Source of the DNA: Hyphomicrobiales bacterium
GTDB lineage: Bacteria; Pseudomonadota; Alphaproteobacteria; Rhizobiales; Rhizobiaceae
Length of the DNA: 64,000 nt
NCBI GenBank assembly: GCA_900468805.1
Contig: UEIF01000052.1
Span: 1 to 64,000 of the forward strand
Reading direction: 5' to 3'
Positions 1 through 64,000 of this stretch are shown one piece after another; within the stretch, counting starts at the first letter, position 1; each line of letters begins with the position of its first letter. A program made the translations under genes and the position numbers. The notes beneath the pieces are model-generated. The model saw only the letters and a list, made by a program, of their open reading frames with translations. It was not told the DNA's origin and ran no database searches.

Positions 1-302
1 TCGGTGTCGCTCTTGGCCGTGAACTGAACCTGACCGCGGGTGACTGCATCCCAGCTAGAGTCGTTGGTGGTCTTGTCGCCGCCGGCGTTCGGGCCAACGT
101 TAACCTGGAAACGGATGTAGCCTTCGATCTTCAGGCAGGTTTCCGTGCCTGGGATGTAGAAGTAGCCGGTGCCGTAAGCGTCGCAGACGCGAACGTATTC
201 AACCGGCTCCGGCTCGGCAGCAACGATTGCGTCTGCTGCGAGTACCGGGGTCGATGCAGCAAATGCTGCTGCCGACGCAAGCAATACCATCTTGATGTTC
301 AT
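1..302 (-). CDS. Rhizobiales outer-membrane porin (RopA/Omp2b type), N-terminal part
   Basis: Only the first 100 codons are in the window; the frame stays open to position 1. The ATG is at 302-300. A signal peptide of about 22 residues ends in PVLA, and the mature start is followed by a segment with [17 protein letters not shown] and then [10 protein letters not shown]. This is the conserved first strand region, with its two cysteines, of the alphaproteobacterial porin family (Porin_2). The product would form a trimeric beta-barrel for passive uptake of small hydrophilic solutes in the outer membrane. The gene has a long upstream gap. Family assignment is firm; which porin paralogue cannot be told from the fragment. 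Confidence 0.93.
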
Positions 303-1163
303 TGTAGAATTCCACTCCTTTGTCGATCGGGGCTTTACCCTGTCTCCGAAGATCCAAAGTCGACCCGTTTGAACAGCCTCACGGCGTGCGGATCGATCGA
401 ACCGCCGAACGTTCATCCCACAGACATCTGACTGTAGCAATTCGTCAGCGGCACCAACCCGCAGCCGGACCATGCTTTCCGCGCAAGGCGTGGTTTTTAT
501 ACAACAATTTCAAGGAGTTAGACAGTGAACGCACAAATGCCGCCGCGATAACCAATGGCTATCGCAAGCGGCTGAAATAATCCTGCCAAAGCAGCGAAAA
601 CGGAGCAAAACTCGAACACTTTCGCGAAGCTGCCGGACTGTAGCGCCGGCTAACGACTATATAAAGATCGGAGAATAGGACATGGTGTCCTGAAATCGAA
701 CCTAATGGTGCAGATGGCGACCACTAATCGATTTAGGGCCTACTTTTTGTTGTGAAAACAACCATAGGCATACGTTTTCGGCGCCGCTTAAACGTTTCGC
801 CAAAGGCACAAAAAACCGCACATCGCACAATATTATGCAGCACGGACATTATAAAGCGTGTTCCAGATGCCCCCGGAGCACTCACCCGAAACCGCACCCG
901 TGCCTCCCCAGCACATAGGCAGTTCATGACCTGCGTGGCTTCGCATGGTTCCATGACAGGAAGATTACAATTTGGAAAGGTTTCGTGCCGCCGTCAAGTG
1001 GCAGGTGCTTTGCGCGGTCTATCAGAAGTCACAGATGAACTCCTGAAATAGCTTGTCCTGCCGCAGATTAGCCCCAGAGGAGCTTTGCTTGCACAAAGAG
1101 CGGGCGCGATTCGCTCGCGCCTGCCTTAGATCATCCGGGCTGTATTGAAAGAGCCTGCCCGCC
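303..1163. other. Long intergenic region upstream of the porin
   Basis: About 860 bases separate the porin start from the 3' end of the Lrp-type gene. Short open frames exist on both strands (for example 320-580 and 752-1051), but they have no recognisable protein features or convincing ribosome-binding sites. I treat them as chance. The region must contain the porin promoter and leader. I see no tRNA or clear terminator. A small RNA cannot be excluded. Confidence 0.5.
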
Positions 1164-1652
1164 TCAGTCCTCGTTGGACTTGGCGTTTTCGATCAGCATG
1201 TAGTCCAGCGGCAGCTGCGTCGAATACTTGATCTGCTCCATCGCGAAGGCAGAAGAGACGTCGCGAATCTCGATCTTGGCGATCATCCGCTTGTAGAAGG
1301 CGTCATAGGCGGCGATATCGGGCACGACGACACGCAGCAGATAGTCCACATCGCCGCTCATGCGGTAGAATTCGACCACTTCAGGAAACTCCGCCACGAC
1401 TTCGGAGAAGCGGCGCAGCCACTCGATGGAATGAGTCGCGGTGCGGATCGACACGAAGACCGTAACCTTGGTGTTGACCTTTTCCGGATCGAGGATCGCC
1501 ACCCGGCGCTTGATGACGCCGTCTTCCTCCATCTTCTGGATACGCCGCCAGCATGGCGTCGTCGAAAGCCCGACCTTCTTGGCGAGGTCGGCAACGGCGA
1601 GCGTCGAGTCTTCCTGGAGAAGGCGCAGTATCTTTCGGTCGAGGCGATCCAT
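1164..1652 (-). CDS. Lrp/AsnC family transcriptional regulator
   Basis: A 162-residue protein of normal Lrp/AsnC length. An N-terminal winged helix-turn-helix (about residues 2-60) has the family hallmark LDRKILRLLQED and GLSTTPCWRRIQKMEEDGVI. A C-terminal RAM/AsnC ligand-binding domain (about 65-150) contains EFYRMSGDVDYLLRV, the usual effector-binding strand-loop. Such proteins form octamers or dimers of dimers and control amino-acid metabolism or transport genes. The target is not evident, since no amino-acid gene is adjacent. The downstream neighbour is a convergent-free gap toward the porin. Confidence 0.93.
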   Translation of the reverse strand: MDRLDRKILRLLQEDSTLAVADLAKKVGLSTTPCWRRIQKMEEDGVIKRRVAILDPEKVNTKVTVFVSIRTATHSIEWLRRFSEVVAEFPEVVEFYRMSGDVDYLLRVVVPDIAAYDAFYKRMIAKIEIRDVSSAFAMEQIKYSTQLPLDYMLIENAKSNED

Positions 1653-1722
1653 GCGAAACTAAGTCCCTTTCGAATTATTTTCTTTGTATAGCGCGATTCC
1701 GACCATGGAAAAGAATTTTTTT

Positions 1723-2379
1723 TCAGAGGGCAAGCATTTTGATTCGTGCGCGCAGGACAGGAAGCAGTTCTTCTTCGAACCACGGATGTCGCTTGATCCA
1801 GCCGGTATTGCGCCAGCTCGGATGCGGCAGCGGCAGAATCGCCAGTCGGCCCGCCGCCTCCAGACTGTCGCGCCAGGCCCGCACCGTCTCCGTCATGTTT
1901 TCGCGCCTGAAAGCGCCCATATGCCAGGCCTGCGCATAACCGCCGACCGCAAGCACCAGCTCGATCTGCGGCATGGCTGAGAGCACGCGATCCCGCCAGA
2001 CCGGCGCGCATTCGCGCCGCGGCGGCAGGTCGCTGCCCTTGGCATCATAACCCGGAAAGCAGAAGCCCATCGGTACGATCGCGAATCGATCCCGGTCGTA
2101 GAAGGCCGGCCGGTCCACCTGCAGCCACTGCCGCAGCCGGTCGCCGGAGGCATCGTCGAATGGCAGGCCGCTTTCATGCACCCTGAGCCCCGGCGCTTGG
2201 CCGGCGATCAGCACACGGGCGCGAGACGAGAGCACCGCGACCGGCCGCGGTTCGTGCGGCAGGCGATCCTCGATGCCGCGCAGCGGCGCGTCACGACAGA
2301 TCCGGCAGGCGGCAATCTCGGCCCGCAACCCGTCCAGTCGATCCTCGCTCGAAACGTCGTTCATTCCCACCCTGTCCAT
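1723..2379 (-). CDS. Uracil-DNA glycosylase family protein
   Basis: A 218-residue protein of the small UDG-fold group. The N-terminal part has AACRICRDAPL, with two cysteines reminiscent of family 4/5 Fe-S enzymes but not a full four-Cys set. LIAGQAPGLRVHESGLPFDD matches the active-site motif region (GxAPG), and LPLPHPSWRN near residue 185 is the HPS motif of the minor-groove loop. Family members remove uracil or similar lesions from DNA, but this subgroup is mostly untested. The start overlaps the 3' end of the upstream nuclease gene by 19 bases, suggesting co-transcription. Enzyme specificity is inference. Confidence 0.85.
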   Translation of the reverse strand: MDRVGMNDVSSEDRLDGLRAEIAACRICRDAPLRGIEDRLPHEPRPVAVLSSRARVLIAGQAPGLRVHESGLPFDDASGDRLRQWLQVDRPAFYDRDRFAIVPMGFCFPGYDAKGSDLPPRRECAPVWRDRVLSAMPQIELVLAVGGYAQAWHMGAFRRENMTETVRAWRDSLEAAGRLAILPLPHPSWRNTGWIKRHPWFEEELLPVLRARIKMLAL

Positions 2380-2909
2380 TCGCCGATCAATCGCTTCAGA
2401 CCGGAGTCCTCATGCCGCGCCTGATCCCTGACGTCGCGCGGCATCTCGAAATGGCCGGCCCAGAGCCCGAGTTTTTGCGCCCTCGCCTGCCCCTCCTCGC
2501 GCTGATAACCGCCGTAGGAAACCGCCATGCCTGAGGCCACCATGCTGGCATTGATATCGCCGGTATGATTGCGGCAGACGACGAGCAGCCGGTCGTAACG
2601 ATCACGTTTGCTTCCGTCGCATTGCGTCCCGCCATCCGAAACGAGCTTTTGCAGCGCGCGCTGGGCAAGTCTGCCGCAGGGCCAGTCCTGCCCTGCCCGC
2701 TCGCATGTCTGCGACAGTTCCGGCGCATCGACGCCCTTGAGCCGCATGCGCTCGCCATCAAGAACAAGGCTGTCGCCATCGCCAGCATGGAAGCTGCCCT
2801 GATGCCGGACTTCCGGCCCGTCGTTCAATTTCGCCGCGATTAATGCAATCAAAGCAAGAAAAGCGAAAGCGGTTGCACCGTCTCGGGTCAACCGGAAAAG
2901 CCGTGCCAC
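2361..2909 (-). CDS. Thermonuclease (SNase-like) family protein
   Basis: A 182-residue protein with an N-terminal hydrophobic segment (residues 13-27, signal peptide or anchor) followed by an SNase fold. It carries the family motifs GDSLVLDGERMRLKGVDAPE (catalytic Asp and Arg region) and DRYDRLLVVC, plus a final ASGMAVSYGGY helix region. Rhizobial proteins of this type are usually exported and are often annotated as nuclease homologues or succinoglycan-associated proteins; activity here is untested. It lies upstream of, and overlaps, the UDG-like gene. Confidence 0.88.
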   Translation of the reverse strand: MARLFRLTRDGATAFAFLALIALIAAKLNDGPEVRHQGSFHAGDGDSLVLDGERMRLKGVDAPELSQTCERAGQDWPCGRLAQRALQKLVSDGGTQCDGSKRDRYDRLLVVCRNHTGDINASMVASGMAVSYGGYQREEGQARAQKLGLWAGHFEMPRDVRDQARHEDSGLKRLIGEWTGWE

Positions 2910-3015
2910 GCTTTTGCCTCCTTGAAAAACAAACCCTTGGCAAAGATGGCAAACATCTTCTTAAGAATTTCCGGTTAAGCTCTTATTCATCTGCGGGACA
3001 AGTTTCAACGTGCAC

Positions 3016-4551
3016 ATGAGTACCGGCGTCAGCACATCGACCGACAAGATCATCGTCGACAAATCGCGCGGCCACCGTAACAAGGCCGTGTCCAAGGCCG
3101 TGCGGCAAACGCGCGAACGCCTGCAGTCGGGCCATGCTTCCAGTTCCGCCTTCGATCGTGACCTGCTGCGGATGTATATCACTGCGGTGCTGCAGGGCGC
3201 GGCGATCATGCCGCTCTTCGTCATTATCGTCGCAGCGCTCGGCACTTATTTCACCGAGGATGCGAGCCTGTTCTTCTGGGCGTTGCTGACGCTGACCTGC
3301 CATGCCGTCAATATTCTTCTGGCACGCCGCGCCAGGAAACAGGACATTACCGCAGAAGCCGTGCGCCGCTGGCGCAACCTGCTGCTGGCAGGCCAGTTCC
3401 TGATCGGCTGCTGCTGGGCGATCTTTGCTCTGCAGAGCTGTTCGGCCTGCGAACCGTCGAGCTTCACGCTCTATAAGGGCGCTACCCTGTTGATCGCGCT
3501 GTCGGTCACGACCATGTCGAATTTCATGCTGACGCCGGCTGTGCTGGTCGGCTTCGCGCCTGCGGTCATAGCACTTGCCGCAAAAAGCGGCCTCTCGCGC
3601 GATATTCTGGAACTCTGCCTGACCGCAGTTTTGACCATGACAGTCGTCTTCTTCAATTACATCAGCGATCGGCTCTTCCAGTCCAGCCTGAGGATCCTGG
3701 CCTTTCAGTCGGAAAAGGACGATCTGATCGCCGAGCTGGAAGTGGCGAAATCCATGTCGGACGAAGCCCGCCGCCGCGCCGAAGAAGCAAACCTCGCCAA
3801 GTCGCGCTTCCTCGCCTCCATGTCGCATGAGCTGCGCACGCCGCTGAATGCCATTCTCGGCTTTTCCGAAGTCATGTCAGCGGAGGTGATGGGGCCGCTC
3901 GCGAACCCGACTTACAAGGAATATGCCGGCGATATCCATCGTTCCGGCCAGCATCTGCTCGATCTCATCAACGAAATCCTCGATCTCTCCCGTATTGAAG
4001 CCGGTAAATACGAGCTCAGCGAAGAGGCGATCTCACTACTCGATATCACCGAGGACTGCATCGGCATGGTGCAACTTCGCGCCCGTGCCAAGAACATCTC
4101 CATCCATGATCAGGTCGAGCGCCAGTTGCCGGCAATCTGGGCGGATGAGAAATCCATGCGCCAGGTCGTGCTCAATCTTCTCTCTAATGCGGTGAAATTC
4201 ACGCCCCAGGGTGGAGAAATCAACGTCAAGGTCGGCTGGACCGCAGGCGGCGGCCAGTACATCTCGATCAGGGATAATGGCCCTGGCATTCCCGAAGAGG
4301 AAATCCCGGTCGTGCTGTCGGCCTTCGGTCAGGGTTCGATCGCCATCAAGAGCGCCGAACAGGGCACCGGCCTCGGCTTGCCGATCGTCCAGGCGATCCT
4401 TGCCAAGCACGACGGCCAGTTCATCCTGAAATCCAAGCTGCGCGAAGGCACCGAAGTCATCGCCATCCTGCCGGCCAAACGCGTGCTGCAGAGCATCCCG
4501 GCCGTGGAAGAAGCTCAGCCGGTCGCCAAGAGGCGCCGCAGCTTCGCGTGA
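3016..4551 (+). CDS. Membrane sensor histidine kinase, PleC/DivJ/PdhS-like
   Basis: A 511-residue kinase from the ATG at 3016 (an in-frame GTG lies six bases upstream at 3010). Residues about 45-215 hold five to six hydrophobic segments with little periplasmic sequence. A short coiled linker (EVAKSMSDEARRRAEEANLA) leads to the HisKA domain, with the phospho-acceptor His near residue 271 in ASMSHELRTPLNAILGFSEV. The HATPase domain follows, with N box (NLLSNAVKFTP), G1 (DNGPGIP) and G2 (GTGLGLPI). The H box plus GFSEVM continuation is typical of alphaproteobacterial DivK-pathway kinases of the PleC/DivJ/PdhS group. Which paralogue is not resolved. It is monocistronic here. Confidence 0.9.
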   Translation: MSTGVSTSTDKIIVDKSRGHRNKAVSKAVRQTRERLQSGHASSSAFDRDLLRMYITAVLQGAAIMPLFVIIVAALGTYFTEDASLFFWALLTLTCHAVNILLARRARKQDITAEAVRRWRNLLLAGQFLIGCCWAIFALQSCSACEPSSFTLYKGATLLIALSVTTMSNFMLTPAVLVGFAPAVIALAAKSGLSRDILELCLTAVLTMTVVFFNYISDRLFQSSLRILAFQSEKDDLIAELEVAKSMSDEARRRAEEANLAKSRFLASMSHELRTPLNAILGFSEVMSAEVMGPLANPTYKEYAGDIHRSGQHLLDLINEILDLSRIEAGKYELSEEAISLLDITEDCIGMVQLRARAKNISIHDQVERQLPAIWADEKSMRQVVLNLLSNAVKFTPQGGEINVKVGWTAGGGQYISIRDNGPGIPEEEIPVVLSAFGQGSIAIKSAEQGTGLGLPIVQAILAKHDGQFILKSKLREGTEVIAILPAKRVLQSIPAVEEAQPVAKRRRSFA

Positions 4552-4613
4552 TCACGGCAATTCCAACAAAATGTGCAGCGGTGTTGCGTTCGGAATTGCG
4601 GCAGACAAATGCG

Positions 4614-5042
4614 CTAGAAGAACAGATGCCGGCAAATGACGAAGCCGAGATAAAGGCAGCAGGCAGCGATCATGCAGGTCACGGCAAAGGAGCCGAGATC
4701 CTTTGCATGTTTGCCGACGATCGAAATTTCCGGTGAAATCCGGTCGATCACTTCCTCGACAGCCGTGTTCATCGCCTCGATGGAAAAGAGCCCGAGGAAT
4801 AGCACTGTCGTGACGACGAATTCCGTGGCATCGGCGCCGACGAGGAAAAGCACGATCAGCGCCACGACGAAGAAGCCGAGTTCCTGCCTGAAGGCCGATT
4901 CCCTGAATACCCGCAGGAAGCCGGCCCATGAATAGCTCGCCGCTGCCACGAAATGGCGAAATCCCGTTTCCTTGGTCACGGCAGGTTTCGTCAACGGCCC
5001 CTCATTTCCTCCGCGCCGGTCGTTTCGCCGCGCATTATTCAT
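4614..5042 (-). CDS. dgkA: Diacylglycerol kinase
   Basis: A 142-residue integral membrane protein. After a polar N-terminus of about 25 residues come three hydrophobic helices. The family signature EAMNTAVEEVIDRI (near residue 90) carries the catalytic glutamate, and E-rich surface helix residues lie in FRESAFRQELGFF. It phosphorylates diacylglycerol to phosphatidic acid, recycling lipid released by glucan or membrane-lipid modification. The N-terminal tail is longer than in Escherichia coli DgkA. The gene is convergent with the kinase gene upstream and lies 71 bases from cobT. Confidence 0.95.
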   Translation of the reverse strand: MNNARRNDRRGGNEGPLTKPAVTKETGFRHFVAAASYSWAGFLRVFRESAFRQELGFFVVALIVLFLVGADATEFVVTTVLFLGLFSIEAMNTAVEEVIDRISPEISIVGKHAKDLGSFAVTCMIAACCLYLGFVICRHLFF

Positions 5043-5113
5043 AAGCGAATACGCAGATACAGGCTCGCCCGCGTCCGCGCAAGCAATGCGCGGAGCGGCT
5101 TGATGTTCTGGTA

Positions 5114-6130
5114 TCAGTGTTTGCCGGTAACGCCGGCCTGGGCGAAAGTTGCCATGCCGGAATGGCAGGCGGCGGCAGCCTTGACGATACCGGCGGCAAG
5201 GGCTGCACCCGTTCCTTCGCCGAGCCGCATGCCGAGCGCCAGAAGCGGCGTCTTGCCGAGCTGTTCGATGGCCCGCAGATGTCCGGGCTCCGCCGAGACA
5301 TGGCCGATCAGGCAGTGGTCGAGCGCAGACGGATTGGCCGCCCGCAGGATCGCGCCTGCAGCCGTCGCCGTATAACCGTCGATCAGCACCGGAATGCGCT
5401 CCATGCGCGCCGCAAGGATGGCGCCCGCCATCGCCGCGATCTCGCGGCCGCCGAGACGGCGCATGATCTCCAGGGGATCGTCGAGGTGATCGCTGTGCAG
5501 CTCGACGGCGCGTTCGACGGCATCGATCTTGCGCTCCAGCATCTCGCCTTCCGAACCCGTGCCGGGGCCGACCCAGTCGCGTGCCGTGCCGCCATAAAGC
5601 GCATAGTTGATGGCAGCCGCAATCGTCGTGTTGCCGATGCCCATTTCACCGATGCAGAGCAGATCCGTGCCGCCCGCAATCGCTTCCATGCCGAAGGCCA
5701 TCGTGGCGGCGCAATCGCGCTCGGTCAGGGCTGCTTCCTGGGTGATATCGCCGGTCGGGTAATCGAGCGCGAGGTCGAAGACCTTGAGCCCCAGATCATA
5801 GGCGACGCAGATCTGGTTGATCGCAGCCCCACCGGCGGCGAAATTCTCCACCATCTGCTGGGTCACTTCAGGCGGGAAAGGCGTGATCCCCTGCCGCACG
5901 ACGCCATGATTGCCGGCGAAGATCGCGACCAGCGGCCGGTTGACGGCGGGCGGCTTGCCCGTCCAGGCGGCGAGCCAGAAAGCGATCTCTTCCAATCGTC
6001 CAAGCGCACCCGGCGGCTTCGTCAGCTGCGCGTCGCGTTCGCGGGCGGCGACCAGCGCGCGGGCATCCGGTCCCGGCAGGTCACGAAGAAGGGCGCGAAA
6101 ATCGTCGAACGGCAGGCCTGAAACGCTCAT
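5114..6130 (-). CDS. cobT: Nicotinate-nucleotide--dimethylbenzimidazole phosphoribosyltransferase CobT
   Basis: A 338-residue enzyme, the usual CobT length, activating dimethylbenzimidazole to alpha-ribazole phosphate for cobalamin lower-ligand assembly. The ATG at 6130 begins MSVSGLPFDDFRALL; the frame continues upstream but that part has no homology-like features. Visible motifs are KPPGALGRLE, FAGNHGVVRQGI, GEMGIGNTT and, near the C-terminus, GMRLGEGTGAALA with the catalytic glutamate. It is divergent from cobS, with a 162-base shared promoter region in which I find no B12 box. Confidence 0.97.
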   Translation of the reverse strand: MSVSGLPFDDFRALLRDLPGPDARALVAARERDAQLTKPPGALGRLEEIAFWLAAWTGKPPAVNRPLVAIFAGNHGVVRQGITPFPPEVTQQMVENFAAGGAAINQICVAYDLGLKVFDLALDYPTGDITQEAALTERDCAATMAFGMEAIAGGTDLLCIGEMGIGNTTIAAAINYALYGGTARDWVGPGTGSEGEMLERKIDAVERAVELHSDHLDDPLEIMRRLGGREIAAMAGAILAARMERIPVLIDGYTATAAGAILRAANPSALDHCLIGHVSAEPGHLRAIEQLGKTPLLALGMRLGEGTGAALAAGIVKAAAACHSGMATFAQAGVTGKH

Positions 6131-6292
6131 CTGAATGGCTTTCCTTGTATTCTTGTCTTTTCCCGGCAAATCGGGTTCTTTGCGTGGCGACTCTCTTAAA
6201 GCGAGCGGCCCAGGCGAACAATGTGAAAAAGCACACAGCGCCAAAAGCCGCAGGGAGACAAAGACGCTGCGGAGAGACGGGGGCAGCAGAGA

Positions 6293-7084
6293 ATGATCCC
6301 AGCAATGATAAAGAACATCGTGGTCGATGCCGCGCGCGCCGTGGCTTTCCTGAGCCGCATTCCCATGCCGCCATGGCTCTTTGCCGGCTATGACGGCAAG
6401 CTTGGCCGGCTGGTCCGTGTCTTCCCCCTGGCCGGGCTCGTCATCGGCGCCCTGCCCGCTCTCGTCTTCTTCGTGATGCTGGCGTTTCGTACCGACCGTC
6501 TGATGGCGGCGCTCGTGGCGCTCGCCGTACAGACGATCCTGACCGGCGCGCTGCACGAGGACGGGCTTGCCGATACTGCGGACGGGATAGGCGGCGGCAA
6601 ATCCCGCGACCAGAGCCTTATTATCATGAAGGACAGCCGCATCGGCAGCTACGGCGCGATCGCCCTCATCCTTTCCTTCGCGCTGCGGGCTTCGGCCCTT
6701 GCAGCGATTGCCCGTGAAGCATCGCCCCTTGCTACTGCACTTGCCATTCCTGCCGTCGCGGCACTGAGCCGCGGCGCCATCGCCTGGCACTGGCAGCGCC
6801 TTCCCGCCGCAAAGCCGGATGGGTTGGCCGCCTCCGCCGGAAGCCCAGCGGAAGTCACCATGCAGATCGCCCTGGTGACGGCAGGCTTTATCACTGCCAT
6901 CCTCGTCTGGCCGGCACTCGGTCTGTTGCCGTTCGTCTCGGCCCTTCTCGCCGCCGGTCTCGCGACGCTCGCCTTCACCTGGTTCATTCGCCGCAGGCTT
7001 GGCGGCCACACCGGCGACACGCTCGGCGCTACCCAGCAGATTTGCGAGGTCGCAGCCTTCTGCGCTCTTGCCATGGCCCTCTGA
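6293..7084 (+). CDS. cobS: Adenosylcobinamide-GDP ribazoletransferase CobS/CobV
   Basis: A 263-residue polytopic membrane protein that joins adenosylcobinamide-GDP to alpha-ribazole in the last steps of cobalamin synthesis. It shows the family motifs FLSRIPMP near the N-terminus, [14 protein letters not shown] with acidic metal-binding residues, KDSRIGSYG, and several C-terminal membrane helices. In rhizobial B12 nomenclature the gene is also called cobV. It is divergent from cobT, which supplies its alpha-ribazole phosphate substrate. A second in-frame ATG lies at 6305. Confidence 0.95.
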
Positions 7085-7102
7085 AATTCCGATATATCGC
7101 CC

Positions 7103-7300
7103 ATGCGAACACCCTGCATCCGCGTATGCTCCCTGGATCCACTCACCGGTCTTTGTACCGGATGCGGCCGCACAACGGATGAGATCGCCGGCTGGATGCG
7201 CTTTTCCGACGAGGAGCGTGAAACCATCATGGAAGATCTGCCCTCCCGGCTCGCGGCACTCGCTCCCGAATCGACCAAAATGCTGGAGACCATCGGCTGA
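7103..7300 (+). CDS. DUF1289 domain small cysteine-rich protein
   Basis: A 65-residue protein with the DUF1289 pattern: CIRVCSLDPLTGLCTGCGRT near the N-terminus (four cysteines, a probable metal site), then the conserved TTDEIAGWMRFSDEER. Family function is unknown. It starts 18 bases after cobS, and its stop overlaps the start of the protease gene (TGATG), so cobS-DUF1289-protease probably form one transcription unit. Confidence 0.92.
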   Translation: MRTPCIRVCSLDPLTGLCTGCGRTTDEIAGWMRFSDEERETIMEDLPSRLAALAPESTKMLETIG

Positions 7301-7998
7301 TGCGCCTCATTCTCCTGCTTGCCGTCATCGGCATCGGCCTCGCCGTCCTGCTCTTCAATAGCGACCAGAGCCGCATCTTCGGACTGGCAAGCGACGATTT
7401 CGGCCGCTTCGTCTACCTGCTGCCGATCGCGCTGATGCTGGCGGCCGGCATCTGGGGCAGCCGCCAGAATATCGGCCAGACCCTGCGCCAGCTGATGATC
7501 TGGCTCGTCATCATCCTGGCGCTCGCTACCGCCTACCTCTACCGTCAGGATGCGATGGCGGTCGGCAACCGGCTGCTCGCCGGCCTCGTGCCGGGCCGCG
7601 CCGTGGTCGTCACGACGAGTGAAGGCGGAGAGGAAGTCATCGTCCACAAGATGCTGAACGGCCATTTCGAGGCCGAGGTCTCGGTGAACGGCCAGTCCGT
7701 GCCGATGCTGGTCGATACCGGCGCCAGCATGGTGGCGCTGTCGCATGCCGATGCGCTGCGCATCGGCATCGACCCGAAACAGCTCACCTATTCCATGACC
7801 GTGATGACTGCCAACGGTCGCGCCCGCGCCGCCCCTGTTACCCTCGATCAGGTCGCAATCGGCCCGATCGTGCGCAGCAATGTCGCCGCGTCCGTTGCCG
7901 AAGACGGCAGGCTCGACCAGAGCCTGCTCGGCATGAGTTTTCTGGAAACGCTAGGCTCCCTGCAGATGCAGACGGATGAGCTGAGGATGCGGGATTAG
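7300..7998 (+). CDS. Retropepsin-like aspartic protease, TIGR02281 family, membrane-anchored
   Basis: A 232-residue protein. Residues 1-18, about 32-50 and about 63-82 are hydrophobic segments that place the C-terminal domain outside the cytoplasm. The catalytic Asp lies in MLVDTGASMVALSH near residue 145, the DTGAS form of single-domain clan AA proteases, and TVMTANGRARAAPVTLDQV follows as in the family. One catalytic Asp per chain implies a dimeric active site. Substrates are unknown. It is translationally coupled to the DUF1289 gene. Confidence 0.9.
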   Translation: MRLILLLAVIGIGLAVLLFNSDQSRIFGLASDDFGRFVYLLPIALMLAAGIWGSRQNIGQTLRQLMIWLVIILALATAYLYRQDAMAVGNRLLAGLVPGRAVVVTTSEGGEEVIVHKMLNGHFEAEVSVNGQSVPMLVDTGASMVALSHADALRIGIDPKQLTYSMTVMTANGRARAAPVTLDQVAIGPIVRSNVAASVAEDGRLDQSLLGMSFLETLGSLQMQTDELRMRD

Positions 7999-8027
7999 GG
8001 TATTCCGCAGCCCGGTTTTCGTCTGCG

Positions 8028-8252
8028 TCAGTCAGGTTCTTTGCAGGCTGCCTCGCGGGCTACTTGATCCCAAATATATGAGCCCGAAGTCTCGTCCGCG
8101 CACCGATCAATATGGCCATTCGCCGCGAACCCGCTATAGATGATCAAACCCAGCGCAACAAATAGCAGGATCGCAAGAGCACTCACGGTCCGTCGTGGAG
8201 CTAGCCGCATCAAACCACGCTGTCCTGAATTGTTTGTCTCTAAGAACCTCAT
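8028..8252 (-). CDS. Small single-pass membrane protein, unknown
   Basis: About 74 residues from the ATG at 8252; other in-frame starts are at 8288 (86 residues, overlapping the upstream gene) and 8210 (60 residues). The middle has one clear hydrophobic helix (TVSALAILLFVALGLIIYSG). A short hydrophilic tail contains two cysteines and SGSYIWDQVAREAACKEPD. I recognise no family. It is probably co-transcribed with the gene ending at 8270. Start choice is uncertain because no strong ribosome-binding site is visible. Confidence 0.5.
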   Translation of the reverse strand: MRFLETNNSGQRGLMRLAPRRTVSALAILLFVALGLIIYSGFAANGHIDRCADETSGSYIWDQVAREAACKEPD

Positions 8253-8269
8253 CGTACAGTGATGGGGTC

Positions 8270-8569
8270 TCAATAGTTCCAGATGCACATGTAGATCATG
8301 GGCCGCCCGTCTCGGACAACGGCAATCCCTTCGTGTCCGTAGAGTGGGCCTCGCTTTTCGCTACGGCACAGCCATAGCTGATCACCGGGCCGCATCCCTC
8401 TTAATAGCGGAGCAAGGGTCGTCGCCGGATCATTGATGGCGTCGATAAGAGGTTGCGGGAGACCGCCGAGCTGGCCTCCGAACAGTTGGATCTGCCAATC
8501 ACGAAAGCCGTCCAGAGTGGTTTCTTCAATGAGTTCCAGTCCGGAAGGCTTATTGACTAATTTCGACAT
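8270..8569 (-). CDS. Hypothetical protein, 99 residues
   Basis: Begins MSKLVNKPSGLELIEE at 8569; a further in-frame ATG at 8605 would add 12 residues. The composition is that of a soluble globular protein, with tryptophan-containing segments DWQIQLFGGQLGGLPQPLI, RPGDQLWLC and a C-terminal MIYMCIWNY. I do not recognise the family. The frame is read in normal rhizobial codon usage and is followed closely by the small membrane protein gene. This supports a real two-gene unit, but with little functional information. Confidence 0.55.
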   Translation of the reverse strand: MSKLVNKPSGLELIEETTLDGFRDWQIQLFGGQLGGLPQPLIDAINDPATTLAPLLRGMRPGDQLWLCRSEKRGPLYGHEGIAVVRDGRPMIYMCIWNY

Positions 8570-8868
8570 CGTTGAACCGCGAGCGAATGGAAATGGCTGC
8601 CCCATTCCAAACGCAGCTTCTGCCTATGGAATCCGCATGGATGCAGCGGGCGGTCGAAATAATCACATCGTGAAACAAGTGTCGCGTGAAATGATCGTGT
8701 CTTTCATCACCTGCTCATCAAGCACCAGTGCCGAAACGCTCGAACCCAGGGCGGACTCGAAGATCTGATTGGCCTCGAAGCTGCGGACTGAAGGCCGCAC
8801 CTGCCTTGCAGCATCGACCATCCCGCCCTAGTCTCTCCGCATCCCCGCCAAAGAGGTCACATCCGCCA

Positions 8869-9714
8869 ATGTCCACCACCATCGCATTGTTCGGCGCCGG
8901 CGCCATGGGCAGCGCCGTTGGCCGCCGCCTCGCCGAGTCCGGCGCCAAGGTCATCACTTTTCTCGATGGACGCAGTGAAGCGACGATCGAACGCGCCCGC
9001 GCAATGGGCCTCGCCGCCGCCCCGCTGTCGGCATTCGCCGAGGCCGATATCATCCTCTCCATCGTTCCGCCCGCCGAAGCGCAGAAGGTCGCGGATCTCA
9101 TTGCTCCGGTGCTGCACGACAGCGGCAAGAAACCGCCCTTCGTCGACCTCAACGCCATCAGCCCGAAGACCATGGAAAAGCTGTCCGCAGGCCTCGCTTC
9201 CACGGGCGCGAAGGTAATCGACGGTTCGATCATTGGTGGGCCACCGGTTCCCGGCAAGGCCGGCCCGGTCGTCTGCCTCAGCGGCGATCTCGTCGGCGAG
9301 CCGGACCTACTTTCCCGCTTCGGCCTGAAGATCCGCACCGTGAAAGGCCCTGTTGGAGCCGCCTCTGCACTGAAGATGTGCTACGCCGGCATCAACAAGG
9401 GCATGACAGGCCTTTCCGCCGCCATGCTGCTGGCTGCTTCCCGCAACGGCGCCAGTGAGGCTCTGAAGGTGGAACTGGCTGAAAGCCACGCCGAGCATCT
9501 GATGCGCTTGCGCCAATCCATCCCGGACATGTTTCCGAAAGCCTATCGCTGGGTGGCGGAAATGGAAGAGATCTCCGAATTCCTGGGGCCTGCCGATCCC
9601 GCTGCCCTGATTTTCAAGGGCATGGCCGGCGTCTTCCAGACCATCGCGGACGACCGTATTGGCAGCCAGGTACTGATCGCTATTCTCGACCGGACGTTAG
9701 AAGACGGGCGCTAG
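8869..9714 (+). CDS. NAD(P)-binding beta-hydroxyacid dehydrogenase-like protein
   Basis: A 281-residue protein. The start at 8869 (MSTTIALFGAGAMGSAVGRR) puts the Rossmann GxGxxG at the N-terminus and follows an AAGAGG ribosome-binding site. The N-terminal domain (about 1-155) resembles 6-phosphogluconate/3-hydroxyisobutyrate dehydrogenases: FLDGRSEATIERA, VPPAEAQKVAD, FVDLNAISPKTME and DGSIIGGPPVPGKAG. The C-terminal helical domain (DUF1932-like) contains KMCYAGINKGMTGLSAAML in place of the canonical catalytic-lysine helix. Substrate unknown. Confidence 0.88.
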   Translation: MSTTIALFGAGAMGSAVGRRLAESGAKVITFLDGRSEATIERARAMGLAAAPLSAFAEADIILSIVPPAEAQKVADLIAPVLHDSGKKPPFVDLNAISPKTMEKLSAGLASTGAKVIDGSIIGGPPVPGKAGPVVCLSGDLVGEPDLLSRFGLKIRTVKGPVGAASALKMCYAGINKGMTGLSAAMLLAASRNGASEALKVELAESHAEHLMRLRQSIPDMFPKAYRWVAEMEEISEFLGPADPAALIFKGMAGVFQTIADDRIGSQVLIAILDRTLEDGR

Positions 9715-9719
9715 GCCCG

Positions 9720-10691
9720 TCACAAGCCCCGCACGAAATCGATAATTGCGCGGCTGACGATCTCCGGCTGCTCCTGCGGCAGCCAATGGCCTGCACCGGG
9801 TACGAACTGTGTCGTTCTCAGGCCAGGCGCCAGCGCCGGCATGGCATCGATAATCTGCCGCATTCCGGGGATCGCAAGGCCTGTATCGCGTTCGCCGGCC
9901 ATGAACAGCGCGGGAACTTCGACCTTCAGTCCTGTGAGAGCCTTCTGCAATTCCCAGTTTCGATCGAGGTTGCGATAATAGTTCAGCCCGCCGCGAAAGC
10001 CTGATGCCTTGAATGCAACGGCAAAGGCTTCGAGATCGGCCTGCGGCAGCCATGCGGGTAATGTTTCGACGTCTGGCAGATCGGCAAGCAGACCCGATGC
10101 GCGCGACACCATGCCGAACGGATTGGGCGTTCCGTCGCCCGGCAGTCGCGCACCCGCCTCGCCGCTGGCGGCACTATAGATCCTGCGCAGTGTGAGTTTC
10201 ACATCCCGCCCGAATTCGGCTTCCGCCACTCCCGGATGCTGGAAATAGAGTACATAGAGCAGGTGATCCGGCGTCGCAGGAAAGATCTTCGTCGGCGGCA
10301 CGGGCGGCTGGCCCATCATGGGCACGCTCATGGCGACAATGCCGCGAAACCGGTCCGGACGCACCAGCGCCGCCTGCCAGGCAACCGTCGCACCCCAGTC
10401 GTTGCCGACGATGATCGCCTTCTCCTTCCCAAGGGCATTAATAAGCGCCACCATGTCGGCCATGAGATCGAACATCGTATAGGCGCCTGTCTCTTCGGGG
10501 CTTTGCGTTCCGCCATAACCGCGCATATCAGGCGCCACTGCATGGAAGCCCGCCTCGGCCAATGCCGCTATCTGATGGCGCCAGGCATGCGACGTCTCCG
10601 GAAACCCATGGCAGAAGAGCACCAGCGGCCCCTCGCCGGCCTCAAGGATGCGCATCTTGATTGTTCCGGTTTCGATCATGCGCTGCTGCAT
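9720..10691 (-). CDS. Alpha/beta hydrolase, epoxide hydrolase-like
   Basis: A 323-residue protein starting MQQRMIETGTIKMRIL at 10691, with a GAGGAAG ribosome-binding site just upstream. It has the oxyanion motif HGFPETSHAW, the nucleophile elbow GNDWGATVAWQ with Asp as nucleophile (typical of epoxide hydrolases and dehalogenases rather than serine esterases), cap-domain tyrosines in NYYRNLDRN, an acidic residue in GERDTGL, and the catalytic His in GAGHWLPQEQP. It probably hydrolyses an epoxide or related substrate. It is divergent from an Rrf2 regulator that likely controls it. Confidence 0.9.
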   Translation of the reverse strand: MQQRMIETGTIKMRILEAGEGPLVLFCHGFPETSHAWRHQIAALAEAGFHAVAPDMRGYGGTQSPEETGAYTMFDLMADMVALINALGKEKAIIVGNDWGATVAWQAALVRPDRFRGIVAMSVPMMGQPPVPPTKIFPATPDHLLYVLYFQHPGVAEAEFGRDVKLTLRRIYSAASGEAGARLPGDGTPNPFGMVSRASGLLADLPDVETLPAWLPQADLEAFAVAFKASGFRGGLNYYRNLDRNWELQKALTGLKVEVPALFMAGERDTGLAIPGMRQIIDAMPALAPGLRTTQFVPGAGHWLPQEQPEIVSRAIIDFVRGL

Positions 10692-10814
10692 CTCTGCTTC
10701 CTCGAAAAATAACCACACGGCCGAAAAGACCGCGTCCAAACGATTTGAATCTTTAATTCCGTATCTTTTTACGTTACGGAAACATACTTGGCAGGGGCCG
10801 AAAGTCAATAGACT

Positions 10815-10831
10815 GTAACACTATTTGTTAC
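10815..10831. promoter_or_regulatory. Candidate Rrf2-family operator palindrome
   Basis: GTAACA-CTATT-TGTTAC is a perfect 6-base inverted repeat with a 5-base spacer. It lies 17 bases upstream of the Rrf2-type gene start and in the intergenic region shared with the divergent hydrolase. A related half-site (CGTTACGG) lies about 40 bases to the left. Position and symmetry suit autoregulation plus control of the hydrolase. Binding is inferred. Confidence 0.55.
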
Positions 10832-10848
10832 GCTATAGAGAGACGCAG

Positions 10849-11286
10849 ATGCGACAAGACGGAAGACTGGCGCGGATGATCCACGTTCTCGTTCATATGG
10901 GATTGCTGGGCGGCAGGGAAACTTCTGAGCGCATCGCGCAAATGCTGAACACCAACCCTGTCGTCGTTCGCCGCACCATGGCGTCTCTGCGCCAGTACGG
11001 CATCGTCAAATCCGAGGGCGGCCGCGGCGGCGGCTGGTCGCTGACAAGGCCGCTCACGGAGATTACCATCCTGGATGTACAACGCGCCCTGCAAGGCGAA
11101 ACGATTCTCGACGCGCCGCTCTCCAACGACCACCCGTCCTGTCCTGTCGAGCGCGCCGCCAATGCCAAGCTGCAGCGCGCCTTTCAAAGCGCCGAGCAGA
11201 CGCTGGAGCGGGAATTCCAGAAGGTGACGCTGGCCGAGATCGGCGAGATCGCCATGGCTTCCGCCAAGGCCGGCAAGACCGGTTGA
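10849..11286 (+). CDS. Rrf2 family transcriptional regulator
   Basis: A 145-residue protein from the ATG at 10849 (AGAGAG upstream). The winged HTH is in the N-terminal 70 residues, with NPVVVRRTMASLRQYGIV as recognition region and SEGGRGGGWSLTRP as wing, the Rrf2 signature. Only one cysteine is present (HPSCPVERAAN), not the three-Cys cluster of IscR/NsrR, so an Fe-S sensor of that type is unlikely. The last 53 bases or so of conserved 3' sequence recur at 12993-13045, beyond an AT-rich insert. Confidence 0.92.
   Translation: MRQDGRLARMIHVLVHMGLLGGRETSERIAQMLNTNPVVVRRTMASLRQYGIVKSEGGRGGGWSLTRPLTEITILDVQRALQGETILDAPLSNDHPSCPVERAANAKLQRAFQSAEQTLEREFQKVTLAEIGEIAMASAKAGKTG
11216..11268 (+). repeat. 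Left copy of 53-bp direct repeat flanking an insert
   Basis: These 53 bases, the 3' coding end of the Rrf2 gene, are identical to 12993-13045. Similarity extends leftward at lower identity to about 11147 (partner 12927). The right copy is a broken 3' gene end. Together they bracket an AT-rich segment of about 1.6 kb. This resembles an attachment-site duplication at the 3' end of a protein gene. Confidence 0.85.
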
Positions 11287-11542
11287 CGATCGTGGGGCAA
11301 AGACGCCTCATCGAACTGCCGCTGCCCTGCAGCCACACTGATGGCGTGATTAAGCGCAGAACCTATTAAATGTTGGGCGGCCACTTCCCCTATATAATAT
11401 TGTCAATATTCACTCGCTCTTCATCAGAAGAATGTGCTAAGGTATAGAAATGAAATCATAGTTTTCTCTCTATAATGAAGCTGGTTTTTAAATTCATCTT
11501 AAGTTATTTTACATCCATAAATTAAATCATCGAGGAAATCAC

Positions 11543-11869
11543 ATGGAAAACCTCGTAGGAATTCTCGGGGCCATTAGAAATTTTCGCGCACCACTGTCAA
11601 TAACAGCCCTATGCTTATTAATTTTCTATCTTATCGTGCGGCAGATCCTTGAACTTGGAGTATTTTCACAGATTTCACAGGTTGGAACCAGTGATTTTCT
11701 GAATAAACTCCTAACCTACATCTTCTGGCTTTCCATTGCGGGGCTCGTATTCGGATTAATCCTCTACGCCTTGCCGTACATTATTCCCAAGCGATTAGCT
11801 GGCAGAGTTGAAATAGTGGATGTGTCGATTAACGAGGAACTTGGGACGTCTGGTCATAAAGAGAAGTAG
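11543..11869 (+). CDS. Small two-helix membrane protein of the AT-rich insert, unknown
   Basis: A 108-residue protein with ATG at 11543 preceded by GAGGAAAT. Two hydrophobic helices are visible, about residues 18-36 (SITALCLLIFYLIVRQIL) and about 55-82 (LLTYIFWLSIAGLVFGLILY), followed by a polar tail ending in charged residues. No family recognised. Codon usage is markedly AT-richer than the flanks. It is 12 bases upstream of the 343-residue gene, so the two look like an operon. Its small size and paired partner recall membrane components of compact accessory systems, but that is inference. Confidence 0.7.
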   Translation: MENLVGILGAIRNFRAPLSITALCLLIFYLIVRQILELGVFSQISQVGTSDFLNKLLTYIFWLSIAGLVFGLILYALPYIIPKRLAGRVEIVDVSINEELGTSGHKEK

Positions 11870-11881
11870 GGAGAAGCTCTG

Positions 11882-12913
11882 ATGTCATCATCGATCATCC
11901 TCGATCAGACCTCCGAAGATCGCTGGCGACATCGCCACCCATTTCCAGTACTCGATTTTAAGTTTCGAAATACGGGATTGGGGACCAGCTTCCTAACTAG
12001 CTTCCAAGTGAATATTCTTAACGCTGAAATCGATATCGAACCTGATCTCGACTTTACTTGGTCGATAGGCGGTCCGGAACGAACAGATAACTATGGCACA
12101 CCAGACCGCGAGTTTGGTTCGTCACTGAGGATTTCCGTAAATAATTATGGTTGGGGCTCCGCCCACTCCTTAAAATTCAACTCCGTAGACAAACTTGAGG
12201 AACTGTTTGACAAACCCTCTTTTGAAGGAGGGGAACTTGTTGGCGTTAAGTCTGAACTGATCCGCGAATACTCAATATCGGATCTGAACAAGGAGAAATT
12301 CAAAGCGCGCGCAGCCAGCGGGCAAGCTTCAGATGCGAAGAGTTTGCGTGCAAACCATCTGGGGTGGCCTCGAGGAATAAATTCTTTCCAAGCGATCTTC
12401 GACAAAGGCGTTCCCTATCTGGTAATTGAAGAATTTAAGTTCACTTGGGAATGCACGGATGATTTGAGACGAAAATATCGGGGAAAAGAGAAACTGACCA
12501 ACCGCCAAATGGGCCACTGGGGAGGTGATGTCGTTTTAACGGAGAAAGGCTTTTTTTTCTTATCCCACGGGCCGGTAGCCGCTTATGCAGTGCAGCCGGG
12601 ACCGACGACTTGCGTGATGATTGATCCAGATCTCGGTGCGCACGTCCGCTCTTATCGACTTTCAAGAGGTGTGAAGGGCGGAGAAATCGAAAGATTTCAG
12701 ATACTTATCGGCGCATCAATGTCATGCGCACTCGACTTGAAGTTTGGCTTCGTCGCAGATGGTTCAAAAAGGTTAATTACCTCTGATCCGATGTCGCTCT
12801 ATATCGCGAACAGCCGATACAATGCGTACCATGATGAATATCGCGACGGTCAGGTAATCCTTGATGAAGTAACAGACCAAATGGAACGCCAAGCAAGAGC
12901 GGCGGGTCGCTAG
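11882..12913 (+). CDS. 343-residue protein of the AT-rich insert, unknown
   Basis: Start ATG at 11882 after GGGAGAAGCT. The predicted protein is soluble, with no signal peptide or membrane helix. The N-terminal half looks beta-rich (FPVLDFKFRNTG, TSFQVNILNAEIDIEPDLDF). The middle contains a basic stretch (DLRRKYRGKEKLTNRQ) and VVLTEKGFFFLSHGP. The C-terminus is acidic and polar (YRDGQVILDEVTDQMERQ). I see no Walker, nuclease, protease or methylase motif and do not recognise the family. It is paired with the membrane protein 12 bases upstream. The pair is the only coding content between the duplicated rrf2 3' ends. Confidence 0.72.
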   Translation: MSSSIILDQTSEDRWRHRHPFPVLDFKFRNTGLGTSFLTSFQVNILNAEIDIEPDLDFTWSIGGPERTDNYGTPDREFGSSLRISVNNYGWGSAHSLKFNSVDKLEELFDKPSFEGGELVGVKSELIREYSISDLNKEKFKARAASGQASDAKSLRANHLGWPRGINSFQAIFDKGVPYLVIEEFKFTWECTDDLRRKYRGKEKLTNRQMGHWGGDVVLTEKGFFFLSHGPVAAYAVQPGPTTCVMIDPDLGAHVRSYRLSRGVKGGEIERFQILIGASMSCALDLKFGFVADGSKRLITSDPMSLYIANSRYNAYHDEYRDGQVILDEVTDQMERQARAAGR

Positions 12914-12926
12914 ATTAGTGGTTACC

Positions 12927-13063
12927 GAGCGCGCCGCCGACTCCAGGTTGCAGCTAGTCTTTCAAAGCACCGAGGAGGTGCTGAGTGCGAACTCCAGAAG
13001 GTGACGCTGGCCGAGATCGGCGAGATCGCCATGGCTTCCGCCAAGCCCGGCAAGACAAGCTGA
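12927..13063 (+). pseudogene. 3' remnant of an Rrf2-type gene (right-hand duplicate)
   Basis: The segment translates as ERAADSRLQLVFQSTEE in one frame and, after a one-base deletion near 12985, as ELQKVTLAEIGEIAMASAKP plus GKTS and a stop at 13061-13063. This parallels the C-terminus of the intact Rrf2 protein encoded at 10849-11286. The last part is identical over 53 bases, while the left part is clearly diverged, so this is not a fresh tandem duplication of the whole end. It marks the right boundary of the insert. Confidence 0.85.
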
Positions 13064-13220
13064 CGCCAATCAGTTGCTTGCTGGCGGCGCGTGAATCTGC
13101 CAACTTTCAGCAAAACAACAAGACCACAAAGAACAAGAAGAAACTCCTAGTCTGGTGGCACCACATCCCGATCGCCTTCCCCGAAGGCCTCAGCATGTCC
13201 GGTGCGACAGGAGTTTTACG

Positions 13221-13658
13221 ATGACTGCATTCTGGCCCTTGTTCGTCGGCGGCGTGGCCCCCGCCATTCTCTGGGGCATCACCGCCATCTTCCAGAAACA
13301 GAGTGCGGTATCGGGCGCCGGCTCCTCCGCCTATCTCATCGCCTTCGGCCTGATGCTTGCGGTAGCGGGCGGGATCTCCGCCCTGATCTGGCGCCCCGCG
13401 CCCTGGACGGCGGAAGGCATCGGCTTTGCCGCCATCGCCGGCCTCTGTTTCGCCCTCGGCACCGGCCTCATCAGCTTCGCACTCTTCGCCTACGGCGTGC
13501 CGGTCTCTAAACTCGCGCCGATCTGGAGCTGCAACGTGCTGGTGACGCTGACCGTCGGCGCGGTGTTTCTGGGAGAGGCTGCTGAGGTCGATCTCATGAA
13601 ACTCTCTGCCGGCCCCCTGCTCATCATCGGCGGCGCCATCCTTGTCAGCAACGCCTGA
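13221..13658 (+). CDS. EamA/DMT-superfamily small transporter
   Basis: A 145-residue protein with a single EamA unit, about five hydrophobic helices. The start at 13221 follows CAGGAG. Typical features are APAILWGITAIFQKQSA at the N-terminus and, at the end, PIWSCNVLVTLTVGAVFLGE, which corresponds to the conserved second half of an EamA repeat. Half-size members usually work as dimers, exporting small metabolites or cations. Substrate unknown. It begins after the right end of the insert and is convergent with the Rap1a-like gene. Confidence 0.85.
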   Translation: MTAFWPLFVGGVAPAILWGITAIFQKQSAVSGAGSSAYLIAFGLMLAVAGGISALIWRPAPWTAEGIGFAAIAGLCFALGTGLISFALFAYGVPVSKLAPIWSCNVLVTLTVGAVFLGEAAEVDLMKLSAGPLLIIGGAILVSNA

Positions 13659-13666
13659 CGCCAATC

Positions 13667-14056
13667 TTATCGGCAGCCATAGCTGCGGGTAACGACTGTC
13701 ATTACCAGATCATCGCCCTCCGCGCTGCGAACACCTGGATTTTCCTGCAGGAAGTGGCAAAGCATATCGCCGATCACGATGGGTGTCGTGCCCGGCGGCA
13801 GGCAGATATTCCACCCGACCGAATGGCCGAAACGGGTTATAGTGACCATCGCCTGCGGATCGGGGGCCGCATCGGTGAATGCTCGCCGCGCAAGAAACTC
13901 GTCCCTGTTCCACTTGTCGAGCCAGCCAGAAACATAGCCGGTGACGAACTGCCGCGAACCGCCACAATCCGAAAAGAGAAGATCGCCGCTGGCATATTCC
14001 ATCGGCGCCTTGGCCGAAACAGTCGCCAACAGGGTTGCAATGAGAATGCCCGGCAT
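13667..14056 (-). CDS. Rap1a/Tai-like secreted protein
   Basis: A 129-residue protein with an N-terminal signal peptide (about 15-17 residues, cleavage near VSAKA). The body has SGDLLFSDCGG, VTGYVSGWLD, WNICLPPGTTPIVIGDML and a C-terminal SYGC. This GD-C, GY-G, CLPPG pattern is that of the Rap1a/Tai immunity-like domain, found both in type VI immunity proteins and in many non-immunity periplasmic proteins. No type VI effector lies nearby, so an immunity role is not supported. The function is unknown. Confidence 0.75.
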   Translation of the reverse strand: MPGILIATLLATVSAKAPMEYASGDLLFSDCGGSRQFVTGYVSGWLDKWNRDEFLARRAFTDAAPDPQAMVTITRFGHSVGWNICLPPGTTPIVIGDMLCHFLQENPGVRSAEGDDLVMTVVTRSYGCR

Positions 14057-14204
14057 CTGATCCCTCGCCTGCGTATCGCTGCCGGAAACTTCAGCCCGAA
14101 CATGTCGGAATTAAGCTGGAACTATTGCCGATGTGTGACGTCAGAAAAGATGGTAAATGCCCGAACCGGAAAGGAAATTTCTCCTTAACCGAGGTAAATA
14201 GCCT

Positions 14205-14825
14205 TCAATGCACCTTGCCGTGGAGCAGCACGTCAAAGACCATGTGCTTGAATGTCTCGAGCGGCGCCCCGCTGCGCTCGGCGCGCATGCGCAGAAGCGC
14301 GCCTTCCCAGCTGTTCAGAATGAAATCGGCGAGTGTCCCGGCCGGCAGCTCGCTGGTTAGTGTGCCGTCTCTCTGCGCTTCGGCCAGACAGGCTGCAATC
14401 ACCTCGCTCCAGCGGCTGAAATGCGCTGCCACATGCTGGCGGATCAACTCGCTATGGTCGACCGTTTCGGCACTGAAATTGCCGAGCACGCAGCCCTGCG
14501 TATGGCCCCTCAAGGTAAAGGATGCGACGCGATCGTCGAAATAGGCCTTGAGGCGGCGAAGCGGCGGCTTTTCATGATCGGCGAGAAACCCGATGAGCCG
14601 GGCAAGCGCCTGCTCGGAATAGCGATCGGAAACCTCTGCTCCGAAAGCCTCCTTGCTGTCGAAGTAATTGTAGAAGGAGCCCTTCGGAACCTTGATGTCA
14701 TCGACGATCTTCTGGATGCCGGTGGCGGCAAACCCATTGGCATGGATCTCCTTCAGACCCGCCTCGATGAGTTTCTCCCGCATTTGCATATTCGGCTTGG
14801 GGCCGCGGCGGGCCGGCTTTTCCAT
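14205..14825 (-). CDS. TetR/AcrR family regulator
   Basis: A 206-residue protein. The N-terminal TetR DNA-binding domain (about 12-60) reads GFAATGIQKIVDDIKVPKGS and FYNYFDSKEAFGAEV, characteristic of the family. The C-terminal ligand domain shows GCVLGNFSAE and SWEGALLRMRAERSG, matching the AcuR/YcdC-like C-terminal type. It is divergent from the metallo-hydrolase gene, and a GACCGGTC palindrome lies between them, so it probably represses that gene and itself. Ligand unknown, possibly a reactive electrophile as for AcuR/NemR relatives. Confidence 0.92.
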   Translation of the reverse strand: MEKPARRGPKPNMQMREKLIEAGLKEIHANGFAATGIQKIVDDIKVPKGSFYNYFDSKEAFGAEVSDRYSEQALARLIGFLADHEKPPLRRLKAYFDDRVASFTLRGHTQGCVLGNFSAETVDHSELIRQHVAAHFSRWSEVIAACLAEAQRDGTLTSELPAGTLADFILNSWEGALLRMRAERSGAPLETFKHMVFDVLLHGKVH

Positions 14826-14846
14826 GTTCGTTTCCTCTTGAATAAC

Positions 14847-14870
14847 TAAATACGACCGGTCATATATTTA
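14847..14870. promoter_or_regulatory. Candidate TetR operator
   Basis: A palindrome centred on GACCGGTC (14854-14861) with AT-rich near-symmetric flanks (TAAATAC left, ATATTTA right). It lies 22 bases upstream of the TetR gene start and about 80 bases upstream of the divergent hydrolase gene. ACCGGT-centred sites are typical for TetR proteins of the AcuR/NemR type. Regulation is inferred. Confidence 0.65.
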
Positions 14871-14947
14871 TTGCCTGGTCACAAAAATCAAGGCCTTTCC
14901 CGCTCTCCCAGCCGCCTTAACTCCAACTATTCCAAGGAATTGCCACA

Positions 14948-15805
14948 ATGACCTCAAGCCCCACTCCCAGCATGCGCTATGATGTCCTGACAATCCGCCG
15001 CCCCGGCCTCAGCCGTGATGTGCCGGCTGGCGATCCATCCCTTCAGTGGGTAGCCAATTCCGCCACGCTGATCTCGGGCGAACGCGATGCCGTGCTCGTC
15101 GATACCTTCCTGACCGAACCGCAGACAAAGACCCTCGCCGACTGGGTGGAAGCGAGCGGCAAGCGGCTGAAAGCGATCTACATCACCCATGGTCACGGCG
15201 ACCACTTCTTCGGCATCGGTGCCCTGCTGAAACGGTTCCCCGATGCGAAAGCCTATGCCATATCGGATGTGGTGGAGGCGATGCGCCGCCAGAGCGCGCC
15301 CGAAATGCTCGACGGCTTCTGGCGAAAGCTCTTCCCCGGCGAAATCGCCGAGAACATGGCTGTAGCCGATGTCCTTGAAGCACCGGACCTGGATCTCGAA
15401 GGCCACAAGCTGATCCCGATCGATGCCGGCCATACCGACATGTCGCACTCGACCGCCCTCCACGTTCCCTCGATCGGGCTGATCGTCGGTGGAGACGTCG
15501 TTTATAACGGCATCCACTGCTACCTCGGCGAAACCACCCGGGAGAGCCGGCTGCACTGGATCGAAACGCTGGAGCGGCTCAAGGAGCTGAAGCCGAAGGC
15601 CGTCGTCGCCGGCCACAAGATCCCAGAAAATGACGACGATCCCGATATCATCGACGAAACCCAGCAATACCTGCGCGATTTCAACAGGCTTGAGCTGGAA
15701 ACGACGACAGCGAGAGAACTGTTCGACGCCATGCTGGCGCTCCATCCAAACCGTGCCAATCCCGGCTCGCTCTGGGGCGCTGCCAAAGTCGCCAAGGGCG
15801 CCTGA
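14948..15805 (+). CDS. MBL-fold metallo-hydrolase
   Basis: A 285-residue protein. The metal-binding motif THGHGDHFFG (HxHxDH) is near residue 81. Further ligands are probably in DAGHTDMSHST and VVGGDVVYN, and a final His in VVAGHKIPEN. This is the metallo-beta-lactamase superfamily hydrolase pattern with two zinc sites. The N-terminus (TIRRPGLSRDVPAGDPSLQW) resembles the group related to quorum-quenching or detoxifying enzymes. Substrate unknown. It is divergent from, and probably controlled by, the adjacent TetR regulator. Confidence 0.9.
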   Translation: MTSSPTPSMRYDVLTIRRPGLSRDVPAGDPSLQWVANSATLISGERDAVLVDTFLTEPQTKTLADWVEASGKRLKAIYITHGHGDHFFGIGALLKRFPDAKAYAISDVVEAMRRQSAPEMLDGFWRKLFPGEIAENMAVADVLEAPDLDLEGHKLIPIDAGHTDMSHSTALHVPSIGLIVGGDVVYNGIHCYLGETTRESRLHWIETLERLKELKPKAVVAGHKIPENDDDPDIIDETQQYLRDFNRLELETTTARELFDAMLALHPNRANPGSLWGAAKVAKGA

Positions 15806-15859
15806 CCTTCACGCAATCAACACCAGGCAGGCTGCCGCGCCTCTGCTCGGCACGCCGCA

Positions 15860-16312
15860 TCAGAGCGTGACGAGATCGGCGTGCCCGAACCCCTTGGAAT
15901 AATCGAGCACCGAAATCACCTTTGGCACGACGCGAAAGATGCAGATCTGATCCCGCGTCGGCATGGCGATCGCCAGACGCTCCTGAACCGGATATTTCGC
16001 CGGCATCAGTTGGAGTACCCCGTCGGCCTCGTCAGGGTCTTCCACCTTCTCGGCATGCGCGGCCATCGACAAGCCGGTGATCTGCATCAGCTGGCCGGCA
16101 TCCGGGTTGATGGTCAGCGACACCCTGTTGTCCCGCGCCAGATTGGCGGCCTTCTGGCTGTCCGGGCCGCAGAGGAAATAGAGCGTCAGCCCGTCATTGA
16201 CGTAGCCGACCGTCGTCGCTTGCGGCCAGCCGTCTGGCCGGAGCGTGGCAACGCTCATGATCCGCTGCCCATCCAGTATCGCCTGGATCGTCTTCCTGAT
16301 CGGGTCATCCAT
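15860..16312 (-). CDS. Pyridoxamine 5'-phosphate oxidase-family flavin-binding protein
   Basis: A 150-residue split-barrel protein from the ATG at 16312 (GAGCGAGCT upstream). Motifs are MSVATLRPDGWPQATTVGYV, LYFLCGPDSQKAANLARDNR and VSLTINPD, typical of PNPOx-like FMN or F420/haem-binding proteins that are not true PdxH. It probably acts as a small oxidoreductase in the cytoplasm. A perfect TTGAT-N4-ATCAA box lies 57-70 bases upstream of the start, pointing to low-oxygen control. Confidence 0.87.
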   Translation of the reverse strand: MDDPIRKTIQAILDGQRIMSVATLRPDGWPQATTVGYVNDGLTLYFLCGPDSQKAANLARDNRVSLTINPDAGQLMQITGLSMAAHAEKVEDPDEADGVLQLMPAKYPVQERLAIAMPTRDQICIFRVVPKVISVLDYSKGFGHADLVTL

Positions 16313-16368
16313 AGCTCGCTCCGTTCGGTTTGATAGCTGAAGCATGTGCGGCTACAGGGAGTTCCGCA

Positions 16369-16382
16369 TTGATCCGCATCAA
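16369..16382. promoter_or_regulatory. FNR/FixK-type box (anaerobox)
   Basis: TTGATCCGCATCAA is an exact match to the FNR/FixK/FnrN consensus TTGAT-N4-ATCAA. It lies between the PNPOx-family gene (start 16312, minus) and the HTH gene (start 16460, plus). Distance fits activation of the leftward gene (centre about 63 bases from its ATG), but the box is symmetric and could affect both. Confidence 0.8.
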
Positions 16383-16418
16383 GGCGAATATGATCTGGAT
16401 TATTCCGAAATATTCCTT

Positions 16419-16452
16419 ATTATTCTAAAAGAAGATTACCATAGAGAATAAT
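16419..16452. promoter_or_regulatory. Inverted repeat upstream of the HTH gene
   Basis: ATTATTCT (16419-16426) and AGAATAAT (16445-16452) are perfect 8-base inverted arms with an 18-base AT-rich spacer, ending seven bases before the ATG of the excisionase-type HTH gene. Further TATTCC half-like sequences lie just to the left. This fits an autoregulatory operator; a leader hairpin is the alternative. Confidence 0.5.
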
Positions 16453-16459
16453 ACGGATC

Positions 16460-16882
16460 ATGTCGGAAGAGTTCTACACTGCTGAACAGGCGGCCGAACG
16501 CCTGAAACTGCACCCGAAGACCGTGCTGCGGCTCATCCGCGAAGAGCGTTTGCGCGCCACGCGCATCGGCAAATCCTACCGCATTCTGCGCTCCGACCTC
16601 GAAGCCTTTGCCGGTGTCAGCAACAGCACCCCGGCCCCGCAGGCCGAGGTCTATGTCACCAGCGTGGTCGAGGTGCCCGATCTCTCCGCCGAAATGTCGA
16701 ACCGCCTGACGGTGCTGATACAGGCCATGCTGATCTCGCGGCATCGCCGTCCGCACACCATGCAGTTCAACGCCGCCTATGACGCGGAACGGCGGCTCCA
16801 GAAATTCATCCTCATCGGCACGCCGTCGGATACGGCGGAACTGTTGAACAGCCTGGACGCTTATCTGAAGGCGCTCAGTTAA
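16460..16882 (+). CDS. Helix-turn-helix (excisionase/MerR-like fold) DNA-binding protein
   Basis: A 140-residue protein. Residues about 5-55 form an HTH_17-type domain (YTAEQAAERLKLHPKTVLRL, RIGKSYRILRSDLEAF). The C-terminal 80 residues are an uncharacterised domain (VYVTSVVEVPDLSAEMSNRL, MQFNAAYDAERRLQKFILIG) that may sense a ligand or dimerise. It is followed 19 bases later by a DUF4180 gene, a common pairing. Although the HTH type occurs in phage excisionases, no phage gene is near, and the protein is longer than an Xis. A chromosomal regulator is more likely. Confidence 0.85.
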   Translation: MSEEFYTAEQAAERLKLHPKTVLRLIREERLRATRIGKSYRILRSDLEAFAGVSNSTPAPQAEVYVTSVVEVPDLSAEMSNRLTVLIQAMLISRHRRPHTMQFNAAYDAERRLQKFILIGTPSDTAELLNSLDAYLKALS

Positions 16883-16901
16883 AGACCAGAAAGGACATTC
16901 C

Positions 16902-17282
16902 GTGAGCAATGACATCAGGCTCTCGCACGGCTTTCGTGTGCTGCTCCGCAATCCCGATGGCAGGCCGTTATCGGCTGAAAGCGGCATCAACGATCTGATC
17001 GGCCACGCGCTCGGCGAAGCCGTCGATTGGGTGGTGCTGCCGGTCGCTCGCCTTCCCGAGGGTTTCCTGACGCTCCGCTCGGGCATTGCAGGTGCTGCGA
17101 TCCAGAAATTCGTCAACTACCGCGTTCGCATCGCCATCATCGGCGGGATCGATTCGGAGCTTGCCGGCAGCAACGCGCTGCAAAGCTTCATTCTTGAAGC
17201 CAATCGCGGCACCACCTGCTGGTTTCTCGATACGATGGAAGAGTTCGAGGCCAGGCTTTCGGCCTTCAGCACTCCGGCCTAA
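16902..17282 (+). CDS. DUF4180 domain protein
   Basis: A 126-residue protein matching the DUF4180 layout: VDWVVLPVARLPEGFLTLRS, AGAAIQKFVNYRVRIAIIGG, and the tail SFILEANRGTTCWFLDTMEE. The fold resembles small regulatory or STAS-like alpha/beta proteins; no enzymatic motif is visible. It is co-directional with the HTH gene just upstream and probably translated from the same message. Biological role unknown. Confidence 0.85.
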   Translation: MSNDIRLSHGFRVLLRNPDGRPLSAESGINDLIGHALGEAVDWVVLPVARLPEGFLTLRSGIAGAAIQKFVNYRVRIAIIGGIDSELAGSNALQSFILEANRGTTCWFLDTMEEFEARLSAFSTPA

Positions 17283-17323
17283 CCCACCGATTCCTCTCGA
17301 TAATGCCGGATCCCGCAACAGCC

Positions 17324-18316
17324 TTACGCCACGGCATGTTCAACCTGTGCACCATCCCACCATTTCACAACCCTGAGCGCCCGCAGCGTCACCCAGCGCG
17401 AGGGCTCGCCCTCGCCGTCGTCCATCACGAACCAAGCCCTGCCGGAGGCGCGCCAGTCAAGCGGCCAGCGTCCATCCTCCAAACGCCGGGAATGGAGGTA
17501 TGTGATTGCCTCCTTGAGTCGCGGATCAGGCGCTGTACCCGTGAACAAGGTGGAAGCGCGAAAGTAATCGAGCGCCCGCAACACATCGAAGCGCCAGCGG
17601 TTCGGATGCAGGAACTGCATGAACTTCTCGTCGACCGGTTCGCCGGTGCTGAGCCGCCGTATCAGGTGCCGCGCCAGCAGATACTCCTCTCCCGACCGTC
17701 TTGCCTCGCGCGATTGCTCCGTGCCGCCGGTTGCCCGCTCATATTCCAGAAGTCCTTCCAGCACATTGATCGTCGTGTGGAAGGACGAGCGCATCGAGCC
17801 ATTCGCCCGCTCGCAGTTCCAGCCGCCATCCGCCTGCCGCTCACCGAGCAATCTTTCCACGATGGGCGAGACATCGACCCCGAAATAGGCGCCGTCGCCA
17901 ACCGTGCGGCCGTTGATGCATTCCTCGACCTCGCCCTCCCAGAAGGGCTGCCCGCCCTCGTCCCAGCGGCAATTGGCGCCGATGAGCGCGATGGTTCTCT
18001 TTGCGCTTTCGGAGCGCGGATCGAGGCCGAATTCGCGAAGCTGCGTCAGCGAAAAATTCGTCGCCGTCCAGGGCTGGCCGGTCGCCTTCCATTCCTCGCG
18101 CGTGAAATCGCTGGGCAGGAAGGAGCCGCCAGCCCACTGCCCATCGGCATCCTGATAGGACAGAAGCTCTGCACCCCAGCCTTCCCGCTCGACCTTCCGC
18201 CGCTCGAAAGACCATATGGGCTCCGGCTCATCGAGCAGATCGCGCATCACCTGCCAGCGGATGGCAGGGTCGGAGGCGAGCAGCCAATCGATCACGAATG
18301 TCTCCGATGGCGGCAT
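17324..18316 (-). CDS. Squalene cyclase/prenyltransferase-like alpha-toroid protein
   Basis: A 330-residue protein starting MPPSETFVIDWLLASDPAIR at 18316. It shows repeated helical units with the QW-like motifs DADGQWAGG, RQADGGWNCE and RRLEDGRWPLDW, as in (alpha/alpha)6 toroid enzymes. The DXDD motif of class II terpene cyclases is not visible, and the length is about half of a true squalene-hopene cyclase. A terpene cyclase role is therefore doubtful; a carbohydrate- or lipid-binding role is possible. It is divergent from the LysR gene at 18503. Confidence 0.8.
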   Translation of the reverse strand: MPPSETFVIDWLLASDPAIRWQVMRDLLDEPEPIWSFERRKVEREGWGAELLSYQDADGQWAGGSFLPSDFTREEWKATGQPWTATNFSLTQLREFGLDPRSESAKRTIALIGANCRWDEGGQPFWEGEVEECINGRTVGDGAYFGVDVSPIVERLLGERQADGGWNCERANGSMRSSFHTTINVLEGLLEYERATGGTEQSREARRSGEEYLLARHLIRRLSTGEPVDEKFMQFLHPNRWRFDVLRALDYFRASTLFTGTAPDPRLKEAITYLHSRRLEDGRWPLDWRASGRAWFVMDDGEGEPSRWVTLRALRVVKWWDGAQVEHAVA

Positions 18317-18502
18317 CAGCAAGTCTCCCTGTCGCTTGCAAATACGGGGCGCAGTTTGGCCAAGCATGTGTCTGCCGTCAATTGCGAGGCTCGGCGCATG
18401 AGGTGGCGCCATCGGCCACGGCCAAGCGGAGACTCCCTCTTCGCCCTGCCGCCTGATATAGGCAGGGAGTGCCCATCCTTGCCGGGGAGTACGGAGCCCG
18501 CG

Positions 18503-19426
18503 ATGAACCCACGACAATTGAAAACCTTTCTTGCGGTCGTAAGGCACGGCAATTTCACCCGCGCCGCCAGCGAGGCAAACCTCGCCCAGTCGAGCCTCAG
18601 CGACCAGATGCAGGTGCTGGAAGAGCAATTGGGCGTCCAGCTTTTCGAGCGTTCCCGGCAGGGTGTGACCCTGACACCGGCTGGCGATACGCTGAGGGCC
18701 TATGCCGAGGAGATCCTTGCGCTGAATGACGAGGCGAAAGCGGCGATCCGTGCAGCCGCCGGCCTTGGCGAGCAGATGCTTGCGATCGGCACGCTCGAAA
18801 CCATTGCGGCGGAAAAGCTCGCGCCCTTTCTGTCGCGGTTTCGCGAGATCCATGCCGATATCGGCCTGACGCTGAAGATCGGCGGCAGCGGTGAAGTGCA
18901 GCGGCGTCTGGAAGACGGCTCGATCGATATCGCCTTCACATTCGATCGCGGTGAACTGGACGAGAGGTTCGTGACCCGTCTGGTCTCGCACGAACCGCTG
19001 GTACTGATTGCAGGCCGCAATTCCGCAGCCACGCCGCCGAAAAGCCTTGCAGACCTGAGCCACCTGCCCTTCATCGCCACGGAAACCGGTTGCGTCTATC
19101 GTCGCCTCTTCGATACCGCCTTCGCCGAAGCAGGCATTGCGAGACCCGATATCATCACCCGGGTCGACAGCATCCAGACGATCATCCGCCTCGTTGCATC
19201 CGGCGCCGGCTACGGTCTCGTCCCGCGTCTGGCCGTCACTCCGGTTGCGGAGCGCGCCGATGTCGTGGAGCTTCCCTGGCCGGGCGATTCGCCCACGGCC
19301 TCGCTGATCATGCTGTGGCGGCGCCGGCGTGTGCAGCCGCCGGCGCTCTCCCTGTTGCTCGCTTCGGCGGGCGAGGATCTGCGGCCGGTCAGACCAGCCG
19401 ATGCCCGCCTTCGACGTGCAGGATAG
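18503..19426 (+). CDS. LysR family transcriptional regulator
   Basis: A 307-residue protein. The start MNPRQLKTFLAVVRHGNFTR at 18503 gives the canonical N-terminal HTH; a frame continues upstream but lacks features. ASEANLAQSSLSDQMQVLEE is the recognition-helix region, and the substrate-binding domain follows (about 90-295). The 3' end overlaps the convergent SDR gene by 38 bases, encoding an Arg-rich tail. It may regulate the divergent toroid-protein gene or the adjacent SDR gene. Effector unknown. Confidence 0.92.
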   Translation: MNPRQLKTFLAVVRHGNFTRAASEANLAQSSLSDQMQVLEEQLGVQLFERSRQGVTLTPAGDTLRAYAEEILALNDEAKAAIRAAAGLGEQMLAIGTLETIAAEKLAPFLSRFREIHADIGLTLKIGGSGEVQRRLEDGSIDIAFTFDRGELDERFVTRLVSHEPLVLIAGRNSAATPPKSLADLSHLPFIATETGCVYRRLFDTAFAEAGIARPDIITRVDSIQTIIRLVASGAGYGLVPRLAVTPVAERADVVELPWPGDSPTASLIMLWRRRRVQPPALSLLLASAGEDLRPVRPADARLRRAG

Positions 19427-20126
19427 TGCCTGTCGTAAAGCCGTTGCCGATCAGGAAGCGGATCGCATCGGCAATATCCTCGGGCCGGCCGACACGACCC
19501 GCCGGCAGGCGCTTGGCCATCGCTTCCAGCGTCGCCTGCTTGGCGTCGCCCGCAACGAAACTCCAGATCGGCGTATCCACCCATCCCGGCGATACCGCGT
19601 TGACGCGCAGCGGCGCAAGCTCCACGGCAAGCGCCCGCACCAGCCCTTCCAGCGCCGCATTGACGGCTGCAACAACCGAACCCCGCGCCGCCGGCCGGTA
19701 GGCCGCCACGCCTGACGTATAGGTGATCGAGCCCGATGGCGGCAGGCACGGCGCGCCGTATTTGGCAAGCAGCAGCGGCCCGTAGAATTTGCTCTCGACG
19801 ACCCGCTGAGCCGCCGAAAGCTGCAGATCCGGCAGAAGCTGGTAAGCCCCCTCGATATCCGCGGCCGTGCTGACAATGTGATCGATAGGCCCGCAATCGT
19901 GGAAGAAGGCCGCAATCTCCTTCTCCCGCGTGAGATCGAGCACGGCGGTCTTAAGATCAGCAGGATCGCCAAGCTCTCGCCGCGCCGCCTCAAGCCTCTC
20001 CGCACTGCGCCCGGCAATCGTCACCCGCGCCCCTTCGGCCAGCAGCCTGCGCGCCAGCGCCAGCCCCATGCCGGAACTGCCGCCCACGATGATAATCTCG
20101 GCGCCTTCTATTTTGATGTCCGTCAT
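19389..20126 (-). CDS. SDR-family protein lacking the catalytic Tyr and Lys
   Basis: A 245-residue Rossmann protein with the cofactor motif VGGSSGMGLALARRLL and the usual C-terminal RVNAVSPGWVDTPIW. In the catalytic region the expected YxxxK is read as VAAVN inside GSVVAAVNAALEG. Aligned by the conserved Ser (TSG) and the AALEGL helix, Tyr is replaced by Val and Lys by Asn. It may bind NAD(P) without classic dehydrogenase chemistry, or use other residues. It is convergent with and overlaps the LysR gene by 38 bases. Confidence 0.87.
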   Translation of the reverse strand: MTDIKIEGAEIIIVGGSSGMGLALARRLLAEGARVTIAGRSAERLEAARRELGDPADLKTAVLDLTREKEIAAFFHDCGPIDHIVSTAADIEGAYQLLPDLQLSAAQRVVESKFYGPLLLAKYGAPCLPPSGSITYTSGVAAYRPAARGSVVAAVNAALEGLVRALAVELAPLRVNAVSPGWVDTPIWSFVAGDAKQATLEAMAKRLPAGRVGRPEDIADAIRFLIGNGFTTGTILHVEGGHRLV

Positions 20127-20170
20127 CTGCCTCTCCTTCTTGGCTGGAGAGCAGATGCCTTACACCGGGC

Positions 20171-20214
20171 CGGAAGAAAAACGGAAGAAACCGATGGTGC
20201 CATCGGTTCTTCCG
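20171..20214. repeat. Palindromic repeat, left copy flanking chrBA
   Basis: A 44-base element containing CGGAAGAAAAACGGAAGAA followed by a near-perfect hairpin (ACCGATGG-TG-CCATCGGT, extended by GGAAGAA/TTCTTCC). A second copy in the same orientation is at 22630-22672, with only a few differences and a one-base gap. The two copies bracket the chrBA operon. This one could also terminate chrA transcripts. Confidence 0.8.
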
Positions 20215-20245
20215 ATGATGCGGCCGCCGGCAAGCCGGCGATGCC

Positions 20246-21643
20246 TCAGGCAGGCCAGAGCATTCCGGCCACTGCGCAGCCGAGCAGCACCGGAATGACC
20301 GCCACCCTGAACCGGAAGATCGCGATGGCTGCCGCAAGGCTCAGCAACAGCGACGGCAGCGACAGCGACGTCCAGACAGGCAGCTCGATGGAGAAAGGTC
20401 CAAGGCTGTGAATCTCCGCGCTCCGGAACAGGAAGTGCAGGCCGAACCAGATCGCCAGATTGAGGATGACGCCGACCACGGCCGCAGTTATGGCCGTCAT
20501 CGCGCCTGCAAGTGCTGCATTGCCGCGCAGCTTCTCGATGAAGGGAGCGCCGAGGAAGATCCAGAGAAAACAGGGAATGAAGGTCACCCATGTCGTCAGG
20601 ATGGCGGCAAGCGTGGCTGCGGTGATCGGATTCAGGCTGCCGGGATCACGATAGGCCCCCATGAAGCCGACGAACTGGAGAACCATGATCAACGGGCCGG
20701 GCGTCGTTTCCGCCATGCCCAACCCATCGAGCATTTCGTTGGGCTTCAGCCATCCGAAACGCTGGACGGCCTCCTGCGCGACATAGGCAAGCACGGCGTA
20801 AGCGCCGCCGAAAGTCACCATCGCCATCTTGCTGAAGAACACGCCGATCTGCGTGAAGATATCGCCGGGTCCGAGGAAGAGATAGAGCAGCAGAAGCGGC
20901 AGCAGCCAGAGCGCCAGTAGCACCGACGAGATCCTCAGCGACCAGCGCAGGTTCGGCCGCGCATGATCAGGTATATCTTCCCCGAGCAGCGCGTCAGCGT
21001 CGGACAGCATCGCGCCGCCGGCTGCCTTGTGCCCGCCATTGCCCTGGAACAGGCGGGTACCTGATTTCGATCCCAGGAATCCGATGATGGCGGCGACCAG
21101 GATGATCACAGGAAAAGGCACATGCAGGACGAAGATCGCCAGGAAGGCGGCTGCCGCGATCCCGATCATCGCCCTGTTCTTCAGCGCGCGGCCGCCGACC
21201 CTGACGACCGCTTGAATGACGACGGCTAGCACGGCGGCCTTCAGGCCGAAGAACAGGCCCTCGACGGCATCGACGCTGCCGAGGGTCACGTAGAGGTAGC
21301 TCAAGGCCAGGATGGACAGGAAGCCCGGAAGCACGAACAGGATGCCTGCGACCAGACCCCCGGCGGTCCGATGCATCAGCCAGCCGATATAGATGGCGAG
21401 CTGCTGCGCCTCCGGTCCCGGAAGCAGCATGCAATAGTTCAGCGCATGCAGGAAGCGCTGCTCGCCGATCCACTTCTTCTCATCGACGACGATGCGATGC
21501 ATGACGGCGATCTGCCCGGCCGGTCCGCCGAAGCTGAGCGCGGCGACCCGCAGCCAGACGCGAAAAGCCTCGCCGAAGGTAACGCCATGCGGGTTAGGCG
21601 ACGCCCCGGTATCGGGCGTCGCATGCGTGACGGCACTGTTCAC
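20246..21643 (-). CDS. chrA: Chromate efflux transporter ChrA
   Basis: A 465-residue CHR-family protein of the long two-domain type. It starts with GTG at 21643, one base after the chrB stop. The first CHR half has LSFGGPAGQIAVMHR and YCMLLPGPEAQQLAIYIGW. The second half has VTFGGAYAVLAYVAQEAV and MAETTPGPLIMVLQFVGF. About ten to twelve membrane helices are expected. It exports chromate from the cytoplasm, lowering intracellular Cr(VI). Translation is coupled to chrB. Confidence 0.95.
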   Translation of the reverse strand: MNSAVTHATPDTGASPNPHGVTFGEAFRVWLRVAALSFGGPAGQIAVMHRIVVDEKKWIGEQRFLHALNYCMLLPGPEAQQLAIYIGWLMHRTAGGLVAGILFVLPGFLSILALSYLYVTLGSVDAVEGLFFGLKAAVLAVVIQAVVRVGGRALKNRAMIGIAAAAFLAIFVLHVPFPVIILVAAIIGFLGSKSGTRLFQGNGGHKAAGGAMLSDADALLGEDIPDHARPNLRWSLRISSVLLALWLLPLLLLYLFLGPGDIFTQIGVFFSKMAMVTFGGAYAVLAYVAQEAVQRFGWLKPNEMLDGLGMAETTPGPLIMVLQFVGFMGAYRDPGSLNPITAATLAAILTTWVTFIPCFLWIFLGAPFIEKLRGNAALAGAMTAITAAVVGVILNLAIWFGLHFLFRSAEIHSLGPFSIELPVWTSLSLPSLLLSLAAAIAIFRFRVAVIPVLLGCAVAGMLWPA

Positions 21644-21644
21644 G

Positions 21645-22460
21645 TCAGCCTCCCTTTTTCGCGGAAGGCCAGTTGTGCGTTTCGTCTGTGGCATCGCGGC
21701 ACCAGCGATAGAAGGCATCGTAGAGCAGCATGCCGGCATCCAGTTGCTTGAGGTCGTCGACGAACATGCGCGACAGGCCGAGCGAAGCAGCCAGCAACCC
21801 GGCGACTTCAGGGGCGAGGTCCGGCCGGGCGGTGTCGGCGCCACGAACGATCGTTGCGAGCCTCGACATCGGCCCCGAAGCAAGGCCGAATTCCTCGATC
21901 ATCACATCGAAGGTGCAGAGCTCGCCGCGGTGACTCCAGAAGACCTCCTCGATATCGAAGGGCATGGCGCTGAAGCGATCGCCAACCAGCAAGACGTCGG
22001 ACGTCGGCACGAAGAGAAAAACCGCGGAGGGATCGACGAAGCGCCGGATGAGCCACGGACAGGCGATGCGGTCGATCTTCGGACGCGCACGCGTGACCCA
22101 CACGGTCCGTCCCTGCCGGTCGCGCGGCGGCAGCCTGTCGACGGGCACGGCCGTCCCGCCCGAGCCTGTCCAGGCTTCGAAGCCGCCTTCCAGCACCTCC
22201 GCCGCTCCCCCGGCATGCCGGATATGGGCGGCGACCCCATGGCTGAGCTTGCCGCCCGCCTGGCAGACGACGACCACCGGCCCGGCGAAACCGGCTGCCC
22301 ATTCGTCGATATTGGTGTGGGATTTACGGATCGAGCCCGGCACGAGTCGCGGATCGCGGGCGAAATCATCGTCGACGCGCACATCGACGATGACAGGCGC
22401 ATTGGGTGTGCCGACGATACGGTTCAATTTGTCTGAAGATATTTCGAGAAATGATGGCAT
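21645..22460 (-). CDS. chrB: Rhodanese-ChrB fusion chromate resistance protein
   Basis: A 271-residue protein from the ATG at 22460, preceded by GGAGG. Residues about 8-105 are a rhodanese-like domain with VIVDVRVDDDFARDPRLVPG and the active-site-type loop VVVCQAGGKLSHGVA, with Cys at the expected position. Residues about 120-265 are the ChrB C-terminal domain (WVTRARPKIDRIACPWLIRR, FSAMPFDIEEVFWSHRGELC). ChrB proteins are associated with chromate sensing and resistance; the fused rhodanese suggests sulfur or thiol chemistry. It is the first gene of the chrBA operon. Confidence 0.92.
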   Translation of the reverse strand: MPSFLEISSDKLNRIVGTPNAPVIVDVRVDDDFARDPRLVPGSIRKSHTNIDEWAAGFAGPVVVVCQAGGKLSHGVAAHIRHAGGAAEVLEGGFEAWTGSGGTAVPVDRLPPRDRQGRTVWVTRARPKIDRIACPWLIRRFVDPSAVFLFVPTSDVLLVGDRFSAMPFDIEEVFWSHRGELCTFDVMIEEFGLASGPMSRLATIVRGADTARPDLAPEVAGLLAASLGLSRMFVDDLKQLDAGMLLYDAFYRWCRDATDETHNWPSAKKGG

Positions 22461-22629
22461 GACGCGTCCTCCGGTGTTCGGTTTCATGGACGCGATTCTT
22501 CGGCATGTCGCCTCGTGGGGTGATCGCAACCCCATATGATTTTTATGCGCGCCGTCGTTTTTCATGTCAAGCTGCGGAAGGTTCATGTCTTCTGCGATAT
22601 TGTTCCGCCGGACATCAGCGCGTTGCTGG

Positions 22630-22672
22630 CGGAAGAAAAACGGAAGAACCGATGGCGCCATCAGATTCTCCG
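22630..22672. repeat. Palindromic repeat, right copy flanking chrBA
   Basis: The second copy of the 20171-20214 element. It has the same CGGAAGAAAAACGGAAGAA leader, followed by CCGATGGCGCCATCAGATTCTCCG, a less perfect hairpin. It lies 170 bases upstream of chrB and 91 bases upstream of the COQ7-like gene, same orientation as the first copy. Confidence 0.8.
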
Positions 22673-22762
22673 AAATACGCCTCATGGGGTTTGCCCAGCC
22701 ATTGACGATCGCGGCGGTCGTATTGCCTATTGCAAACAGGGGAAGCTGGGGCCGTATGCATC

Positions 22763-23362
22763 ATGGACAATCTGCCTGATACCGTCAGCAAGCGCGACCC
22801 GGCCGTCACCGTCAGGCGTATTCTCAAGGTCAATCACGCCGGCGAATTCGGCGCTATCCGCATCTACGGGGCGCAGATCTGGATGGCCCGCCGGCTGTTT
22901 CCGGATATCGTGCCGGCGCTACGAGACATGCGGGAAGACGAGATCAGGCATTGCCGCCTGTTTCGCGAGGCCATGCCCGCGAGGAGCGCCAGGCCGTGCC
23001 GTGTGATGGCCTTCTGGAGCCTCGGCGGTTTTGTGCTCGGTTTTCTGACGACGCTCGGAGGGCGCAACATGGTCTGGATCTGCACCGAGGCGGTAGAAAG
23101 CACCGTTCATCGCCATCTGGAAGAACAGCTAGCCTTCCTTGAGACCAGAGACCAGGAGCTTCACGCCCTGATCGCTTCGATCCAGGATGAGGAACTGGCG
23201 CATCTGCGCGAGGCCGAGGAAAAGCAGACGGCGCACGGGATCAGCCACGCGCTGCTTCTGCCCATCATCGGTGCGCTCACCGATCTCATGATCTGGCTTT
23301 CGACCTGGGGAGATTCGAGCTGGATGCGCGCTGAAATCGCGCGGCCCGCGCGGAATGCCTAA
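22763..23362 (+). CDS. coq7: Demethoxyubiquinone hydroxylase (COQ7/Coq7-like)
   Basis: A 199-residue protein from the ATG at 22763. It has the COQ7 diiron pattern: VNHAGEFGAIRIYGAQ (first Glu), MREDEIRHCRLF (ExxH), WICTEAVESTVHRHLEEQL, and IQDEELAHLREAEE (second ExxH). A hydrophobic stretch FWSLGGFVLGFLTTLGG anchors it to the membrane. It hydroxylates demethoxyubiquinone, the penultimate ring step of ubiquinone synthesis. The last coding part (GDSSWMRAEIAR) recurs at 24488-24525 beyond the following gene. Confidence 0.93.
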   Translation: MDNLPDTVSKRDPAVTVRRILKVNHAGEFGAIRIYGAQIWMARRLFPDIVPALRDMREDEIRHCRLFREAMPARSARPCRVMAFWSLGGFVLGFLTTLGGRNMVWICTEAVESTVHRHLEEQLAFLETRDQELHALIASIQDEELAHLREAEEKQTAHGISHALLLPIIGALTDLMIWLSTWGDSSWMRAEIARPARNA

Positions 23363-23519
23363 ATCGCCAGCATCAAACAAGTGACACGGAAAATGCGTCG
23401 GATTCCCAAATCCGTTAAAGCAGCTTTCTGTCACTAACGCCGACACACTCAAGATCCTATTTTCGTTGTGTTTTTTGGCTATGTTCTCATTTTTTACCAG
23501 CAATGCTGTGGGAGGAAAT

Positions 23520-24455
23520 ATGGATGATTACCCGCTGATCGGCCAAGCCCTATCAACTACTTTGAATAACGACATCGAGTTTATCTTAAATCATGCAATG
23601 CCCGGAAAATTCAGCGAATTAGCCACAGCAGGAGATAGTTCCGGCGCCATTGGATTGGTTGATGAAACACAACAATATGCGGGATCCTTCAAATACAGAG
23701 GAGCCGTGCTCGGAGTGAGCAAACATCCCCAAGGCGTCGTCGCTTGTGGCTCCGGAAACTTTCCAATTGCGGTAGGCCTGGCGGCCTCTAAACTTGGAAT
23801 TCCAGCGATATTGGTGATACCCGAGGATGCACCTGTTTCCAAAAGAGAGTTGGCTCGCAATTCGGATTCTGAAGTTTTGTTCGTTCCGAGGACTGACTTT
23901 GCTGACGTTGCGGAACGGCTAGCGAAGGCCCGTGGTTTGCCGTTGCTACATCCGTTCCGTGATGCAACCATGCTGATTGGCAGTTGCTCCCTTGGTGTTG
24001 AACTTGCCCGTACCATTCAAGCGAGTGGATCACCTGATGATGCCATTGTTGTCGCTTGTGGCGGCGGCGGACTGGCGGCAGGAACCGCATTGGGAATTAG
24101 GCTCAGTGGATTAAAGAACGAGATTTACGTGGCTGAACCAAAGAACTATCCGCGTTTGCAAGCCGCAATCACTGTGTCTCATCCGGTCGAGATCACTCCT
24201 CAGGGGCAAACAATTTGTGATGCTTTGCGGGCAACTGAGATCGGTGCACTTTCATTTCAGATTATCGAGAAAATCGGGGTACGCACTCTGCTATCGTCAG
24301 ACAATGCAGTTCTTGAAGCACAAGCGCGACTGCGGCGTGAATGTGACGTAATCGCAGAACCAAGCGGAGCATTGGCGTTGGCGGCGCTCTTCGAAAACGA
24401 GCTTCCGAAACGGCATAGCAAATTCTGGGTCATTGTATGCGGCGGTAACGTCTAA
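23520..24455 (+). CDS. PLP-dependent threonine/serine dehydratase-like enzyme (fold type II)
   Basis: A 311-residue enzyme from the ATG at 23520 with a strong GGAGGA site. The PLP lysine lies in GSFKYRGAVLGV, followed by CGSGNFPIAVGLAASKLG (cofactor/carboxylate loop). The phosphate-binding glycine loop is VACGGGGLAAGTALG, and EPSGALALAAL matches the C-terminal serine position. It resembles threonine dehydratase or serine racemase catalytic domains without an ACT domain. The gene is visibly AT-richer than both neighbours and lies between two copies of the coq7 3' end, so it was probably acquired. Substrate not determined. Confidence 0.88.
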   Translation: MDDYPLIGQALSTTLNNDIEFILNHAMPGKFSELATAGDSSGAIGLVDETQQYAGSFKYRGAVLGVSKHPQGVVACGSGNFPIAVGLAASKLGIPAILVIPEDAPVSKRELARNSDSEVLFVPRTDFADVAERLAKARGLPLLHPFRDATMLIGSCSLGVELARTIQASGSPDDAIVVACGGGGLAAGTALGIRLSGLKNEIYVAEPKNYPRLQAAITVSHPVEITPQGQTICDALRATEIGALSFQIIEKIGVRTLLSSDNAVLEAQARLRRECDVIAEPSGALALAALFENELPKRHSKFWVIVCGGNV

Positions 24456-24487
24456 TTTGAATCAGAGAAATTCAGGATGTTTCTGAG

Positions 24488-24525
24488 GGGAGACTCGAGC
24501 TGGATGCGCGCCGAAATGGCGCGCT
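24488..24525 (+). repeat. Duplicate of the coq7 3' end (right boundary of second insert)
   Basis: This 38-base stretch matches the coq7 3' coding end (starting near 23307) at all but three positions. It encodes GDSSWMRAEMAR, against GDSSWMRAEIAR in the intact gene. The frame then continues as SKKAWPT rather than ending. Three silent or conservative changes indicate an older displaced gene end, not a recent copy. It marks the right edge of the 23.4-24.5 kb insert. Confidence 0.85.
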
Positions 24526-24545
24526 CCAAAAAAGCCTGGCCTACA

Positions 24546-25283
24546 TCAGTTCCGCCCGCCATTCGCCCGGATCACTTGCCCATTGACCCAGCCGCTCTCT
24601 GCGCTCGCCAGAAACGACACGATGCGCGCAATATCCTCCGGCTGCCCGAGCCGGCCGAGCGGGATCTCGTTGGTCAGGCGCTGGATCAACTCCGGGGAGC
24701 GGCCGGCGAGCAGCAACTCGGTTGCGACCGGCCCGGGCGCCACGGCGTTGACGGTGATGCGGCGGGGGCCGAGCTCCTTTGCGAGGATATGCGTCATCGC
24801 TTCCACCGCTGCCTTGGTCGCCGTGTAGACGGCATTGCCCGGCGAATAATGGCCGATGATACTGGTGGAGAGATTGATGATGCGGCCGCCGTCACGCACG
24901 CGCCTTGCACCCTCGCGCATGCCGTTGAAGGTGCCGGTCAGGTTCACGGCGATCAGGTGCTGATAGTCTTCGTCGCGGACTTCGGAGAGCGGGCCGAAGG
25001 TGGTGACGCCGGCATTGTTGACGAGCACGTCGACGGTTCCGAATTGCGCTTCGGTACGCTCGAAGAGATCAGCGACCGCTCGCGGGTCGGAGACGTCGGC
25101 GCGGATGGCAAGCGCCTGGCCACCGGCGGCCTCGATGGAAGCGACCACGTCCTCCGCCTGCCCAACACTTTCGGCATAATTGACGACGGTCTGGAAGCCA
25201 TCGGCTGCGAGCTGTCTGGCAATGGCCGCGCCAATGCCCTTGGATGCGCCTGTGACGATGGCGGTGCTGATGTCATGGGTCAT
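24546..25283 (-). CDS. SDR-family oxidoreductase (classical, FabG-like)
   Basis: A 245-residue protein with the full classical SDR set: TGASKGIGAAIARQLA (cofactor), LVNNAGVTTFG (NNAG), the catalytic Ser in NLSTSIIGHYSP, and YTATKAAVEAMT (YxxxK). The C-terminal RLGQPEDIARIVSFLASAES and VNGQVIRANGG are also present. An NAD(P)H-dependent 3-ketoacyl or alcohol oxidoreductase is expected; substrate unknown. It is divergent from a TetR gene that probably controls it. Its 3' end abuts the duplicated coq7 fragment. Confidence 0.93.
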   Translation of the reverse strand: MTHDISTAIVTGASKGIGAAIARQLAADGFQTVVNYAESVGQAEDVVASIEAAGGQALAIRADVSDPRAVADLFERTEAQFGTVDVLVNNAGVTTFGPLSEVRDEDYQHLIAVNLTGTFNGMREGARRVRDGGRIINLSTSIIGHYSPGNAVYTATKAAVEAMTHILAKELGPRRITVNAVAPGPVATELLLAGRSPELIQRLTNEIPLGRLGQPEDIARIVSFLASAESGWVNGQVIRANGGRN

Positions 25284-25466
25284 GTCATTCTCCGTTCTGT
25301 TCCGGCTCAGGCGATCGCAGGCACAGCAAGGCGTATGCGCGTCACCGGTCCCGGCAGCGCGCTTGAAGACTTCAAATCCTGCTATGTTGCCCGATCGCTT
25401 GTGCGCTTGATCTGACGCCGGTAATGTGAGCGATAACTCGCGTTCCCGCCACTCGCATTTCAGATC

Positions 25467-26189
25467 ATGACCGACAGCCCCTACAAGAGCCGCTCCGCGC
25501 CCAGAAAAGCACCAAGACAGGCCCGCTCACTCGCAACCGTCTCGGCGATTGTCGAGGCTGCGGCTCGCATTCTGGAGGAGCGCGGCCATGAGGGTTTCTC
25601 CACCAACGCTGTGGCGGAAAAGGCCGGCGTCAGCGTCGGCTCGCTCTACCAGTATTTCCCGCGTAAGGACGCGCTGATCGGCGCGCTGATCCTGCGGCAG
25701 ACCATGTCACTGGTTGAAAATGCGGAGAGTGCTGCCGATCAACCGACCAGCGAAGAGGCCTTTTCGGCGCTGATCGACCCTTGCGTTCACCAGCAGCTCG
25801 AACGTCCTGCCCTTGCCCGCCTGCTCGATTATGAAGAGGGCCGCCTGCCGCTCGATGCGGAGACTGAACGGGTGAAGACGCGCTTCTTCGAGCTCACCCG
25901 CGATACCCTCCTGCGGCCGGACATGCCGCCGCAGCCCGATATCGATGTCGCAGCGCGCGATGTGGTAGCGATCATCAAGGGCATGATCGATGCCGCCGGC
26001 GAGCATGGCGAGGAGGACAGGACCGGGCTGGCGCTGCGCGTCAAGCGCGCCGCGATCGGCTATCTCAAGACCGCATCGGACGGTGGGTGGTCCCAAAAGA
26101 CATCATCGGCCCGGCTCAGAGCGGCTGCTTCCCTCGCCAGATCCGAAGCGGTCCAACATCCTCAAAGCCGAAAGACTTCATGCGACTGA
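25467..26189 (+). CDS. TetR family regulator with unusual C-terminal tail
   Basis: A 240-residue protein. The HTH domain (about 18-65) reads RILEERGHEGFSTNAVAEKA and GVSVGSLYQYFPRKDALIGA, strongly TetR-like. The ligand domain runs to about residue 208 (KRAAIGYLKTAS). The last 30 residues ([20 protein letters not shown] and onward) run antisense into the 3' end of the convergent gene at 26116 and look non-native, as if the original stop was lost. It is divergent from the SDR gene at 24546 and probably represses it. Confidence 0.88.
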   Translation: MTDSPYKSRSAPRKAPRQARSLATVSAIVEAAARILEERGHEGFSTNAVAEKAGVSVGSLYQYFPRKDALIGALILRQTMSLVENAESAADQPTSEEAFSALIDPCVHQQLERPALARLLDYEEGRLPLDAETERVKTRFFELTRDTLLRPDMPPQPDIDVAARDVVAIIKGMIDAAGEHGEEDRTGLALRVKRAAIGYLKTASDGGWSQKTSSARLRAAASLARSEAVQHPQSRKTSCD

Positions 26190-26832
26190 GCATCGCTCCC
26201 CGATCATACCCAACCACAGGCTTTTCAGGTGCGAGCGCTGCGACACACTCGATGGCGGCTCGAAGCTCGTCTTCGCCATCGTTCTCCGAAAAGACGTTCG
26301 ACAGGCCGACGCAGTCACCGGAGATATTTCCGATGCATCCGGCCTGGAAGCCGGCACCGTTACGGCGACCAAAGAAGACTATATCCGGCCGGGAAAGCAT
26401 GGAGGATGGAAACATCTTCCGCTCGGTCGAAGAGCCGTTTCGTTTCCAGCCCTGTTCCCATTGAGCCAGATCGTCTTCGGTCTTGACCTGCTGCCAGTTG
26501 GGGTCCGTGCCGCCAAACATGCGAGGCGGAGCCCACAGCCAACGCGCCTCAAACAGAATTTCCATTCCGAGCGCGGTCATATCGAACCTGCAGAAACTGT
26601 CCTTGAAATCGAATTTCCAGCTCCTGCTGCGGCGAAGCTGATCGATGGCAGCCCGCTGTTCGTCTATCCGCGTGGCCGACAATGTCGTCAGGCTTGAGTA
26701 ATAGGGCGGCGGCGGGTCGATACTGATAAACGCGTAAGCCTCGCGCCTGTATCTCAGATCGTGTGCCTGAAACACGCATTCATAGATATCTGCATTGTTT
26801 CCGGCGGCTGAAATCGCTCTGCTATCCGTCAT
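26116..26832 (-). CDS. Putative GNAT-like acetyltransferase/hypothetical protein
   Basis: A 238-residue protein from the ATG at 26832 (an ATG at 26859 would add nine residues). The C-terminal region AFLAP-like ALAPEKPVVGYDRGAMLSRM followed by FGFEDVGPLRIWRG resembles the end of GNAT-type domains, where a GY-x-GF-x-VGPL element closes the fold. IGNISGDCVGLSNVFSENDG could be the conserved central strand and loop. The N-terminal half is not recognised. It overlaps the convergent TetR tail by 74 bases. The acetyltransferase call is tentative. Confidence 0.65.
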   Translation of the reverse strand: MTDSRAISAAGNNADIYECVFQAHDLRYRREAYAFISIDPPPPYYSSLTTLSATRIDEQRAAIDQLRRSRSWKFDFKDSFCRFDMTALGMEILFEARWLWAPPRMFGGTDPNWQQVKTEDDLAQWEQGWKRNGSSTERKMFPSSMLSRPDIVFFGRRNGAGFQAGCIGNISGDCVGLSNVFSENDGEDELRAAIECVAALAPEKPVVGYDRGAMLSRMKSFGFEDVGPLRIWRGKQPL

Positions 26833-26919
26833 AGAACCTGCCTTCAATGTCGCAAACAAACTTCGCGCGCAGTGTTACTTCCGATATCCAAGGTGCATAT
26901 GACATAGGGCCTGCCTGCA

Positions 26920-27450
26920 CTACCCCGGCAGGCGGCTCAGCAGAAAATCGGCACGCGCGGCCACATCGGACTTCGGCAACATGACGACCTCATAACCGAT
27001 CTCGGGATAGGCCGATGTCAAGCGCTCATATTCGGCAACCGCCTCCTCGAAACCGTGCCGCCGTTCCGGGTCATTGACATAGATCTCCGGCCACGGTGGC
27101 GTCAGAAACACTGTCTGGTGATAACGATGCCGGTCACGCAGTGTCTCCAGCACCGCTTCTCCGTTAGCGGCCTGCAGCGCGGCGACGGCATCAATCAGGC
27201 CGCGGTCGAAGAACGTCCATCCCGCCTGCCCTTCTGCCAGCTTCTGATCTTCGAGCGCCATCGCGATCGCCCGTCGTGAGAAGGCCACTGGATCGACCCA
27301 GGGCAAAGCTGCGCCCTGCCCGGCCAGCTCCTCTTTCACGATCCGGCGTCCGGGCTCTTCGACGGTGGCGTAACCGCGCCGGGAAAGCTCTTCGAGCAAT
27401 GTTGATTTCCCGCCACCCGAACAGCCGGAAATAACGACGGATTTGATCAC
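26920..27450 (-). CDS. AAA_28-type P-loop ATPase/kinase
   Basis: A 176-residue protein with Walker A ISGCSGGGKSTLLEEL at residues 7-22, then GYATVEEPGRRIVKEEL and a Walker-B-like TFFDRGLIDAVAA. This combination is typical of the AAA_28 family, small nucleotide- or metabolite-kinase-like ATPases. The C-terminus YPEIGYEVVMLPKSDVAARA is the usual lid and end of the family. Substrate unknown. It lies 50 bases downstream of the histidine kinase gene on the same strand. Confidence 0.88.
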   Translation of the reverse strand: MIKSVVISGCSGGGKSTLLEELSRRGYATVEEPGRRIVKEELAGQGAALPWVDPVAFSRRAIAMALEDQKLAEGQAGWTFFDRGLIDAVAALQAANGEAVLETLRDRHRYHQTVFLTPPWPEIYVNDPERRHGFEEAVAEYERLTSAYPEIGYEVVMLPKSDVAARADFLLSRLPG

Positions 27451-27500
27451 GGAACCCTCCCATGACAGATGATGTAAAAGAAGCGTGGCGCAGACTCGGG

Positions 27501-28820
27501 CTATGTGCCGACTTCCAGATCGAAGACATGCCCCTGCCTGCCGGCAGAGCGGCGAAGCGAACCGCGGTGGATCGCGGCAATGCGCTCTATGATATCAAGG
27601 CCGATCCCGAGCCCGTCCGTACGGGCTGTGACATCGCACCCTTGCCGGACGCCGACCGGATGCCGGTCCTCGACGCGGATCAGGTTGCTGCTTACCCGCA
27701 CGACGATATTGGTCCGCGCGGGCGTGTGGCGAACAGCATTGTCGATCAGGTTGCGGAGGGCATCCTTCAGCAGCGCCGGCACACCCTGCACGAAGGCGGC
27801 ATCCACCTGCGCAGAGAATTCCAGCGAGTGACCGTTTTCATAGACCCAGGGCGCCAGCTGTTCCACCACGCTGGATGAAAGCGCGACGAGGTCGACCTCC
27901 TCGAACATGCCGTGATCGAACGTATCGAGCCTGGCGAGCGTGGTGATCTGGCTGACGAAGCGGACGAGGTCGTCGAGATCCGCCTCCGCCTTCCTTGCGC
28001 GCGGATGGTCGATATGACCGAGCTCCAGCTTGATTGCGGCAAGCGGCGTGCGGACCTCGTGGGCGATGCCCGATGTCAGGATCTTCTGGGATTTCATCAG
28101 CTCGCCGACACGCGCGAAGGCCCGGTTGACGGCCTCGGCAAGATGGGCGATTTCACGTGGCATCTCCTGGAATTGCAGGTGTGAGCGGGAATCCATCGGA
28201 TCGATCCGCTCCGCCGCCTCGGCCGCAATCCGTACCGGCTTCAGCGCCTGGCGCACGGAAAGCAGGGTGGCGCCAAGCACGAGCACCAGGAGAATGCTCA
28301 TCGGCACGATCATGTGTTCGATCACCTCATTCCAGAAGACATCCGACAGCACGTCCTGCGGATCGCCCATCGTCGCGACATCGACAACGAAGCGCCGCTC
28401 GCCGACTGTGAAGGCCCGCCCGCCCACCAATGTCAGCGGCTTGCCGGGCTCGAGTGACCGCAGCCAGAAATCCGGCGGGTTCACATCAGGCGGCAGAAAG
28501 CGGCTTTCGCAGGCGGCATCGCAGGACTGGAAGACGAACCCGCCACCGGCCTCGCGGATGCGGGCCACATAGCCGGTTTGCGCCTGCCGGTAGCGCCCTT
28601 CGACGCTGTCGGGAAGCCGGTAGCGGATTGTGCCGTCTTCCACCTCGATACCGGAGGCGAGCCGCTCGGTCTCCTGCTCCACGAAGAGGCGCGAAAGCTC
28701 CCCGACATTCCAGTAATAGTCGGAAAAGATCACGGCGAGCTGCACCACCATGGCCAGCACCGCAAAGAAGGCGATGCGCCGCGCCAGGATAGTGCCCAGT
28801 GTCGGCGATTTCAGTCTCAC
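27501..28820 (-). CDS. Sensor histidine kinase with a degenerate G1 box
   Basis: A 439-residue inner-membrane kinase. TM1 is about 14-32, a periplasmic domain about 33-165 (contains FVFQSCDAACESRF), TM2 about 168-190, then a HAMP-like linker. The H box is SGIAHEVRTPLAAIKLELGH near residue 255 and the N box LRNLIDNAVRHTP. The usual G1 (DxGxG) is replaced by VEDRHPVGVRQG, and the ATP-lid between G1 and G2 (DGLGIGLDI) is shortened. It overlaps its response regulator gene by four bases. It is the last gene of the PepSY-cytochrome b-regulator operon. Confidence 0.9.
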   Translation of the reverse strand: MRLKSPTLGTILARRIAFFAVLAMVVQLAVIFSDYYWNVGELSRLFVEQETERLASGIEVEDGTIRYRLPDSVEGRYRQAQTGYVARIREAGGGFVFQSCDAACESRFLPPDVNPPDFWLRSLEPGKPLTLVGGRAFTVGERRFVVDVATMGDPQDVLSDVFWNEVIEHMIVPMSILLVLVLGATLLSVRQALKPVRIAAEAAERIDPMDSRSHLQFQEMPREIAHLAEAVNRAFARVGELMKSQKILTSGIAHEVRTPLAAIKLELGHIDHPRARKAEADLDDLVRFVSQITTLARLDTFDHGMFEEVDLVALSSSVVEQLAPWVYENGHSLEFSAQVDAAFVQGVPALLKDALRNLIDNAVRHTPARTNIVVRVSSNLIRVEDRHPVGVRQGCDVTARTDGLGIGLDIIERIAAIHRGSLRRSAGRQGHVFDLEVGT

Positions 28821-29494
28821 GCGCGCGCCTCCCGCATCATGTAGCCGACACCCCTGACGGTCTCGATCAGCGCCCTGGTCGGATGCCTCTCGAGTTTCCT
28901 GCGCAGCCTCGAAACGGCAAGCTCGACGGCATTGCTGCTGCGCTCGTCGCCGAACTCCGAGAAGGCGTGCTCGATCTTCGGCTTGGGCACGACCCGGCCG
29001 CCATTGCGCATCAGAAGTTCCAGCAGGCCCTTTTCGGAGGGCGCGAGCGCGATCTCGGCGCCGGCACAGATCACCCGCCGCGAGGCGACATCATATTGAA
29101 GTGCGGCGAATTCCAGGACCGGCATGATGGTTGCCGGCGCACGTCGCGTCAGCGCGCGGATGCGGGCGATCAGTTCGCCATTGTGAAATGGCTTTACGAG
29201 ATAGTCGTCGGCGCCCGCGTCGAGCCCGGCGATGCGTTCGTCGATCGCGCCCCGCGCGGTCAGCACCAGAACCGGCATCTGAACCCTTGCGGCCCGCAGC
29301 GACCGCAGAAACGCGATGCCGTCTTCATCCGGCAGGCCGAGATCGAGAAGCAGCAGGTCATAGTCCGCTTCCTGCAATGCAAGCCGCCCTTCCTGCGCGA
29401 GCGCAAAGGCATCGATCTTCCAGCCGGCATCACGGATAGCCTCGCAAAGCAGCTCGCGAAGCCGGGAACTATCCTCGACCAGCAGTATCCTCAT
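28817..29494 (-). CDS. OmpR/PhoB-family response regulator
   Basis: A 225-residue protein from the ATG at 29494 (MRILLVEDSSRLRELL). The receiver domain has the acidic pair ED at 8-9, phospho-Asp in LLLLDLGLPDEDG near residue 51, Thr in VLVLTARGA and Lys in DYLVKPFHNGEL. The C-terminal winged helix (about 130-222) ends LIETVRGVGYMM. The pair with the downstream kinase is QseBC-like. It overlaps the cytochrome b gene upstream and the kinase gene downstream by four bases each (ATGA). Confidence 0.95.
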   Translation of the reverse strand: MRILLVEDSSRLRELLCEAIRDAGWKIDAFALAQEGRLALQEADYDLLLLDLGLPDEDGIAFLRSLRAARVQMPVLVLTARGAIDERIAGLDAGADDYLVKPFHNGELIARIRALTRRAPATIMPVLEFAALQYDVASRRVICAGAEIALAPSEKGLLELLMRNGGRVVPKPKIEHAFSEFGDERSSNAVELAVSRLRRKLERHPTRALIETVRGVGYMMREARA

Positions 29495-30060
29495 GCCTTC
29501 TTTCGACCCGTGACCATCGACCAGACGAGATTTTCCCTGTGCCTCCAGCTTTCGACGATGGCCGCACCCGCATGAACGAAGGCAAGCACCATGATGCCGT
29601 TTGCGATGGTGCCATGCAGTTTCTCCAGCCACTTCTCGCCCCAGAAGGCATCGAGCGTCGTCATCCAGCCGGTCAGCGCAGTTGCCGCCAGCAATGCCAT
29701 CAGGAGCAGCATCATGACCGATGCCAGCGGATTATGACCAAGGTAACGTCTCTCACTGCCATCGATCATATCGAGTATCTGCTCCATCACCCTGCGCGGC
29801 GTCGGCAGGAAATCGGAAAAGCGAGCGTGTTTTGTACCGACGAAACCCCAGAGAATACGAATGACGATTGCCGCAGCGACGACATAACCCGTGATGCGGT
29901 GCCAGTATTTGCCCTCTTCGAGAATGAAGAGGTTGAGCATGCAGGCCGTCACGATGGTCCAGTGAAACAGCCTGATGACGGGATCCCACACCCTGACCGT
30001 CTGCTCGTTGGTATCGGAGGGCTCTTGGCCCTCGTCCTTCTTCGACGAGATGGCCGTCAT
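29491..30060 (-). CDS. Cytochrome b561-type (b/b6) membrane protein
   Basis: A 189-residue protein with a polar N-terminus (about 20 residues), then VRVWDPVIRLFHWTIVTACM, the typical first helix with haem-ligand His. Further His residues lie in KYWHRITGYVV, KLHGTIANGIM and VLAFVHAGAAI. Four membrane helices fit the family that transfers electrons between quinol and periplasmic partners. It sits between a PepSY protein gene (three bases upstream) and the response regulator, so signal and electron-transfer functions are probably linked. Confidence 0.93.
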   Translation of the reverse strand: MTAISSKKDEGQEPSDTNEQTVRVWDPVIRLFHWTIVTACMLNLFILEEGKYWHRITGYVVAAAIVIRILWGFVGTKHARFSDFLPTPRRVMEQILDMIDGSERRYLGHNPLASVMMLLLMALLAATALTGWMTTLDAFWGEKWLEKLHGTIANGIMVLAFVHAGAAIVESWRHRENLVWSMVTGRKKA

Positions 30061-30063
30061 CGC

Positions 30064-30330
30064 TCAATCGCCCTTCTGGACGATCTCACCGGAGACCGGA
30101 TTGAAATAGACTTCGGCGCGTTCGCCGTTCTTGTCCTTGCCGTAGATTTCGTAGCAATTGCCGGTGATCTCGAAGGTCCTGACCTTGTAGCCCATTGCCT
30201 CGATCTTCGCCTTCATGGCCGCCTCGGGCATCCATTTGGATTTCGGCTCGCTGGTGCAGCTTGGACTTGCAAGCGCCAAGGCCGGCGTGAATGACAGGAT
30301 TGCGAGAGCGGCGATCAGTTTCAGCTTCAT
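30064..30330 (-). CDS. PepSY-domain periplasmic protein
   Basis: An 88-residue protein with a signal peptide (MKLKLIAALAILSFTPALALA) and a compact PepSY-like domain: WMPEAAMKAKIEAMGYKVRT, CYEIYGKDKNGERAEVYFNP and TGEIV-like VSGEIVQKGD. Such proteins are usually first genes of b-type cytochrome/two-component operons, as here, and may bind or modulate the cytochrome or kinase. Two cysteines (SCTSE and NCYE) could form a disulfide. It heads the four-gene operon ending at 27501. Confidence 0.92.
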   Translation of the reverse strand: MKLKLIAALAILSFTPALALASPSCTSEPKSKWMPEAAMKAKIEAMGYKVRTFEITGNCYEIYGKDKNGERAEVYFNPVSGEIVQKGD

Positions 30331-30452
30331 GATTTTACCCTTTTGCTGCTGCCCCTTGCGGGCGACGGGCAAACGGGTAGCGCGGCGAAGCTGTCTGTTT
30401 GCTGTCGGGGAGTGCAGACGATCTCTTCCCCGCCGACAGGAACCCTCACGCC

Positions 30453-30821
30453 CTATTCGCTGCGCGGCAGTGGTCGCAGAAACAGGCGCTCGTAACTTTT
30501 GAACGGCGGATCGGCCCCGAATCGTGCATTGGCCGCGATACTGTCCGGGTCGGCGGCAACGCTGGCGCGGTAGCCGAGATAGGTCTGCTCATCCGGGAAA
30601 GTGAAGAGAGCGATTGCAATATTGCCTGCCCCGTCTGCCCCGGCACCGGGAAAACTCAATCCCGCGCCATCAGGCTTTTCGCGCGGCATGAAATATCCAT
30701 GATGCGTTCCGCCATAGCGCTCGATCAACTGGACCCAAACCCCGGCATAGGCTTCGAATTCCCTGCGTTTTTTCGGATCGAGGCGGTAGCGCACCTCGCA
30801 GGTGACGGGCATTGTCGACAT
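30453..30821 (-). CDS. NIPSNAP family protein
   Basis: A 122-residue protein from the ATG at 30821, ten bases after GGAGG. It has the dimeric alpha/beta barrel pattern: VTCEVRYRLDPKKRREFEAY at the start, LIERYGGTHHGYFMPRE, and a C-terminal LFTFPDEQTYLGYRAS. NIPSNAP proteins are small ferredoxin-like proteins of uncertain role, often near quinone or aromatic metabolism. Here it has no obvious partner, and it is separated from the PepSY gene by about 120 bases. Confidence 0.87.
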   Translation of the reverse strand: MSTMPVTCEVRYRLDPKKRREFEAYAGVWVQLIERYGGTHHGYFMPREKPDGAGLSFPGAGADGAGNIAIALFTFPDEQTYLGYRASVAADPDSIAANARFGADPPFKSYERLFLRPLPRSE

Positions 30822-31200
30822 CAAGGAAAGTCCTCCAATGTCAGCATATAGCTCATCTGGGGATGCCGGCCATGCATAGTCAGCCAGATCTGAGGAAATT
30901 GCAGGAAACGCGGCTGCGCATGGAGGCAAAATACCTTCCCGCTTCGCCGTTCCGGCATAGCGACGAACGGCTCTGCCGCCTCTCCCGCATTTCCCAGGCG
31001 ATCAGATGTGATCCGGAAGATCCCATCATTTCCCGCTTGTCGCGAATCGTAACGCCCGCTACCTCTTGGACAAGGCTCGACCCAAGCCTCCTCCCTCCAG
31101 CCGGGAAGCATCGTCCATGCGGGGTTCATCCACCATCGAACCATCTGTTCGAGCACCGCATAAGGAGGGGTTGCGTTTCCTGCTCGCAATGGAGGTTTGA
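30822..31200. other. Intergenic region without a recognisable gene
   Basis: The region between two divergent genes. Open frames exist on both strands (30812-31204 plus, 30821-31216 minus), but neither product resembles a protein family and they cover each other. A GGAGGTTTGA sequence just before 31201 is the ribosome-binding site of the ATPase gene. I see no hairpin terminator or repeat. Confidence 0.5.
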
Positions 31201-31911
31201 ATGAAACTGTCTGCACCCATCTATCAGTTGAAGCGCCGTGCGAAACTGTTGTCGCGCACCGATACGATTCCGCTCCATCAGGCGCTGGACCGTATCGCGC
31301 AGGAAGAAGGTTTTACCGCCTGGAGCCTGCTTGCATCCCAGCATGAGACGCAGTTATTGACCGGCCCGATTCTGTCGCAGCTTGCCGAAGGCGATCTGCT
31401 TTTGATCGGCGCCCGTCCGGGGCACGGCAAAACCCTGCTCGGCCTGCAGCTTCTGCTCGATGCCGTCAGGGAAAGCCGCAAGGCCACCTTCTTCACGCTC
31501 GAATATACCGAACAGCAGACCATGAAGCGTATTCATGCCCTGCCGGAAGGCGAAGCGCTGGGCGAGAAGATCGAGATCGTCACCTCGGACGAGATCAGCG
31601 CCGATTATGTCATGCGGCATCTCACGGGCGCTCCGCGGGGAACGGTTGGTGTCATCGACTATCTGCAGATCCTCGATCAGCAACGCAGCAAGCCGGGCCT
31701 TTCGGAACAGGTGTCTGCACTCCAGACCTTTGCTCGTCAAACCGGTATCGTGCTGGCCTTCATCTCGCAGATCGACCGATCCTTCGAGACTGATGGCAAG
31801 GGCTTGCCGGATCTGGCTGATGTCCGGCTGCCCAACCGGCTTGACCTTACGCTGTTCGACAAAGCCTGCTTTCTCCACAATCGCGAAGTCCAGCTTCAGC
31901 ATGTGGCTTAA
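31201..31911 (+). CDS. DnaB-like RecA-fold ATPase, stand-alone
   Basis: A 236-residue protein. After about 60 residues comes a RecA core: Walker A GARPGHGKT at 70-78, FFTLEYTEQQTMKR (the DnaB-type SLEM-like motif), Walker B TVGVIDYLQIL, and LAFISQIDRS. The profile fits the C-terminal domain of replicative DnaB helicase, but the N-terminal DnaG-binding domain is missing. It is half the size of DnaB (usual DnaB is about 450-500 residues). Function unknown, probably a DNA-associated ATPase. Confidence 0.87.
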   Translation: MKLSAPIYQLKRRAKLLSRTDTIPLHQALDRIAQEEGFTAWSLLASQHETQLLTGPILSQLAEGDLLLIGARPGHGKTLLGLQLLLDAVRESRKATFFTLEYTEQQTMKRIHALPEGEALGEKIEIVTSDEISADYVMRHLTGAPRGTVGVIDYLQILDQQRSKPGLSEQVSALQTFARQTGIVLAFISQIDRSFETDGKGLPDLADVRLPNRLDLTLFDKACFLHNREVQLQHVA

Positions 31912-31921
31912 ATCGTAAAGC

Positions 31922-31952
31922 GAGGGCCGGTGTCCGCTAGGTGCCGGCCCTC
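31922..31952. terminator. Bidirectional hairpin between convergent genes
   Basis: GAGGGCCGG (31922-31930) and CCGGCCCTC (31944-31952) form a 9-base GC stem with a 13-base loop. It lies between the ATPase gene end (31911) and the LysR gene stop (31951). No strong T-run, so it may be a barrier hairpin for both transcripts rather than a canonical terminator. Confidence 0.6.
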
Positions 31953-32898
31953 AGCCTTGCGATATCAGCTGCGGCTGCATCGAGAATGCATCTGAGGCCA
32001 TTCCCTGCCGCATGCGCTTCGTCGCGAAGTCCACGAAGGCCCTGAGCTTGGGCAGCGACTGGCTGCGGCTTGGATAATAGAGGCAGAGCCCCGGCACATC
32101 GCGGGCATGATCTTCAAGCACCGGAATGAGGCTTCCCTGCTCGATATAGTGCCTGATGACTGAGCCGACCGTGTAGAGGAAGCCGACGCCGCGAAGCGCA
32201 GCCCGGATCGAGGCCTCGTAATCATTGAGGATCAGCGGGCCATCGACGGCAACCTTCAGGCTCTCGCCGCCTTCGACGAATTCCCAGGTCCGCGACACCT
32301 GCCCGCCTCGCCGGGTCAAGAGAGCGGGCAGCCCCTGCAGCTCTCGCGGATGGCCGGGCCGTGGATGTTTGCGAAGCAGGCTCGGCGCGCCGACGACAAC
32401 GAACTTGTCGGGCGGCGTCAGCCAGGTTGAAACCATGTCGAGTTCGATCGTATGCCCGAGCCGGATACCGGCATCGAACCCTTGTTCGACGATATTGGTG
32501 AACTCGTCATCGCCGACAAGTTCCAGACTGATGCCAGGATAGGCCTCATGGAAATCCGGCAGCAGGCTGTTGATCAATAGCGAAACCGCCGGGCGCGGCG
32601 CATTGATGCGCAGGTTACCGCCAGGCTGTTCGCCGAGATCGCGGGCGGCATTCACGCCGGCCTGAAACATCGCTGCTGCCGGCTTGGCATGGGCAAGCAG
32701 CTTCTGGCCCGCTTCCGTCAATCTCACACTGCGGGTCGTCCTCGCAAACAGCGCAGCCCCTACCCGCCTCTCGAGCGTCTGGATACCCTGGCTGATTGCC
32801 GACGGGGTTAGGCCCAGCTGGCGCGCGGCAGCGCGAAACCCGTTCTGCTCGGCCACCGCCAGAAATATCGCAAGGCCATCCAGTTCGGTTCGTTCCAT
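31951..32898 (-). CDS. LysR family transcriptional regulator
   Basis: A 315-residue protein from the ATG at 32898. The HTH lies at about 6-60 (LAIFLAVAEQNGFRAAARQL, TPSAISQGIQTLERRVGAAL). The substrate-binding domain follows to about 300 and ends with the family-typical LCLYYPSRSQSLPKLRAFVD. It belongs to the CrgA-type subgroup common next to GST or oxidoreductase genes. It is divergent from the glutathione S-transferase gene at 33090, its likely target. Confidence 0.93.
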   Translation of the reverse strand: MERTELDGLAIFLAVAEQNGFRAAARQLGLTPSAISQGIQTLERRVGAALFARTTRSVRLTEAGQKLLAHAKPAAAMFQAGVNAARDLGEQPGGNLRINAPRPAVSLLINSLLPDFHEAYPGISLELVGDDEFTNIVEQGFDAGIRLGHTIELDMVSTWLTPPDKFVVVGAPSLLRKHPRPGHPRELQGLPALLTRRGGQVSRTWEFVEGGESLKVAVDGPLILNDYEASIRAALRGVGFLYTVGSVIRHYIEQGSLIPVLEDHARDVPGLCLYYPSRSQSLPKLRAFVDFATKRMRQGMASDAFSMQPQLISQG

Positions 32899-33089
32899 TG
32901 TGTAGTTCCACTTTACAGCGTGATCAGATAGGGGATCATTATCAAACAATAGGCCGCATGCCATATCTTGGCAAGAAGCGCGGCCAACAGCTTTCCGCCC
33001 TTCCAACCTTGATGAGCAATCCCTCGGGCCCGGCGTCCTCTCGATTGAGGAGGCGCGCCTTCACGCCTGCCCAAAAGAGAGAGAATTCC

Positions 33090-33773
33090 ATGAAAATCTA
33101 TGACAGACCGGGCTTCCCCAACCCCATGCGCATCCGCATCGTGCTGACGCAAAAGGGCCTGGATTCCGAAATCGAATTCGTACCGGTCGACCTCATCGCC
33201 GCCGAACACAAGCAGCCGGCCTTCCTGGCGAAAAACCCGTCCGGCGTGCTGCCGGTCCTGGAACTGGATGATGGCACGCTGATTTCCGAAAGCACGGCGA
33301 TTACCGAATATCTCGACAATCTCGATGGCAAGCCGGAACTCACCGGCCGCACCCCACGGGAAAAGGCGCTGATCCATATGATGCAGCGCCGCGCCGAGGC
33401 CTTTGTCCTCGATCCCGTCGGCATCTTCTTCCATCACGCCACACCTGGTCTTGGACCAGCACTTCAGGCCTTCAAGAGCCCGCAATGGCCGGGCCGCACG
33501 GAAATGGGCGAGCGCGAGGGCGAGAAGGCGAAGGAAGGGCTGCGCTATTTCAACGAGATCCTCACCAGGCAGCCCTTCCTGACAGGCGAGATCTATTCAA
33601 TGGCCGACATCACCCTGCTCGCCGGCCTCGCCTTTGCCGAAGTCGCCGGTATCGTTCCGTCTGGCCTCGACGCGCTGACGCAGTGGCAGGCACGCATGGC
33701 CGATCTGCCCGCCGTCAAGAACCGCAGCGGACAGAACTTCCTGCCTGAAGACCTGAAGCGCCTGGGTTTCTGA
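33090..33773 (+). CDS. Glutathione S-transferase family protein
   Basis: A 227-residue protein with an N-terminal thioredoxin-like domain: MKIYDRPGFPNPMRIRIVLT, PSGVLPVLELDDG (cis-Pro) and SESTAITEYLDNL (glutathione-binding Glu-Ser). The C-terminal helical domain (about 90-220) includes FLTGEIYSMADITLLAGLAF, the usual N-capping box. It conjugates or reduces electrophiles with glutathione in the cytoplasm. The start at 33090 follows AGAGAGAA. It is divergent from a LysR gene. Confidence 0.94.
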   Translation: MKIYDRPGFPNPMRIRIVLTQKGLDSEIEFVPVDLIAAEHKQPAFLAKNPSGVLPVLELDDGTLISESTAITEYLDNLDGKPELTGRTPREKALIHMMQRRAEAFVLDPVGIFFHHATPGLGPALQAFKSPQWPGRTEMGEREGEKAKEGLRYFNEILTRQPFLTGEIYSMADITLLAGLAFAEVAGIVPSGLDALTQWQARMADLPAVKNRSGQNFLPEDLKRLGF

Positions 33774-33790
33774 GCGCCGGTGCGGACTGA

Positions 33791-33924
33791 GCCGCGATAG
33801 CTTAGCGCATCCACCACGACAGCGAAGGCCGGCGTCCGTTGGCGCCGGCTGGACCCCGCGTAAAACCTCCCTCGCGCGCGATGGTCAGGAAAGTGGCGAT
33901 GTCGTCAAGACCGGCCCGGCCCAT
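33791..33924 (-). pseudogene. LysR-family regulator reduced to its two ends by an internal deletion
   Basis: Reading from the ATG at 33924, the first 24 residues are MGRAGLDDIATFLTIAREGG then FTRG, a LysR N-terminus. In another frame the next bases give RRQRTPAFAVVVDALSYRG, which is the typical LysR C-terminus. The middle of the gene, expected to be about 250 codons, is missing. The junction lies near 33850-33862. A 40-residue fusion frame ends at 33802. The position, divergent from the cupin gene, is where a regulator would be expected. Confidence 0.85.
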
Positions 33925-34031
33925 TCATAAGCTCCCCTAATAGGTTCATGCGCAACTTAGCGTCTAATCGCAGAACTGCGTAGCCGCTAAAAGGTCGACA
34001 GCAATTATGGTAGCAGACAAGGAGCTCAGAC

Positions 34032-35422
<1,391 letters not shown>

Positions 35423-35447
35423 GTTGCCGGCCCTGAAAGGAGTTGTC

Positions 35448-35536
35448 ATGACCGACAATATCAAGGAAACACCGTCGTCATAACGCGTGTCGATATCAAT
35501 GAGATCCTGTTCCGGCCGAGGGCGCAGGAGCTCTAA
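35448..35536 (+). pseudogene. SDR gene reduced to its two ends by an internal deletion
   Basis: After an AAAGGAG site, the ATG at 35448 gives MTDNIKET before a frameshifted stop at 35481. Allowing one missing base, the start reads MTDNIKG then NTVVIT, an SDR cofactor-strand start. The following bases read VDINEILFRPRAQEL with a stop at 35534-35536, the usual C-terminus of YdfG-like SDRs. The central portion (about 220 codons) is gone. It would have been the third gene after the cupin and AKR genes. Confidence 0.85.
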
Positions 35537-35914
35537 TCCTTTCCTGACGTCAGCGGAAAGTTGCAAAAATGCCGCAATAGCGCAGCTTTCCGGCTGTGCC
35601 GCGGCTCACATCTCCCCCTCGTTGACATCATTTGCTATTCGTTCGCTCGAAGAGCATGGGCGCATCGAGGTAGATTTTGCCTAAGTAAGAACCGGTCTCA
35701 ATCCAGTTTCACCCGTACTGCCTGATAGCCGCGGGCTATCGGCGTATGAATACGTTCATCGGGTGGTGGCAAGAGACCGGTTTGGCATTGTTCCGATCGC
35801 CAGCGCAGCTCCGCTGTCTCTGCTCTTCAGCCACCCAAAAGCATCGCCACTCCGCGCCTTCAAGGTTTTCTCTCGCGCCATCTTGGTGAACTTCCGAATG
35901 GAAGACCAAGACTT
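35537..35914. other. Intergenic region with small inverted repeats
   Basis: No convincing gene. ACCGGTCTC (35691-35699) and GAGACCGGT (35773-35781) are perfect inverted 9-mers bounding a 91-base segment. Inside it GATAGCC-GCG-GGCTATC (35724-35740) forms a tight hairpin. This could be a tiny MITE-like element or a structured RNA. The rest of the region has short open frames only. Confidence 0.5.
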
Positions 35915-36550
35915 ATGTGCTGTTCACTCAGGGTCCGATGGACCATTACGCCGAAAACTGCCCCCCAGCCCTGGATCGCATGTGGCGGATGTGGCGGATT
36001 GAGAGCCTTTCAATCCAGCGGCAAGATCCGGCTCAATGCCAATGGCCGCAAGCTGGATGCCTGGCTTATCTACAAATGCCTGGCCTGCGACAAGACCTGG
36101 AACCGGCCGCTCTTCGAGCGCCAGAACGTCCGCGACATCGATCCTGAGACCCTCGAAGCGCTCCAATCCAACGATATCAAATGGATCCGGATGGAGAGCT
36201 TCAACCTCGATGCCTTGAGGCGCAAGTCGCAGCGTATCGACGAATTCCCGGAATTCGAAATCGCCAGGGAGGTCATGCGGGAGTCCGCCGATTGGACGCG
36301 GCTGGAGATCGAATTGTTGGTGCCGTTGCCATCGGGTATGCGCCTCGACCGCCTGCTGGCGACCGAGCTGAAAGTCTCGCGCACGCGGCTCCAGACGCTC
36401 CACGGGAAAGGTCTGCTCCGGACAAATCCGGCTCGTGCCGACGTTCTGCGGCGGCGTATCAGGACCGGCATCGAAGTGATGATCGACCTCGCGGCCGTCG
36501 CGGATCGCGAACTTTCCTGGGGACCTCTGGCGACCGGCAGTCCCCGCTAG
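35915..36550 (+). CDS. DUF1062 domain protein
   Basis: A 211-residue protein matching DUF1062. A cysteine pair in WIACGGCGGLRAFQSSGKIR and another in KCLACDKTWNRPLFER suggest a zinc ribbon at about 24-70. The C-terminal SGMRLDRLLATELKVSRTRL resembles an S4-like RNA-binding or HTH segment that continues to TGIEVMIDL. The function of the family is unknown, though zinc ribbon plus S4-like parts hint at RNA. It is bounded at its 3' side by a perfect hairpin. Confidence 0.88.
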   Translation: MCCSLRVRWTITPKTAPQPWIACGGCGGLRAFQSSGKIRLNANGRKLDAWLIYKCLACDKTWNRPLFERQNVRDIDPETLEALQSNDIKWIRMESFNLDALRRKSQRIDEFPEFEIAREVMRESADWTRLEIELLVPLPSGMRLDRLLATELKVSRTRLQTLHGKGLLRTNPARADVLRRRIRTGIEVMIDLAAVADRELSWGPLATGSPR

Positions 36551-36557
36551 CCTATAG

Positions 36558-36586
36558 GACGAAGGCCCGTATGCCGGGCCTTCGTC
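36558..36586. terminator. Bidirectional terminator hairpin
   Basis: GACGAAGGCCCG (36558-36569) pairs with CGGGCCTTCGTC (36575-36586) across a 5-base loop. This 12-base perfect stem sits between the convergent DUF1062 and Nudix genes. No T-run follows on either strand, but its position fits shared termination. Confidence 0.65.
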
Positions 36587-36620
36587 ACCTCCTGGTATCC
36601 TCCGCCGCAACTGACGGCTG

Positions 36621-37181
36621 TCAGTGCGATGGCGGCGACCTGGCCAGCGACACCGCCGCGTCAGCCACCGGCCGCCGTCCGGAGATCCGGTGCGGCTTCA
36701 GCCGGTCCTGCGATGTCAGGGGATTGTCCGCATCGATGGACTGGAAAAGCGCCTGCAGTTCAGGCTCCTCGACAAGCAGGGCTGCCTCTGCCGGCGAAAT
36801 CCAGATCTTCTGCCTCTGGGCGCGCTCCTGAAATCGATCGACCTCGTTTTTGAGCCTGAGCAGGTGGATAGAGACTGTCAGCGGCGTCTCACTGTCTTTC
36901 AGGTAGGTGTAGTAGCCAAGCGGCCTCTTCCTGACCTTGCCTACGATGCCAGCTTCTTCAAGCGCCTCGCGCTGAGCACAACGATAGGGCTTTTCCTTCC
37001 TCTCCAGATAGCCCTTCGGGATCACCCACCTTCCGGTATCGCGGCTGGTGATGAGCAGCACGCTCAGCCTTCCGCCGCGCTCGACCCGACAGCAGATGGC
37101 GCCGCACTGGTCGATCCCGCGGCTGCCTGCTCTAGCGGGCATTTTCGCACTCGATTCAGATGGATGCTCAGACAGACCCAT
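36621..37181 (-). CDS. Nudix hydrolase
   Basis: A 186-residue protein from the ATG at 37181. The Nudix box is canonical: GYLERKEKPYRCAQREALEE continuing AGI (Gx5Ex7REUxEExGU). WVIPKGY and GYYTYLKDSETPLTV flank it as in diphosphoinositol/dinucleoside polyphosphate phosphohydrolases (DIPP-like). A C-terminal extension of about 40 residues is not conserved in the fold. It lies downstream of pit on the same strand, so it may be the third gene of a DUF47-pit-Nudix unit. Substrate not determined. Confidence 0.92.
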   Translation of the reverse strand: MGLSEHPSESSAKMPARAGSRGIDQCGAICCRVERGGRLSVLLITSRDTGRWVIPKGYLERKEKPYRCAQREALEEAGIVGKVRKRPLGYYTYLKDSETPLTVSIHLLRLKNEVDRFQERAQRQKIWISPAEAALLVEEPELQALFQSIDADNPLTSQDRLKPHRISGRRPVADAAVSLARSPPSH

Positions 37182-37314
37182 TATCCGCTCGCTATCGCCT
37201 TCTCCTTGCTTGGGAAATAGAGCGCAACAGGTGATCGAAAATAGCAGCCCCTGAAATTGGGGTATCGAATGCTTGAAGCAGGCACCCCGGCGGATCGGGA
37301 CGATGCCCCTGCTC

Positions 37315-38319
37315 TCAGCCGAACAGGCTCGCGATACCGTAGGAAGCGGCGGCGATGATTGCGGCTGCCGGCATGGTGATGATCCAGGCGATGACGATAT
37401 TGCCTGCCACGCCCCAGCGCACGGCGGACAACCGCCGCGCCGCGCCGACACCGACGATCGCACCGGTGATCGTATGTGTCGTGGAGACGGGAATGCCGAG
37501 CCAGGTCGCGGCAAAGAGCGTCAGCGCCCCGCCGGTTTCGGCGCAGAAACCCTGCATCGGATTGAGCCGGGTGATCTTCGAGCCCATCGTATGAACGATC
37601 CGCCAGCCGCCGAACAGCGTGCCGAGCGCCATCGCCGACTGGCAGGAAATGACCACCCAGAGCGGCACATGGAAACTGCCGCCGAGATGCCCCTGGCTGA
37701 ACAGCAGAATGGCGATGATGCCCATGGTCTTCTGCGCATCGTTGCCGCCATGGCCGAGCGAATAGAGCGAGGCCGAGATGAACTGCATGAAACGGAAGGT
37801 GCGGTCGACGGCAAAGGGCGTCTGGCGCACGAACATCCAGGAGACCACGAGAACGAAGAACAGCGCCAGGAAAAAGCCGATCGCCGGCGACAGGAAGATC
37901 GCGCCCACCGTCTTCAACAACCCGCTCCAGACGATCGAGCTGACGCCGACCTTCGCGAGCCCCGCTCCGACAAGCCCGCCGACCAGCGCATGCGACGACG
38001 ATGAGGGTATGCCGAACAGCCAGGTGACGATGTTCCAGACGATCGCCCCCATCAGCGCCGCGAAGATCACCTGCGGCGAGACGATGGCCGGGTCGATGAT
38101 GCCGGTGCCGAGCGTTTCGGCAACATGCAGGCCGAAGAACAGAAAGGCGATGAAATTGAAGAAGGCGGCCCATGCGACTGCATATTGCGGCCTCAGCACC
38201 CGGGTGGAGACGATCGTCGCTATCGAGTTTGCCGCATCATGCAGCCCGTTCAGAAAATCGAAGAACAGCGCCACACCGATCAGGCCGACCAGCAGCGGAA
38301 GGGAGAGAGAGGCTTCCAT
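37315..38319 (-). CDS. pit: PiT-family low-affinity inorganic phosphate transporter
   Basis: A 334-residue membrane protein with the duplicated PiT signatures: FFDFLNGLHDAANSIATIVS near the N-terminus and YSLGHGGNDAQKTMGIIA in the second half. About ten helices. It imports phosphate with protons, probably as a metal-phosphate complex, and in rhizobia serves when phosphate is plentiful. The start ATG overlaps the stop of the DUF47 gene by one base, the orfA-pit arrangement known from Sinorhizobium meliloti. Confidence 0.95.
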   Translation of the reverse strand: MEASLSLPLLVGLIGVALFFDFLNGLHDAANSIATIVSTRVLRPQYAVAWAAFFNFIAFLFFGLHVAETLGTGIIDPAIVSPQVIFAALMGAIVWNIVTWLFGIPSSSSHALVGGLVGAGLAKVGVSSIVWSGLLKTVGAIFLSPAIGFFLALFFVLVVSWMFVRQTPFAVDRTFRFMQFISASLYSLGHGGNDAQKTMGIIAILLFSQGHLGGSFHVPLWVVISCQSAMALGTLFGGWRIVHTMGSKITRLNPMQGFCAETGGALTLFAATWLGIPVSTTHTITGAIVGVGAARRLSAVRWGVAGNIVIAWIITMPAAAIIAAASYGIASLFG

Positions 38320-38963
38320 CAGACGTTCTCGATGACGACGCCGCTGATTTCGTTGGCCACGTCCTCGAACCGGTCGACGATCTTTTCCAGGTTGGAATAG
38401 ATCTCGCTGCCGATCATGTAGGCCATGGCATTGCCGCTGGGCCCATGTCGGCGATAGAGGTCCTTCAGCCCTTCGTCATGCAGCTCGTCGGAGCGTCCCT
38501 CGACCCGGGTGATCTCCTCGGCAATCGCCGACAGCCGCGAGGCATTGGCGCCGATCTTGTCGAGCAGCCCGATCGCCTGCTGCATCAGGATCGCCGCCTT
38601 GATGATCTCGCCGCCCATTTCCCGCATCAGCGGATCGAAGCTCGACTGCTCGAAGAGCCGGATGATCTTCACCGTCTTGTGCATCATGTCGATCGCATCA
38701 TCCATGGACTGGATCAGATCCTTGATGTCGCCGCGGTCGAAAGGCGTGATGAAGCTGCGGCGGATCGCCAGCAGCACCTCGCGGGTGATCTGGTCGGCTT
38801 CGTCCTCCAGCGCGACGATGCGGTCGCAATTCTCCTGAACCGCCTCGCCTTTCAGGAGCTTCTCCATCGCCTCGGCTGCTGCCACCACGGTTTTCGCATG
38901 CCTGGAGAACATATCGAAGAAGCGGTCCTCCCGCGGCATCATCTTGCGAAACACGCTCATCAT
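38319..38963 (-). CDS. DUF47/PhoU-like Pit accessory protein
   Basis: A 214-residue helical protein from the ATG at 38963 (an upstream ATG at 38999 lies only six bases from a PHO box and is less likely). It shows RKMMPREDRFFDMFSRHAK, IVALEDEADQITREVLLAIR and TPFDRGDIKDLIQSMDDAID, the DUF47 pattern with paired acidic metal-binding motifs. It is the accessory subunit of the downstream Pit transporter (the orfA of orfA-pit). A PHO box upstream suggests PhoB repression when phosphate is scarce. Confidence 0.94.
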   Translation of the reverse strand: MMSVFRKMMPREDRFFDMFSRHAKTVVAAAEAMEKLLKGEAVQENCDRIVALEDEADQITREVLLAIRRSFITPFDRGDIKDLIQSMDDAIDMMHKTVKIIRLFEQSSFDPLMREMGGEIIKAAILMQQAIGLLDKIGANASRLSAIAEEITRVEGRSDELHDEGLKDLYRRHGPSGNAMAYMIGSEIYSNLEKIVDRFEDVANEISGVVIENV

Positions 38964-39005
38964 CTCGGGCGATCCTTCCCTGTGCGAACGACTGTCCATA
39001 GGAGA

Positions 39006-39023
39006 CTGTCATAAATCTGTCAT
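39006..39023. promoter_or_regulatory. PHO box (PhoB-binding site)
   Basis: CTGTCATAAATCTGTCAT consists of two perfect CTGTCAT direct repeats spaced by four AT bases, the classic PhoB consensus. It lies in the 101-base gap between the DUF47-pit operon (leftward) and a Nudix gene (rightward). It reads in the plus direction, 42 bases before the Nudix ATG. In rhizobia PhoB represses orfA-pit; activation of the Nudix gene is inferred. Confidence 0.9.
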
Positions 39024-39064
39024 AAAGCGTCGCAGGCAATTGATCGAAAAAGAAAAAATTGACA

Positions 39065-39649
39065 ATGCTAGATGTCATGAAATCCAATAAAAAAGGCGCA
39101 AAACCCCGCGCCGGCACATCCCAGCCACTGCTGAAGCAACTTGCAGCGAGGCCCGAGAAGCTCTTCTCCGGCGCCTTTCGCCAGCAATATGGCGCGCTCT
39201 GCTTCCGTCGCGGGAATGCCGGCCACGATAACAAGAACCCCGCAAGCAAGAGTTCCGAGATCGAGATCCTTGTCGTCACCACGCGTGACAGTGGCCGATG
39301 GATCATTCCCAAGGGCTGGCCGATGAAAAAGAAGAAGCCGCACGAAGCGGCCGCCATCGAGGCGTGGGAGGAAGCCGGCGTGCGCGGAACGGTCAGCAAG
39401 CATCCCATTGGCCGCTACACCTATCTGAAGGAACTGGACGACGGTGACGTCGCTCCCTGCATCGTCGATATCTTCCAGATCGAGGTGGAGGCAGCACAAA
39501 GCGAATTCAGGGAGGTCGGCCAGCGCGTGCTGGACTGGGTCAGCCCCGATGAAGCGGCACGGCGCGTGCGCGAGCTCGAACTGAAATCCTTGCTCGTCGA
39601 TTTCCGCCCCCGGCACGGCAAGCAGAAACAGCGCAAGAAGAATGGTTGA
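39065..39649 (+). CDS. Nudix hydrolase (DIPP-like), adjacent to a PHO box
   Basis: A 194-residue protein from the ATG at 39065 (in-frame ATG also at 39077; no clear ribosome-binding site). The Nudix region WIIPKGWPMKKKKPHEAAAI continuing EAWEEAGV keeps the catalytic EExG, but has Lys and Ile at the first Glu and Arg positions of the strict motif. This variant is common in DIPP-type proteins. GRYTYLKELDDGDVAPC follows. The C-terminus is highly basic. It is divergent from DUF47-pit across a perfect PHO box, so phosphate control is likely. Possible substrates are diphosphoinositol or dinucleoside polyphosphates. Confidence 0.9.
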   Translation: MLDVMKSNKKGAKPRAGTSQPLLKQLAARPEKLFSGAFRQQYGALCFRRGNAGHDNKNPASKSSEIEILVVTTRDSGRWIIPKGWPMKKKKPHEAAAIEAWEEAGVRGTVSKHPIGRYTYLKELDDGDVAPCIVDIFQIEVEAAQSEFREVGQRVLDWVSPDEAARRVRELELKSLLVDFRPRHGKQKQRKKNG

Positions 39650-39825
39650 TTGGCAGGCATCCGGGTTCCGTTATCTCGCACTTACAACCATCACCTGTTT
39701 GACGCCGGGCCGCCATCATAAGGCGGCGGATAAGCCGCAATTCGAGTCCAGCTTCGCGCAACTGGCAGGAATTGGCCTGCCCGAATGGGGAAACACCGAT
39801 GCCCGGAGCATCATCGAGCGCGCGC

Positions 39826-40272
39826 ATGCAAATAGGCTTCCATGCGATTTTCATCCTGTTGGTCCTCTGCCTGCGGCCAGCAGTCGGGATGCCGCGATGT
39901 CCTCCGCAGAATGAGCTGCTGGCAAAGGCGAAGGTGGTGGTCGAGGCAAGGGTGAAATCGCTTTTCATCGGCGAATCCGGTTTGGTCGTGACGAACGAAT
40001 TCCCGACCCGGATGATCCGGGCGGATCTGGAGATCAGGAGGGTCATTAAAGGCGAATTCGCCGGAAAGGAGGTGACGATGTATGGCGCAATGTTTCCCCC
40101 AGGACCGTACCGGGAGTTGAGCCTGATGGCATTAGTGGCCGGGTATGACGGTCACGACACCTTCGAGTGGGAGCTCTCATCTTACGAGCTCGGCGATACC
40201 GGCATGTCGCTCTTCGTAATGAGCGACTGCATATACTACAAATTTCCCGACCTCATCACCAATCCGCAATGA
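39826..40272 (+). CDS. Secreted hypothetical protein
   Basis: A 148-residue protein from the ATG at 39826 (other in-frame starts at 39772 and 39799). The N-terminus MQIGFHAIFILLVLCLRPAV is a signal peptide ending near VGMP. The mature part is beta-rich: AKVVVEARVKSLFIGE, ADLEIRRVIKGEFAGKEVTM, and a final CIYYKFPDL. Two or three cysteines may form a disulfide. The KVVVEARV...I-RVIKG pattern is seen in several small periplasmic proteins of unknown function. No close partner gene. Confidence 0.65.
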   Translation: MQIGFHAIFILLVLCLRPAVGMPRCPPQNELLAKAKVVVEARVKSLFIGESGLVVTNEFPTRMIRADLEIRRVIKGEFAGKEVTMYGAMFPPGPYRELSLMALVAGYDGHDTFEWELSSYELGDTGMSLFVMSDCIYYKFPDLITNPQ

Positions 40273-40290
40273 GAGGCTATCGATGCTGCC

Positions 40291-41151
40291 CTACTGCCGG
40301 TCGCCCTGCTTCTCCTGCGACATGAGCTGGCTGAGCGTGGCTGCCGGGATCGCGTCGGCGGCGTAGGTGAAGGTACCCGACGATTTCACCTCCTCGGCCG
40401 CCCGCAGCAGTGCACCAAGTGCCGCGCGCGCAAAAGAGCCGCCCACGCTCACACGGCGCACGCCGGCAGCCGAAAGTTCGGCAACGCTGTAGCGCGGCCC
40501 TTTCAGGCCCATCACCACGTTGACGGGCTTGTCGACGGCGGCGCAGACGGTTCGAATGGCGTCGATATCAGGCAGCCCGGGCGCATAGAGCACATCGGCG
40601 CCGGCTGCAGAAAAAGCCTGCAGCCGCCGGATCGTGTCATCGAGGTCGGGTCGGTTCCAGAGAAAATTCTCTGCCCTCGCCGTCAGCAGGAAAGGCAGTG
40701 TCCGCGACGCTTCCGCGGCGGCCTGCACCCGTTCGACGGCCTGCGACAGATCATAGATTGGCCTTGCCGGATCGCCGGTGGCATCTTCGATCGATCCGCC
40801 GACAAGACCGACTTCGGATGCAAGCCGGATCGTCTCGGCACAGATTTCGGGCGCCGCACCAAACCCGTCTTCGAGATCGGACGAGACGGGAAGATCGGTT
40901 GCGCCGACGATCTCGGCGGCATTGTCGAGGATCTCGCCCCGCGTCAGACTCGCAAAGGAATCCCGCTTGCCTTTCGAAAAGGCATAACCGGCGCTGGTCG
41001 TCGCCAGGGCCTCGAAACCGAGGCTCGTCAGAATCCGTGCCGAGCCGGCATCCCACGGGTTCGGAATGACGAATGCCTCATCCCGGTAGTGCAATGCCTT
41101 CAGCCGCTCGAACTTCGCCTGTTGCTCCGCCACGACTCTCCTCCTCCGCAA
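40291..41151 (-). CDS. Isocitrate lyase/PEP mutase family protein
   Basis: A 286-residue TIM-barrel protein. FVIPNPWDAGSARILTSLGF at the start, LPVSSDLEDGFGAAPE (metal-binding Asp pair), GGSIEDATGDP, and PFLLTARAENFLW are hallmarks of the PEP mutase/2,3-dimethylmalate or methylisocitrate lyase-like superfamily. The KKCGH-type isocitrate lyase catalytic loop is not visible, so it is more like PEP mutase-like or oxaloacetate-type lyases. Substrate unknown. The next gene upstream is in a separate unit. Confidence 0.9.
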   Translation of the reverse strand: MRRRRVVAEQQAKFERLKALHYRDEAFVIPNPWDAGSARILTSLGFEALATTSAGYAFSKGKRDSFASLTRGEILDNAAEIVGATDLPVSSDLEDGFGAAPEICAETIRLASEVGLVGGSIEDATGDPARPIYDLSQAVERVQAAAEASRTLPFLLTARAENFLWNRPDLDDTIRRLQAFSAAGADVLYAPGLPDIDAIRTVCAAVDKPVNVVMGLKGPRYSVAELSAAGVRRVSVGGSFARAALGALLRAAEEVKSSGTFTYAADAIPAATLSQLMSQEKQGDRQ

Positions 41152-41244
41152 ATGACAGCGAGGCCAGACTAGCAGTCGCGAACAAAATGTGAACGATTTT
41201 ATGCCGCTTGACCGGATTTTGTTCGGTGGCTGTCGCCCGTCCGC

Positions 41245-42002
41245 TCAGTTGCGCAGCCTGTATCCCGTCTTGAAGATCCAGCCGAGCGTGCTCAGGCAAA
41301 TCACCAGAAACAGCGAGATCATCCCGAGACTGATCAACGGGTTCACATCCGCGATCCCGAAGAAGCTCCAGCGGAAGCCGCTGACGAGATAAAGCACCGG
41401 ATTGAGATGGCTGACGGCCTGCCAGAAGGGCGGCAGCATGGTGATCGAGTAGAAGCTGCCGCCAAGGAAGGTGAGCGGCGGAACGACCAGCATGGGGATG
41501 AGGTTCAACTGCTCGAAATTCGTCGCCCAGATGCCGATCATGAAGCCGAACAGGCTGAAGCTGATCGCCGTCAAAAGAAAGAACAGCACCATCATGAAGG
41601 GATGTTCGATCCGGACATCGACGAAGATATTGGCCGTCACCAGGATGATGACGCCGATCAGCAGCCCCTTGGTGGCCGCCGCCCCCACATAACCGATCAG
41701 GATCTCCGTCATCGCGACGGGGGCCGACAGGATTTCGTAGATCGTGCCGGTGAATTTCGGAAAATAGATGCCGAAGGAGCCATTGCCGATGCACTGGCCG
41801 AGCAGGGTCAGCATGATGAGGCCGGGCGTGATGAAGGCACCGTAGGAGACGCCCTCCACCTGCTGGATGCGCGAGCCGATGGCGGCACCGAACACGATGA
41901 AATAGAGCGAGGTGGAAATGACGGGCGAAATGACGCTCTGCAGCAGCGTGCGCCGGGTCCGCGCCATCTCGAAATAATAGATCGACTTGATCGCTTCGAA
42001 GT

Positions 42003-42006
<4 letters not shown>
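41245..42006 (-). CDS. ABC-2 type transporter permease
   Basis: A 253-residue membrane protein with six helices and the ABC2_membrane pattern: [60 protein letters not shown], and a final [16 protein letters not shown]. It pairs with the ATPase encoded upstream, whose stop overlaps this start by four bases. Together they form an exporter of the NodJ/YadH-type for lipids, polysaccharide or drugs; substrate unknown. Confidence 0.93.
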
Positions 42007-42929
<923 letters not shown>

Positions 42930-43315
42930 GGGGCTCTTTGCGGATATCAGGTCAATTCGCCCGCTATATAGCCCCTTTGTGAAACTTTGACATCCCGAGG
43001 GGCCCGAACACTGAATTCACACCATCGGCCTATCCGCCAATAATGTCGGGCATCGGATGCCTATCCACAGGACAAATCAGCCGATGAAAAGAAAGTCGTC
43101 TCCCGGCTCCCGATGTCATCAATCGGTGATGTTCGTCCCGCATAAAAACACGCGAGGACAGCACCGGCTCCCGCCCGCCGCCACCCCTTTGCGGAGCCGC
43201 CCTCTCGGCGATCTCGTTACGCCTTTTCTGCTGCCCTCGGCATTGTAGTGAAATTTATTATCAGTCACGAAATGCCAGGAACCGGCCAGTATCCTCTGTT
43301 CAGCCGCGTTCGTCT
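42930..43315. other. Intergenic region ending in a plus-strand terminator
   Basis: No protein gene recognised. The region upstream of the ABC ATPase gene holds its promoter. A plus-strand rho-independent terminator at 43316-43345 implies a transcript entering from the left, yet no plus-strand gene is visible between here and 42929. An unannotated small RNA in roughly 43000-43315 is possible. A GC-rich stretch lies at 43150-43215. Confidence 0.45.
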
Positions 43316-43345
43316 AAGCCGGCCCTAGGCCGGCTTTCTTTTTTC
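43316..43345 (+). terminator. Rho-independent terminator, plus strand
   Basis: AAGCCGGCC (43316-43324), loop CTA, GGCCGGCTT (43328-43336), then TTCTTTTTT. It is a perfect 9-base stem with a T-tract on the plus strand only. The minus-strand side of the stem is not followed by Ts, so it is not the terminator of the convergent CDF gene. Confidence 0.85.
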
Positions 43346-43377
43346 TGCGTGTCGGCCGCTTCGTTCGAAAACGCAGC

Positions 43378-43959
43378 TTAAGGCACAGCCTCATGCTCCT
43401 CCCGCGCCGCCTCCCAGATTTCCTTCGCCGCATCGAGGTTCATCAAGGCAATGGCAAGTCCGACGAGGAGATCGGGCCAGATCGAATGCCAGAGATAGGC
43501 CGTCACCAGACCAGCGGCGATGATGGCGACATTGGCGGCCGCATCGTTGCGGGCCGACAGAAATGCCGCCCGCGTCAGCGAGCCGGCGGCATGGCGGTGG
43601 GCGGCAAGGATATAGGCGCAGAAGAGATTGACGGCGAGCGCACCAAGTCCCGCAAGCGACAGCGGCAAAGGCAGCGGCGGCACCGGATGAGCAATCTTGC
43701 CCCATGCCATCAGCAGGAAGGCAAGCGCCGGCACCAGCAGGATGCCCGCCATGCCCATGCCGACCCACGCCCGATTCTTTGCCGACCATGCCATGGCGAA
43801 GAAGATCAGCAGATTGACCGAAGCATCTTCGAGGAAATCCACGCTGTCGGCGAGCAGCGAGACGGAACCGATCGCCAGCGCCACGGCAAATTCCACGCCG
43901 AAACAGCCGAGATTCAGGAGCGCAACCGTCATGACGGTGCGTCTCAATGTCTGCTCCAT
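43378..43959 (-). CDS. Cation diffusion facilitator-like transporter, membrane part only
   Basis: A 193-residue protein with five to six helices. ALLNLGCFGVEFAVALAIGS and SVSLLADSVDFLEDASVNLL (metal-site HD/DxxD-like residues) mark the CDF transmembrane domain, and the second SARNDAAANVAIIAAGLVTA is the partner motif of helix 5. The usual cytoplasmic C-terminal domain of CDF proteins (about 90 residues) is absent. It may export Zn, Co or similar metals, or be a different cation transporter. Confidence 0.87.
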   Translation of the reverse strand: MEQTLRRTVMTVALLNLGCFGVEFAVALAIGSVSLLADSVDFLEDASVNLLIFFAMAWSAKNRAWVGMGMAGILLVPALAFLLMAWGKIAHPVPPLPLPLSLAGLGALAVNLFCAYILAAHRHAAGSLTRAAFLSARNDAAANVAIIAAGLVTAYLWHSIWPDLLVGLAIALMNLDAAKEIWEAAREEHEAVP

Positions 43960-44040
43960 GGTGCTGTTCCCCTACCCGAATCCGGCCAGACCTCGTGAAT
44001 ACCCCTCCGACAGGATGGCTGCCCGGTCTTGTTCCGCAGC

Positions 44041-44523
44041 CTAGAGATCCCTGAACATCACGAGCGCATCGACATAGCCGAGATCAGGATGATTGAACGC
44101 CCCCGGAAGCCGCCCGACCACCTGGAAATCGAGTGACTGCCAGAGCCGCACTGCCCGCTCGTTGGAACTGACGACGAAATTGAACTGCATGGCCCGGAAG
44201 CCGCGCTGGCGCGCATGGGCAAGCGAGTGCTGGTGCATGATGCGCGCGACACCCTGGCCCGCCGCTTCGCGCGCGGTCATATAGCCGCAATTGCAGACGT
44301 GATTGCCGCCGCCGGCTTGATTGGCCCTGATATAGTAGGTGCCGATGATGCTGCCGCCGTCATCAGCGACGAAGGTTTCCTTGTCGGGGCCGAGCCAGTA
44401 GTCGAGCGCATCGGCTTCGCTCATGTTGCGATCGAGCGTATAGGTTTCGCCCGCCCGGACGACAGGTTCCAGGATCGCCCAGATGGCGCTGCGGTCTTCG
44501 GCTTTGGCAGGTCGGATCAGCAT
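44041..44523 (-). CDS. GNAT family N-acetyltransferase
   Basis: A 160-residue protein from the ATG at 44523 (MLIRPAKAEDRSAIWAILEP). The acetyl-CoA signature is GYMTAREAAGQGVARIMHQH and the C-terminal fold ends NERAVRLWQSLDFQVVGRLP with FNHPDLGYVDALVM. It matches phosphinothricin- or RimI-like GNATs acting on small molecules or protein N-termini. Substrate unknown. It is on the same strand as the following small genes but in a separate unit. Confidence 0.92.
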   Translation of the reverse strand: MLIRPAKAEDRSAIWAILEPVVRAGETYTLDRNMSEADALDYWLGPDKETFVADDGGSIIGTYYIRANQAGGGNHVCNCGYMTAREAAGQGVARIMHQHSLAHARQRGFRAMQFNFVVSSNERAVRLWQSLDFQVVGRLPGAFNHPDLGYVDALVMFRDL

Positions 44524-44616
44524 GGCCTGATGTTTGCACGACCAGATGGCGCTCCGCAACTGCGGCATGGCGCCCGGAAGCGGGCAGCGGAACAGGAAGA
44601 CGTGGAGGGATCTGCT

Positions 44617-44907
44617 TCAGTCGTTGACGCTCTCGAGGATATCGTCGAGCAGCCGCTCGGCATAGCGCATCGTCTCGAATTGCTCTTCCGGCGACAGCTT
44701 ATGTGCAACGCATTCCGCCCGGATGGCTGTTCTCAGCTTCGCCAGCAGGGCCGCCTGTTCATAGGGCGTGAAGGCGCTGTCGCGGACGGTGATCTTCGCG
44801 ATCGTTTCCAGAATGGCGATCCTCCCCTCCACCTGCCTTGTCGAGCCGACATAGAACGGCCGCTGCGACCGGAGGTTTCGGCGCGGGAATGTTACGACAT
44901 TGCTCAT
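44617..44907 (-). CDS. Small hypothetical protein, 96 residues
   Basis: A soluble, mostly alpha-helical protein: a basic N-terminus (VVTFPRRNLRSQRPFYVG), then VEGRIAILETIAKITVRDSA and helices through EEQFETMRYAERLLDDILES. No family recognised. Gap to the upstream hypothetical gene is 7 bases, so the two form a small operon. Normal rhizobial codon use supports it being real. Confidence 0.65.
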   Translation of the reverse strand: MSNVVTFPRRNLRSQRPFYVGSTRQVEGRIAILETIAKITVRDSAFTPYEQAALLAKLRTAIRAECVAHKLSPEEQFETMRYAERLLDDILESVND

Positions 44908-44914
44908 GGTGCCC

Positions 44915-45151
44915 TCACAGGGCCGGCGTCTTGAAATCGGAACCTGACAGCATGGTGTGCAGCTTGTGCTCGCTGTCGGCGCCCTGCCGGTAAAGGTCGA
45001 TTGTTATGCGGGCGAGTTCACGCGCCTCCGTGCAGTCGCGTGACCAGCCGCGCTCGGCGCAAAGCTTGTCGAAGGCCTTTTGCACGATCGCAAGCTCCAC
45101 AGCACCGATCCAGCGGTCCACAGGTGCATCCGTTATAATCTTCGGTTGCAT
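44915..45151 (-). CDS. Small hypothetical protein, 78 residues
   Basis: Start ATG at 45151 with a very good GGAGGAGATC ribosome-binding site. The protein MQPKIITDAPVDRWIGAVEL continues with AIVQKAFDKLCAERGWSRDC and a helix ARELARITIDLYRQGADSEH. It is soluble and helical with two cysteines; no family recognised. It is co-transcribed with the 96-residue gene seven bases downstream. Confidence 0.7.
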   Translation of the reverse strand: MQPKIITDAPVDRWIGAVELAIVQKAFDKLCAERGWSRDCTEARELARITIDLYRQGADSEHKLHTMLSGSDFKTPAL

Positions 45152-45550
45152 GATCTCCTCCCGATCGCTCCATAAAGATGCTGCCAAACGCATGAAGGAG
45201 AAGAGAGTTCCACACAAAATGCAGGACGCAAAAAGAATCCCGGCAGGCGCTGGAAAAGGCCGGTTTCAGGGTCTGCCGGGCGGCATCGACTCGCGCAAAA
45301 TGGAAAAACCGACGCGCTGGGAACCGCCTTACCGGGTGCGCGCGGCTACTGTTCGGGAAACCACAAACGCAACCTACAATCGTCATGGCAGTCTATGTCA
45401 ACGCGAGAGGTCAGCCCGCTCTCTGCTCGACGAGGCGCTGCCACAACAAGCTCCCTGTCATTCTTACGCCCTCGTGCCTGCACGAGGAGGGAATGAGGAC
45501 CTGCTAAACCTCTACGTTCTTCACGCTGCGCCTCGTTAAACTGCACCCGT
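45152..45550. other. Intergenic region without a recognisable gene
   Basis: About 400 bases between two minus-strand genes. A plus-strand open frame (45006-45539) covers it but has an unlikely composition and no ribosome-binding site. I see no terminator with a T-run; the flagellin transcript must end somewhere here. Confidence 0.45.
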
Positions 45551-46486
45551 CTAACCGCGGAACAGCGACAGAATGTTCTGCGGCGCGCTGTTGGCGATGG
45601 AGAGCGATTGCACGGCCAGCTGCTGCTGCGTCTGCAGCGCCGACAGCCGGGATGACTCCGCCTCCATATTGGCATCGACCAGGCGGCCGACGCCGCTGTC
45701 GACGGAATCGCCGAGCTTGGAGACGAAATCCTCCTGCATGGCGATGCGCTTCTGCAGCGAGCCGAGCTCGGAAGCCGTGGCAACCATCTGGCCCAACGCC
45801 TGCTCCACATCCTGCAGCGCGTTGCCGATGCCGCCTGACGTGGTGAGCGTCGTGATGTCGAGCGCGTAGACCGACTGGCCGGATAACTTTCCAGCACTCG
45901 TGCCGAGTATGCCCTCATTGAGATTTTCGAGGCTGCCGCCGGTCGCCCAGGCACCGAACATGGTATTCGAATCAGTGAGATTGCTGCTCCTGGCAACGTA
46001 ATCCGTCAGCGTCACCTTCACATTGCCATTGCCGTCGCGCACGAAGGAGGACACGACCGAGCGGGTCGTCAGGTCGATGGCGATCATCCAGTTCTCGCCG
46101 GAGAAGGAGGCCGACCGGGCGATGCTCAGCAATTGATCCTGCAGCTGGTCGATCTCTTCCTGCACCTTGCTTCTATCAACGCCCTTCTCCGAAGCGGCGA
46201 CGAGCTTTGCCTTGATCTCGCTTACCACGTCCACGGCGCTCGACATCGCGGTATAGGCCGTGTCCACCTTGGCCGCACCAAGGCCCAGCGCATCCGAAAC
46301 TGCCGAGAGCGCTTTGTTGTCCGAACGCATGGTCGTGGCGATCGACCAGTAGGCAGCGTTGTCGGCCGCCTTGTCGATCCTGTATCCCGAGGAGACGCGA
46401 TGCTGCGTATCCTGAAGGCTGCCGTTCACGTTGCGAAGTGTCTGAAGTGCGGCAATGGCGGAATTGTTCGTGATGATCGACGACAT
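45551..46486 (-). CDS. Flagellin
   Basis: A 311-residue flagellin from the ATG at 46486. The N-terminal D0/D1 reads MSSIITNNSAIAALQTLRNV with SSGYRIDKAADNAAYWSIA. The variable centre (about 130-215) is short. The C-terminal D1/D0 has VEQALGQMVATASELGSLQK and ends LSIANSAPQNILSLFRG, the canonical rhizobial flagellin end. It is a filament subunit (FlaA-D type). No other flagellar gene is in the window, so this is a dispersed flagellin locus. Confidence 0.95.
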   Translation of the reverse strand: MSSIITNNSAIAALQTLRNVNGSLQDTQHRVSSGYRIDKAADNAAYWSIATTMRSDNKALSAVSDALGLGAAKVDTAYTAMSSAVDVVSEIKAKLVAASEKGVDRSKVQEEIDQLQDQLLSIARSASFSGENWMIAIDLTTRSVVSSFVRDGNGNVKVTLTDYVARSSNLTDSNTMFGAWATGGSLENLNEGILGTSAGKLSGQSVYALDITTLTTSGGIGNALQDVEQALGQMVATASELGSLQKRIAMQEDFVSKLGDSVDSGVGRLVDANMEAESSRLSALQTQQQLAVQSLSIANSAPQNILSLFRG

Positions 46487-46596
46487 CAAAAGCTCTGTTA
46501 TTCAACGAGAAAGCGATCATTGGACAGGAGAATCGATGCGTCATGCACCCGAAAGATGAAGGAACTTATCGGCGGAACAGGGTTAACAATTCCTTG

Positions 46597-46905
46597 CTAA
46601 ATTACCTCTTGATTTGATGGCCGGCCACACCACGTGCCCTCATCAGGCCCTTTGCGCACGTCTTCATTCGACCAATTGACGCCTGCGGCATCCGCCGCTT
46701 CGATGAAGGCTTCCCGCGCCTCGCCGGGCAGAAGCTGGCCTTCCGAGACGGCCGCGAAGGAGGCCAGAGCATGCTCGAAGGCCAGACCGTGGGTGACTGG
46801 CCATCTCTCGGCAAGGAGCGCTGCCGCATGGCCCGTACCACGCACGGTAATCGGGTTCACCTGGCCCGGAAGCCGGATATGCAACGGGGTGGTCCAATCT
46901 GACAT
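46597..46905 (-). CDS. DUF982 domain protein
   Basis: A 102-residue protein from the ATG at 46905. The DUF982 core is VRGTGHAAALLAERWPVTHG followed by FEHALASFAAVSEGQLLPGE and REAFIEAADAAGV. This small family is nearly restricted to Rhizobiales and is of unknown function, often in multiple copies. It is divergent from the Crp/Fnr gene at 47147. Confidence 0.9.
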   Translation of the reverse strand: MSDWTTPLHIRLPGQVNPITVRGTGHAAALLAERWPVTHGLAFEHALASFAAVSEGQLLPGEAREAFIEAADAAGVNWSNEDVRKGPDEGTWCGRPSNQEVI

Positions 46906-47146
46906 GATGAATAGCGTGCTGCCCTGGATCGACTGTTTCCGCGCAGCGAACGCGGCGACCAGAAAAAGGTTCCGGCCCAAGCGCTCCAACGGCCTCAAAC
47001 AGGATCACCATTTGGTGACAAGTTTGGAGCCTCCGGAGCGCGTAAACTGAACGGCGGTAGCCATTCCCACCAGAATCACCGCCGAATTCCGCTGCGACCG
47101 GGAACTTCAACGACAGTCCGGAGTCTTGAGACTGAAGAGGAAGATC

Positions 47147-47878
47147 ATGGACAAGGCGCTTTATACGGCGGGTAATAACATCTTGCTCGGAAGGATGGAC
47201 GAGGAGGCCAGACGGCACCTCACCCCTTACGTTGAGCCGCTCGCCCTGCCGCGGGGCTTTGCGCTTTCTGCCCTGGGTCAGCAGGTGAAACATTGCTATT
47301 TCATCGAGGACGGCATTGCCTCGATCATCGCGAGATCGGCGGGCGAACGCTCGAGCGAGGTCGGCATTGTCGGGCGCGAAGGCATCGTGCCGCTGACGCC
47401 GATCCTAGACAGCACGCACGCGACCTTCGACATTTTCATGCAGGTGGAAGGGCACGGTTCGCGCATCGCCGTGGACCCATTGCGGGAAGCGCTGGAGGTC
47501 GTGCCGTCGCTCCGCAGGCTCCTGAACCGCTATGTCCAGACCTTCATCGTCCAGGCGGCCTCCACCTCGCTTGCCAATGCCAATCATTCCATCGAGGCGC
47601 GGTTGGCGCGATGGATCCTGATGTGCCACGACCGCCTCGACGGCGACCGCATCGGCCTCACACACGAGTTCCTGGCCCTGATGCTCTCGGTAAGACGTGC
47701 CAGCATCACCACCGCGCTGCATGAGCTGGAAGGCCGGCAACTCATCTGGTCGGAGCGGAGCATGGTCGCTGTCCGCAACCGGACGGGCCTCGAAGAATTT
47801 GCCGGTGATTCCTATGGTCGCGCTGAGCAGGAATATCGCCGGCTGATCGGCGAACTGAAACAGCGGGATACCGTTTAG
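47147..47878 (+). CDS. Crp/Fnr-family transcriptional regulator
   Basis: A 243-residue protein from the ATG at 47147, preceded by GAGGAAG. The N-terminal cNMP-binding-like domain (about 10-130) has FALSALGQQVKHCYFIEDGI and VGIVGREGIVPLTPIL. The C-terminal winged HTH (about 150-225) contains LTHEFLALMLSVRRASITTA. No Fnr-type cysteine cluster is seen, so it is not an oxygen-sensing Fnr. It belongs to a rhizobial group of uncharacterised Crp-like regulators. Targets unknown. Confidence 0.92.
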   Translation: MDKALYTAGNNILLGRMDEEARRHLTPYVEPLALPRGFALSALGQQVKHCYFIEDGIASIIARSAGERSSEVGIVGREGIVPLTPILDSTHATFDIFMQVEGHGSRIAVDPLREALEVVPSLRRLLNRYVQTFIVQAASTSLANANHSIEARLARWILMCHDRLDGDRIGLTHEFLALMLSVRRASITTALHELEGRQLIWSERSMVAVRNRTGLEEFAGDSYGRAEQEYRRLIGELKQRDTV

Positions 47879-47904
47879 CGATTATAGGCTGGCGATAATG
47901 CGGC

Positions 47905-48399
47905 CTAATGATAATAGCCGATATCGTGCGCAATGCGTTGGCGGGCGCGGTTCACCCGGCTTTTGATGGTGCCAACAGGGCAATGGAAATGGTTCGCCGC
48001 TTCCTCATAGGAGCGCCCGTCCACGAAGACGAAGGAAAACGCGGCGCGGTATGGCTCCGGCAGGTGTCCGCAGGCAGCTTCCAGCTCATGGCCGCGCAGA
48101 TGCCATTCCTGGTCGGCCGGCACGCTACCCTGTGATGAGACGCACTCATCCGAACCGAGCGTTTCGCGCTGTTTGATCCGGAAGCGCGTGCAGAAGGCAT
48201 TGCGCATGATCGTGAACAGCCAGGACTTCATCCTCGTGCCCTGTTTGAACTGCTCGATATTGCCGAGCGCCCTGACGAGCGTTTCCTGCACAAGATCGTC
48301 CGCATCCGTGGATGTCCGGTAAAAAGTGCGGGCAAATGCCCTGAGCGCTGGAATGAGCGTGACCACTTCCGCTTGAAGAATTTCGGGGGAATGTTTCAT
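47905..48399 (-). CDS. ECF-family RNA polymerase sigma factor
   Basis: A 164-residue ECF sigma factor. Region 2 is DADDLVQETLVRALGNIEQF with TRMKSWLFTIMRNAFCTRFR, and region 4 is LPEPYRAAFSFVFVDGRSYE with CPVGTIKSRVNRARQRIAHD. Region 3 is absent, as usual for ECFs. No anti-sigma gene or PhyR/NepR homologue is adjacent. A response-regulator-like gene lies just upstream on the same strand. Probably controls a stress or envelope response. Confidence 0.93.
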   Translation of the reverse strand: MKHSPEILQAEVVTLIPALRAFARTFYRTSTDADDLVQETLVRALGNIEQFKQGTRMKSWLFTIMRNAFCTRFRIKQRETLGSDECVSSQGSVPADQEWHLRGHELEAACGHLPEPYRAAFSFVFVDGRSYEEAANHFHCPVGTIKSRVNRARQRIAHDIGYYH

Positions 48400-48569
48400 G
48401 TCCAGCTCCCTGGCCCTCGGTATGGAGGGCCTCGATACGGATAACCCTTAATATCGAGGGTCTCCGATGCTCAGGGAAAGGGATGCAGCTCCTGTTCGTT
48501 CCATAATCTGATGTCTTGGTACGATACCGCACAATAGGCATGCTGACGGCATTCGAAGCCGGGCGAACC

Positions 48570-48953
48570 TCAGTCGCCGTTTTCGCGCGGTGCAAAGAGC
48601 GCCTTGGCGATCTCGGCAAGTGCGGTGAGGCTCTCGGTGAGACGGTAGCCACCGTATTTCGCGGCAATATCCGCGTCGGCATGAGGCAGCGCAAAAACAA
48701 AGGGTATTCCGGCATCCTGCAGCCGCTCGGCGAGCGGAAACACCGTCTCGCCCTCGAGGCGGATATCCAGAACGGCGCCGTCGATCCTGATAATATTGAG
48801 CAGCGCCAGGCCGATCTCCACTGACGACGCAGGCCCGACGATGACGACGCCGGCCTGCTCCAGCGCAAGCCGCACTTCGTCGGCAACCAGATCACCTCTC
48901 TCGACAATGAGCAGATGCTTTCCCGTCAGGAGCCTGAGATCGCCGATCTCCAT
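48570..48953 (-). CDS. Degenerate response-regulator receiver domain protein
   Basis: A 127-residue single-domain protein from the ATG at 48953. The phospho-Asp is kept in IDGAVLDIRLEGETVFPLAE and the fold follows GKHLLIVERGDLVADEVRLA. The acidic pair before the Asp site is reduced (ER in place of ED/DD), and the conserved Lys is replaced near FVFALPHADADI. It may act without phosphorylation or as a protein-binding switch. It precedes the ECF sigma gene by 170 bases. Confidence 0.85.
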   Translation of the reverse strand: MEIGDLRLLTGKHLLIVERGDLVADEVRLALEQAGVVIVGPASSVEIGLALLNIIRIDGAVLDIRLEGETVFPLAERLQDAGIPFVFALPHADADIAAKYGGYRLTESLTALAEIAKALFAPRENGD

Positions 48954-49171
48954 CCATCCCCGCAATCGCCTCATCCCCCGGGATCATGCCCGGGATCAGG
49001 CTGAGTGTCCCTAACTGCTCACCACGGCAATGGTTTCCGGCGCAAGTCAGGATACCTGGCGGGCTTGTGGCAAGGCAGACAAAATCGGCCTGTTCCGGCC
49101 GGACGCGCCATGGCAGACTCCGCCGCGAGTGCCTTGCAGGCGCATCGAACGAGACGTCATGGGAGGCTGTC

Positions 49172-49528
49172 GTGCCACTGAACCGATTGGTGATCTATGC
49201 CGGCGATATCGAGGAGACGGCCACATTCTACGAGACGCATTTCGGCTTCAAGCCCATGCAATTGCCTGGCGACCGGATCGTCGAGCTGGTCTCGCAGGAT
49301 GGCGGCGCCAACATCATGCTGCATCAGGCCGCAAAGGGCCAACGCAGCGGCCAGTCAACCGTCAAGCTGGTTTTCGATGTCAGGGATATCGAGGCATTCT
49401 GCGCCGAATGCGCCGGAAATGGTTTGATATTCGGGCCGGTCCACAAGGCTGACGGCTATGTCTATGCCAACGCCAAAGACCCGTGCCAGAATCCGATCCA
49501 GGTTTCCAGCAGGGCCTTTCGGACCTGA
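49172..49528 (+). CDS. VOC-family protein (glyoxalase/bleomycin-resistance fold)
   Basis: A 118-residue protein starting with GTG at 49172 after GGGAGGC. Single VOC repeat pair: PLNRLVIYAGDIEETATFYE with FGFKPMQLPGDRIVELVSQD, then a second half with TVKLVFDVRDIEAFCAECAG and ANAKDPCQNPIQVSSR. Metal or small-molecule binding is expected; function unknown. The normal ATG is absent, supporting a GTG start. Confidence 0.87.
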   Translation: MPLNRLVIYAGDIEETATFYETHFGFKPMQLPGDRIVELVSQDGGANIMLHQAAKGQRSGQSTVKLVFDVRDIEAFCAECAGNGLIFGPVHKADGYVYANAKDPCQNPIQVSSRAFRT

Positions 49529-49562
49529 TGTTGAGGACGTGCTGAAGCGTCGGGCCGCGCGT

Positions 49563-50144
49563 TTAGCTGCGGAGGTGGCTCGAGAGAGCCTGCACATGCC
49601 GATGAACAGCAGCCGCACTCACCTCTGCCGACATGGCGGTGACGTCGAGGTTGAGCGTATTCGCATGCTCGGGGTCGAGCACCTCCAAGGTCCGGCTCCG
49701 CTCCCGCGAGGCCTCGGCATTCACCGATTTCAGCCGCTCGCGCCGTTCCGGTATCGCGACACGCCGCGCCAGCTCCTCCGCCTCGCAGAAAAGCCGCACC
49801 GGCACCAGCAGCGATCCCCGCTTCTCGGCGGCATCGGCAATCTGCCGGAAGGTGCGATGGCTGCGCTCGTCGCCCTGAATGCCGGCATGGGTGAAGATGA
49901 AATTTGCCGACGGCGCGCAGAAAGTCACGATCGTATCCAGCACCGTCTGCCGCACCCTGCCCGTCTGCTCCCATATCTCCACCGGCAGCGGCTTTGCCGG
50001 ATCGTGGTCGAGGACGCCGAGCACTGGATTGTTGACCCAGTGATTGTCGATGATTTTCGCTGAAAACAGTGGGCGCAGCCGCTTGGCGATGGTGAACTTG
50101 CCCGTGCCCGGAAAGCCGGTGAGCAGGAGGAAAATGCCGGTCAT
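49563..50144 (-). CDS. P-loop NTPase/kinase-like protein
   Basis: A 193-residue protein with Walker A LLTGFPGTGKFTIAKRL at residues 6-22 and NHWVNNPVLGVLD and TIVTFCAPSANFIFTHAGIQ as the following strands. The C-terminal LVPVRLFCEAEELARRVAIP with ERRERLKSVNAEASR resembles shikimate- or gluconate-kinase-like small P-loop enzymes. Substrate unknown. Confidence 0.87.
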   Translation of the reverse strand: MTGIFLLLTGFPGTGKFTIAKRLRPLFSAKIIDNHWVNNPVLGVLDHDPAKPLPVEIWEQTGRVRQTVLDTIVTFCAPSANFIFTHAGIQGDERSHRTFRQIADAAEKRGSLLVPVRLFCEAEELARRVAIPERRERLKSVNAEASRERSRTLEVLDPEHANTLNLDVTAMSAEVSAAAVHRHVQALSSHLRS

Positions 50145-50358
50145 GATGGTGCGACTTTGAAAATATTGCTTACGCTATGCCGGCAATCTGACCGCTTGTG
50201 CCGTCGTCTGCAAGGGCTTGCGAGAGCGCTTCAATTTCGAATGGCTTCTGTCAGTCGAACCAATTTTCGATGTCGCGCAAATTTTCTCAAGGACGCGCAA
50301 GCTGTCGCTGCTATCGTCGGCACCATCGAGGTCACGCAGACCTTTCCCCGATGTCAGC

Positions 50359-51714
50359 CTATTTGCAGACACCTCTTCCGCTTCTGCGCGACATGAGGTC
50401 GAAGTGGAAATGGTTCCAGTGCTCCGGATTGTAGCCGGGCCCGAGAACCGTGTTGAAATATTTGCAGCTGTCGCTGCGCACGGCCTTGAGCAGCCGCCCT
50501 TCGCGGAAGGAGAACAGGCCCTTCTTGCGCACGTCGATCTCGTGGCCGTCCTTCAGCACGAACTTGCCGACATCGATGGCGTTGCCTTTGGCATGTTCCG
50601 AAATCGGATTGTATCGCTGGCGGCTGTTATTCATGCGCCGGCAGGAATAGCCGCCGAGCGGCTGGATGGTCTTGATACCGGTCCAGTAACGGAAGCGGGC
50701 CGACGGGGCGAGTTCGTTCTTCACCCATTTGGCAAAGGCGAGTGTCACCTGGCAGTTCAGCACCACCGCCGGCTTGACGCCGATATTGCCCGAGAGGCCC
50801 TTCAGCGACACCGGATAGGGCACCTGGCAGGAAGGCCCGTTGGAAATCGGCGGGCGATCCTCGAAGATCACGCCCATGCGCTTCAGCTCACGCCGGCATG
50901 ACAATTCCGAAGACGGCATGACGCCGGGATCGATCGGAGCCGCCGGCTCGCTCATCATCGGATTGTTCGGCCGCAGCATGGCGACTTCTTCCGGCTCGTC
51001 CTCTTCGGGCACGCGCGTCGGGGCGAGAACCGGGCTGCCGTCATTCCATGTCTGCGCGCGGTTGCCCTGTACAGCGCGCATCGGCGCGCGGTTCATCTGC
51101 GCGGCGGCAACCGGCTGCGGCATGTTCCGCTGATTGAGCTGGGTGGGATTTTCGGTGCCGATGCCGTCGACGACAGGCTCGGTGGCATTGCCCTCGGCGA
51201 TCTGCTGCTGTTGCTCCTGCGCCAGGCCGACGACCGGCTGATTGCCTGGCCCGGCACCGAGCTCCTCATCCATGTTGACACCGCCCTGGGGAACGGCGAG
51301 CGGCTGCACGCCGCCCCAGTTGCCGTTGGATGCCTGTTGCGGGCTCTGTTGCGCCAGGGCTTCATCGCTATCGATCATCGGCAGGCGCCGCTGCCCCTGC
51401 TGTGTCATGCCTAAGGGCTGGGATTGCTGCGCCGGAGAGCGCATCTGCTGGCCTGAGCCAGCAAGGTTCGGCGTATCGAGATAGTCGATCTGCCCCTGCG
51501 TGTTGCCGACAGGCGATCTTGCGACGGGATAGGGTTGCTGGCTCTGGACCGGCGCCATGCGCGCCGCGCCATGCGCCGGCGTAATGGAACTGACGCGCGT
51601 GCTGCTGTCGACATTCTCAGGCGGCACCAGCCCATCGCTGATCGAACAGGTCGTCAACGCCGTGGAAAGCAGGACTGGCAGGGCGATACGCCGGAGAAGG
51701 GAGATAAACGCCAT
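50359..51714 (-). CDS. Extensin-family lipoprotein
   Basis: A 451-residue protein. The N-terminus MAFISLLRRIALPVLLSTAL continues TTCSISDG, a lipobox (LTTC). A long low-complexity Pro/Gln/Asn-rich region (about 40-260) is rich in QQ and PQ. The C-terminal extensin-like domain (about 275-445) has SSELSCRRELKRMGVIFEDR, PAVVLNCQVTLAFAKWVKNE and NPISEHAKGNAIDVGKFVLK, the LAS-type peptidase-like fold. The long disordered linker is unusually long. It may modify peptidoglycan or plant-like polymers. Confidence 0.92.
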   Translation of the reverse strand: MAFISLLRRIALPVLLSTALTTCSISDGLVPPENVDSSTRVSSITPAHGAARMAPVQSQQPYPVARSPVGNTQGQIDYLDTPNLAGSGQQMRSPAQQSQPLGMTQQGQRRLPMIDSDEALAQQSPQQASNGNWGGVQPLAVPQGGVNMDEELGAGPGNQPVVGLAQEQQQQIAEGNATEPVVDGIGTENPTQLNQRNMPQPVAAAQMNRAPMRAVQGNRAQTWNDGSPVLAPTRVPEEDEPEEVAMLRPNNPMMSEPAAPIDPGVMPSSELSCRRELKRMGVIFEDRPPISNGPSCQVPYPVSLKGLSGNIGVKPAVVLNCQVTLAFAKWVKNELAPSARFRYWTGIKTIQPLGGYSCRRMNNSRQRYNPISEHAKGNAIDVGKFVLKDGHEIDVRKKGLFSFREGRLLKAVRSDSCKYFNTVLGPGYNPEHWNHFHFDLMSRRSGRGVCK

Positions 51715-51916
51715 ACTTATCGCTTCCGCATGCGGTTTGTGATCGGAAAACCTCTATTCAAATTTAATTAAAAACGGTGAATGAAAGCTTTACGTGTGGA
51801 GGATGACCGATCAGGAGCGTTCGCACTCGCCAGAGAGGTATCTGCATGCCGGTAGGAATGATGGCGGCGTATCCCGCAGCGCAAGCCTTTACTTTGGGCA
51901 GCGCCGCCACCCAAGC

Positions 51917-53485
51917 CTACCCGTTCGTGAAATTGATCAGATCCGCAATCGTGAAATGCCCCCTCTCCTTACCCGGCAATGTCGGCCGCCATTTCGGCCA
52001 TTGCGCCAGGAAGGAATGGCGATCTTCCGCGATGAGGCCGGCGATGACCTCGGCGATGATCGTGCCGCCGACGGGTCCGAGATGCTTGCTGTCGGCTGCT
52101 ATCTCCGCCTCGCGCAGGATATAGAACCACAGCGGCGCATTGCCCTCGAAGATACCGGGATTCTGTCTCAGCACCTTGCCGCGCGCCGCTTTCACACCGG
52201 CATCCTCGCTGTCGAAAAGTTGCTTGTCCGTCAGCGCCTCCATTTCCATGTGCCGCGCGACCGCCTGCCCCGACGGCAGGCCAAGCCGCCAACCGCGAAG
52301 CAGGTTGAGAGCCGCAAGCGCCCTGCGGATCTTGATAGGCTCCTGCTGGTGATCGGGCAGGCTTGTCAGCGGATCGACCAGCAGCGTATCGATCTTGTAG
52401 GAGGGCTGCGGCAGCACTGCTCCTGGAGGTGGCGCACCATCGGGCGTGACCCCGTCGAAGAAGAAGGACCAGTCGATCGCCCAGAAGCCGGGCAACTCGC
52501 GAAAACCGTTCAAATTCGCCAATGGATTGTCCGCAACATTCATCAGCGAGAAGATCGGAATACGATTGAACGTCGCCTGCTTGCCGTTGAACGGCTGCTG
52601 CACGGGATTGGGCGCCTTGACGATCCTGTTCAGGGAGTAGCTCGGCCGCACCATGGAATGGCCATAGCGGTAGGCAGCAACCGAGAATTCGACAGGGATG
52701 AAGGCGTAGCGGCCCTGCGGATTGTAGAAGCGGATATTGGGCTTTTCGCCCTTCCCGACGATGACGCGCTCATATGTCTCCCGGCCGATGATACGCCGCA
52801 GAAAATCATGCAGCACGATCCACTGATAGTGCCAGCGCACCGTCTGCTGACAGAGCTCGAAATCACGAGTGCCGAGCGTATCGACCACCTTGTTGTGGAA
52901 CCTCAGGAAGGTGGTGTGGAGCTGCGAGACGATGACATTCTCGTCGTTGCGCTTGTCGCCGAGCAGCGCACGGCGGATCTTCGCGGTGTTTCGCGGCAGG
53001 TCGGGACGCTTCTTCCGCGCCTGGTCGAAATCCTTGTCGTCGCCGAGCAGCATGTGCAACTGGTCCTCCTCATAGAGGAAGGGCTGATCCGACGGTCCCG
53101 AGCCATAGACCGAATCGAGATCCAGGCGCGGCGTGCGAAAGTCCTGCAAGGCATCGGGGTCGTTGAAGCGATCGAGCGATGAGGCCGGATCGAAGGTAAT
53201 GTCGTGATCGAGGAACTGGCCGAAATAGGTAAAGCCGGCCGGAATGGTTGGGTTCTCGTCTTCCGGCTCTTTCTCGTTGAGCGCCACATCGACAGGCACG
53301 TGCGTCTCGATCTTCTCTGCGAACTCCCCCTGAAACATCGTCTTTGCGAGATCGACGAGCGCGTCCTCGGTATAGGCGGCGGACGGCAGGTTGCGGAACA
53401 TGCGCCCGAACCTCTGGTCGCGAACGCTCGATTGCGCGACGTTATCCATGCCCCTCACGGGCGAACCATGCTTGCTCTGGGCCAT
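51917..53485 (-). CDS. Animal-type haem peroxidase (peroxicin-like)
   Basis: A 522-residue protein. FTYFGQFLDHDITFDPASSL carries the distal His region, HTTFLRFHNKVVDTLG is the conserved calcium/heme-pocket segment, and VAAYRYGHSMVRPSYSLN carries the proximal His. No signal peptide is visible, so it is cytoplasmic or exported by another route. It belongs to the bacterial peroxidase-cyclooxygenase superfamily (peroxicins) known in rhizobia. It may produce hypohalous acid or radical products. No adjacent secretion genes. Confidence 0.92.
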   Translation of the reverse strand: MAQSKHGSPVRGMDNVAQSSVRDQRFGRMFRNLPSAAYTEDALVDLAKTMFQGEFAEKIETHVPVDVALNEKEPEDENPTIPAGFTYFGQFLDHDITFDPASSLDRFNDPDALQDFRTPRLDLDSVYGSGPSDQPFLYEEDQLHMLLGDDKDFDQARKKRPDLPRNTAKIRRALLGDKRNDENVIVSQLHTTFLRFHNKVVDTLGTRDFELCQQTVRWHYQWIVLHDFLRRIIGRETYERVIVGKGEKPNIRFYNPQGRYAFIPVEFSVAAYRYGHSMVRPSYSLNRIVKAPNPVQQPFNGKQATFNRIPIFSLMNVADNPLANLNGFRELPGFWAIDWSFFFDGVTPDGAPPPGAVLPQPSYKIDTLLVDPLTSLPDHQQEPIKIRRALAALNLLRGWRLGLPSGQAVARHMEMEALTDKQLFDSEDAGVKAARGKVLRQNPGIFEGNAPLWFYILREAEIAADSKHLGPVGGTIIAEVIAGLIAEDRHSFLAQWPKWRPTLPGKERGHFTIADLINFTNG

Positions 53486-53994
53486 TTCGGGCCTCCCTCG
53501 GTTACAAAGCTGGAATGCGATGGCGAAAATCTAGGTTTCCGTATGCACGTTGGCAGCGATGAGATTGAGTGGCAGCGGCTGGATGCGGATGAGTGCAGGC
53601 GGCGGATAGTCATTCGCCGACCGAAAATTGCGGGAAATAGACAACGGCCGCAGCAAGGCGGCCGTGACAATGGTCTCGGATATGTATGGGATGCGGAGAA
53701 GTGTACTGGCTTTTATGTCGGTAGCAATCGCTGCCCTGATATCTCGCCTCTCAAGTACAACTTAGATTAAGCATATCGGCAGGATGTTTGCAATGATATT
53801 CTCCTTGTACTTGAATATATGACTCCTGATAAATCATTTTTCTCAGTATGTTATTCGCGAAATCGTCAAATTTCACAGGCAAGGCCTTCCGATGACTGCA
53901 ACTATCGAACGATCAGGAAAGTGTCAGCGCCGGCAGCAGTTGCAGCCTTATGCTCCCGTCGCCGGATTGTCGGCAAATCTTGGGAAGACATGAG
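53486..53994. other. AT-rich intergenic region with a spaced inverted repeat
   Basis: No gene recognised; a plus-strand frame 53204-53770 is antisense to the peroxidase gene. TCAAGTACAA (53751-53760) and TTGTACTTGA (53805-53814) are perfect 10-base inverted repeats, 44 bases apart, in a markedly AT-rich stretch. They may be paired operator sites or a scar of a lost element. A ribosome-binding-like GGGAAG precedes the decayed gene at 53995. Confidence 0.5.
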
Positions 53995-54377
53995 ATGAGC
54001 GCCATCGAACCCGGCATTGACGAGATCCGCGCCCGCGAAGAAGCCCTGCACCGCCGGGATGTCCGCCATTCCAGTGATGCGCTCGAAGAGCTGCTCGCCG
54101 AGGGTTTCCACGAGTTTGGATCGTCGGGTCGGGTCTACAGCCGCGATGTCGTGATCGAGTTCCTGCTGCGGGAACAAGACAGCGCCGAGGACGGCGAGCT
54201 GCAGTCTGCCGACTACGCGCTGACACCGATTCAGCCGACGCGGTGCTGTTGACCTACCGCACATGGCGCAGACAGGCGGACGGATCAGAACGGCATGTGC
54301 TGCGCAGCTCCATCTGGAAACATGACGGAGGAAGATGGCAGCTGCTCTTTCATCAGGGCACGCCGACGCGGGCGTAG
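53995..54377 (+). pseudogene. DUF4440/NTF2-like (SnoaL) protein with a frameshift
   Basis: From the ATG at 53995 the frame reads MSAIEPGIDEIRAREEALHR, then ALEELLAEGFHEFGSSGRVY, with a stop at 54250-54252. In the shifted frame the sequence continues DAVLLTYRTWRRQADGSERH and RSSIWKHDGGRWQLLFHQGT to a stop at 54375-54377. Together they form a complete DUF4440-type NTF2-like protein of about 127 residues. A one-base shift near 54230-54240 breaks it. Sequencing error cannot be excluded. Confidence 0.85.
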
Positions 54378-54411
54378 GCGTAAGGTTTTTTGAGAACGGC
54401 TGCAGACAGCC

Positions 54412-54741
54412 TCAAATCAGCGGGAAACCAATCGCCCCGTTTACAACCTGCGCGACTGCGCCAAGCGCAGCATCAATAGCTCGTTGCGCCGTGATGAGGC
54501 CGATTCCCTCAATGGTCAGAAACACAGCGCGAGCTGCATTCTTATGCATCTCCAGAAGCACACTGGCCTCTGCCTTCGACACCTGCCCGGTCACGTAGAG
54601 CTTGGTGATCTGCGCAAGCGTCTGCGCCAGCTTCTTGGCTTCGCCTTTCGCATATTCCTTCACGGTGGCCCAACCGTCTTTCAGGATACCCTTGAACGCC
54701 TCAAGAATGGATTTGCCGAGTCCGGCGACGTCGAGGCTCAT
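54412..54741 (-). CDS. Small amphipathic helical protein, unknown
   Basis: A 109-residue protein. The N-terminal half is amphipathic and Lys-rich (AFKGILKDGWATVKEYAKGE). The C-terminal third is hydrophobic (AARAVFLTIEGIGLITAQRA, AALGAVAQVVNGAIGFPLI). It could associate with membranes. No family recognised. Its start overlaps the upstream lipoprotein-like gene by four bases (ATGA), so the two are coupled and probably act together. Confidence 0.7.
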   Translation of the reverse strand: MSLDVAGLGKSILEAFKGILKDGWATVKEYAKGEAKKLAQTLAQITKLYVTGQVSKAEASVLLEMHKNAARAVFLTIEGIGLITAQRAIDAALGAVAQVVNGAIGFPLI

Positions 54742-55303
54742 GATGCTCCTCCTCCGAGCTTCTTCTTTTCCAGCTCCAGTTTCAGTATTGCGCCGAATTC
54801 GATATCGAATAGCGATTTGATTGGCCCGACGAAAACCGGGTTGAAGGCGGAGCTGCCGCGATCGGCGGCTTCCACTGTCGCGCCATATTCAACCCGACAA
54901 CTGACGCTGACATCGATACCGTTGGTCTGAACCGTATGCTTCTGCGCATCCGTCAGCGGCGCCGTCACGCAGCCTTTGTGCAGCAGCGTCATGTAAGCGA
55001 AATTCTCCTTGATGAGCTTGACCTGCTCGACCGTCAGGCTGTTCGCATTGATCGACTCCGTCCTGATCTCCAGGGAGTCGAGATCGACCGCCGCCTTCTG
55101 ATAGAAATGCTGATTGGCAGAGAAGTAACGATCGCTGCGCGAAGGCGACGAACTCATCTTCACCAGAAAAGTGTCGATGTCTTTCTGGAGTTGCGTGGCC
55201 GCAGCGTCCGTCTGTTCGTCATAAGACGATGTCGTCGATATACACGAAGAAAGTGGAAATGTAATGAAACGAAGGCAAGACTTCTTAGAAGAAAGCCCAT
55301 CAT
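54738..55303 (-). pseudogene. Lipoprotein gene with a frameshift in its signal peptide
   Basis: The intact part encodes (from ATG at 55163) MKMSSSPSRSDRYFSANQHF to the end at 54738, but the frame is open and coding-like further upstream: FPLSSCISTTSSYDEQTDAA then ATQLQKDIDTFLVK. LSSC is a good lipobox. The needed start (ATG at 55303: MMGFLLRSLAFVSL) is in another frame, joined by a one-base loss near 55260. With the shift repaired it is a lipoprotein of about 188 residues. Translation may start internally at 55163. It is followed by the coupled helical protein gene. Confidence 0.75.
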
Positions 55304-55470
55304 AAACACCAAAAACCGAACCAGATGAAACGCAATAAAACTTTAAATTTCACTTAAAGTAAAGTGCAATCATATACTGACGCAAAGCGAATTTGTGTCC
55401 AAGAAACCTTGCGCATTGCGCCGATATGACCCCGATATTTTGACTGGAATTTCCTTGCGACAAAAGAAAC

Positions 55471-55497
55471 GGGCCACAGCGAATAACACTGTGGCCC
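55471..55497 (-). terminator. Terminator of the chemoreceptor gene
   Basis: GGGCCACAG (55471-55479) pairs with CTGTGGCCC (55489-55497) across a 9-base loop. On the minus strand the stem is followed by GTTTCTTTTGTC. It lies 22 bases after the stop of the chemoreceptor gene at 55520. Confidence 0.8.
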
Positions 55498-55519
55498 GAT
55501 CGTTATGCCGCCCGGGTCC

Positions 55520-57340
55520 TTAAGCAGCCCGCTCGTAGCGAGCACCCTGCGCTACCTGCCCCCGCAACCGGAACTTCGACAAGAGCGACCGTAGCTGCTG
55601 GCTCTCTTCCGCCAGCGTCTGGCTCGCAGCCGTCGTCTCCTCGACCATCGCGGCATTCTGCTGGGTCATCTGGTCCATGTGGTTGACGGAAGTGTTGATC
55701 TCATGCAGCCCCGTCGCCTGTTCCCGGGCCGCGGTGGCAATCGAGTCGACATGGGCGTTGACGCGGTTGACGAGCGCCTCGATCTCGACCAATGCATCGC
55801 CGGTGGAGCGCACCAGCGCCACGCCACCCTGGACTTCCGTTGCCGAGCTCGAAATCAGCGCCTTGATCTCCTTGGCCGCATTGGCCGAGCGCTGCGCCAG
55901 TTCGCGCACTTCCTGAGCCACGACTGCAAAACCGCGACCGGCTTCACCGGCACGTGCGGCCTCGACGCCGGCGTTCAGCGCCAGGAGATTGGTCTGGAAG
56001 GCGATCTCGTCGATAACACCGATGATCTGGTTGATGCGGCTCGAACTATCCTCGATGCGGCTCATGGCCGAGACGGCGTTGCGGACGATCTCGCCGGATT
56101 TGCCCGCGCTCGTCTTGGTTTCCGCCACCATGTTGCGGGCCTCGTTGGCGCGTTCGGAGGCGGTGCGAACCGTGGCGGTGATCTCGTCGAGAGCGGCTGC
56201 GGTCTCTTCGAGTGCTGCAGCCTGCTGTTCGGTACGCTTGGAAAGATTACCGGTCGCCTGGCTGATATCCCGGGCGCTGTCATTGACGATATGGCTCGAT
56301 TCCGCGATCGCGTTGATGACGCCATTCAACGCATCGACCGCAGCATTGAAGTCGCTGCGAAGCTTGGCATAATCCTGGCCGATATCGTCGATCGCGACAG
56401 TCAGGTCGCCGGCTGCAAGCCGTTCCAGTCCGGCGCCGAGCGCCTGCATCGCCGCAGTCTGGCGTTCGGAGGATGAGCGCAGGCTCGCCTCGTTGCCGCG
56501 CCGCTCGCCCTCGATCTCCCGCTGGCGCTCGTCCTCGCGAACCCGAAGCTCAGCACGCTCGGCGACGGAATCGCGCAGCACGATCAGCGATTTCGCCATC
56601 TGGCCGATCTCGTCGCGCCGGTCGGCATCGGTGATATTGACCGAGGCATCCTCATCGGCAATTGCATTCATCGCCGTCTTCAGCCGGGCAACCGGGGAGG
56701 TAACGCTGCGCACGATCGCATAGGCGATGGAGAGCGTAGCGATGGCGCCGAGCAGGCAGAGCGCCGCAGCCCATATCGCATTCTGGCGGTAAAGAGCAGC
56801 AAGGTCATCCGCATAGACGCCGGTGCCGACGACCCAGCCCCAGGGCGCAAAGCCCGCCACATGCGAATATTTCAGGACCGGCTGATCGGCGCCCGGCTTC
56901 GGCCAGTAATAATCGACGAAGCCCTGCCCGCTCGCCTTCACCGTATTGACGAATTCGACGAACAGGAACTTACCGTTCGGATCCTTGTTCTGCGACAGGT
57001 CCGTGCCGTTGAGCTCAGGCTTGACCGGGTGCATCACCATGGTCGGATGCATGTCGTTGATCCAGAAATAGCCGGTGCCGCCGCCGTAGCGCATGGAAGC
57101 CATCACTTCCTTGGCAGCAGACTGCGCCTGCTCGCGGGTCATCGTGCCCGCCTGCTCCAGCTTGTAATATTTGTCGAAGATCGCAAGCGCCGTGGCGTCC
57201 ATCTGCGCCAGACCGGCTTTGCGCTCGGCCTCGAGCTGGCGATAGGAATAGTTGAGGAAGAAGATCATCGTTGCGGCCAGCACGGCAAGCGCGAAGGCGA
57301 CGAGGCTGTAGAGGCGGGTTGAAATCCTGATGTTGCGCAT
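55520..57340 (-). CDS. Methyl-accepting chemotaxis protein with sCache domain
   Basis: A 606-residue receptor from the ATG at 57340. TM1 is about 10-32; a periplasmic single-Cache domain (about 35-185) contains [20 protein letters not shown] and [20 protein letters not shown], the sCache_2 pattern; TM2 is about 190-212; then HAMP, and the signalling domain with the hairpin core [40 protein letters not shown] split across the usual positions. It senses small carboxylates or similar compounds. No CheB/CheR neighbour is present. No C-terminal NWETF pentapeptide is seen. Confidence 0.95.
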
Positions 57341-57638
57341 GGGGTTCCGGCGGCTCTCATATGTGACAATGAGCAGATACTGATGGAGGCCGCTTACCGG
57401 ACGGTAAAGCTTGATTAGAATATGACGAAATAACGTAAGGTGAGGCAATCAGGCGCAGCACAAACCTTAGATCAAGCACTTGAATTCGAACCGAATTTTA
57501 ACGGCTGGGAATTTTGCGCAGCTGGCGGATATTTTTTGCGGGGCCGACCGGAACAGCCGGTTTTGCGGGCCTTCGCACCGCCCGGCCTTTGCATTAGGGT
57601 GATTCCAAATGAATCACTGGCCAGATGAGGAGCCCTTG

Positions 57639-58025
57639 ATGACCGATGCCGCCAAGCCGACAGGCGAACTGACCTTGCGTACGCTCGCCATGCCCGGAGA
57701 CGCCAATCCGGCCGGCGATATCTTCGGTGGCTGGGTCATGGCGCAGATGGACCTTGCAAGCGGCATCCGCGCCGCCGAGCGCGCCAGGGGTCGTGTGGTG
57801 ACGGCCGCGGTCAAGGAAATGGCCTTCGAACTGCCGGTGAAGATCGGCGATACGCTATCGATCTATACCGAGGTGGAGCGGGTCGGCCGCACCTCCATCA
57901 CGCTGCGCGTGGAAGCCTGGGCACACCGCTCGCGCTATAACCAGCAGGAAAAGGTCACCGCCGGCACGTTCATCATGGTGGCGCTCGACGAAGACGGAAC
58001 ACCCAAGGTCGTCCCGCAGGAGTGA
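57639..58025 (+). CDS. Acyl-CoA thioesterase (YciA-like hotdog fold)
   Basis: A 128-residue protein from the ATG at 57639 (a GAGGAG site is eleven bases upstream; an ATG at 57609 is also in frame). The hotdog signature is GDANPAGDIFGGWVMAQMDL with Asp-Gly-rich loop, and TSITLRVEAWAHRSRYNQQE with the expected C-terminal strand. YciA-type enzymes hydrolyse medium/long acyl-CoAs. It precedes a membrane protein gene by four bases. Confidence 0.92.
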   Translation: MTDAAKPTGELTLRTLAMPGDANPAGDIFGGWVMAQMDLASGIRAAERARGRVVTAAVKEMAFELPVKIGDTLSIYTEVERVGRTSITLRVEAWAHRSRYNQQEKVTAGTFIMVALDEDGTPKVVPQE

Positions 58026-58029
58026 CATC

Positions 58030-58614
58030 ATGCAGGCGGCGGCGACACCGGAGGTCTATGTCTACATCCGCACCGTGATGTCGATGGTGATCGGCCTCTC
58101 GCTCGCCCGCCTGCTGACCGGCCTCGGCGGCATCGTGCAGTCGCCCGGCAAGTTCAGGGTCTACTGGGTGCATCTCGGCTGGGTCGCCTCGATGTTCCTG
58201 TTCATCATCCATTTCTGGTGGTGGGAATATCGCCTGCAGTCGCTCGCCGTCATCTCCTTCGGCGTCTACCTCTTTCTCATCAGCTTCTGCTGCCTGTTCT
58301 TCTTCCTCTGCGTGCTGATCTTCCCGACGACGATCGAGGATTACGGCGGCTACGAGGAATATTTCATCTCAAGGCGCAGATGGTTTTTCGGCATGCTGGC
58401 CGTGACCTATGCGGTCGATTTTCTGGATACGCTGCTGAAGGGGAAAGCCTATCTGGCAGCACTCGGGTGGGAATATCCGCTGAGGAATGCCGTCTATATC
58501 GTCCTTTGTATTGTCGCGGCGTGGACGGCGAACCGGCGGTTTCATGCGGTGTTTGTCAGCGCGGGACTCATCTATCAGATCACCTGGATTTTCAGGCTTT
58601 ACGATTTGATTTGA
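58030..58614 (+). CDS. Hypothetical integral membrane protein
   Basis: A 194-residue protein with about five hydrophobic helices, for example SMVIGLSLARLLTGLGGIVQ and FLFIIHFWWWEYRLQSLAVI, and AVYIVLCIVAAWTANRRF. No characterised family recognised. It starts four bases after the thioesterase gene stop, so the two are one operon. Downstream lies a palindromic GC-rich sequence with a CCCCCTTGCGGGGTGGG repeat typical of rhizobial intergenic repeats. Confidence 0.75.
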   Translation: MQAAATPEVYVYIRTVMSMVIGLSLARLLTGLGGIVQSPGKFRVYWVHLGWVASMFLFIIHFWWWEYRLQSLAVISFGVYLFLISFCCLFFFLCVLIFPTTIEDYGGYEEYFISRRRWFFGMLAVTYAVDFLDTLLKGKAYLAALGWEYPLRNAVYIVLCIVAAWTANRRFHAVFVSAGLIYQITWIFRLYDLI

Positions 58615-58670
58615 GGAAAAAAGCCTCCCCCTTGCGGGGTGGGATTTGGGGCAGGATCTTCAAAAACAAT
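58615..58670. repeat. Rhizobial intergenic palindromic repeat-like sequence
   Basis: AAAAGCCTCCCCCTTGCGGGGTGGGATTTGGGGC contains the CCTCCCC-N-GGGG hairpin motif frequent in rhizobial intergenic spaces. Only one copy is seen in this window. Confidence 0.4.
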
Positions 58671-58750
58671 GCCGCCCCTCGACCAGCTTCGCGCAAGTAA
58701 AGGCAAGCATTGTCCGGCGCATCAGGATGATCCCGATCAGGAGACTACCC

Positions 58751-59245
58751 ATGCGCATCGATGGAAGCACGCCAAGCTATTCCGCGTTTTCGACCCAGAA
58801 GAAGGGCGCAGCCGGCGGTTCGGCTTTCGCCGCCAGCCTCGACGATATCGGCCAGCCGGTCGATCAGGATACGTCCGAGGGCGAAGAAGAAGGCGGCTCC
58901 TACGATTTCACCCACATGACGCCAGCCGAAATGCGCGATCTCACCGGCGATCTCTATGATTCCGGCGATCTCGACCTTGCACAGGTCCTTCAACTGCAAC
59001 TGTCCGGCGTGCCGCTCGGCAAGGTCGGGCCGAACGGGACGCTCATCCCCTTTTCGGACGCTGAAAAATCCGCCTACGACAACACCTCGCAGGATTTCCT
59101 CGGCATTGCCAGTAACGCCGTCGACAAGATCGAAACTCAAGGCCGTGCTAGCGACCCGACTTCGGGCTATCAGAGCTGGCAGGGCATTCTTTCCGTGCTG
59201 AATAGCCTTCAGGTCAACGGCGGGGCTGAGGATGAGGCGATCTGA
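58751..59245 (+). CDS. Hypothetical protein, 164 residues
   Basis: Starts MRIDGSTPSYSAFSTQKKGA at 58751. It is soluble, acidic in the middle (DTSEGEEEGGSYDFTHMTPA), with AEMRDLTGDLYDSGDLDLAQ and VLQLQLSGVPLGKVGPNGTL. The N-terminal MRIDG-type opening and low-complexity segment resemble proteins found beside flagellar or secretion genes in rhizobia, but none is here. No function assigned. Confidence 0.7.
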   Translation: MRIDGSTPSYSAFSTQKKGAAGGSAFAASLDDIGQPVDQDTSEGEEEGGSYDFTHMTPAEMRDLTGDLYDSGDLDLAQVLQLQLSGVPLGKVGPNGTLIPFSDAEKSAYDNTSQDFLGIASNAVDKIETQGRASDPTSGYQSWQGILSVLNSLQVNGGAEDEAI

Positions 59246-59335
59246 TCGGTCGGCTTTTCAGCTTCCCGGTGTAATTTGAGAGGGATTGGCACGCCTGCCC
59301 TCTCACTTTGCGTTCCAGCTTCAGGGTGAGAGCGC

Positions 59336-60508
59336 TCAAGCCCGCAAAAACTGCGATCCCTTGTCGAAACTCAGCCCCGGGAAAATCTTCCCCGTCAGAT
59401 CCTCCGCCGACACATCGAACTGCCGGTAGAGCATCGCGGCAGCAAGCTCGCGCACATCCGCCGTCGGCATAAGGTCGCGGTCGTCGAGCAGACTGCCGTC
59501 TGCGAGCCCAGGCCATTTGCCGAGAATCCTCCCGCCATCGACCGCACCACCAGCCAGCACTGCGCAGCCGCCCGTGCCGTGATCCGTGCCGCCGGAACCA
59601 TTCTCGCGCACCGTGCGGCCGAACTCCGTCATGGCAAGCACCACCGTCTTCGACCACAGATCGGGACCGAGCGTGACCTTCAGTGTCGTGATCGCCTGCG
59701 CCAGATCCTGCACCGGCCGCTTGAACTGGCCGAGCTGGCCGACATGCGTATCCCAGCCGGTAATCGAGAAACTGGCGATGCGGTAGTCACCCTTCAGCAT
59801 ATTGCCGGCGAGCGCCGCCACATCGGTGATCTTCTCGCCGCGCTGGCCGGAGGGTTCGGCCATCATGGAGGCGCTGTTGGCCCGCATCGCCTCGTCCATT
59901 GCCCTCGCGAAAGCCGGATCGCCGGCATAGAGCCGCATCAGGAATTGCATCTCATCCTTGGCCGGCCCGAGATTGGAGTCCGACGCCCAGACATCGACAT
60001 TGTTCGGCCCTGTCAGGATCAATTCGGTGGAGGTGTTGACGTCGATCGCCTTCCTCGCATCCGAGCGCGGGATGACGGCAAGCGCCCGGTTCAGCCAGCC
60101 GGTCTTTTCCTCTGCCACATGCTCGCCGCCCGATTCCAGCATGTCCTGCCCGTCGAAATGGCTGCGCTGGTCGCGATAGGGCGTGGAAACGGCATGCACG
60201 AAGGCAAGCTCTTTCGCCTTCCAGAGTGGCATGAGATCGGCCGCCGCCGGATTGAGCCCGAAATGCCCGTCGAGATCGATGAGCCCCTTGTCCGGCGTCA
60301 GCGAGAGCGTCGGCCTGAAGGCCGCAAAGCCGGCATCGCCATAGGGCTGCACCAGCGCGAGCCCGTCCATCGCGCCGCGCAGCACGATCGTCACGAAGCG
60401 CTTGTCGCCGGGCATCGCCGCAAAGGTGACGGGCGTGAAAACAGGCGCTGCGGCCAGGCAGCAGGCTGAAGCGAGGAAACCGCGGCGGGAAAGCGTAAAC
60501 TCTGTCAT
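59336..60508 (-). CDS. DUF1501 domain protein, Tat-exported
   Basis: A 390-residue protein whose N-terminus MTEFTLSRRGFLASACCLAA is a twin-arginine signal (SRRGFL). The core is the DUF1501 (sulfatase-like/alkaline-phosphatase-fold-like) pattern: KRFVTIVLRGAMDGLALVQP, GTGYRDQRSHFDGQDMLESG in the family's position (here SRDQRSHFDGQDMLESG-like), and ENGSGGTDHGTGGCAVLAGG. Such proteins are almost always paired with DUF1800 genes, as here (next gene at 60620). The role is unknown; a periplasmic or exported partner complex is expected. Confidence 0.92.
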   Translation of the reverse strand: MTEFTLSRRGFLASACCLAAAPVFTPVTFAAMPGDKRFVTIVLRGAMDGLALVQPYGDAGFAAFRPTLSLTPDKGLIDLDGHFGLNPAAADLMPLWKAKELAFVHAVSTPYRDQRSHFDGQDMLESGGEHVAEEKTGWLNRALAVIPRSDARKAIDVNTSTELILTGPNNVDVWASDSNLGPAKDEMQFLMRLYAGDPAFARAMDEAMRANSASMMAEPSGQRGEKITDVAALAGNMLKGDYRIASFSITGWDTHVGQLGQFKRPVQDLAQAITTLKVTLGPDLWSKTVVLAMTEFGRTVRENGSGGTDHGTGGCAVLAGGAVDGGRILGKWPGLADGSLLDDRDLMPTADVRELAAAMLYRQFDVSAEDLTGKIFPGLSFDKGSQFLRA

Positions 60509-60619
60509 GACGGGCTCCTAAAGCAATTCCAGCAAAAGTGCTTAAGTGGTTTTGCGTCCGGAATTGCGTGAAAAGAGAGAGATAGAGGATGTCCGTATTT
60601 TGAAGAAAACGGAGATCCT

Positions 60620-62149
60620 CTATCGCCGGTTGAATTCGGGAGAAGCGAGAACCAGCGTCAGACCACTGGTCCTGTTCGGCGCCTGCGAGACGACACGGAT
60701 CGTCTCGTCGCGGGCGGCATCGGCCAGCGTCGCCTTCAGGAATTCGCGCGGATCGACATCCCTGCCGAACTGGGCGCTGGCGCGCCGCGCCCATGACAAC
60801 CGCTCGGAAAGCTGGCTGGCGGTAATCCAGACGGAGAAATTCTCCTCGAAGCCGGCCGGGCTCGGCGGCAGCCATGTCGGCTGGCCCATGCGGCGAAGAG
60901 CGCCCTGTCCGAGCGCGCGCGCCATCTGGAAAGCCTTGCGCCGCTTCATGCGTGCCTCGTCGTCAGGGCTTGGCGGCGCCTGCATCATCGCCTGTCCGTC
61001 GGTTGCGGGCGCCGCATCCTTTTTCGGCGTCGCCATCATGTCGTCGCTGTCGGTATCGTCCTGCTGATAGGCCTGCATGAAGGCGGCGACATCGCCGGCG
61101 TCAGCACCGCTGTTCAGCGCCCGAAGCCCGGTGACGATATAGTCAAAAGGCTGGCGTGCCTTGGCGCCCTCGTCCCGCCAGGCGGCCGGGTGGTCGAGCA
61201 TGGCGCGGTAGACGGCGGGCAGCTCCCCATCCGTCTTCTTCCACGCCTCGCTCATGGCCTGGATCATCTCCTGCGGCGGCTGGTCGGAGATGAAATGCAC
61301 CGCGAGCTTGCGGCTGATATGCTCGGCCGTTTTCGGATTGACCGCGAGATCGTCGAGCATGGCAAGGTAATCCTTGCGCGTGCGCTTCGCCCCGCCGTAG
61401 CTCACACCAAGCACCTCATGTTCGCCAGGCTCGGAGATCTGCGGCCGGAAGGCGGTCTCCATTTCCTGCTGTTCGACTGTCAGCCCGGTCAGCACCATGG
61501 CCGCCGAACGCACGTCGGCCTGCGTGTAACCGCTGCCGGCGCCGAGTGTGTGCAGTTCCAGAAGTTCACGGCCAAGATTTTCGTTCAGCCCCTTGTTGCG
61601 CCGCATGCCTCCCTTGGAATCCGGGCCCAGCGACTGAGCCTGATCGAGATAGATCAGCATGGAGGGATGCTCGGTGGCGCTGCGCAGCAACGTCGCGAAC
61701 TTGCCGCTTATGTAAGGACGGATCGCTTCGGCCTCGTAAAGCGGTACGATCAGCCGCATCGGCAGGCTCTTGTTGGCGCTGGTGGAGAAATGATTGGTCC
61801 AGAAAGTCGCCAGCCGTTCGTTGAAACCGTCGGGCGAAAGCACCGATTGCATGAGCCGTGCATTGGCATCCATCTGGAAGAGCATTTGCGCGCGACGCTG
61901 CAGGAGCCGCCGCTGCTGCCGGCGGGCGAGATCGTCGCCATCGGCCTGACGGATCTGTCGCAACCGGTCCTGCAGATCGAGGATCGCAGTATGCCGCGCC
62001 TCGACACCGCCGACCGGAAAGCCCGGCACGATATCCGCGCCGCGCATCACCTGCCCGATCAGATCATCCTTCGTCTGCGGCGGGGTCTCGCCCGGCCGCA
62101 ACCCGTAACCGAAACGGATTGCCGCCATCGTCGGAAAAGACAGGCTCAT
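60620..62149 (-). CDS. DUF1800 domain protein
   Basis: A 509-residue protein: LSFPTMAAIRFGYGLRPGET at the start, RLATFWTNHFSTSANKSLPM, LNENLGRELLELHTLGAGSG and RKLAVHFISDQPPQEMIQAM are DUF1800 hallmarks. A low-complexity linker (about 345-390) is rich in Asp, Ala and Met. No clear signal peptide. It is the upstream partner of the Tat-exported DUF1501 gene. Function unknown. Confidence 0.92.
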   Translation of the reverse strand: MSLSFPTMAAIRFGYGLRPGETPPQTKDDLIGQVMRGADIVPGFPVGGVEARHTAILDLQDRLRQIRQADGDDLARRQQRRLLQRRAQMLFQMDANARLMQSVLSPDGFNERLATFWTNHFSTSANKSLPMRLIVPLYEAEAIRPYISGKFATLLRSATEHPSMLIYLDQAQSLGPDSKGGMRRNKGLNENLGRELLELHTLGAGSGYTQADVRSAAMVLTGLTVEQQEMETAFRPQISEPGEHEVLGVSYGGAKRTRKDYLAMLDDLAVNPKTAEHISRKLAVHFISDQPPQEMIQAMSEAWKKTDGELPAVYRAMLDHPAAWRDEGAKARQPFDYIVTGLRALNSGADAGDVAAFMQAYQQDDTDSDDMMATPKKDAAPATDGQAMMQAPPSPDDEARMKRRKAFQMARALGQGALRRMGQPTWLPPSPAGFEENFSVWITASQLSERLSWARRASAQFGRDVDPREFLKATLADAARDETIRVVSQAPNRTSGLTLVLASPEFNRR

Positions 62150-62269
62150 GACCGTTCACCTCCTCATCACCTGATGGTGACAAGGTCTCAGCCAATTGCG
62201 ACGGCAGGGTGTAGGAAATGCGGCGATTTCCCGACATGGACGATTTGTAATCTGTTGAAATCGTTGGAT

Positions 62270-62623
62270 TCAACCCCGGAAAATGAACGAAGCACCCACC
62301 GCAATCAGAGCAAAGCCGATCGCATGGTTCCAGGTCAGGTTCTCACCGAGCCAGAAGACCGAGAAACCCGAGAACACCAGCAGGGTAATCACTTCCTGCA
62401 TGGTCTTCAGCTGCGCCGTGGAATAGACCGCCGAGCCCATGCGGTTGGCGGGCACTGCAAGGCAATATTCGAAGAAGGCGATGCCCCAACTGGCGAGGAT
62501 GGCGAGGAAGATCGCGCTGCCCTTGTGTTTCAGGTGCCCATACCAGGCAAACGTCATGAAGACATTGGAGACAACGAGCATGATCACCGGCCAGAAGGCG
62601 GCCGGGTTGAGCGAAAAGGGCAT
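62270..62623 (-). CDS. DMT-family small membrane protein (DUF486)
   Basis: A 117-residue protein from the ATG at 62623 with four helices. It has MLVVSNVFMTFAWYGHLKHK, SWGIAFFEYCLAVPANRMGS and LKTMQEVITLLVFSGFSVFW with GENLTWNHAIGFALI, the DUF486 pattern of half-size DMT relatives. Probably a dimeric small-molecule or cation exporter; substrate unknown. Confidence 0.9.
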   Translation of the reverse strand: MPFSLNPAAFWPVIMLVVSNVFMTFAWYGHLKHKGSAIFLAILASWGIAFFEYCLAVPANRMGSAVYSTAQLKTMQEVITLLVFSGFSVFWLGENLTWNHAIGFALIAVGASFIFRG

Positions 62624-62704
62624 GGGCTGATCCTGTAGCAAATACTGAAATGGGTGGAAACGCACCATTTACCGGAGGTTTCCGGGCAATCAAGACCCGA
62701 TCGC

Positions 62705-63892
62705 TCAGCAGCCGTGCTTTTCGGATGCGCGATAAAGACGCGGTCCGGACATGTCGCTGGGCGGCTCGCCTTCGACCATCACCTTGTTGCGTCCTGCCTC
62801 CTTGGCGGCATAGAGCGCCTTGTCGGCCCGGGCGATCTGCTCATAGAGGGAATGATCGGCCGAACTGGTGCCGGCGACACCGAAACTTGCGGTGATCTTG
62901 CCGTCGAAGCCGATCGCCTTGCGGTCGGCGCCGGCAAAGGCAAGCCGCACCCGGTTGGCGAAATCCGCGCCCGAAACCAGCGGCGTTGCCGGCAGGAAGA
63001 CCACGAATTCCTCGCCGCCGAAGCGCGCCGCGAAGCCGCCTTCCGGCAGCCGCGACTGCAGCATCTCGGCAAAGGCCTGGATGACAGTATCACCAGAGCC
63101 ATGGCCGAAGGTGTCGTTGACCCATTTGAAATTGTCGATGTCGCAGATGATGACAGCGCCTTCGGTGCGCCCGTTCTCGGCCACCATCCTGTCGAAGCCG
63201 CGCCGGTTCAGCGTGCCCGTCAGCGGATCGCGCTCGGCGGCATCGCGGTGCGCGTTGATCATATCGAGTGTGGACGCCGCAAGCGCGGAAAGCGCAAACA
63301 TCAGAGCGAAAACCGAGGCGCCCACCTGCATGAAGAAGGCATATTGCGAGGCAAGAAAACCATCAGGGCCACCATAGGAGGGCGCGATGAAAACCAGGAC
63401 GGCATTGCGGACGAGGATTTCGGCAACGACGAGGCCGGAGACGCCAAGCAGCACCCGGTCGGCTCCGTGGCGGATGCGGCGCAGGCTCTCGATGATGCCG
63501 AAGGTCAGGAGAGCGGCGCAGCCGAGATCGTCGAGCAGCAATTCGGCCGGAATGCTTTCGGCAACCAGCGACGAATAGAGGATGCCCGCATAGGTCGCCA
63601 GCGTGAAACCGAGGCGCCAGCGCAGATAGGACGGCCGCCCGAAGCGGGCAAGCAGCGCGCCGCCATAGAAGAAGAAAGCCGCAAGAAACAGGGCATCGGC
63701 AATCAGCGAGGCGTACTGGTCCGTCAGCGCACCCGCCGTCAGCGGCATCAAAAAGGCAACGGCGGCAAAGAGATAACCCGGGCCCCAGAGCTTCGCCTCT
63801 CGCGAGCCGAACCGGCCGACAATGAGAAACGTGCAGCCGAAGGTCAGCATCATGACCGGTAACAGGAAGGCGAAATTTTCGGTAGAACCCAT
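62705..63892 (-). CDS. GGDEF-domain diguanylate cyclase with MASE-like membrane domain
   Basis: A 395-residue protein from the ATG at 63892 (GAGGATTT upstream). About seven N-terminal hydrophobic helices (residues 1-195) form a membrane sensor. The GGDEF domain (about 215-375) begins DPLTGTLNRRGFDRMV and carries the active-site motif FAARFGGEEFVVFLPATP (GGEEF). The RxxD inhibitory site is not clear. It makes cyclic di-GMP, controlling motility and biofilm. Only a promoter-like gap (63893-64000) follows to the window edge. Confidence 0.93.
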   Translation of the reverse strand: MGSTENFAFLLPVMMLTFGCTFLIVGRFGSREAKLWGPGYLFAAVAFLMPLTAGALTDQYASLIADALFLAAFFFYGGALLARFGRPSYLRWRLGFTLATYAGILYSSLVAESIPAELLLDDLGCAALLTFGIIESLRRIRHGADRVLLGVSGLVVAEILVRNAVLVFIAPSYGGPDGFLASQYAFFMQVGASVFALMFALSALAASTLDMINAHRDAAERDPLTGTLNRRGFDRMVAENGRTEGAVIICDIDNFKWVNDTFGHGSGDTVIQAFAEMLQSRLPEGGFAARFGGEEFVVFLPATPLVSGADFANRVRLAFAGADRKAIGFDGKITASFGVAGTSSADHSLYEQIARADKALYAAKEAGRNKVMVEGEPPSDMSGPRLYRASEKHGC

Positions 63893-64000
63893 AAATCCTC
63901 GCGGCGGGACGCAATACATGACCGGCGCTCGGGATACGCTAGGACTATGACCTTAAAAAAGGAGAAACCGGCCGGGCCTAGAAAATCGTACCAGAATTAA

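Follow-up and report, generated by a model that had tools for sequence, protein, structure and literature searches.

The rrf2 locus and its insert

The window, which is the whole stretch of DNA that was analysed (64 kb of a Hyphomicrobiales genome), contains an rrf2 gene, after which come an AT-rich block of 1,637 bp with two open reading frames and then a frameshifted 140-bp copy of the rrf2 3' end; all of these features are given on the + strand. The gene itself (copy A, 10849..11286, with ATG at 10849, TGA at 11286 and a C-terminus reading AKAGKTG-stop) had been called intact in a first, sequence-only reading, and this is borne out by an open frame whose product matches Pfam Rrf2 with E = 3.3e-29. 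The product has 145 aa, a length equal to that of the orthologue in the sister genome G431, to which the gene is 97% identical over 440/442 nt, and the target gene is undisrupted. The likeness of copy A both to the second copy (copy B) and to G431 stops 2 bp past the rrf2 stop codon, and the flanks agree with G431 up to 11288 and then again from 12989. Taken with the empty sites of relatives described below, this makes the locus an insertion at the 3' end of rrf2, as the sequence-only reading proposed.

The insert opens with a left non-coding arm of 254 bp (11289..11542), delimited by alignment with 12 relatives. The small-protein gene and the 343-residue protein gene reported earlier are both open reading frames, one of 108 aa with two hydrophobic stretches judged by eye (11543..11869) and one of 343 aa (11882..12913), which begins 12 bp after the end of the first; the second rrf2 tail begins 12 bp after the stop of the 343-aa frame. 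The two frames likely form one operon, and their 12-bp spacing suggests that the proteins may be made and act together. The block has a foreign composition: its G+C content is 45.9% over 1,637 bp against 60.4% for the window (rounded, the 46% and 60% that bear out the AT-rich segment of the first description), and the 12 lowest-G+C among 624 sliding windows of 1,637 bp all overlap it. Third-position G+C is 0.46 and 0.48 in the two frames, and 0.74-0.84 in the four genes of the host that were measured, so that the frames look as expected of recent arrivals. The absence of an integrase from the insert had also been noted, and no recombinase was recognised within the block.

Empty sites were sought in a genus collection of 148 genomes (the own genome and 147 others, one per species), with up to four candidates scored per genome in the orthologue search. 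A close rrf2 orthologue is present in 12/147 of the other genomes, with 86-97% identity and 481-740 bits, the next best candidate scoring 184 bits. When the 10-11 kb around each orthologue were compared (the contig of G428 starts 1.5 kb before rrf2), all 12 relatives had a single rrf2 tail and no block within these stretches. In 11 of the 12 a single place is matched both by the native tail and by copy B; in G014, copy B has no match at E <= 1e-8 and a short match falls at the same place as the native tail. It had been predicted that the empty site would show one rrf2 copy joined directly to the downstream gene, and this is what is found after the tail in seven relatives (G431, G440, G428, G422, G430, G033 and G027), and with a break in G412, while in G383, G411, G417 and G014 the tail runs directly into other parts of the region. 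The name EamA given to that downstream gene did not hold, the 145-aa product of 13221-13658 having no Pfam match at E <= 1. A tandem duplication of rrf2 with an older block between the copies is not favoured, given the single tail in 12/12 orthologue-bearing relatives.

The second rrf2 tail and its identical core

A broken second rrf2 3' end had been placed at 12927-13063, and the homology is confirmed at 12926-13065, which aligns with 11148-11288 at 86% identity overall. The agreement is uneven, with 79% between 11148-11205 and 12926-12983, and 92% between 11206-11288 and 12983-13065. Within it lies the 53-bp direct-repeat core, an exact run at 11216..11268 (copy A) and 12993..13045 (copy B) that was recovered precisely as first described, together with the divergence and one-base deletion to its left. 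This run is the sole exact direct repeat of at least 20 bp in the window, the runner-up having 19 bp. Between the copies, the left 67 nt (12926..12992 in copy B) carry 15 substitutions and one deletion, the 53 nt of the core none, and the 18 nt to the right four differences. At least 53 consecutive identical columns arose in 139/200,000 permutations of 19 differences over 137 columns, and the difference rate outside the core (19/84) gives a probability of 1.3e-6 for no change in 53 positions. An exact run of this length, flanked by homologous sequence that has diverged, can be interpreted as having the look of a recombination tract.

Comparison with relatives separates the two copies. In the left 67 nt copy A differs from G431 at 1 position and copy B at 16, and against each of the 12 relatives copy B shows 16-21 differences in this part and copy A 1-9. 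Copy A is taken as native because of this single difference from G431 and because its flanks fit that genome. From the core rightward copy B agrees with G431, with 217/230 identical nt over 12989-13218 (core included), and 13046..13065 is identified by its G431 identity as the displaced end of the native rrf2 tail, now non-coding and joined to the native spacer. Copy B is thus, by alignment, two-layered, with a heavily decayed left part and a native sequence from 12993 rightward. To the right of the core the four differences between the copies are clustered in the final 18 of 71 nt (P = 0.003 under an even spread); this counts against the two-step history set out below, and the one explanation offered is that the tail of copy A derives from a donor.

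By codon position the differences of the decayed left part from copy A are 8/4/3, and the pooled differences of copy A from the 12 relatives are 12/14/41; third positions therefore account for 3/15 against 41/67 (Fisher P = 0.005, the relatives not being independent). The sparing of third positions indicates that the left part of copy B drifted as non-coding DNA, and it has the look of a relic, no longer coding, of an rrf2 tail from within this clade, a relic that may be read as an old integration scar. A working foreign rrf2 gene as the source of copy B is not favoured, in view of the spared third positions, the deletion and the greater closeness of all 12 relatives to copy A. Judged by eye, 20 more distant rrf2 genes had tails no closer to copy B (that of L097 being incomplete), and among plasmids copy B had short matches only, none over 80% of the query.

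The two genes of the block

Neither block protein reached the curated cut-offs of Pfam and NCBIfam, the 108-aa protein matching DUF4064 with E=0.0084 and 16.8 bits, under the 32.1-bit cut-off. Among the anti-phage defence models of PADLOC neither frame had a match at E <= 5, and PHROGs returned two weak matches, both for the 108-aa protein, with a best E of 0.058. The 343-aa protein was found in the own genome only among 297 order genomes and 398 phylum genomes, and in three other genomes among 289 class genomes (E 0.004-0.07). Searched against those three loci alone, it gave E values between 3e-7 and 1e-5 with search spaces of 1.7-3.3 kb, with about 28% identity across 53-95 columns; one match lies within an unrelated-looking frame and one is antisense to a longer frame, and given this placement the three were taken as chance. 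No match to the same protein was obtained among plasmids, phages, viral contigs and genome contigs (the scans of the latter two detect close relatives only) or among PDB sequences, and AlphaFold2 on the single sequence gave a mean pLDDT of 30.6. With the 108-aa protein, 16/198 of the other genomes of the order gave matches at E <= 0.1, the strongest with E 7e-4 and 31% over 65 residues; they were taken for chance ones between hydrophobic stretches, and further searches with this protein gave nothing. By these searches, both proteins are orphans, with no credible relative in the collections covered.

At the nucleotide level the block was detected in 2/148 genus genomes, namely the own genome and G382, where a marginal 33-bp match (E = 8.5e-4) was obtained. 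The latter, of 33-35 bp in the left arm of the block, sits in a frame resembling an alpha/beta hydrolase by eye, and may be due to chance or to a fragment of a gene within the left arm. The left arm had no match among plasmids; a 41-bp match of the block in phages (E = 0.01) was taken as chance. In Rfam two matches were returned, both far under their cut-offs, and a promoter and terminator scan of 11200-13250 gave nothing beyond shuffle level.

History of the insertion and variability around it

Integrative elements are described as using the 3' ends of protein genes with repeats of 8-60 bp, and CIMEs as elements that have lost their integration and transfer genes (both in the excerpted text of PMC5704250); for Sinorhizobium meliloti islands in tRNA genes, repeats of 12-98 bp are given in an excerpt of PMC11476347. 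Entry of the block as a tyrosine-recombinase element that integrated site-specifically at the rrf2 3' end, and is now cis-mobilizable or decayed, is possible but well short of probable: the att core would lie within the 53-bp tract, the element would have supplied the replacement end, and the recombinase would have been lost or would act from elsewhere. The intact rrf2 end fits such an entry, as do the use of a protein gene's 3' end and a 53-bp repeat within the range quoted from the PMC5704250 excerpt; ten tyrosine-recombinase matches (E <= 0.001) occur elsewhere in the genome, although 0/10 lie on C21, the contig of the block. However, the rrf2 homology reaches 67 bp left of the core and is heavily decayed, the other matches to the rrf2 tail in the own genome are short (best 30 bp, E = 2.7e-4, among the matches listed), the second tail is absent from the stretches of the 12 relatives, and an exact dyad scan of 11206-11290 gave no arms of at least 6 at gaps 0-11. 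A simple att site would not need 67 bp of extra homology left of its core. Like CIMEs and decayed elements as excerpted from PMC5704250, the locus has a direct repeat that includes the end of the target gene, an intact gene, foreign cargo and no recognised recombinase; unlike them, it has a block of just 1.6 kb with two frames and decayed homology left of the core, and comparison of the block's DNA with the 147 other genus genomes turned up no integrase-bearing relative. Of the earlier proposal that an element integrated and brought its own replacement end, the insertion at the 3' end stands, with 12/12 empty sites; entry through an integrase, with a replacement end brought along, is possible. 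Integron gene cassettes have an attC site, with its R and R'' boxes paired, at the 3' end of their ORF, and the locus is similar in having compact frames followed after 12 bp by a 140-bp repeat-like segment; this segment, however, is rrf2 coding homology and not attC, and the + strand of 11286-13070 has GTTRRRY twice and RYYYAAC once, in no case at a junction, on which grounds a cassette of this type was rejected.

Other explanations fare less well. It is unlikely that the block predates the divergence from G431, disappeared there and elsewhere via the repeats, and had its 53 bp equalised later by gene conversion; this would explain the decayed left part of copy B without a donor, and clean loss should be easy through direct repeats, but absence or loss is then required in 12/12 orthologue-bearing relatives, and the foreign composition has not been ameliorated. 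Still more doubtful, and very improbable, is a recombinase-free cassette that would use a gene tail as its docking sequence, in which homologous exchange would move the block and refresh the core, the decaying outer tail recording its age. That contigs were joined through a shared repeat is likewise very improbable: the genome is a draft in 88 contigs, but the block lies well inside a contig of 81.5 kb, a chance join at a short repeat does not explain a 140-bp homology with diverged parts, and the segment first singled out matches the own genome once, at itself.

The best explanation, held at about even confidence, is a history in two steps. The insertion, the vacant sites in relatives, the whole rrf2 gene and the two layers of copy B are shown directly; the earlier residence of the block, the point of crossover and RecA-type exchange as the agent of the second step are inferred. 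In the first step the block would have lodged as foreign DNA at an rrf2 3' end in some relative of the clade, leaving a second, non-coding rrf2 end to its right that then decayed for long. Block-bearing DNA would later have reached the present lineage and undergone exchange with its own rrf2, by a crossover within the 53-bp tract or at its border, with the outcome of a whole gene on the left and a native tail displaced to the right; the left part of copy B would be the old scar, already decayed on arrival with the block. The time required can be gauged from four-fold-site divergence against G431, which is 7% in the hydrolase gene, 8% in rrf2 and 13% in the downstream gene; at 7-13%, one branch gives 2-4 changes per 66 nt, not 15 (P <= 2e-5). 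Within a few kb the divergence is higher (24% at 13670-14056, 29% at 7300-7995), and at 29% the 15 changes are borderline (P = 0.05), so that the scar could be younger than proposed.

As the last step of the two-step history, RecA-type exchange with a block-carrying donor is favoured because ordinary homology suffices and because it explains an identical tract between diverged stretches; it fits at least as well as entry by an integrase, and between RecA exchange and an integrase acting in trans the present data fit either. The arrangement resembles RecA-type merodiploid formation, in which incoming DNA is anchored in identity and the recipient is partly duplicated (excerpt of PMC3784515), and differs from it in that the duplications in that excerpt are mostly large and in tandem and the species transformable, whereas here the donor is not seen. 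No block-carrying donor was found among the 147 other genus genomes, and the two-step history therefore rests on one genome. No publication title on insertion at rrf2 ends appeared among the matches listed, and the term 'Rrf2' is absent from PMC11476347 and PMC8627217. The kind of structure is already known; the two-layered scar adds a history to it, and the orphan cargo is of some interest. A single locus here displays an empty site, a fresh core and a decayed outer scar, so that the sequence itself allows an argument about the order of events, and the two orphan genes are candidates for uncharacterised cargo.

The surroundings vary as well. The genes right of rrf2 (13064-17300) come and go among the 12 relatives, and from gene content the 3' side of rrf2 appears to be a zone of gene turnover, variable even apart from the insertion. 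Four-fold-site divergence from G431 (locus L073) is patchy: to the left it is 15-29% in three genes at 6293-7995 and 16% at 8866-9711, and to the right 13-24% in four genes at 13221-15802, 7% at 15863-16879 and 17% at 16902-17279. This pattern over 6293-17279 hints at past homologous exchange in patches. Plasmid records matching the region belong to Rhizobium in 81/124 cases and to Sinorhizobium or Ensifer in 38/124, which suggests a genome of Rhizobium type.

Upstream of the 145-aa gene that follows the rrf2 tail lies a block of some 48 nt (at about 13114-13162) that has hardly changed across 27 distinct sequences, which include the window (the others being L003, L004, L006-L023, L073, L074 and L078-L081); they were drawn from 34 sources chosen for a matching region, with some genomes present twice. 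It had no Rfam match at E <= 1, and can be read as a peptide containing LLVWWH or, in another frame, as a stop-ended Arg-rich peptide; a role as leader or regulatory element is possible. The last third is interrupted in 4/27 sequences (L019, L022, L023 and L074), where a palindromic stretch around AAATCGGAATCGATTTA, perhaps a small repeated element, breaks the block after AAACTCCT.
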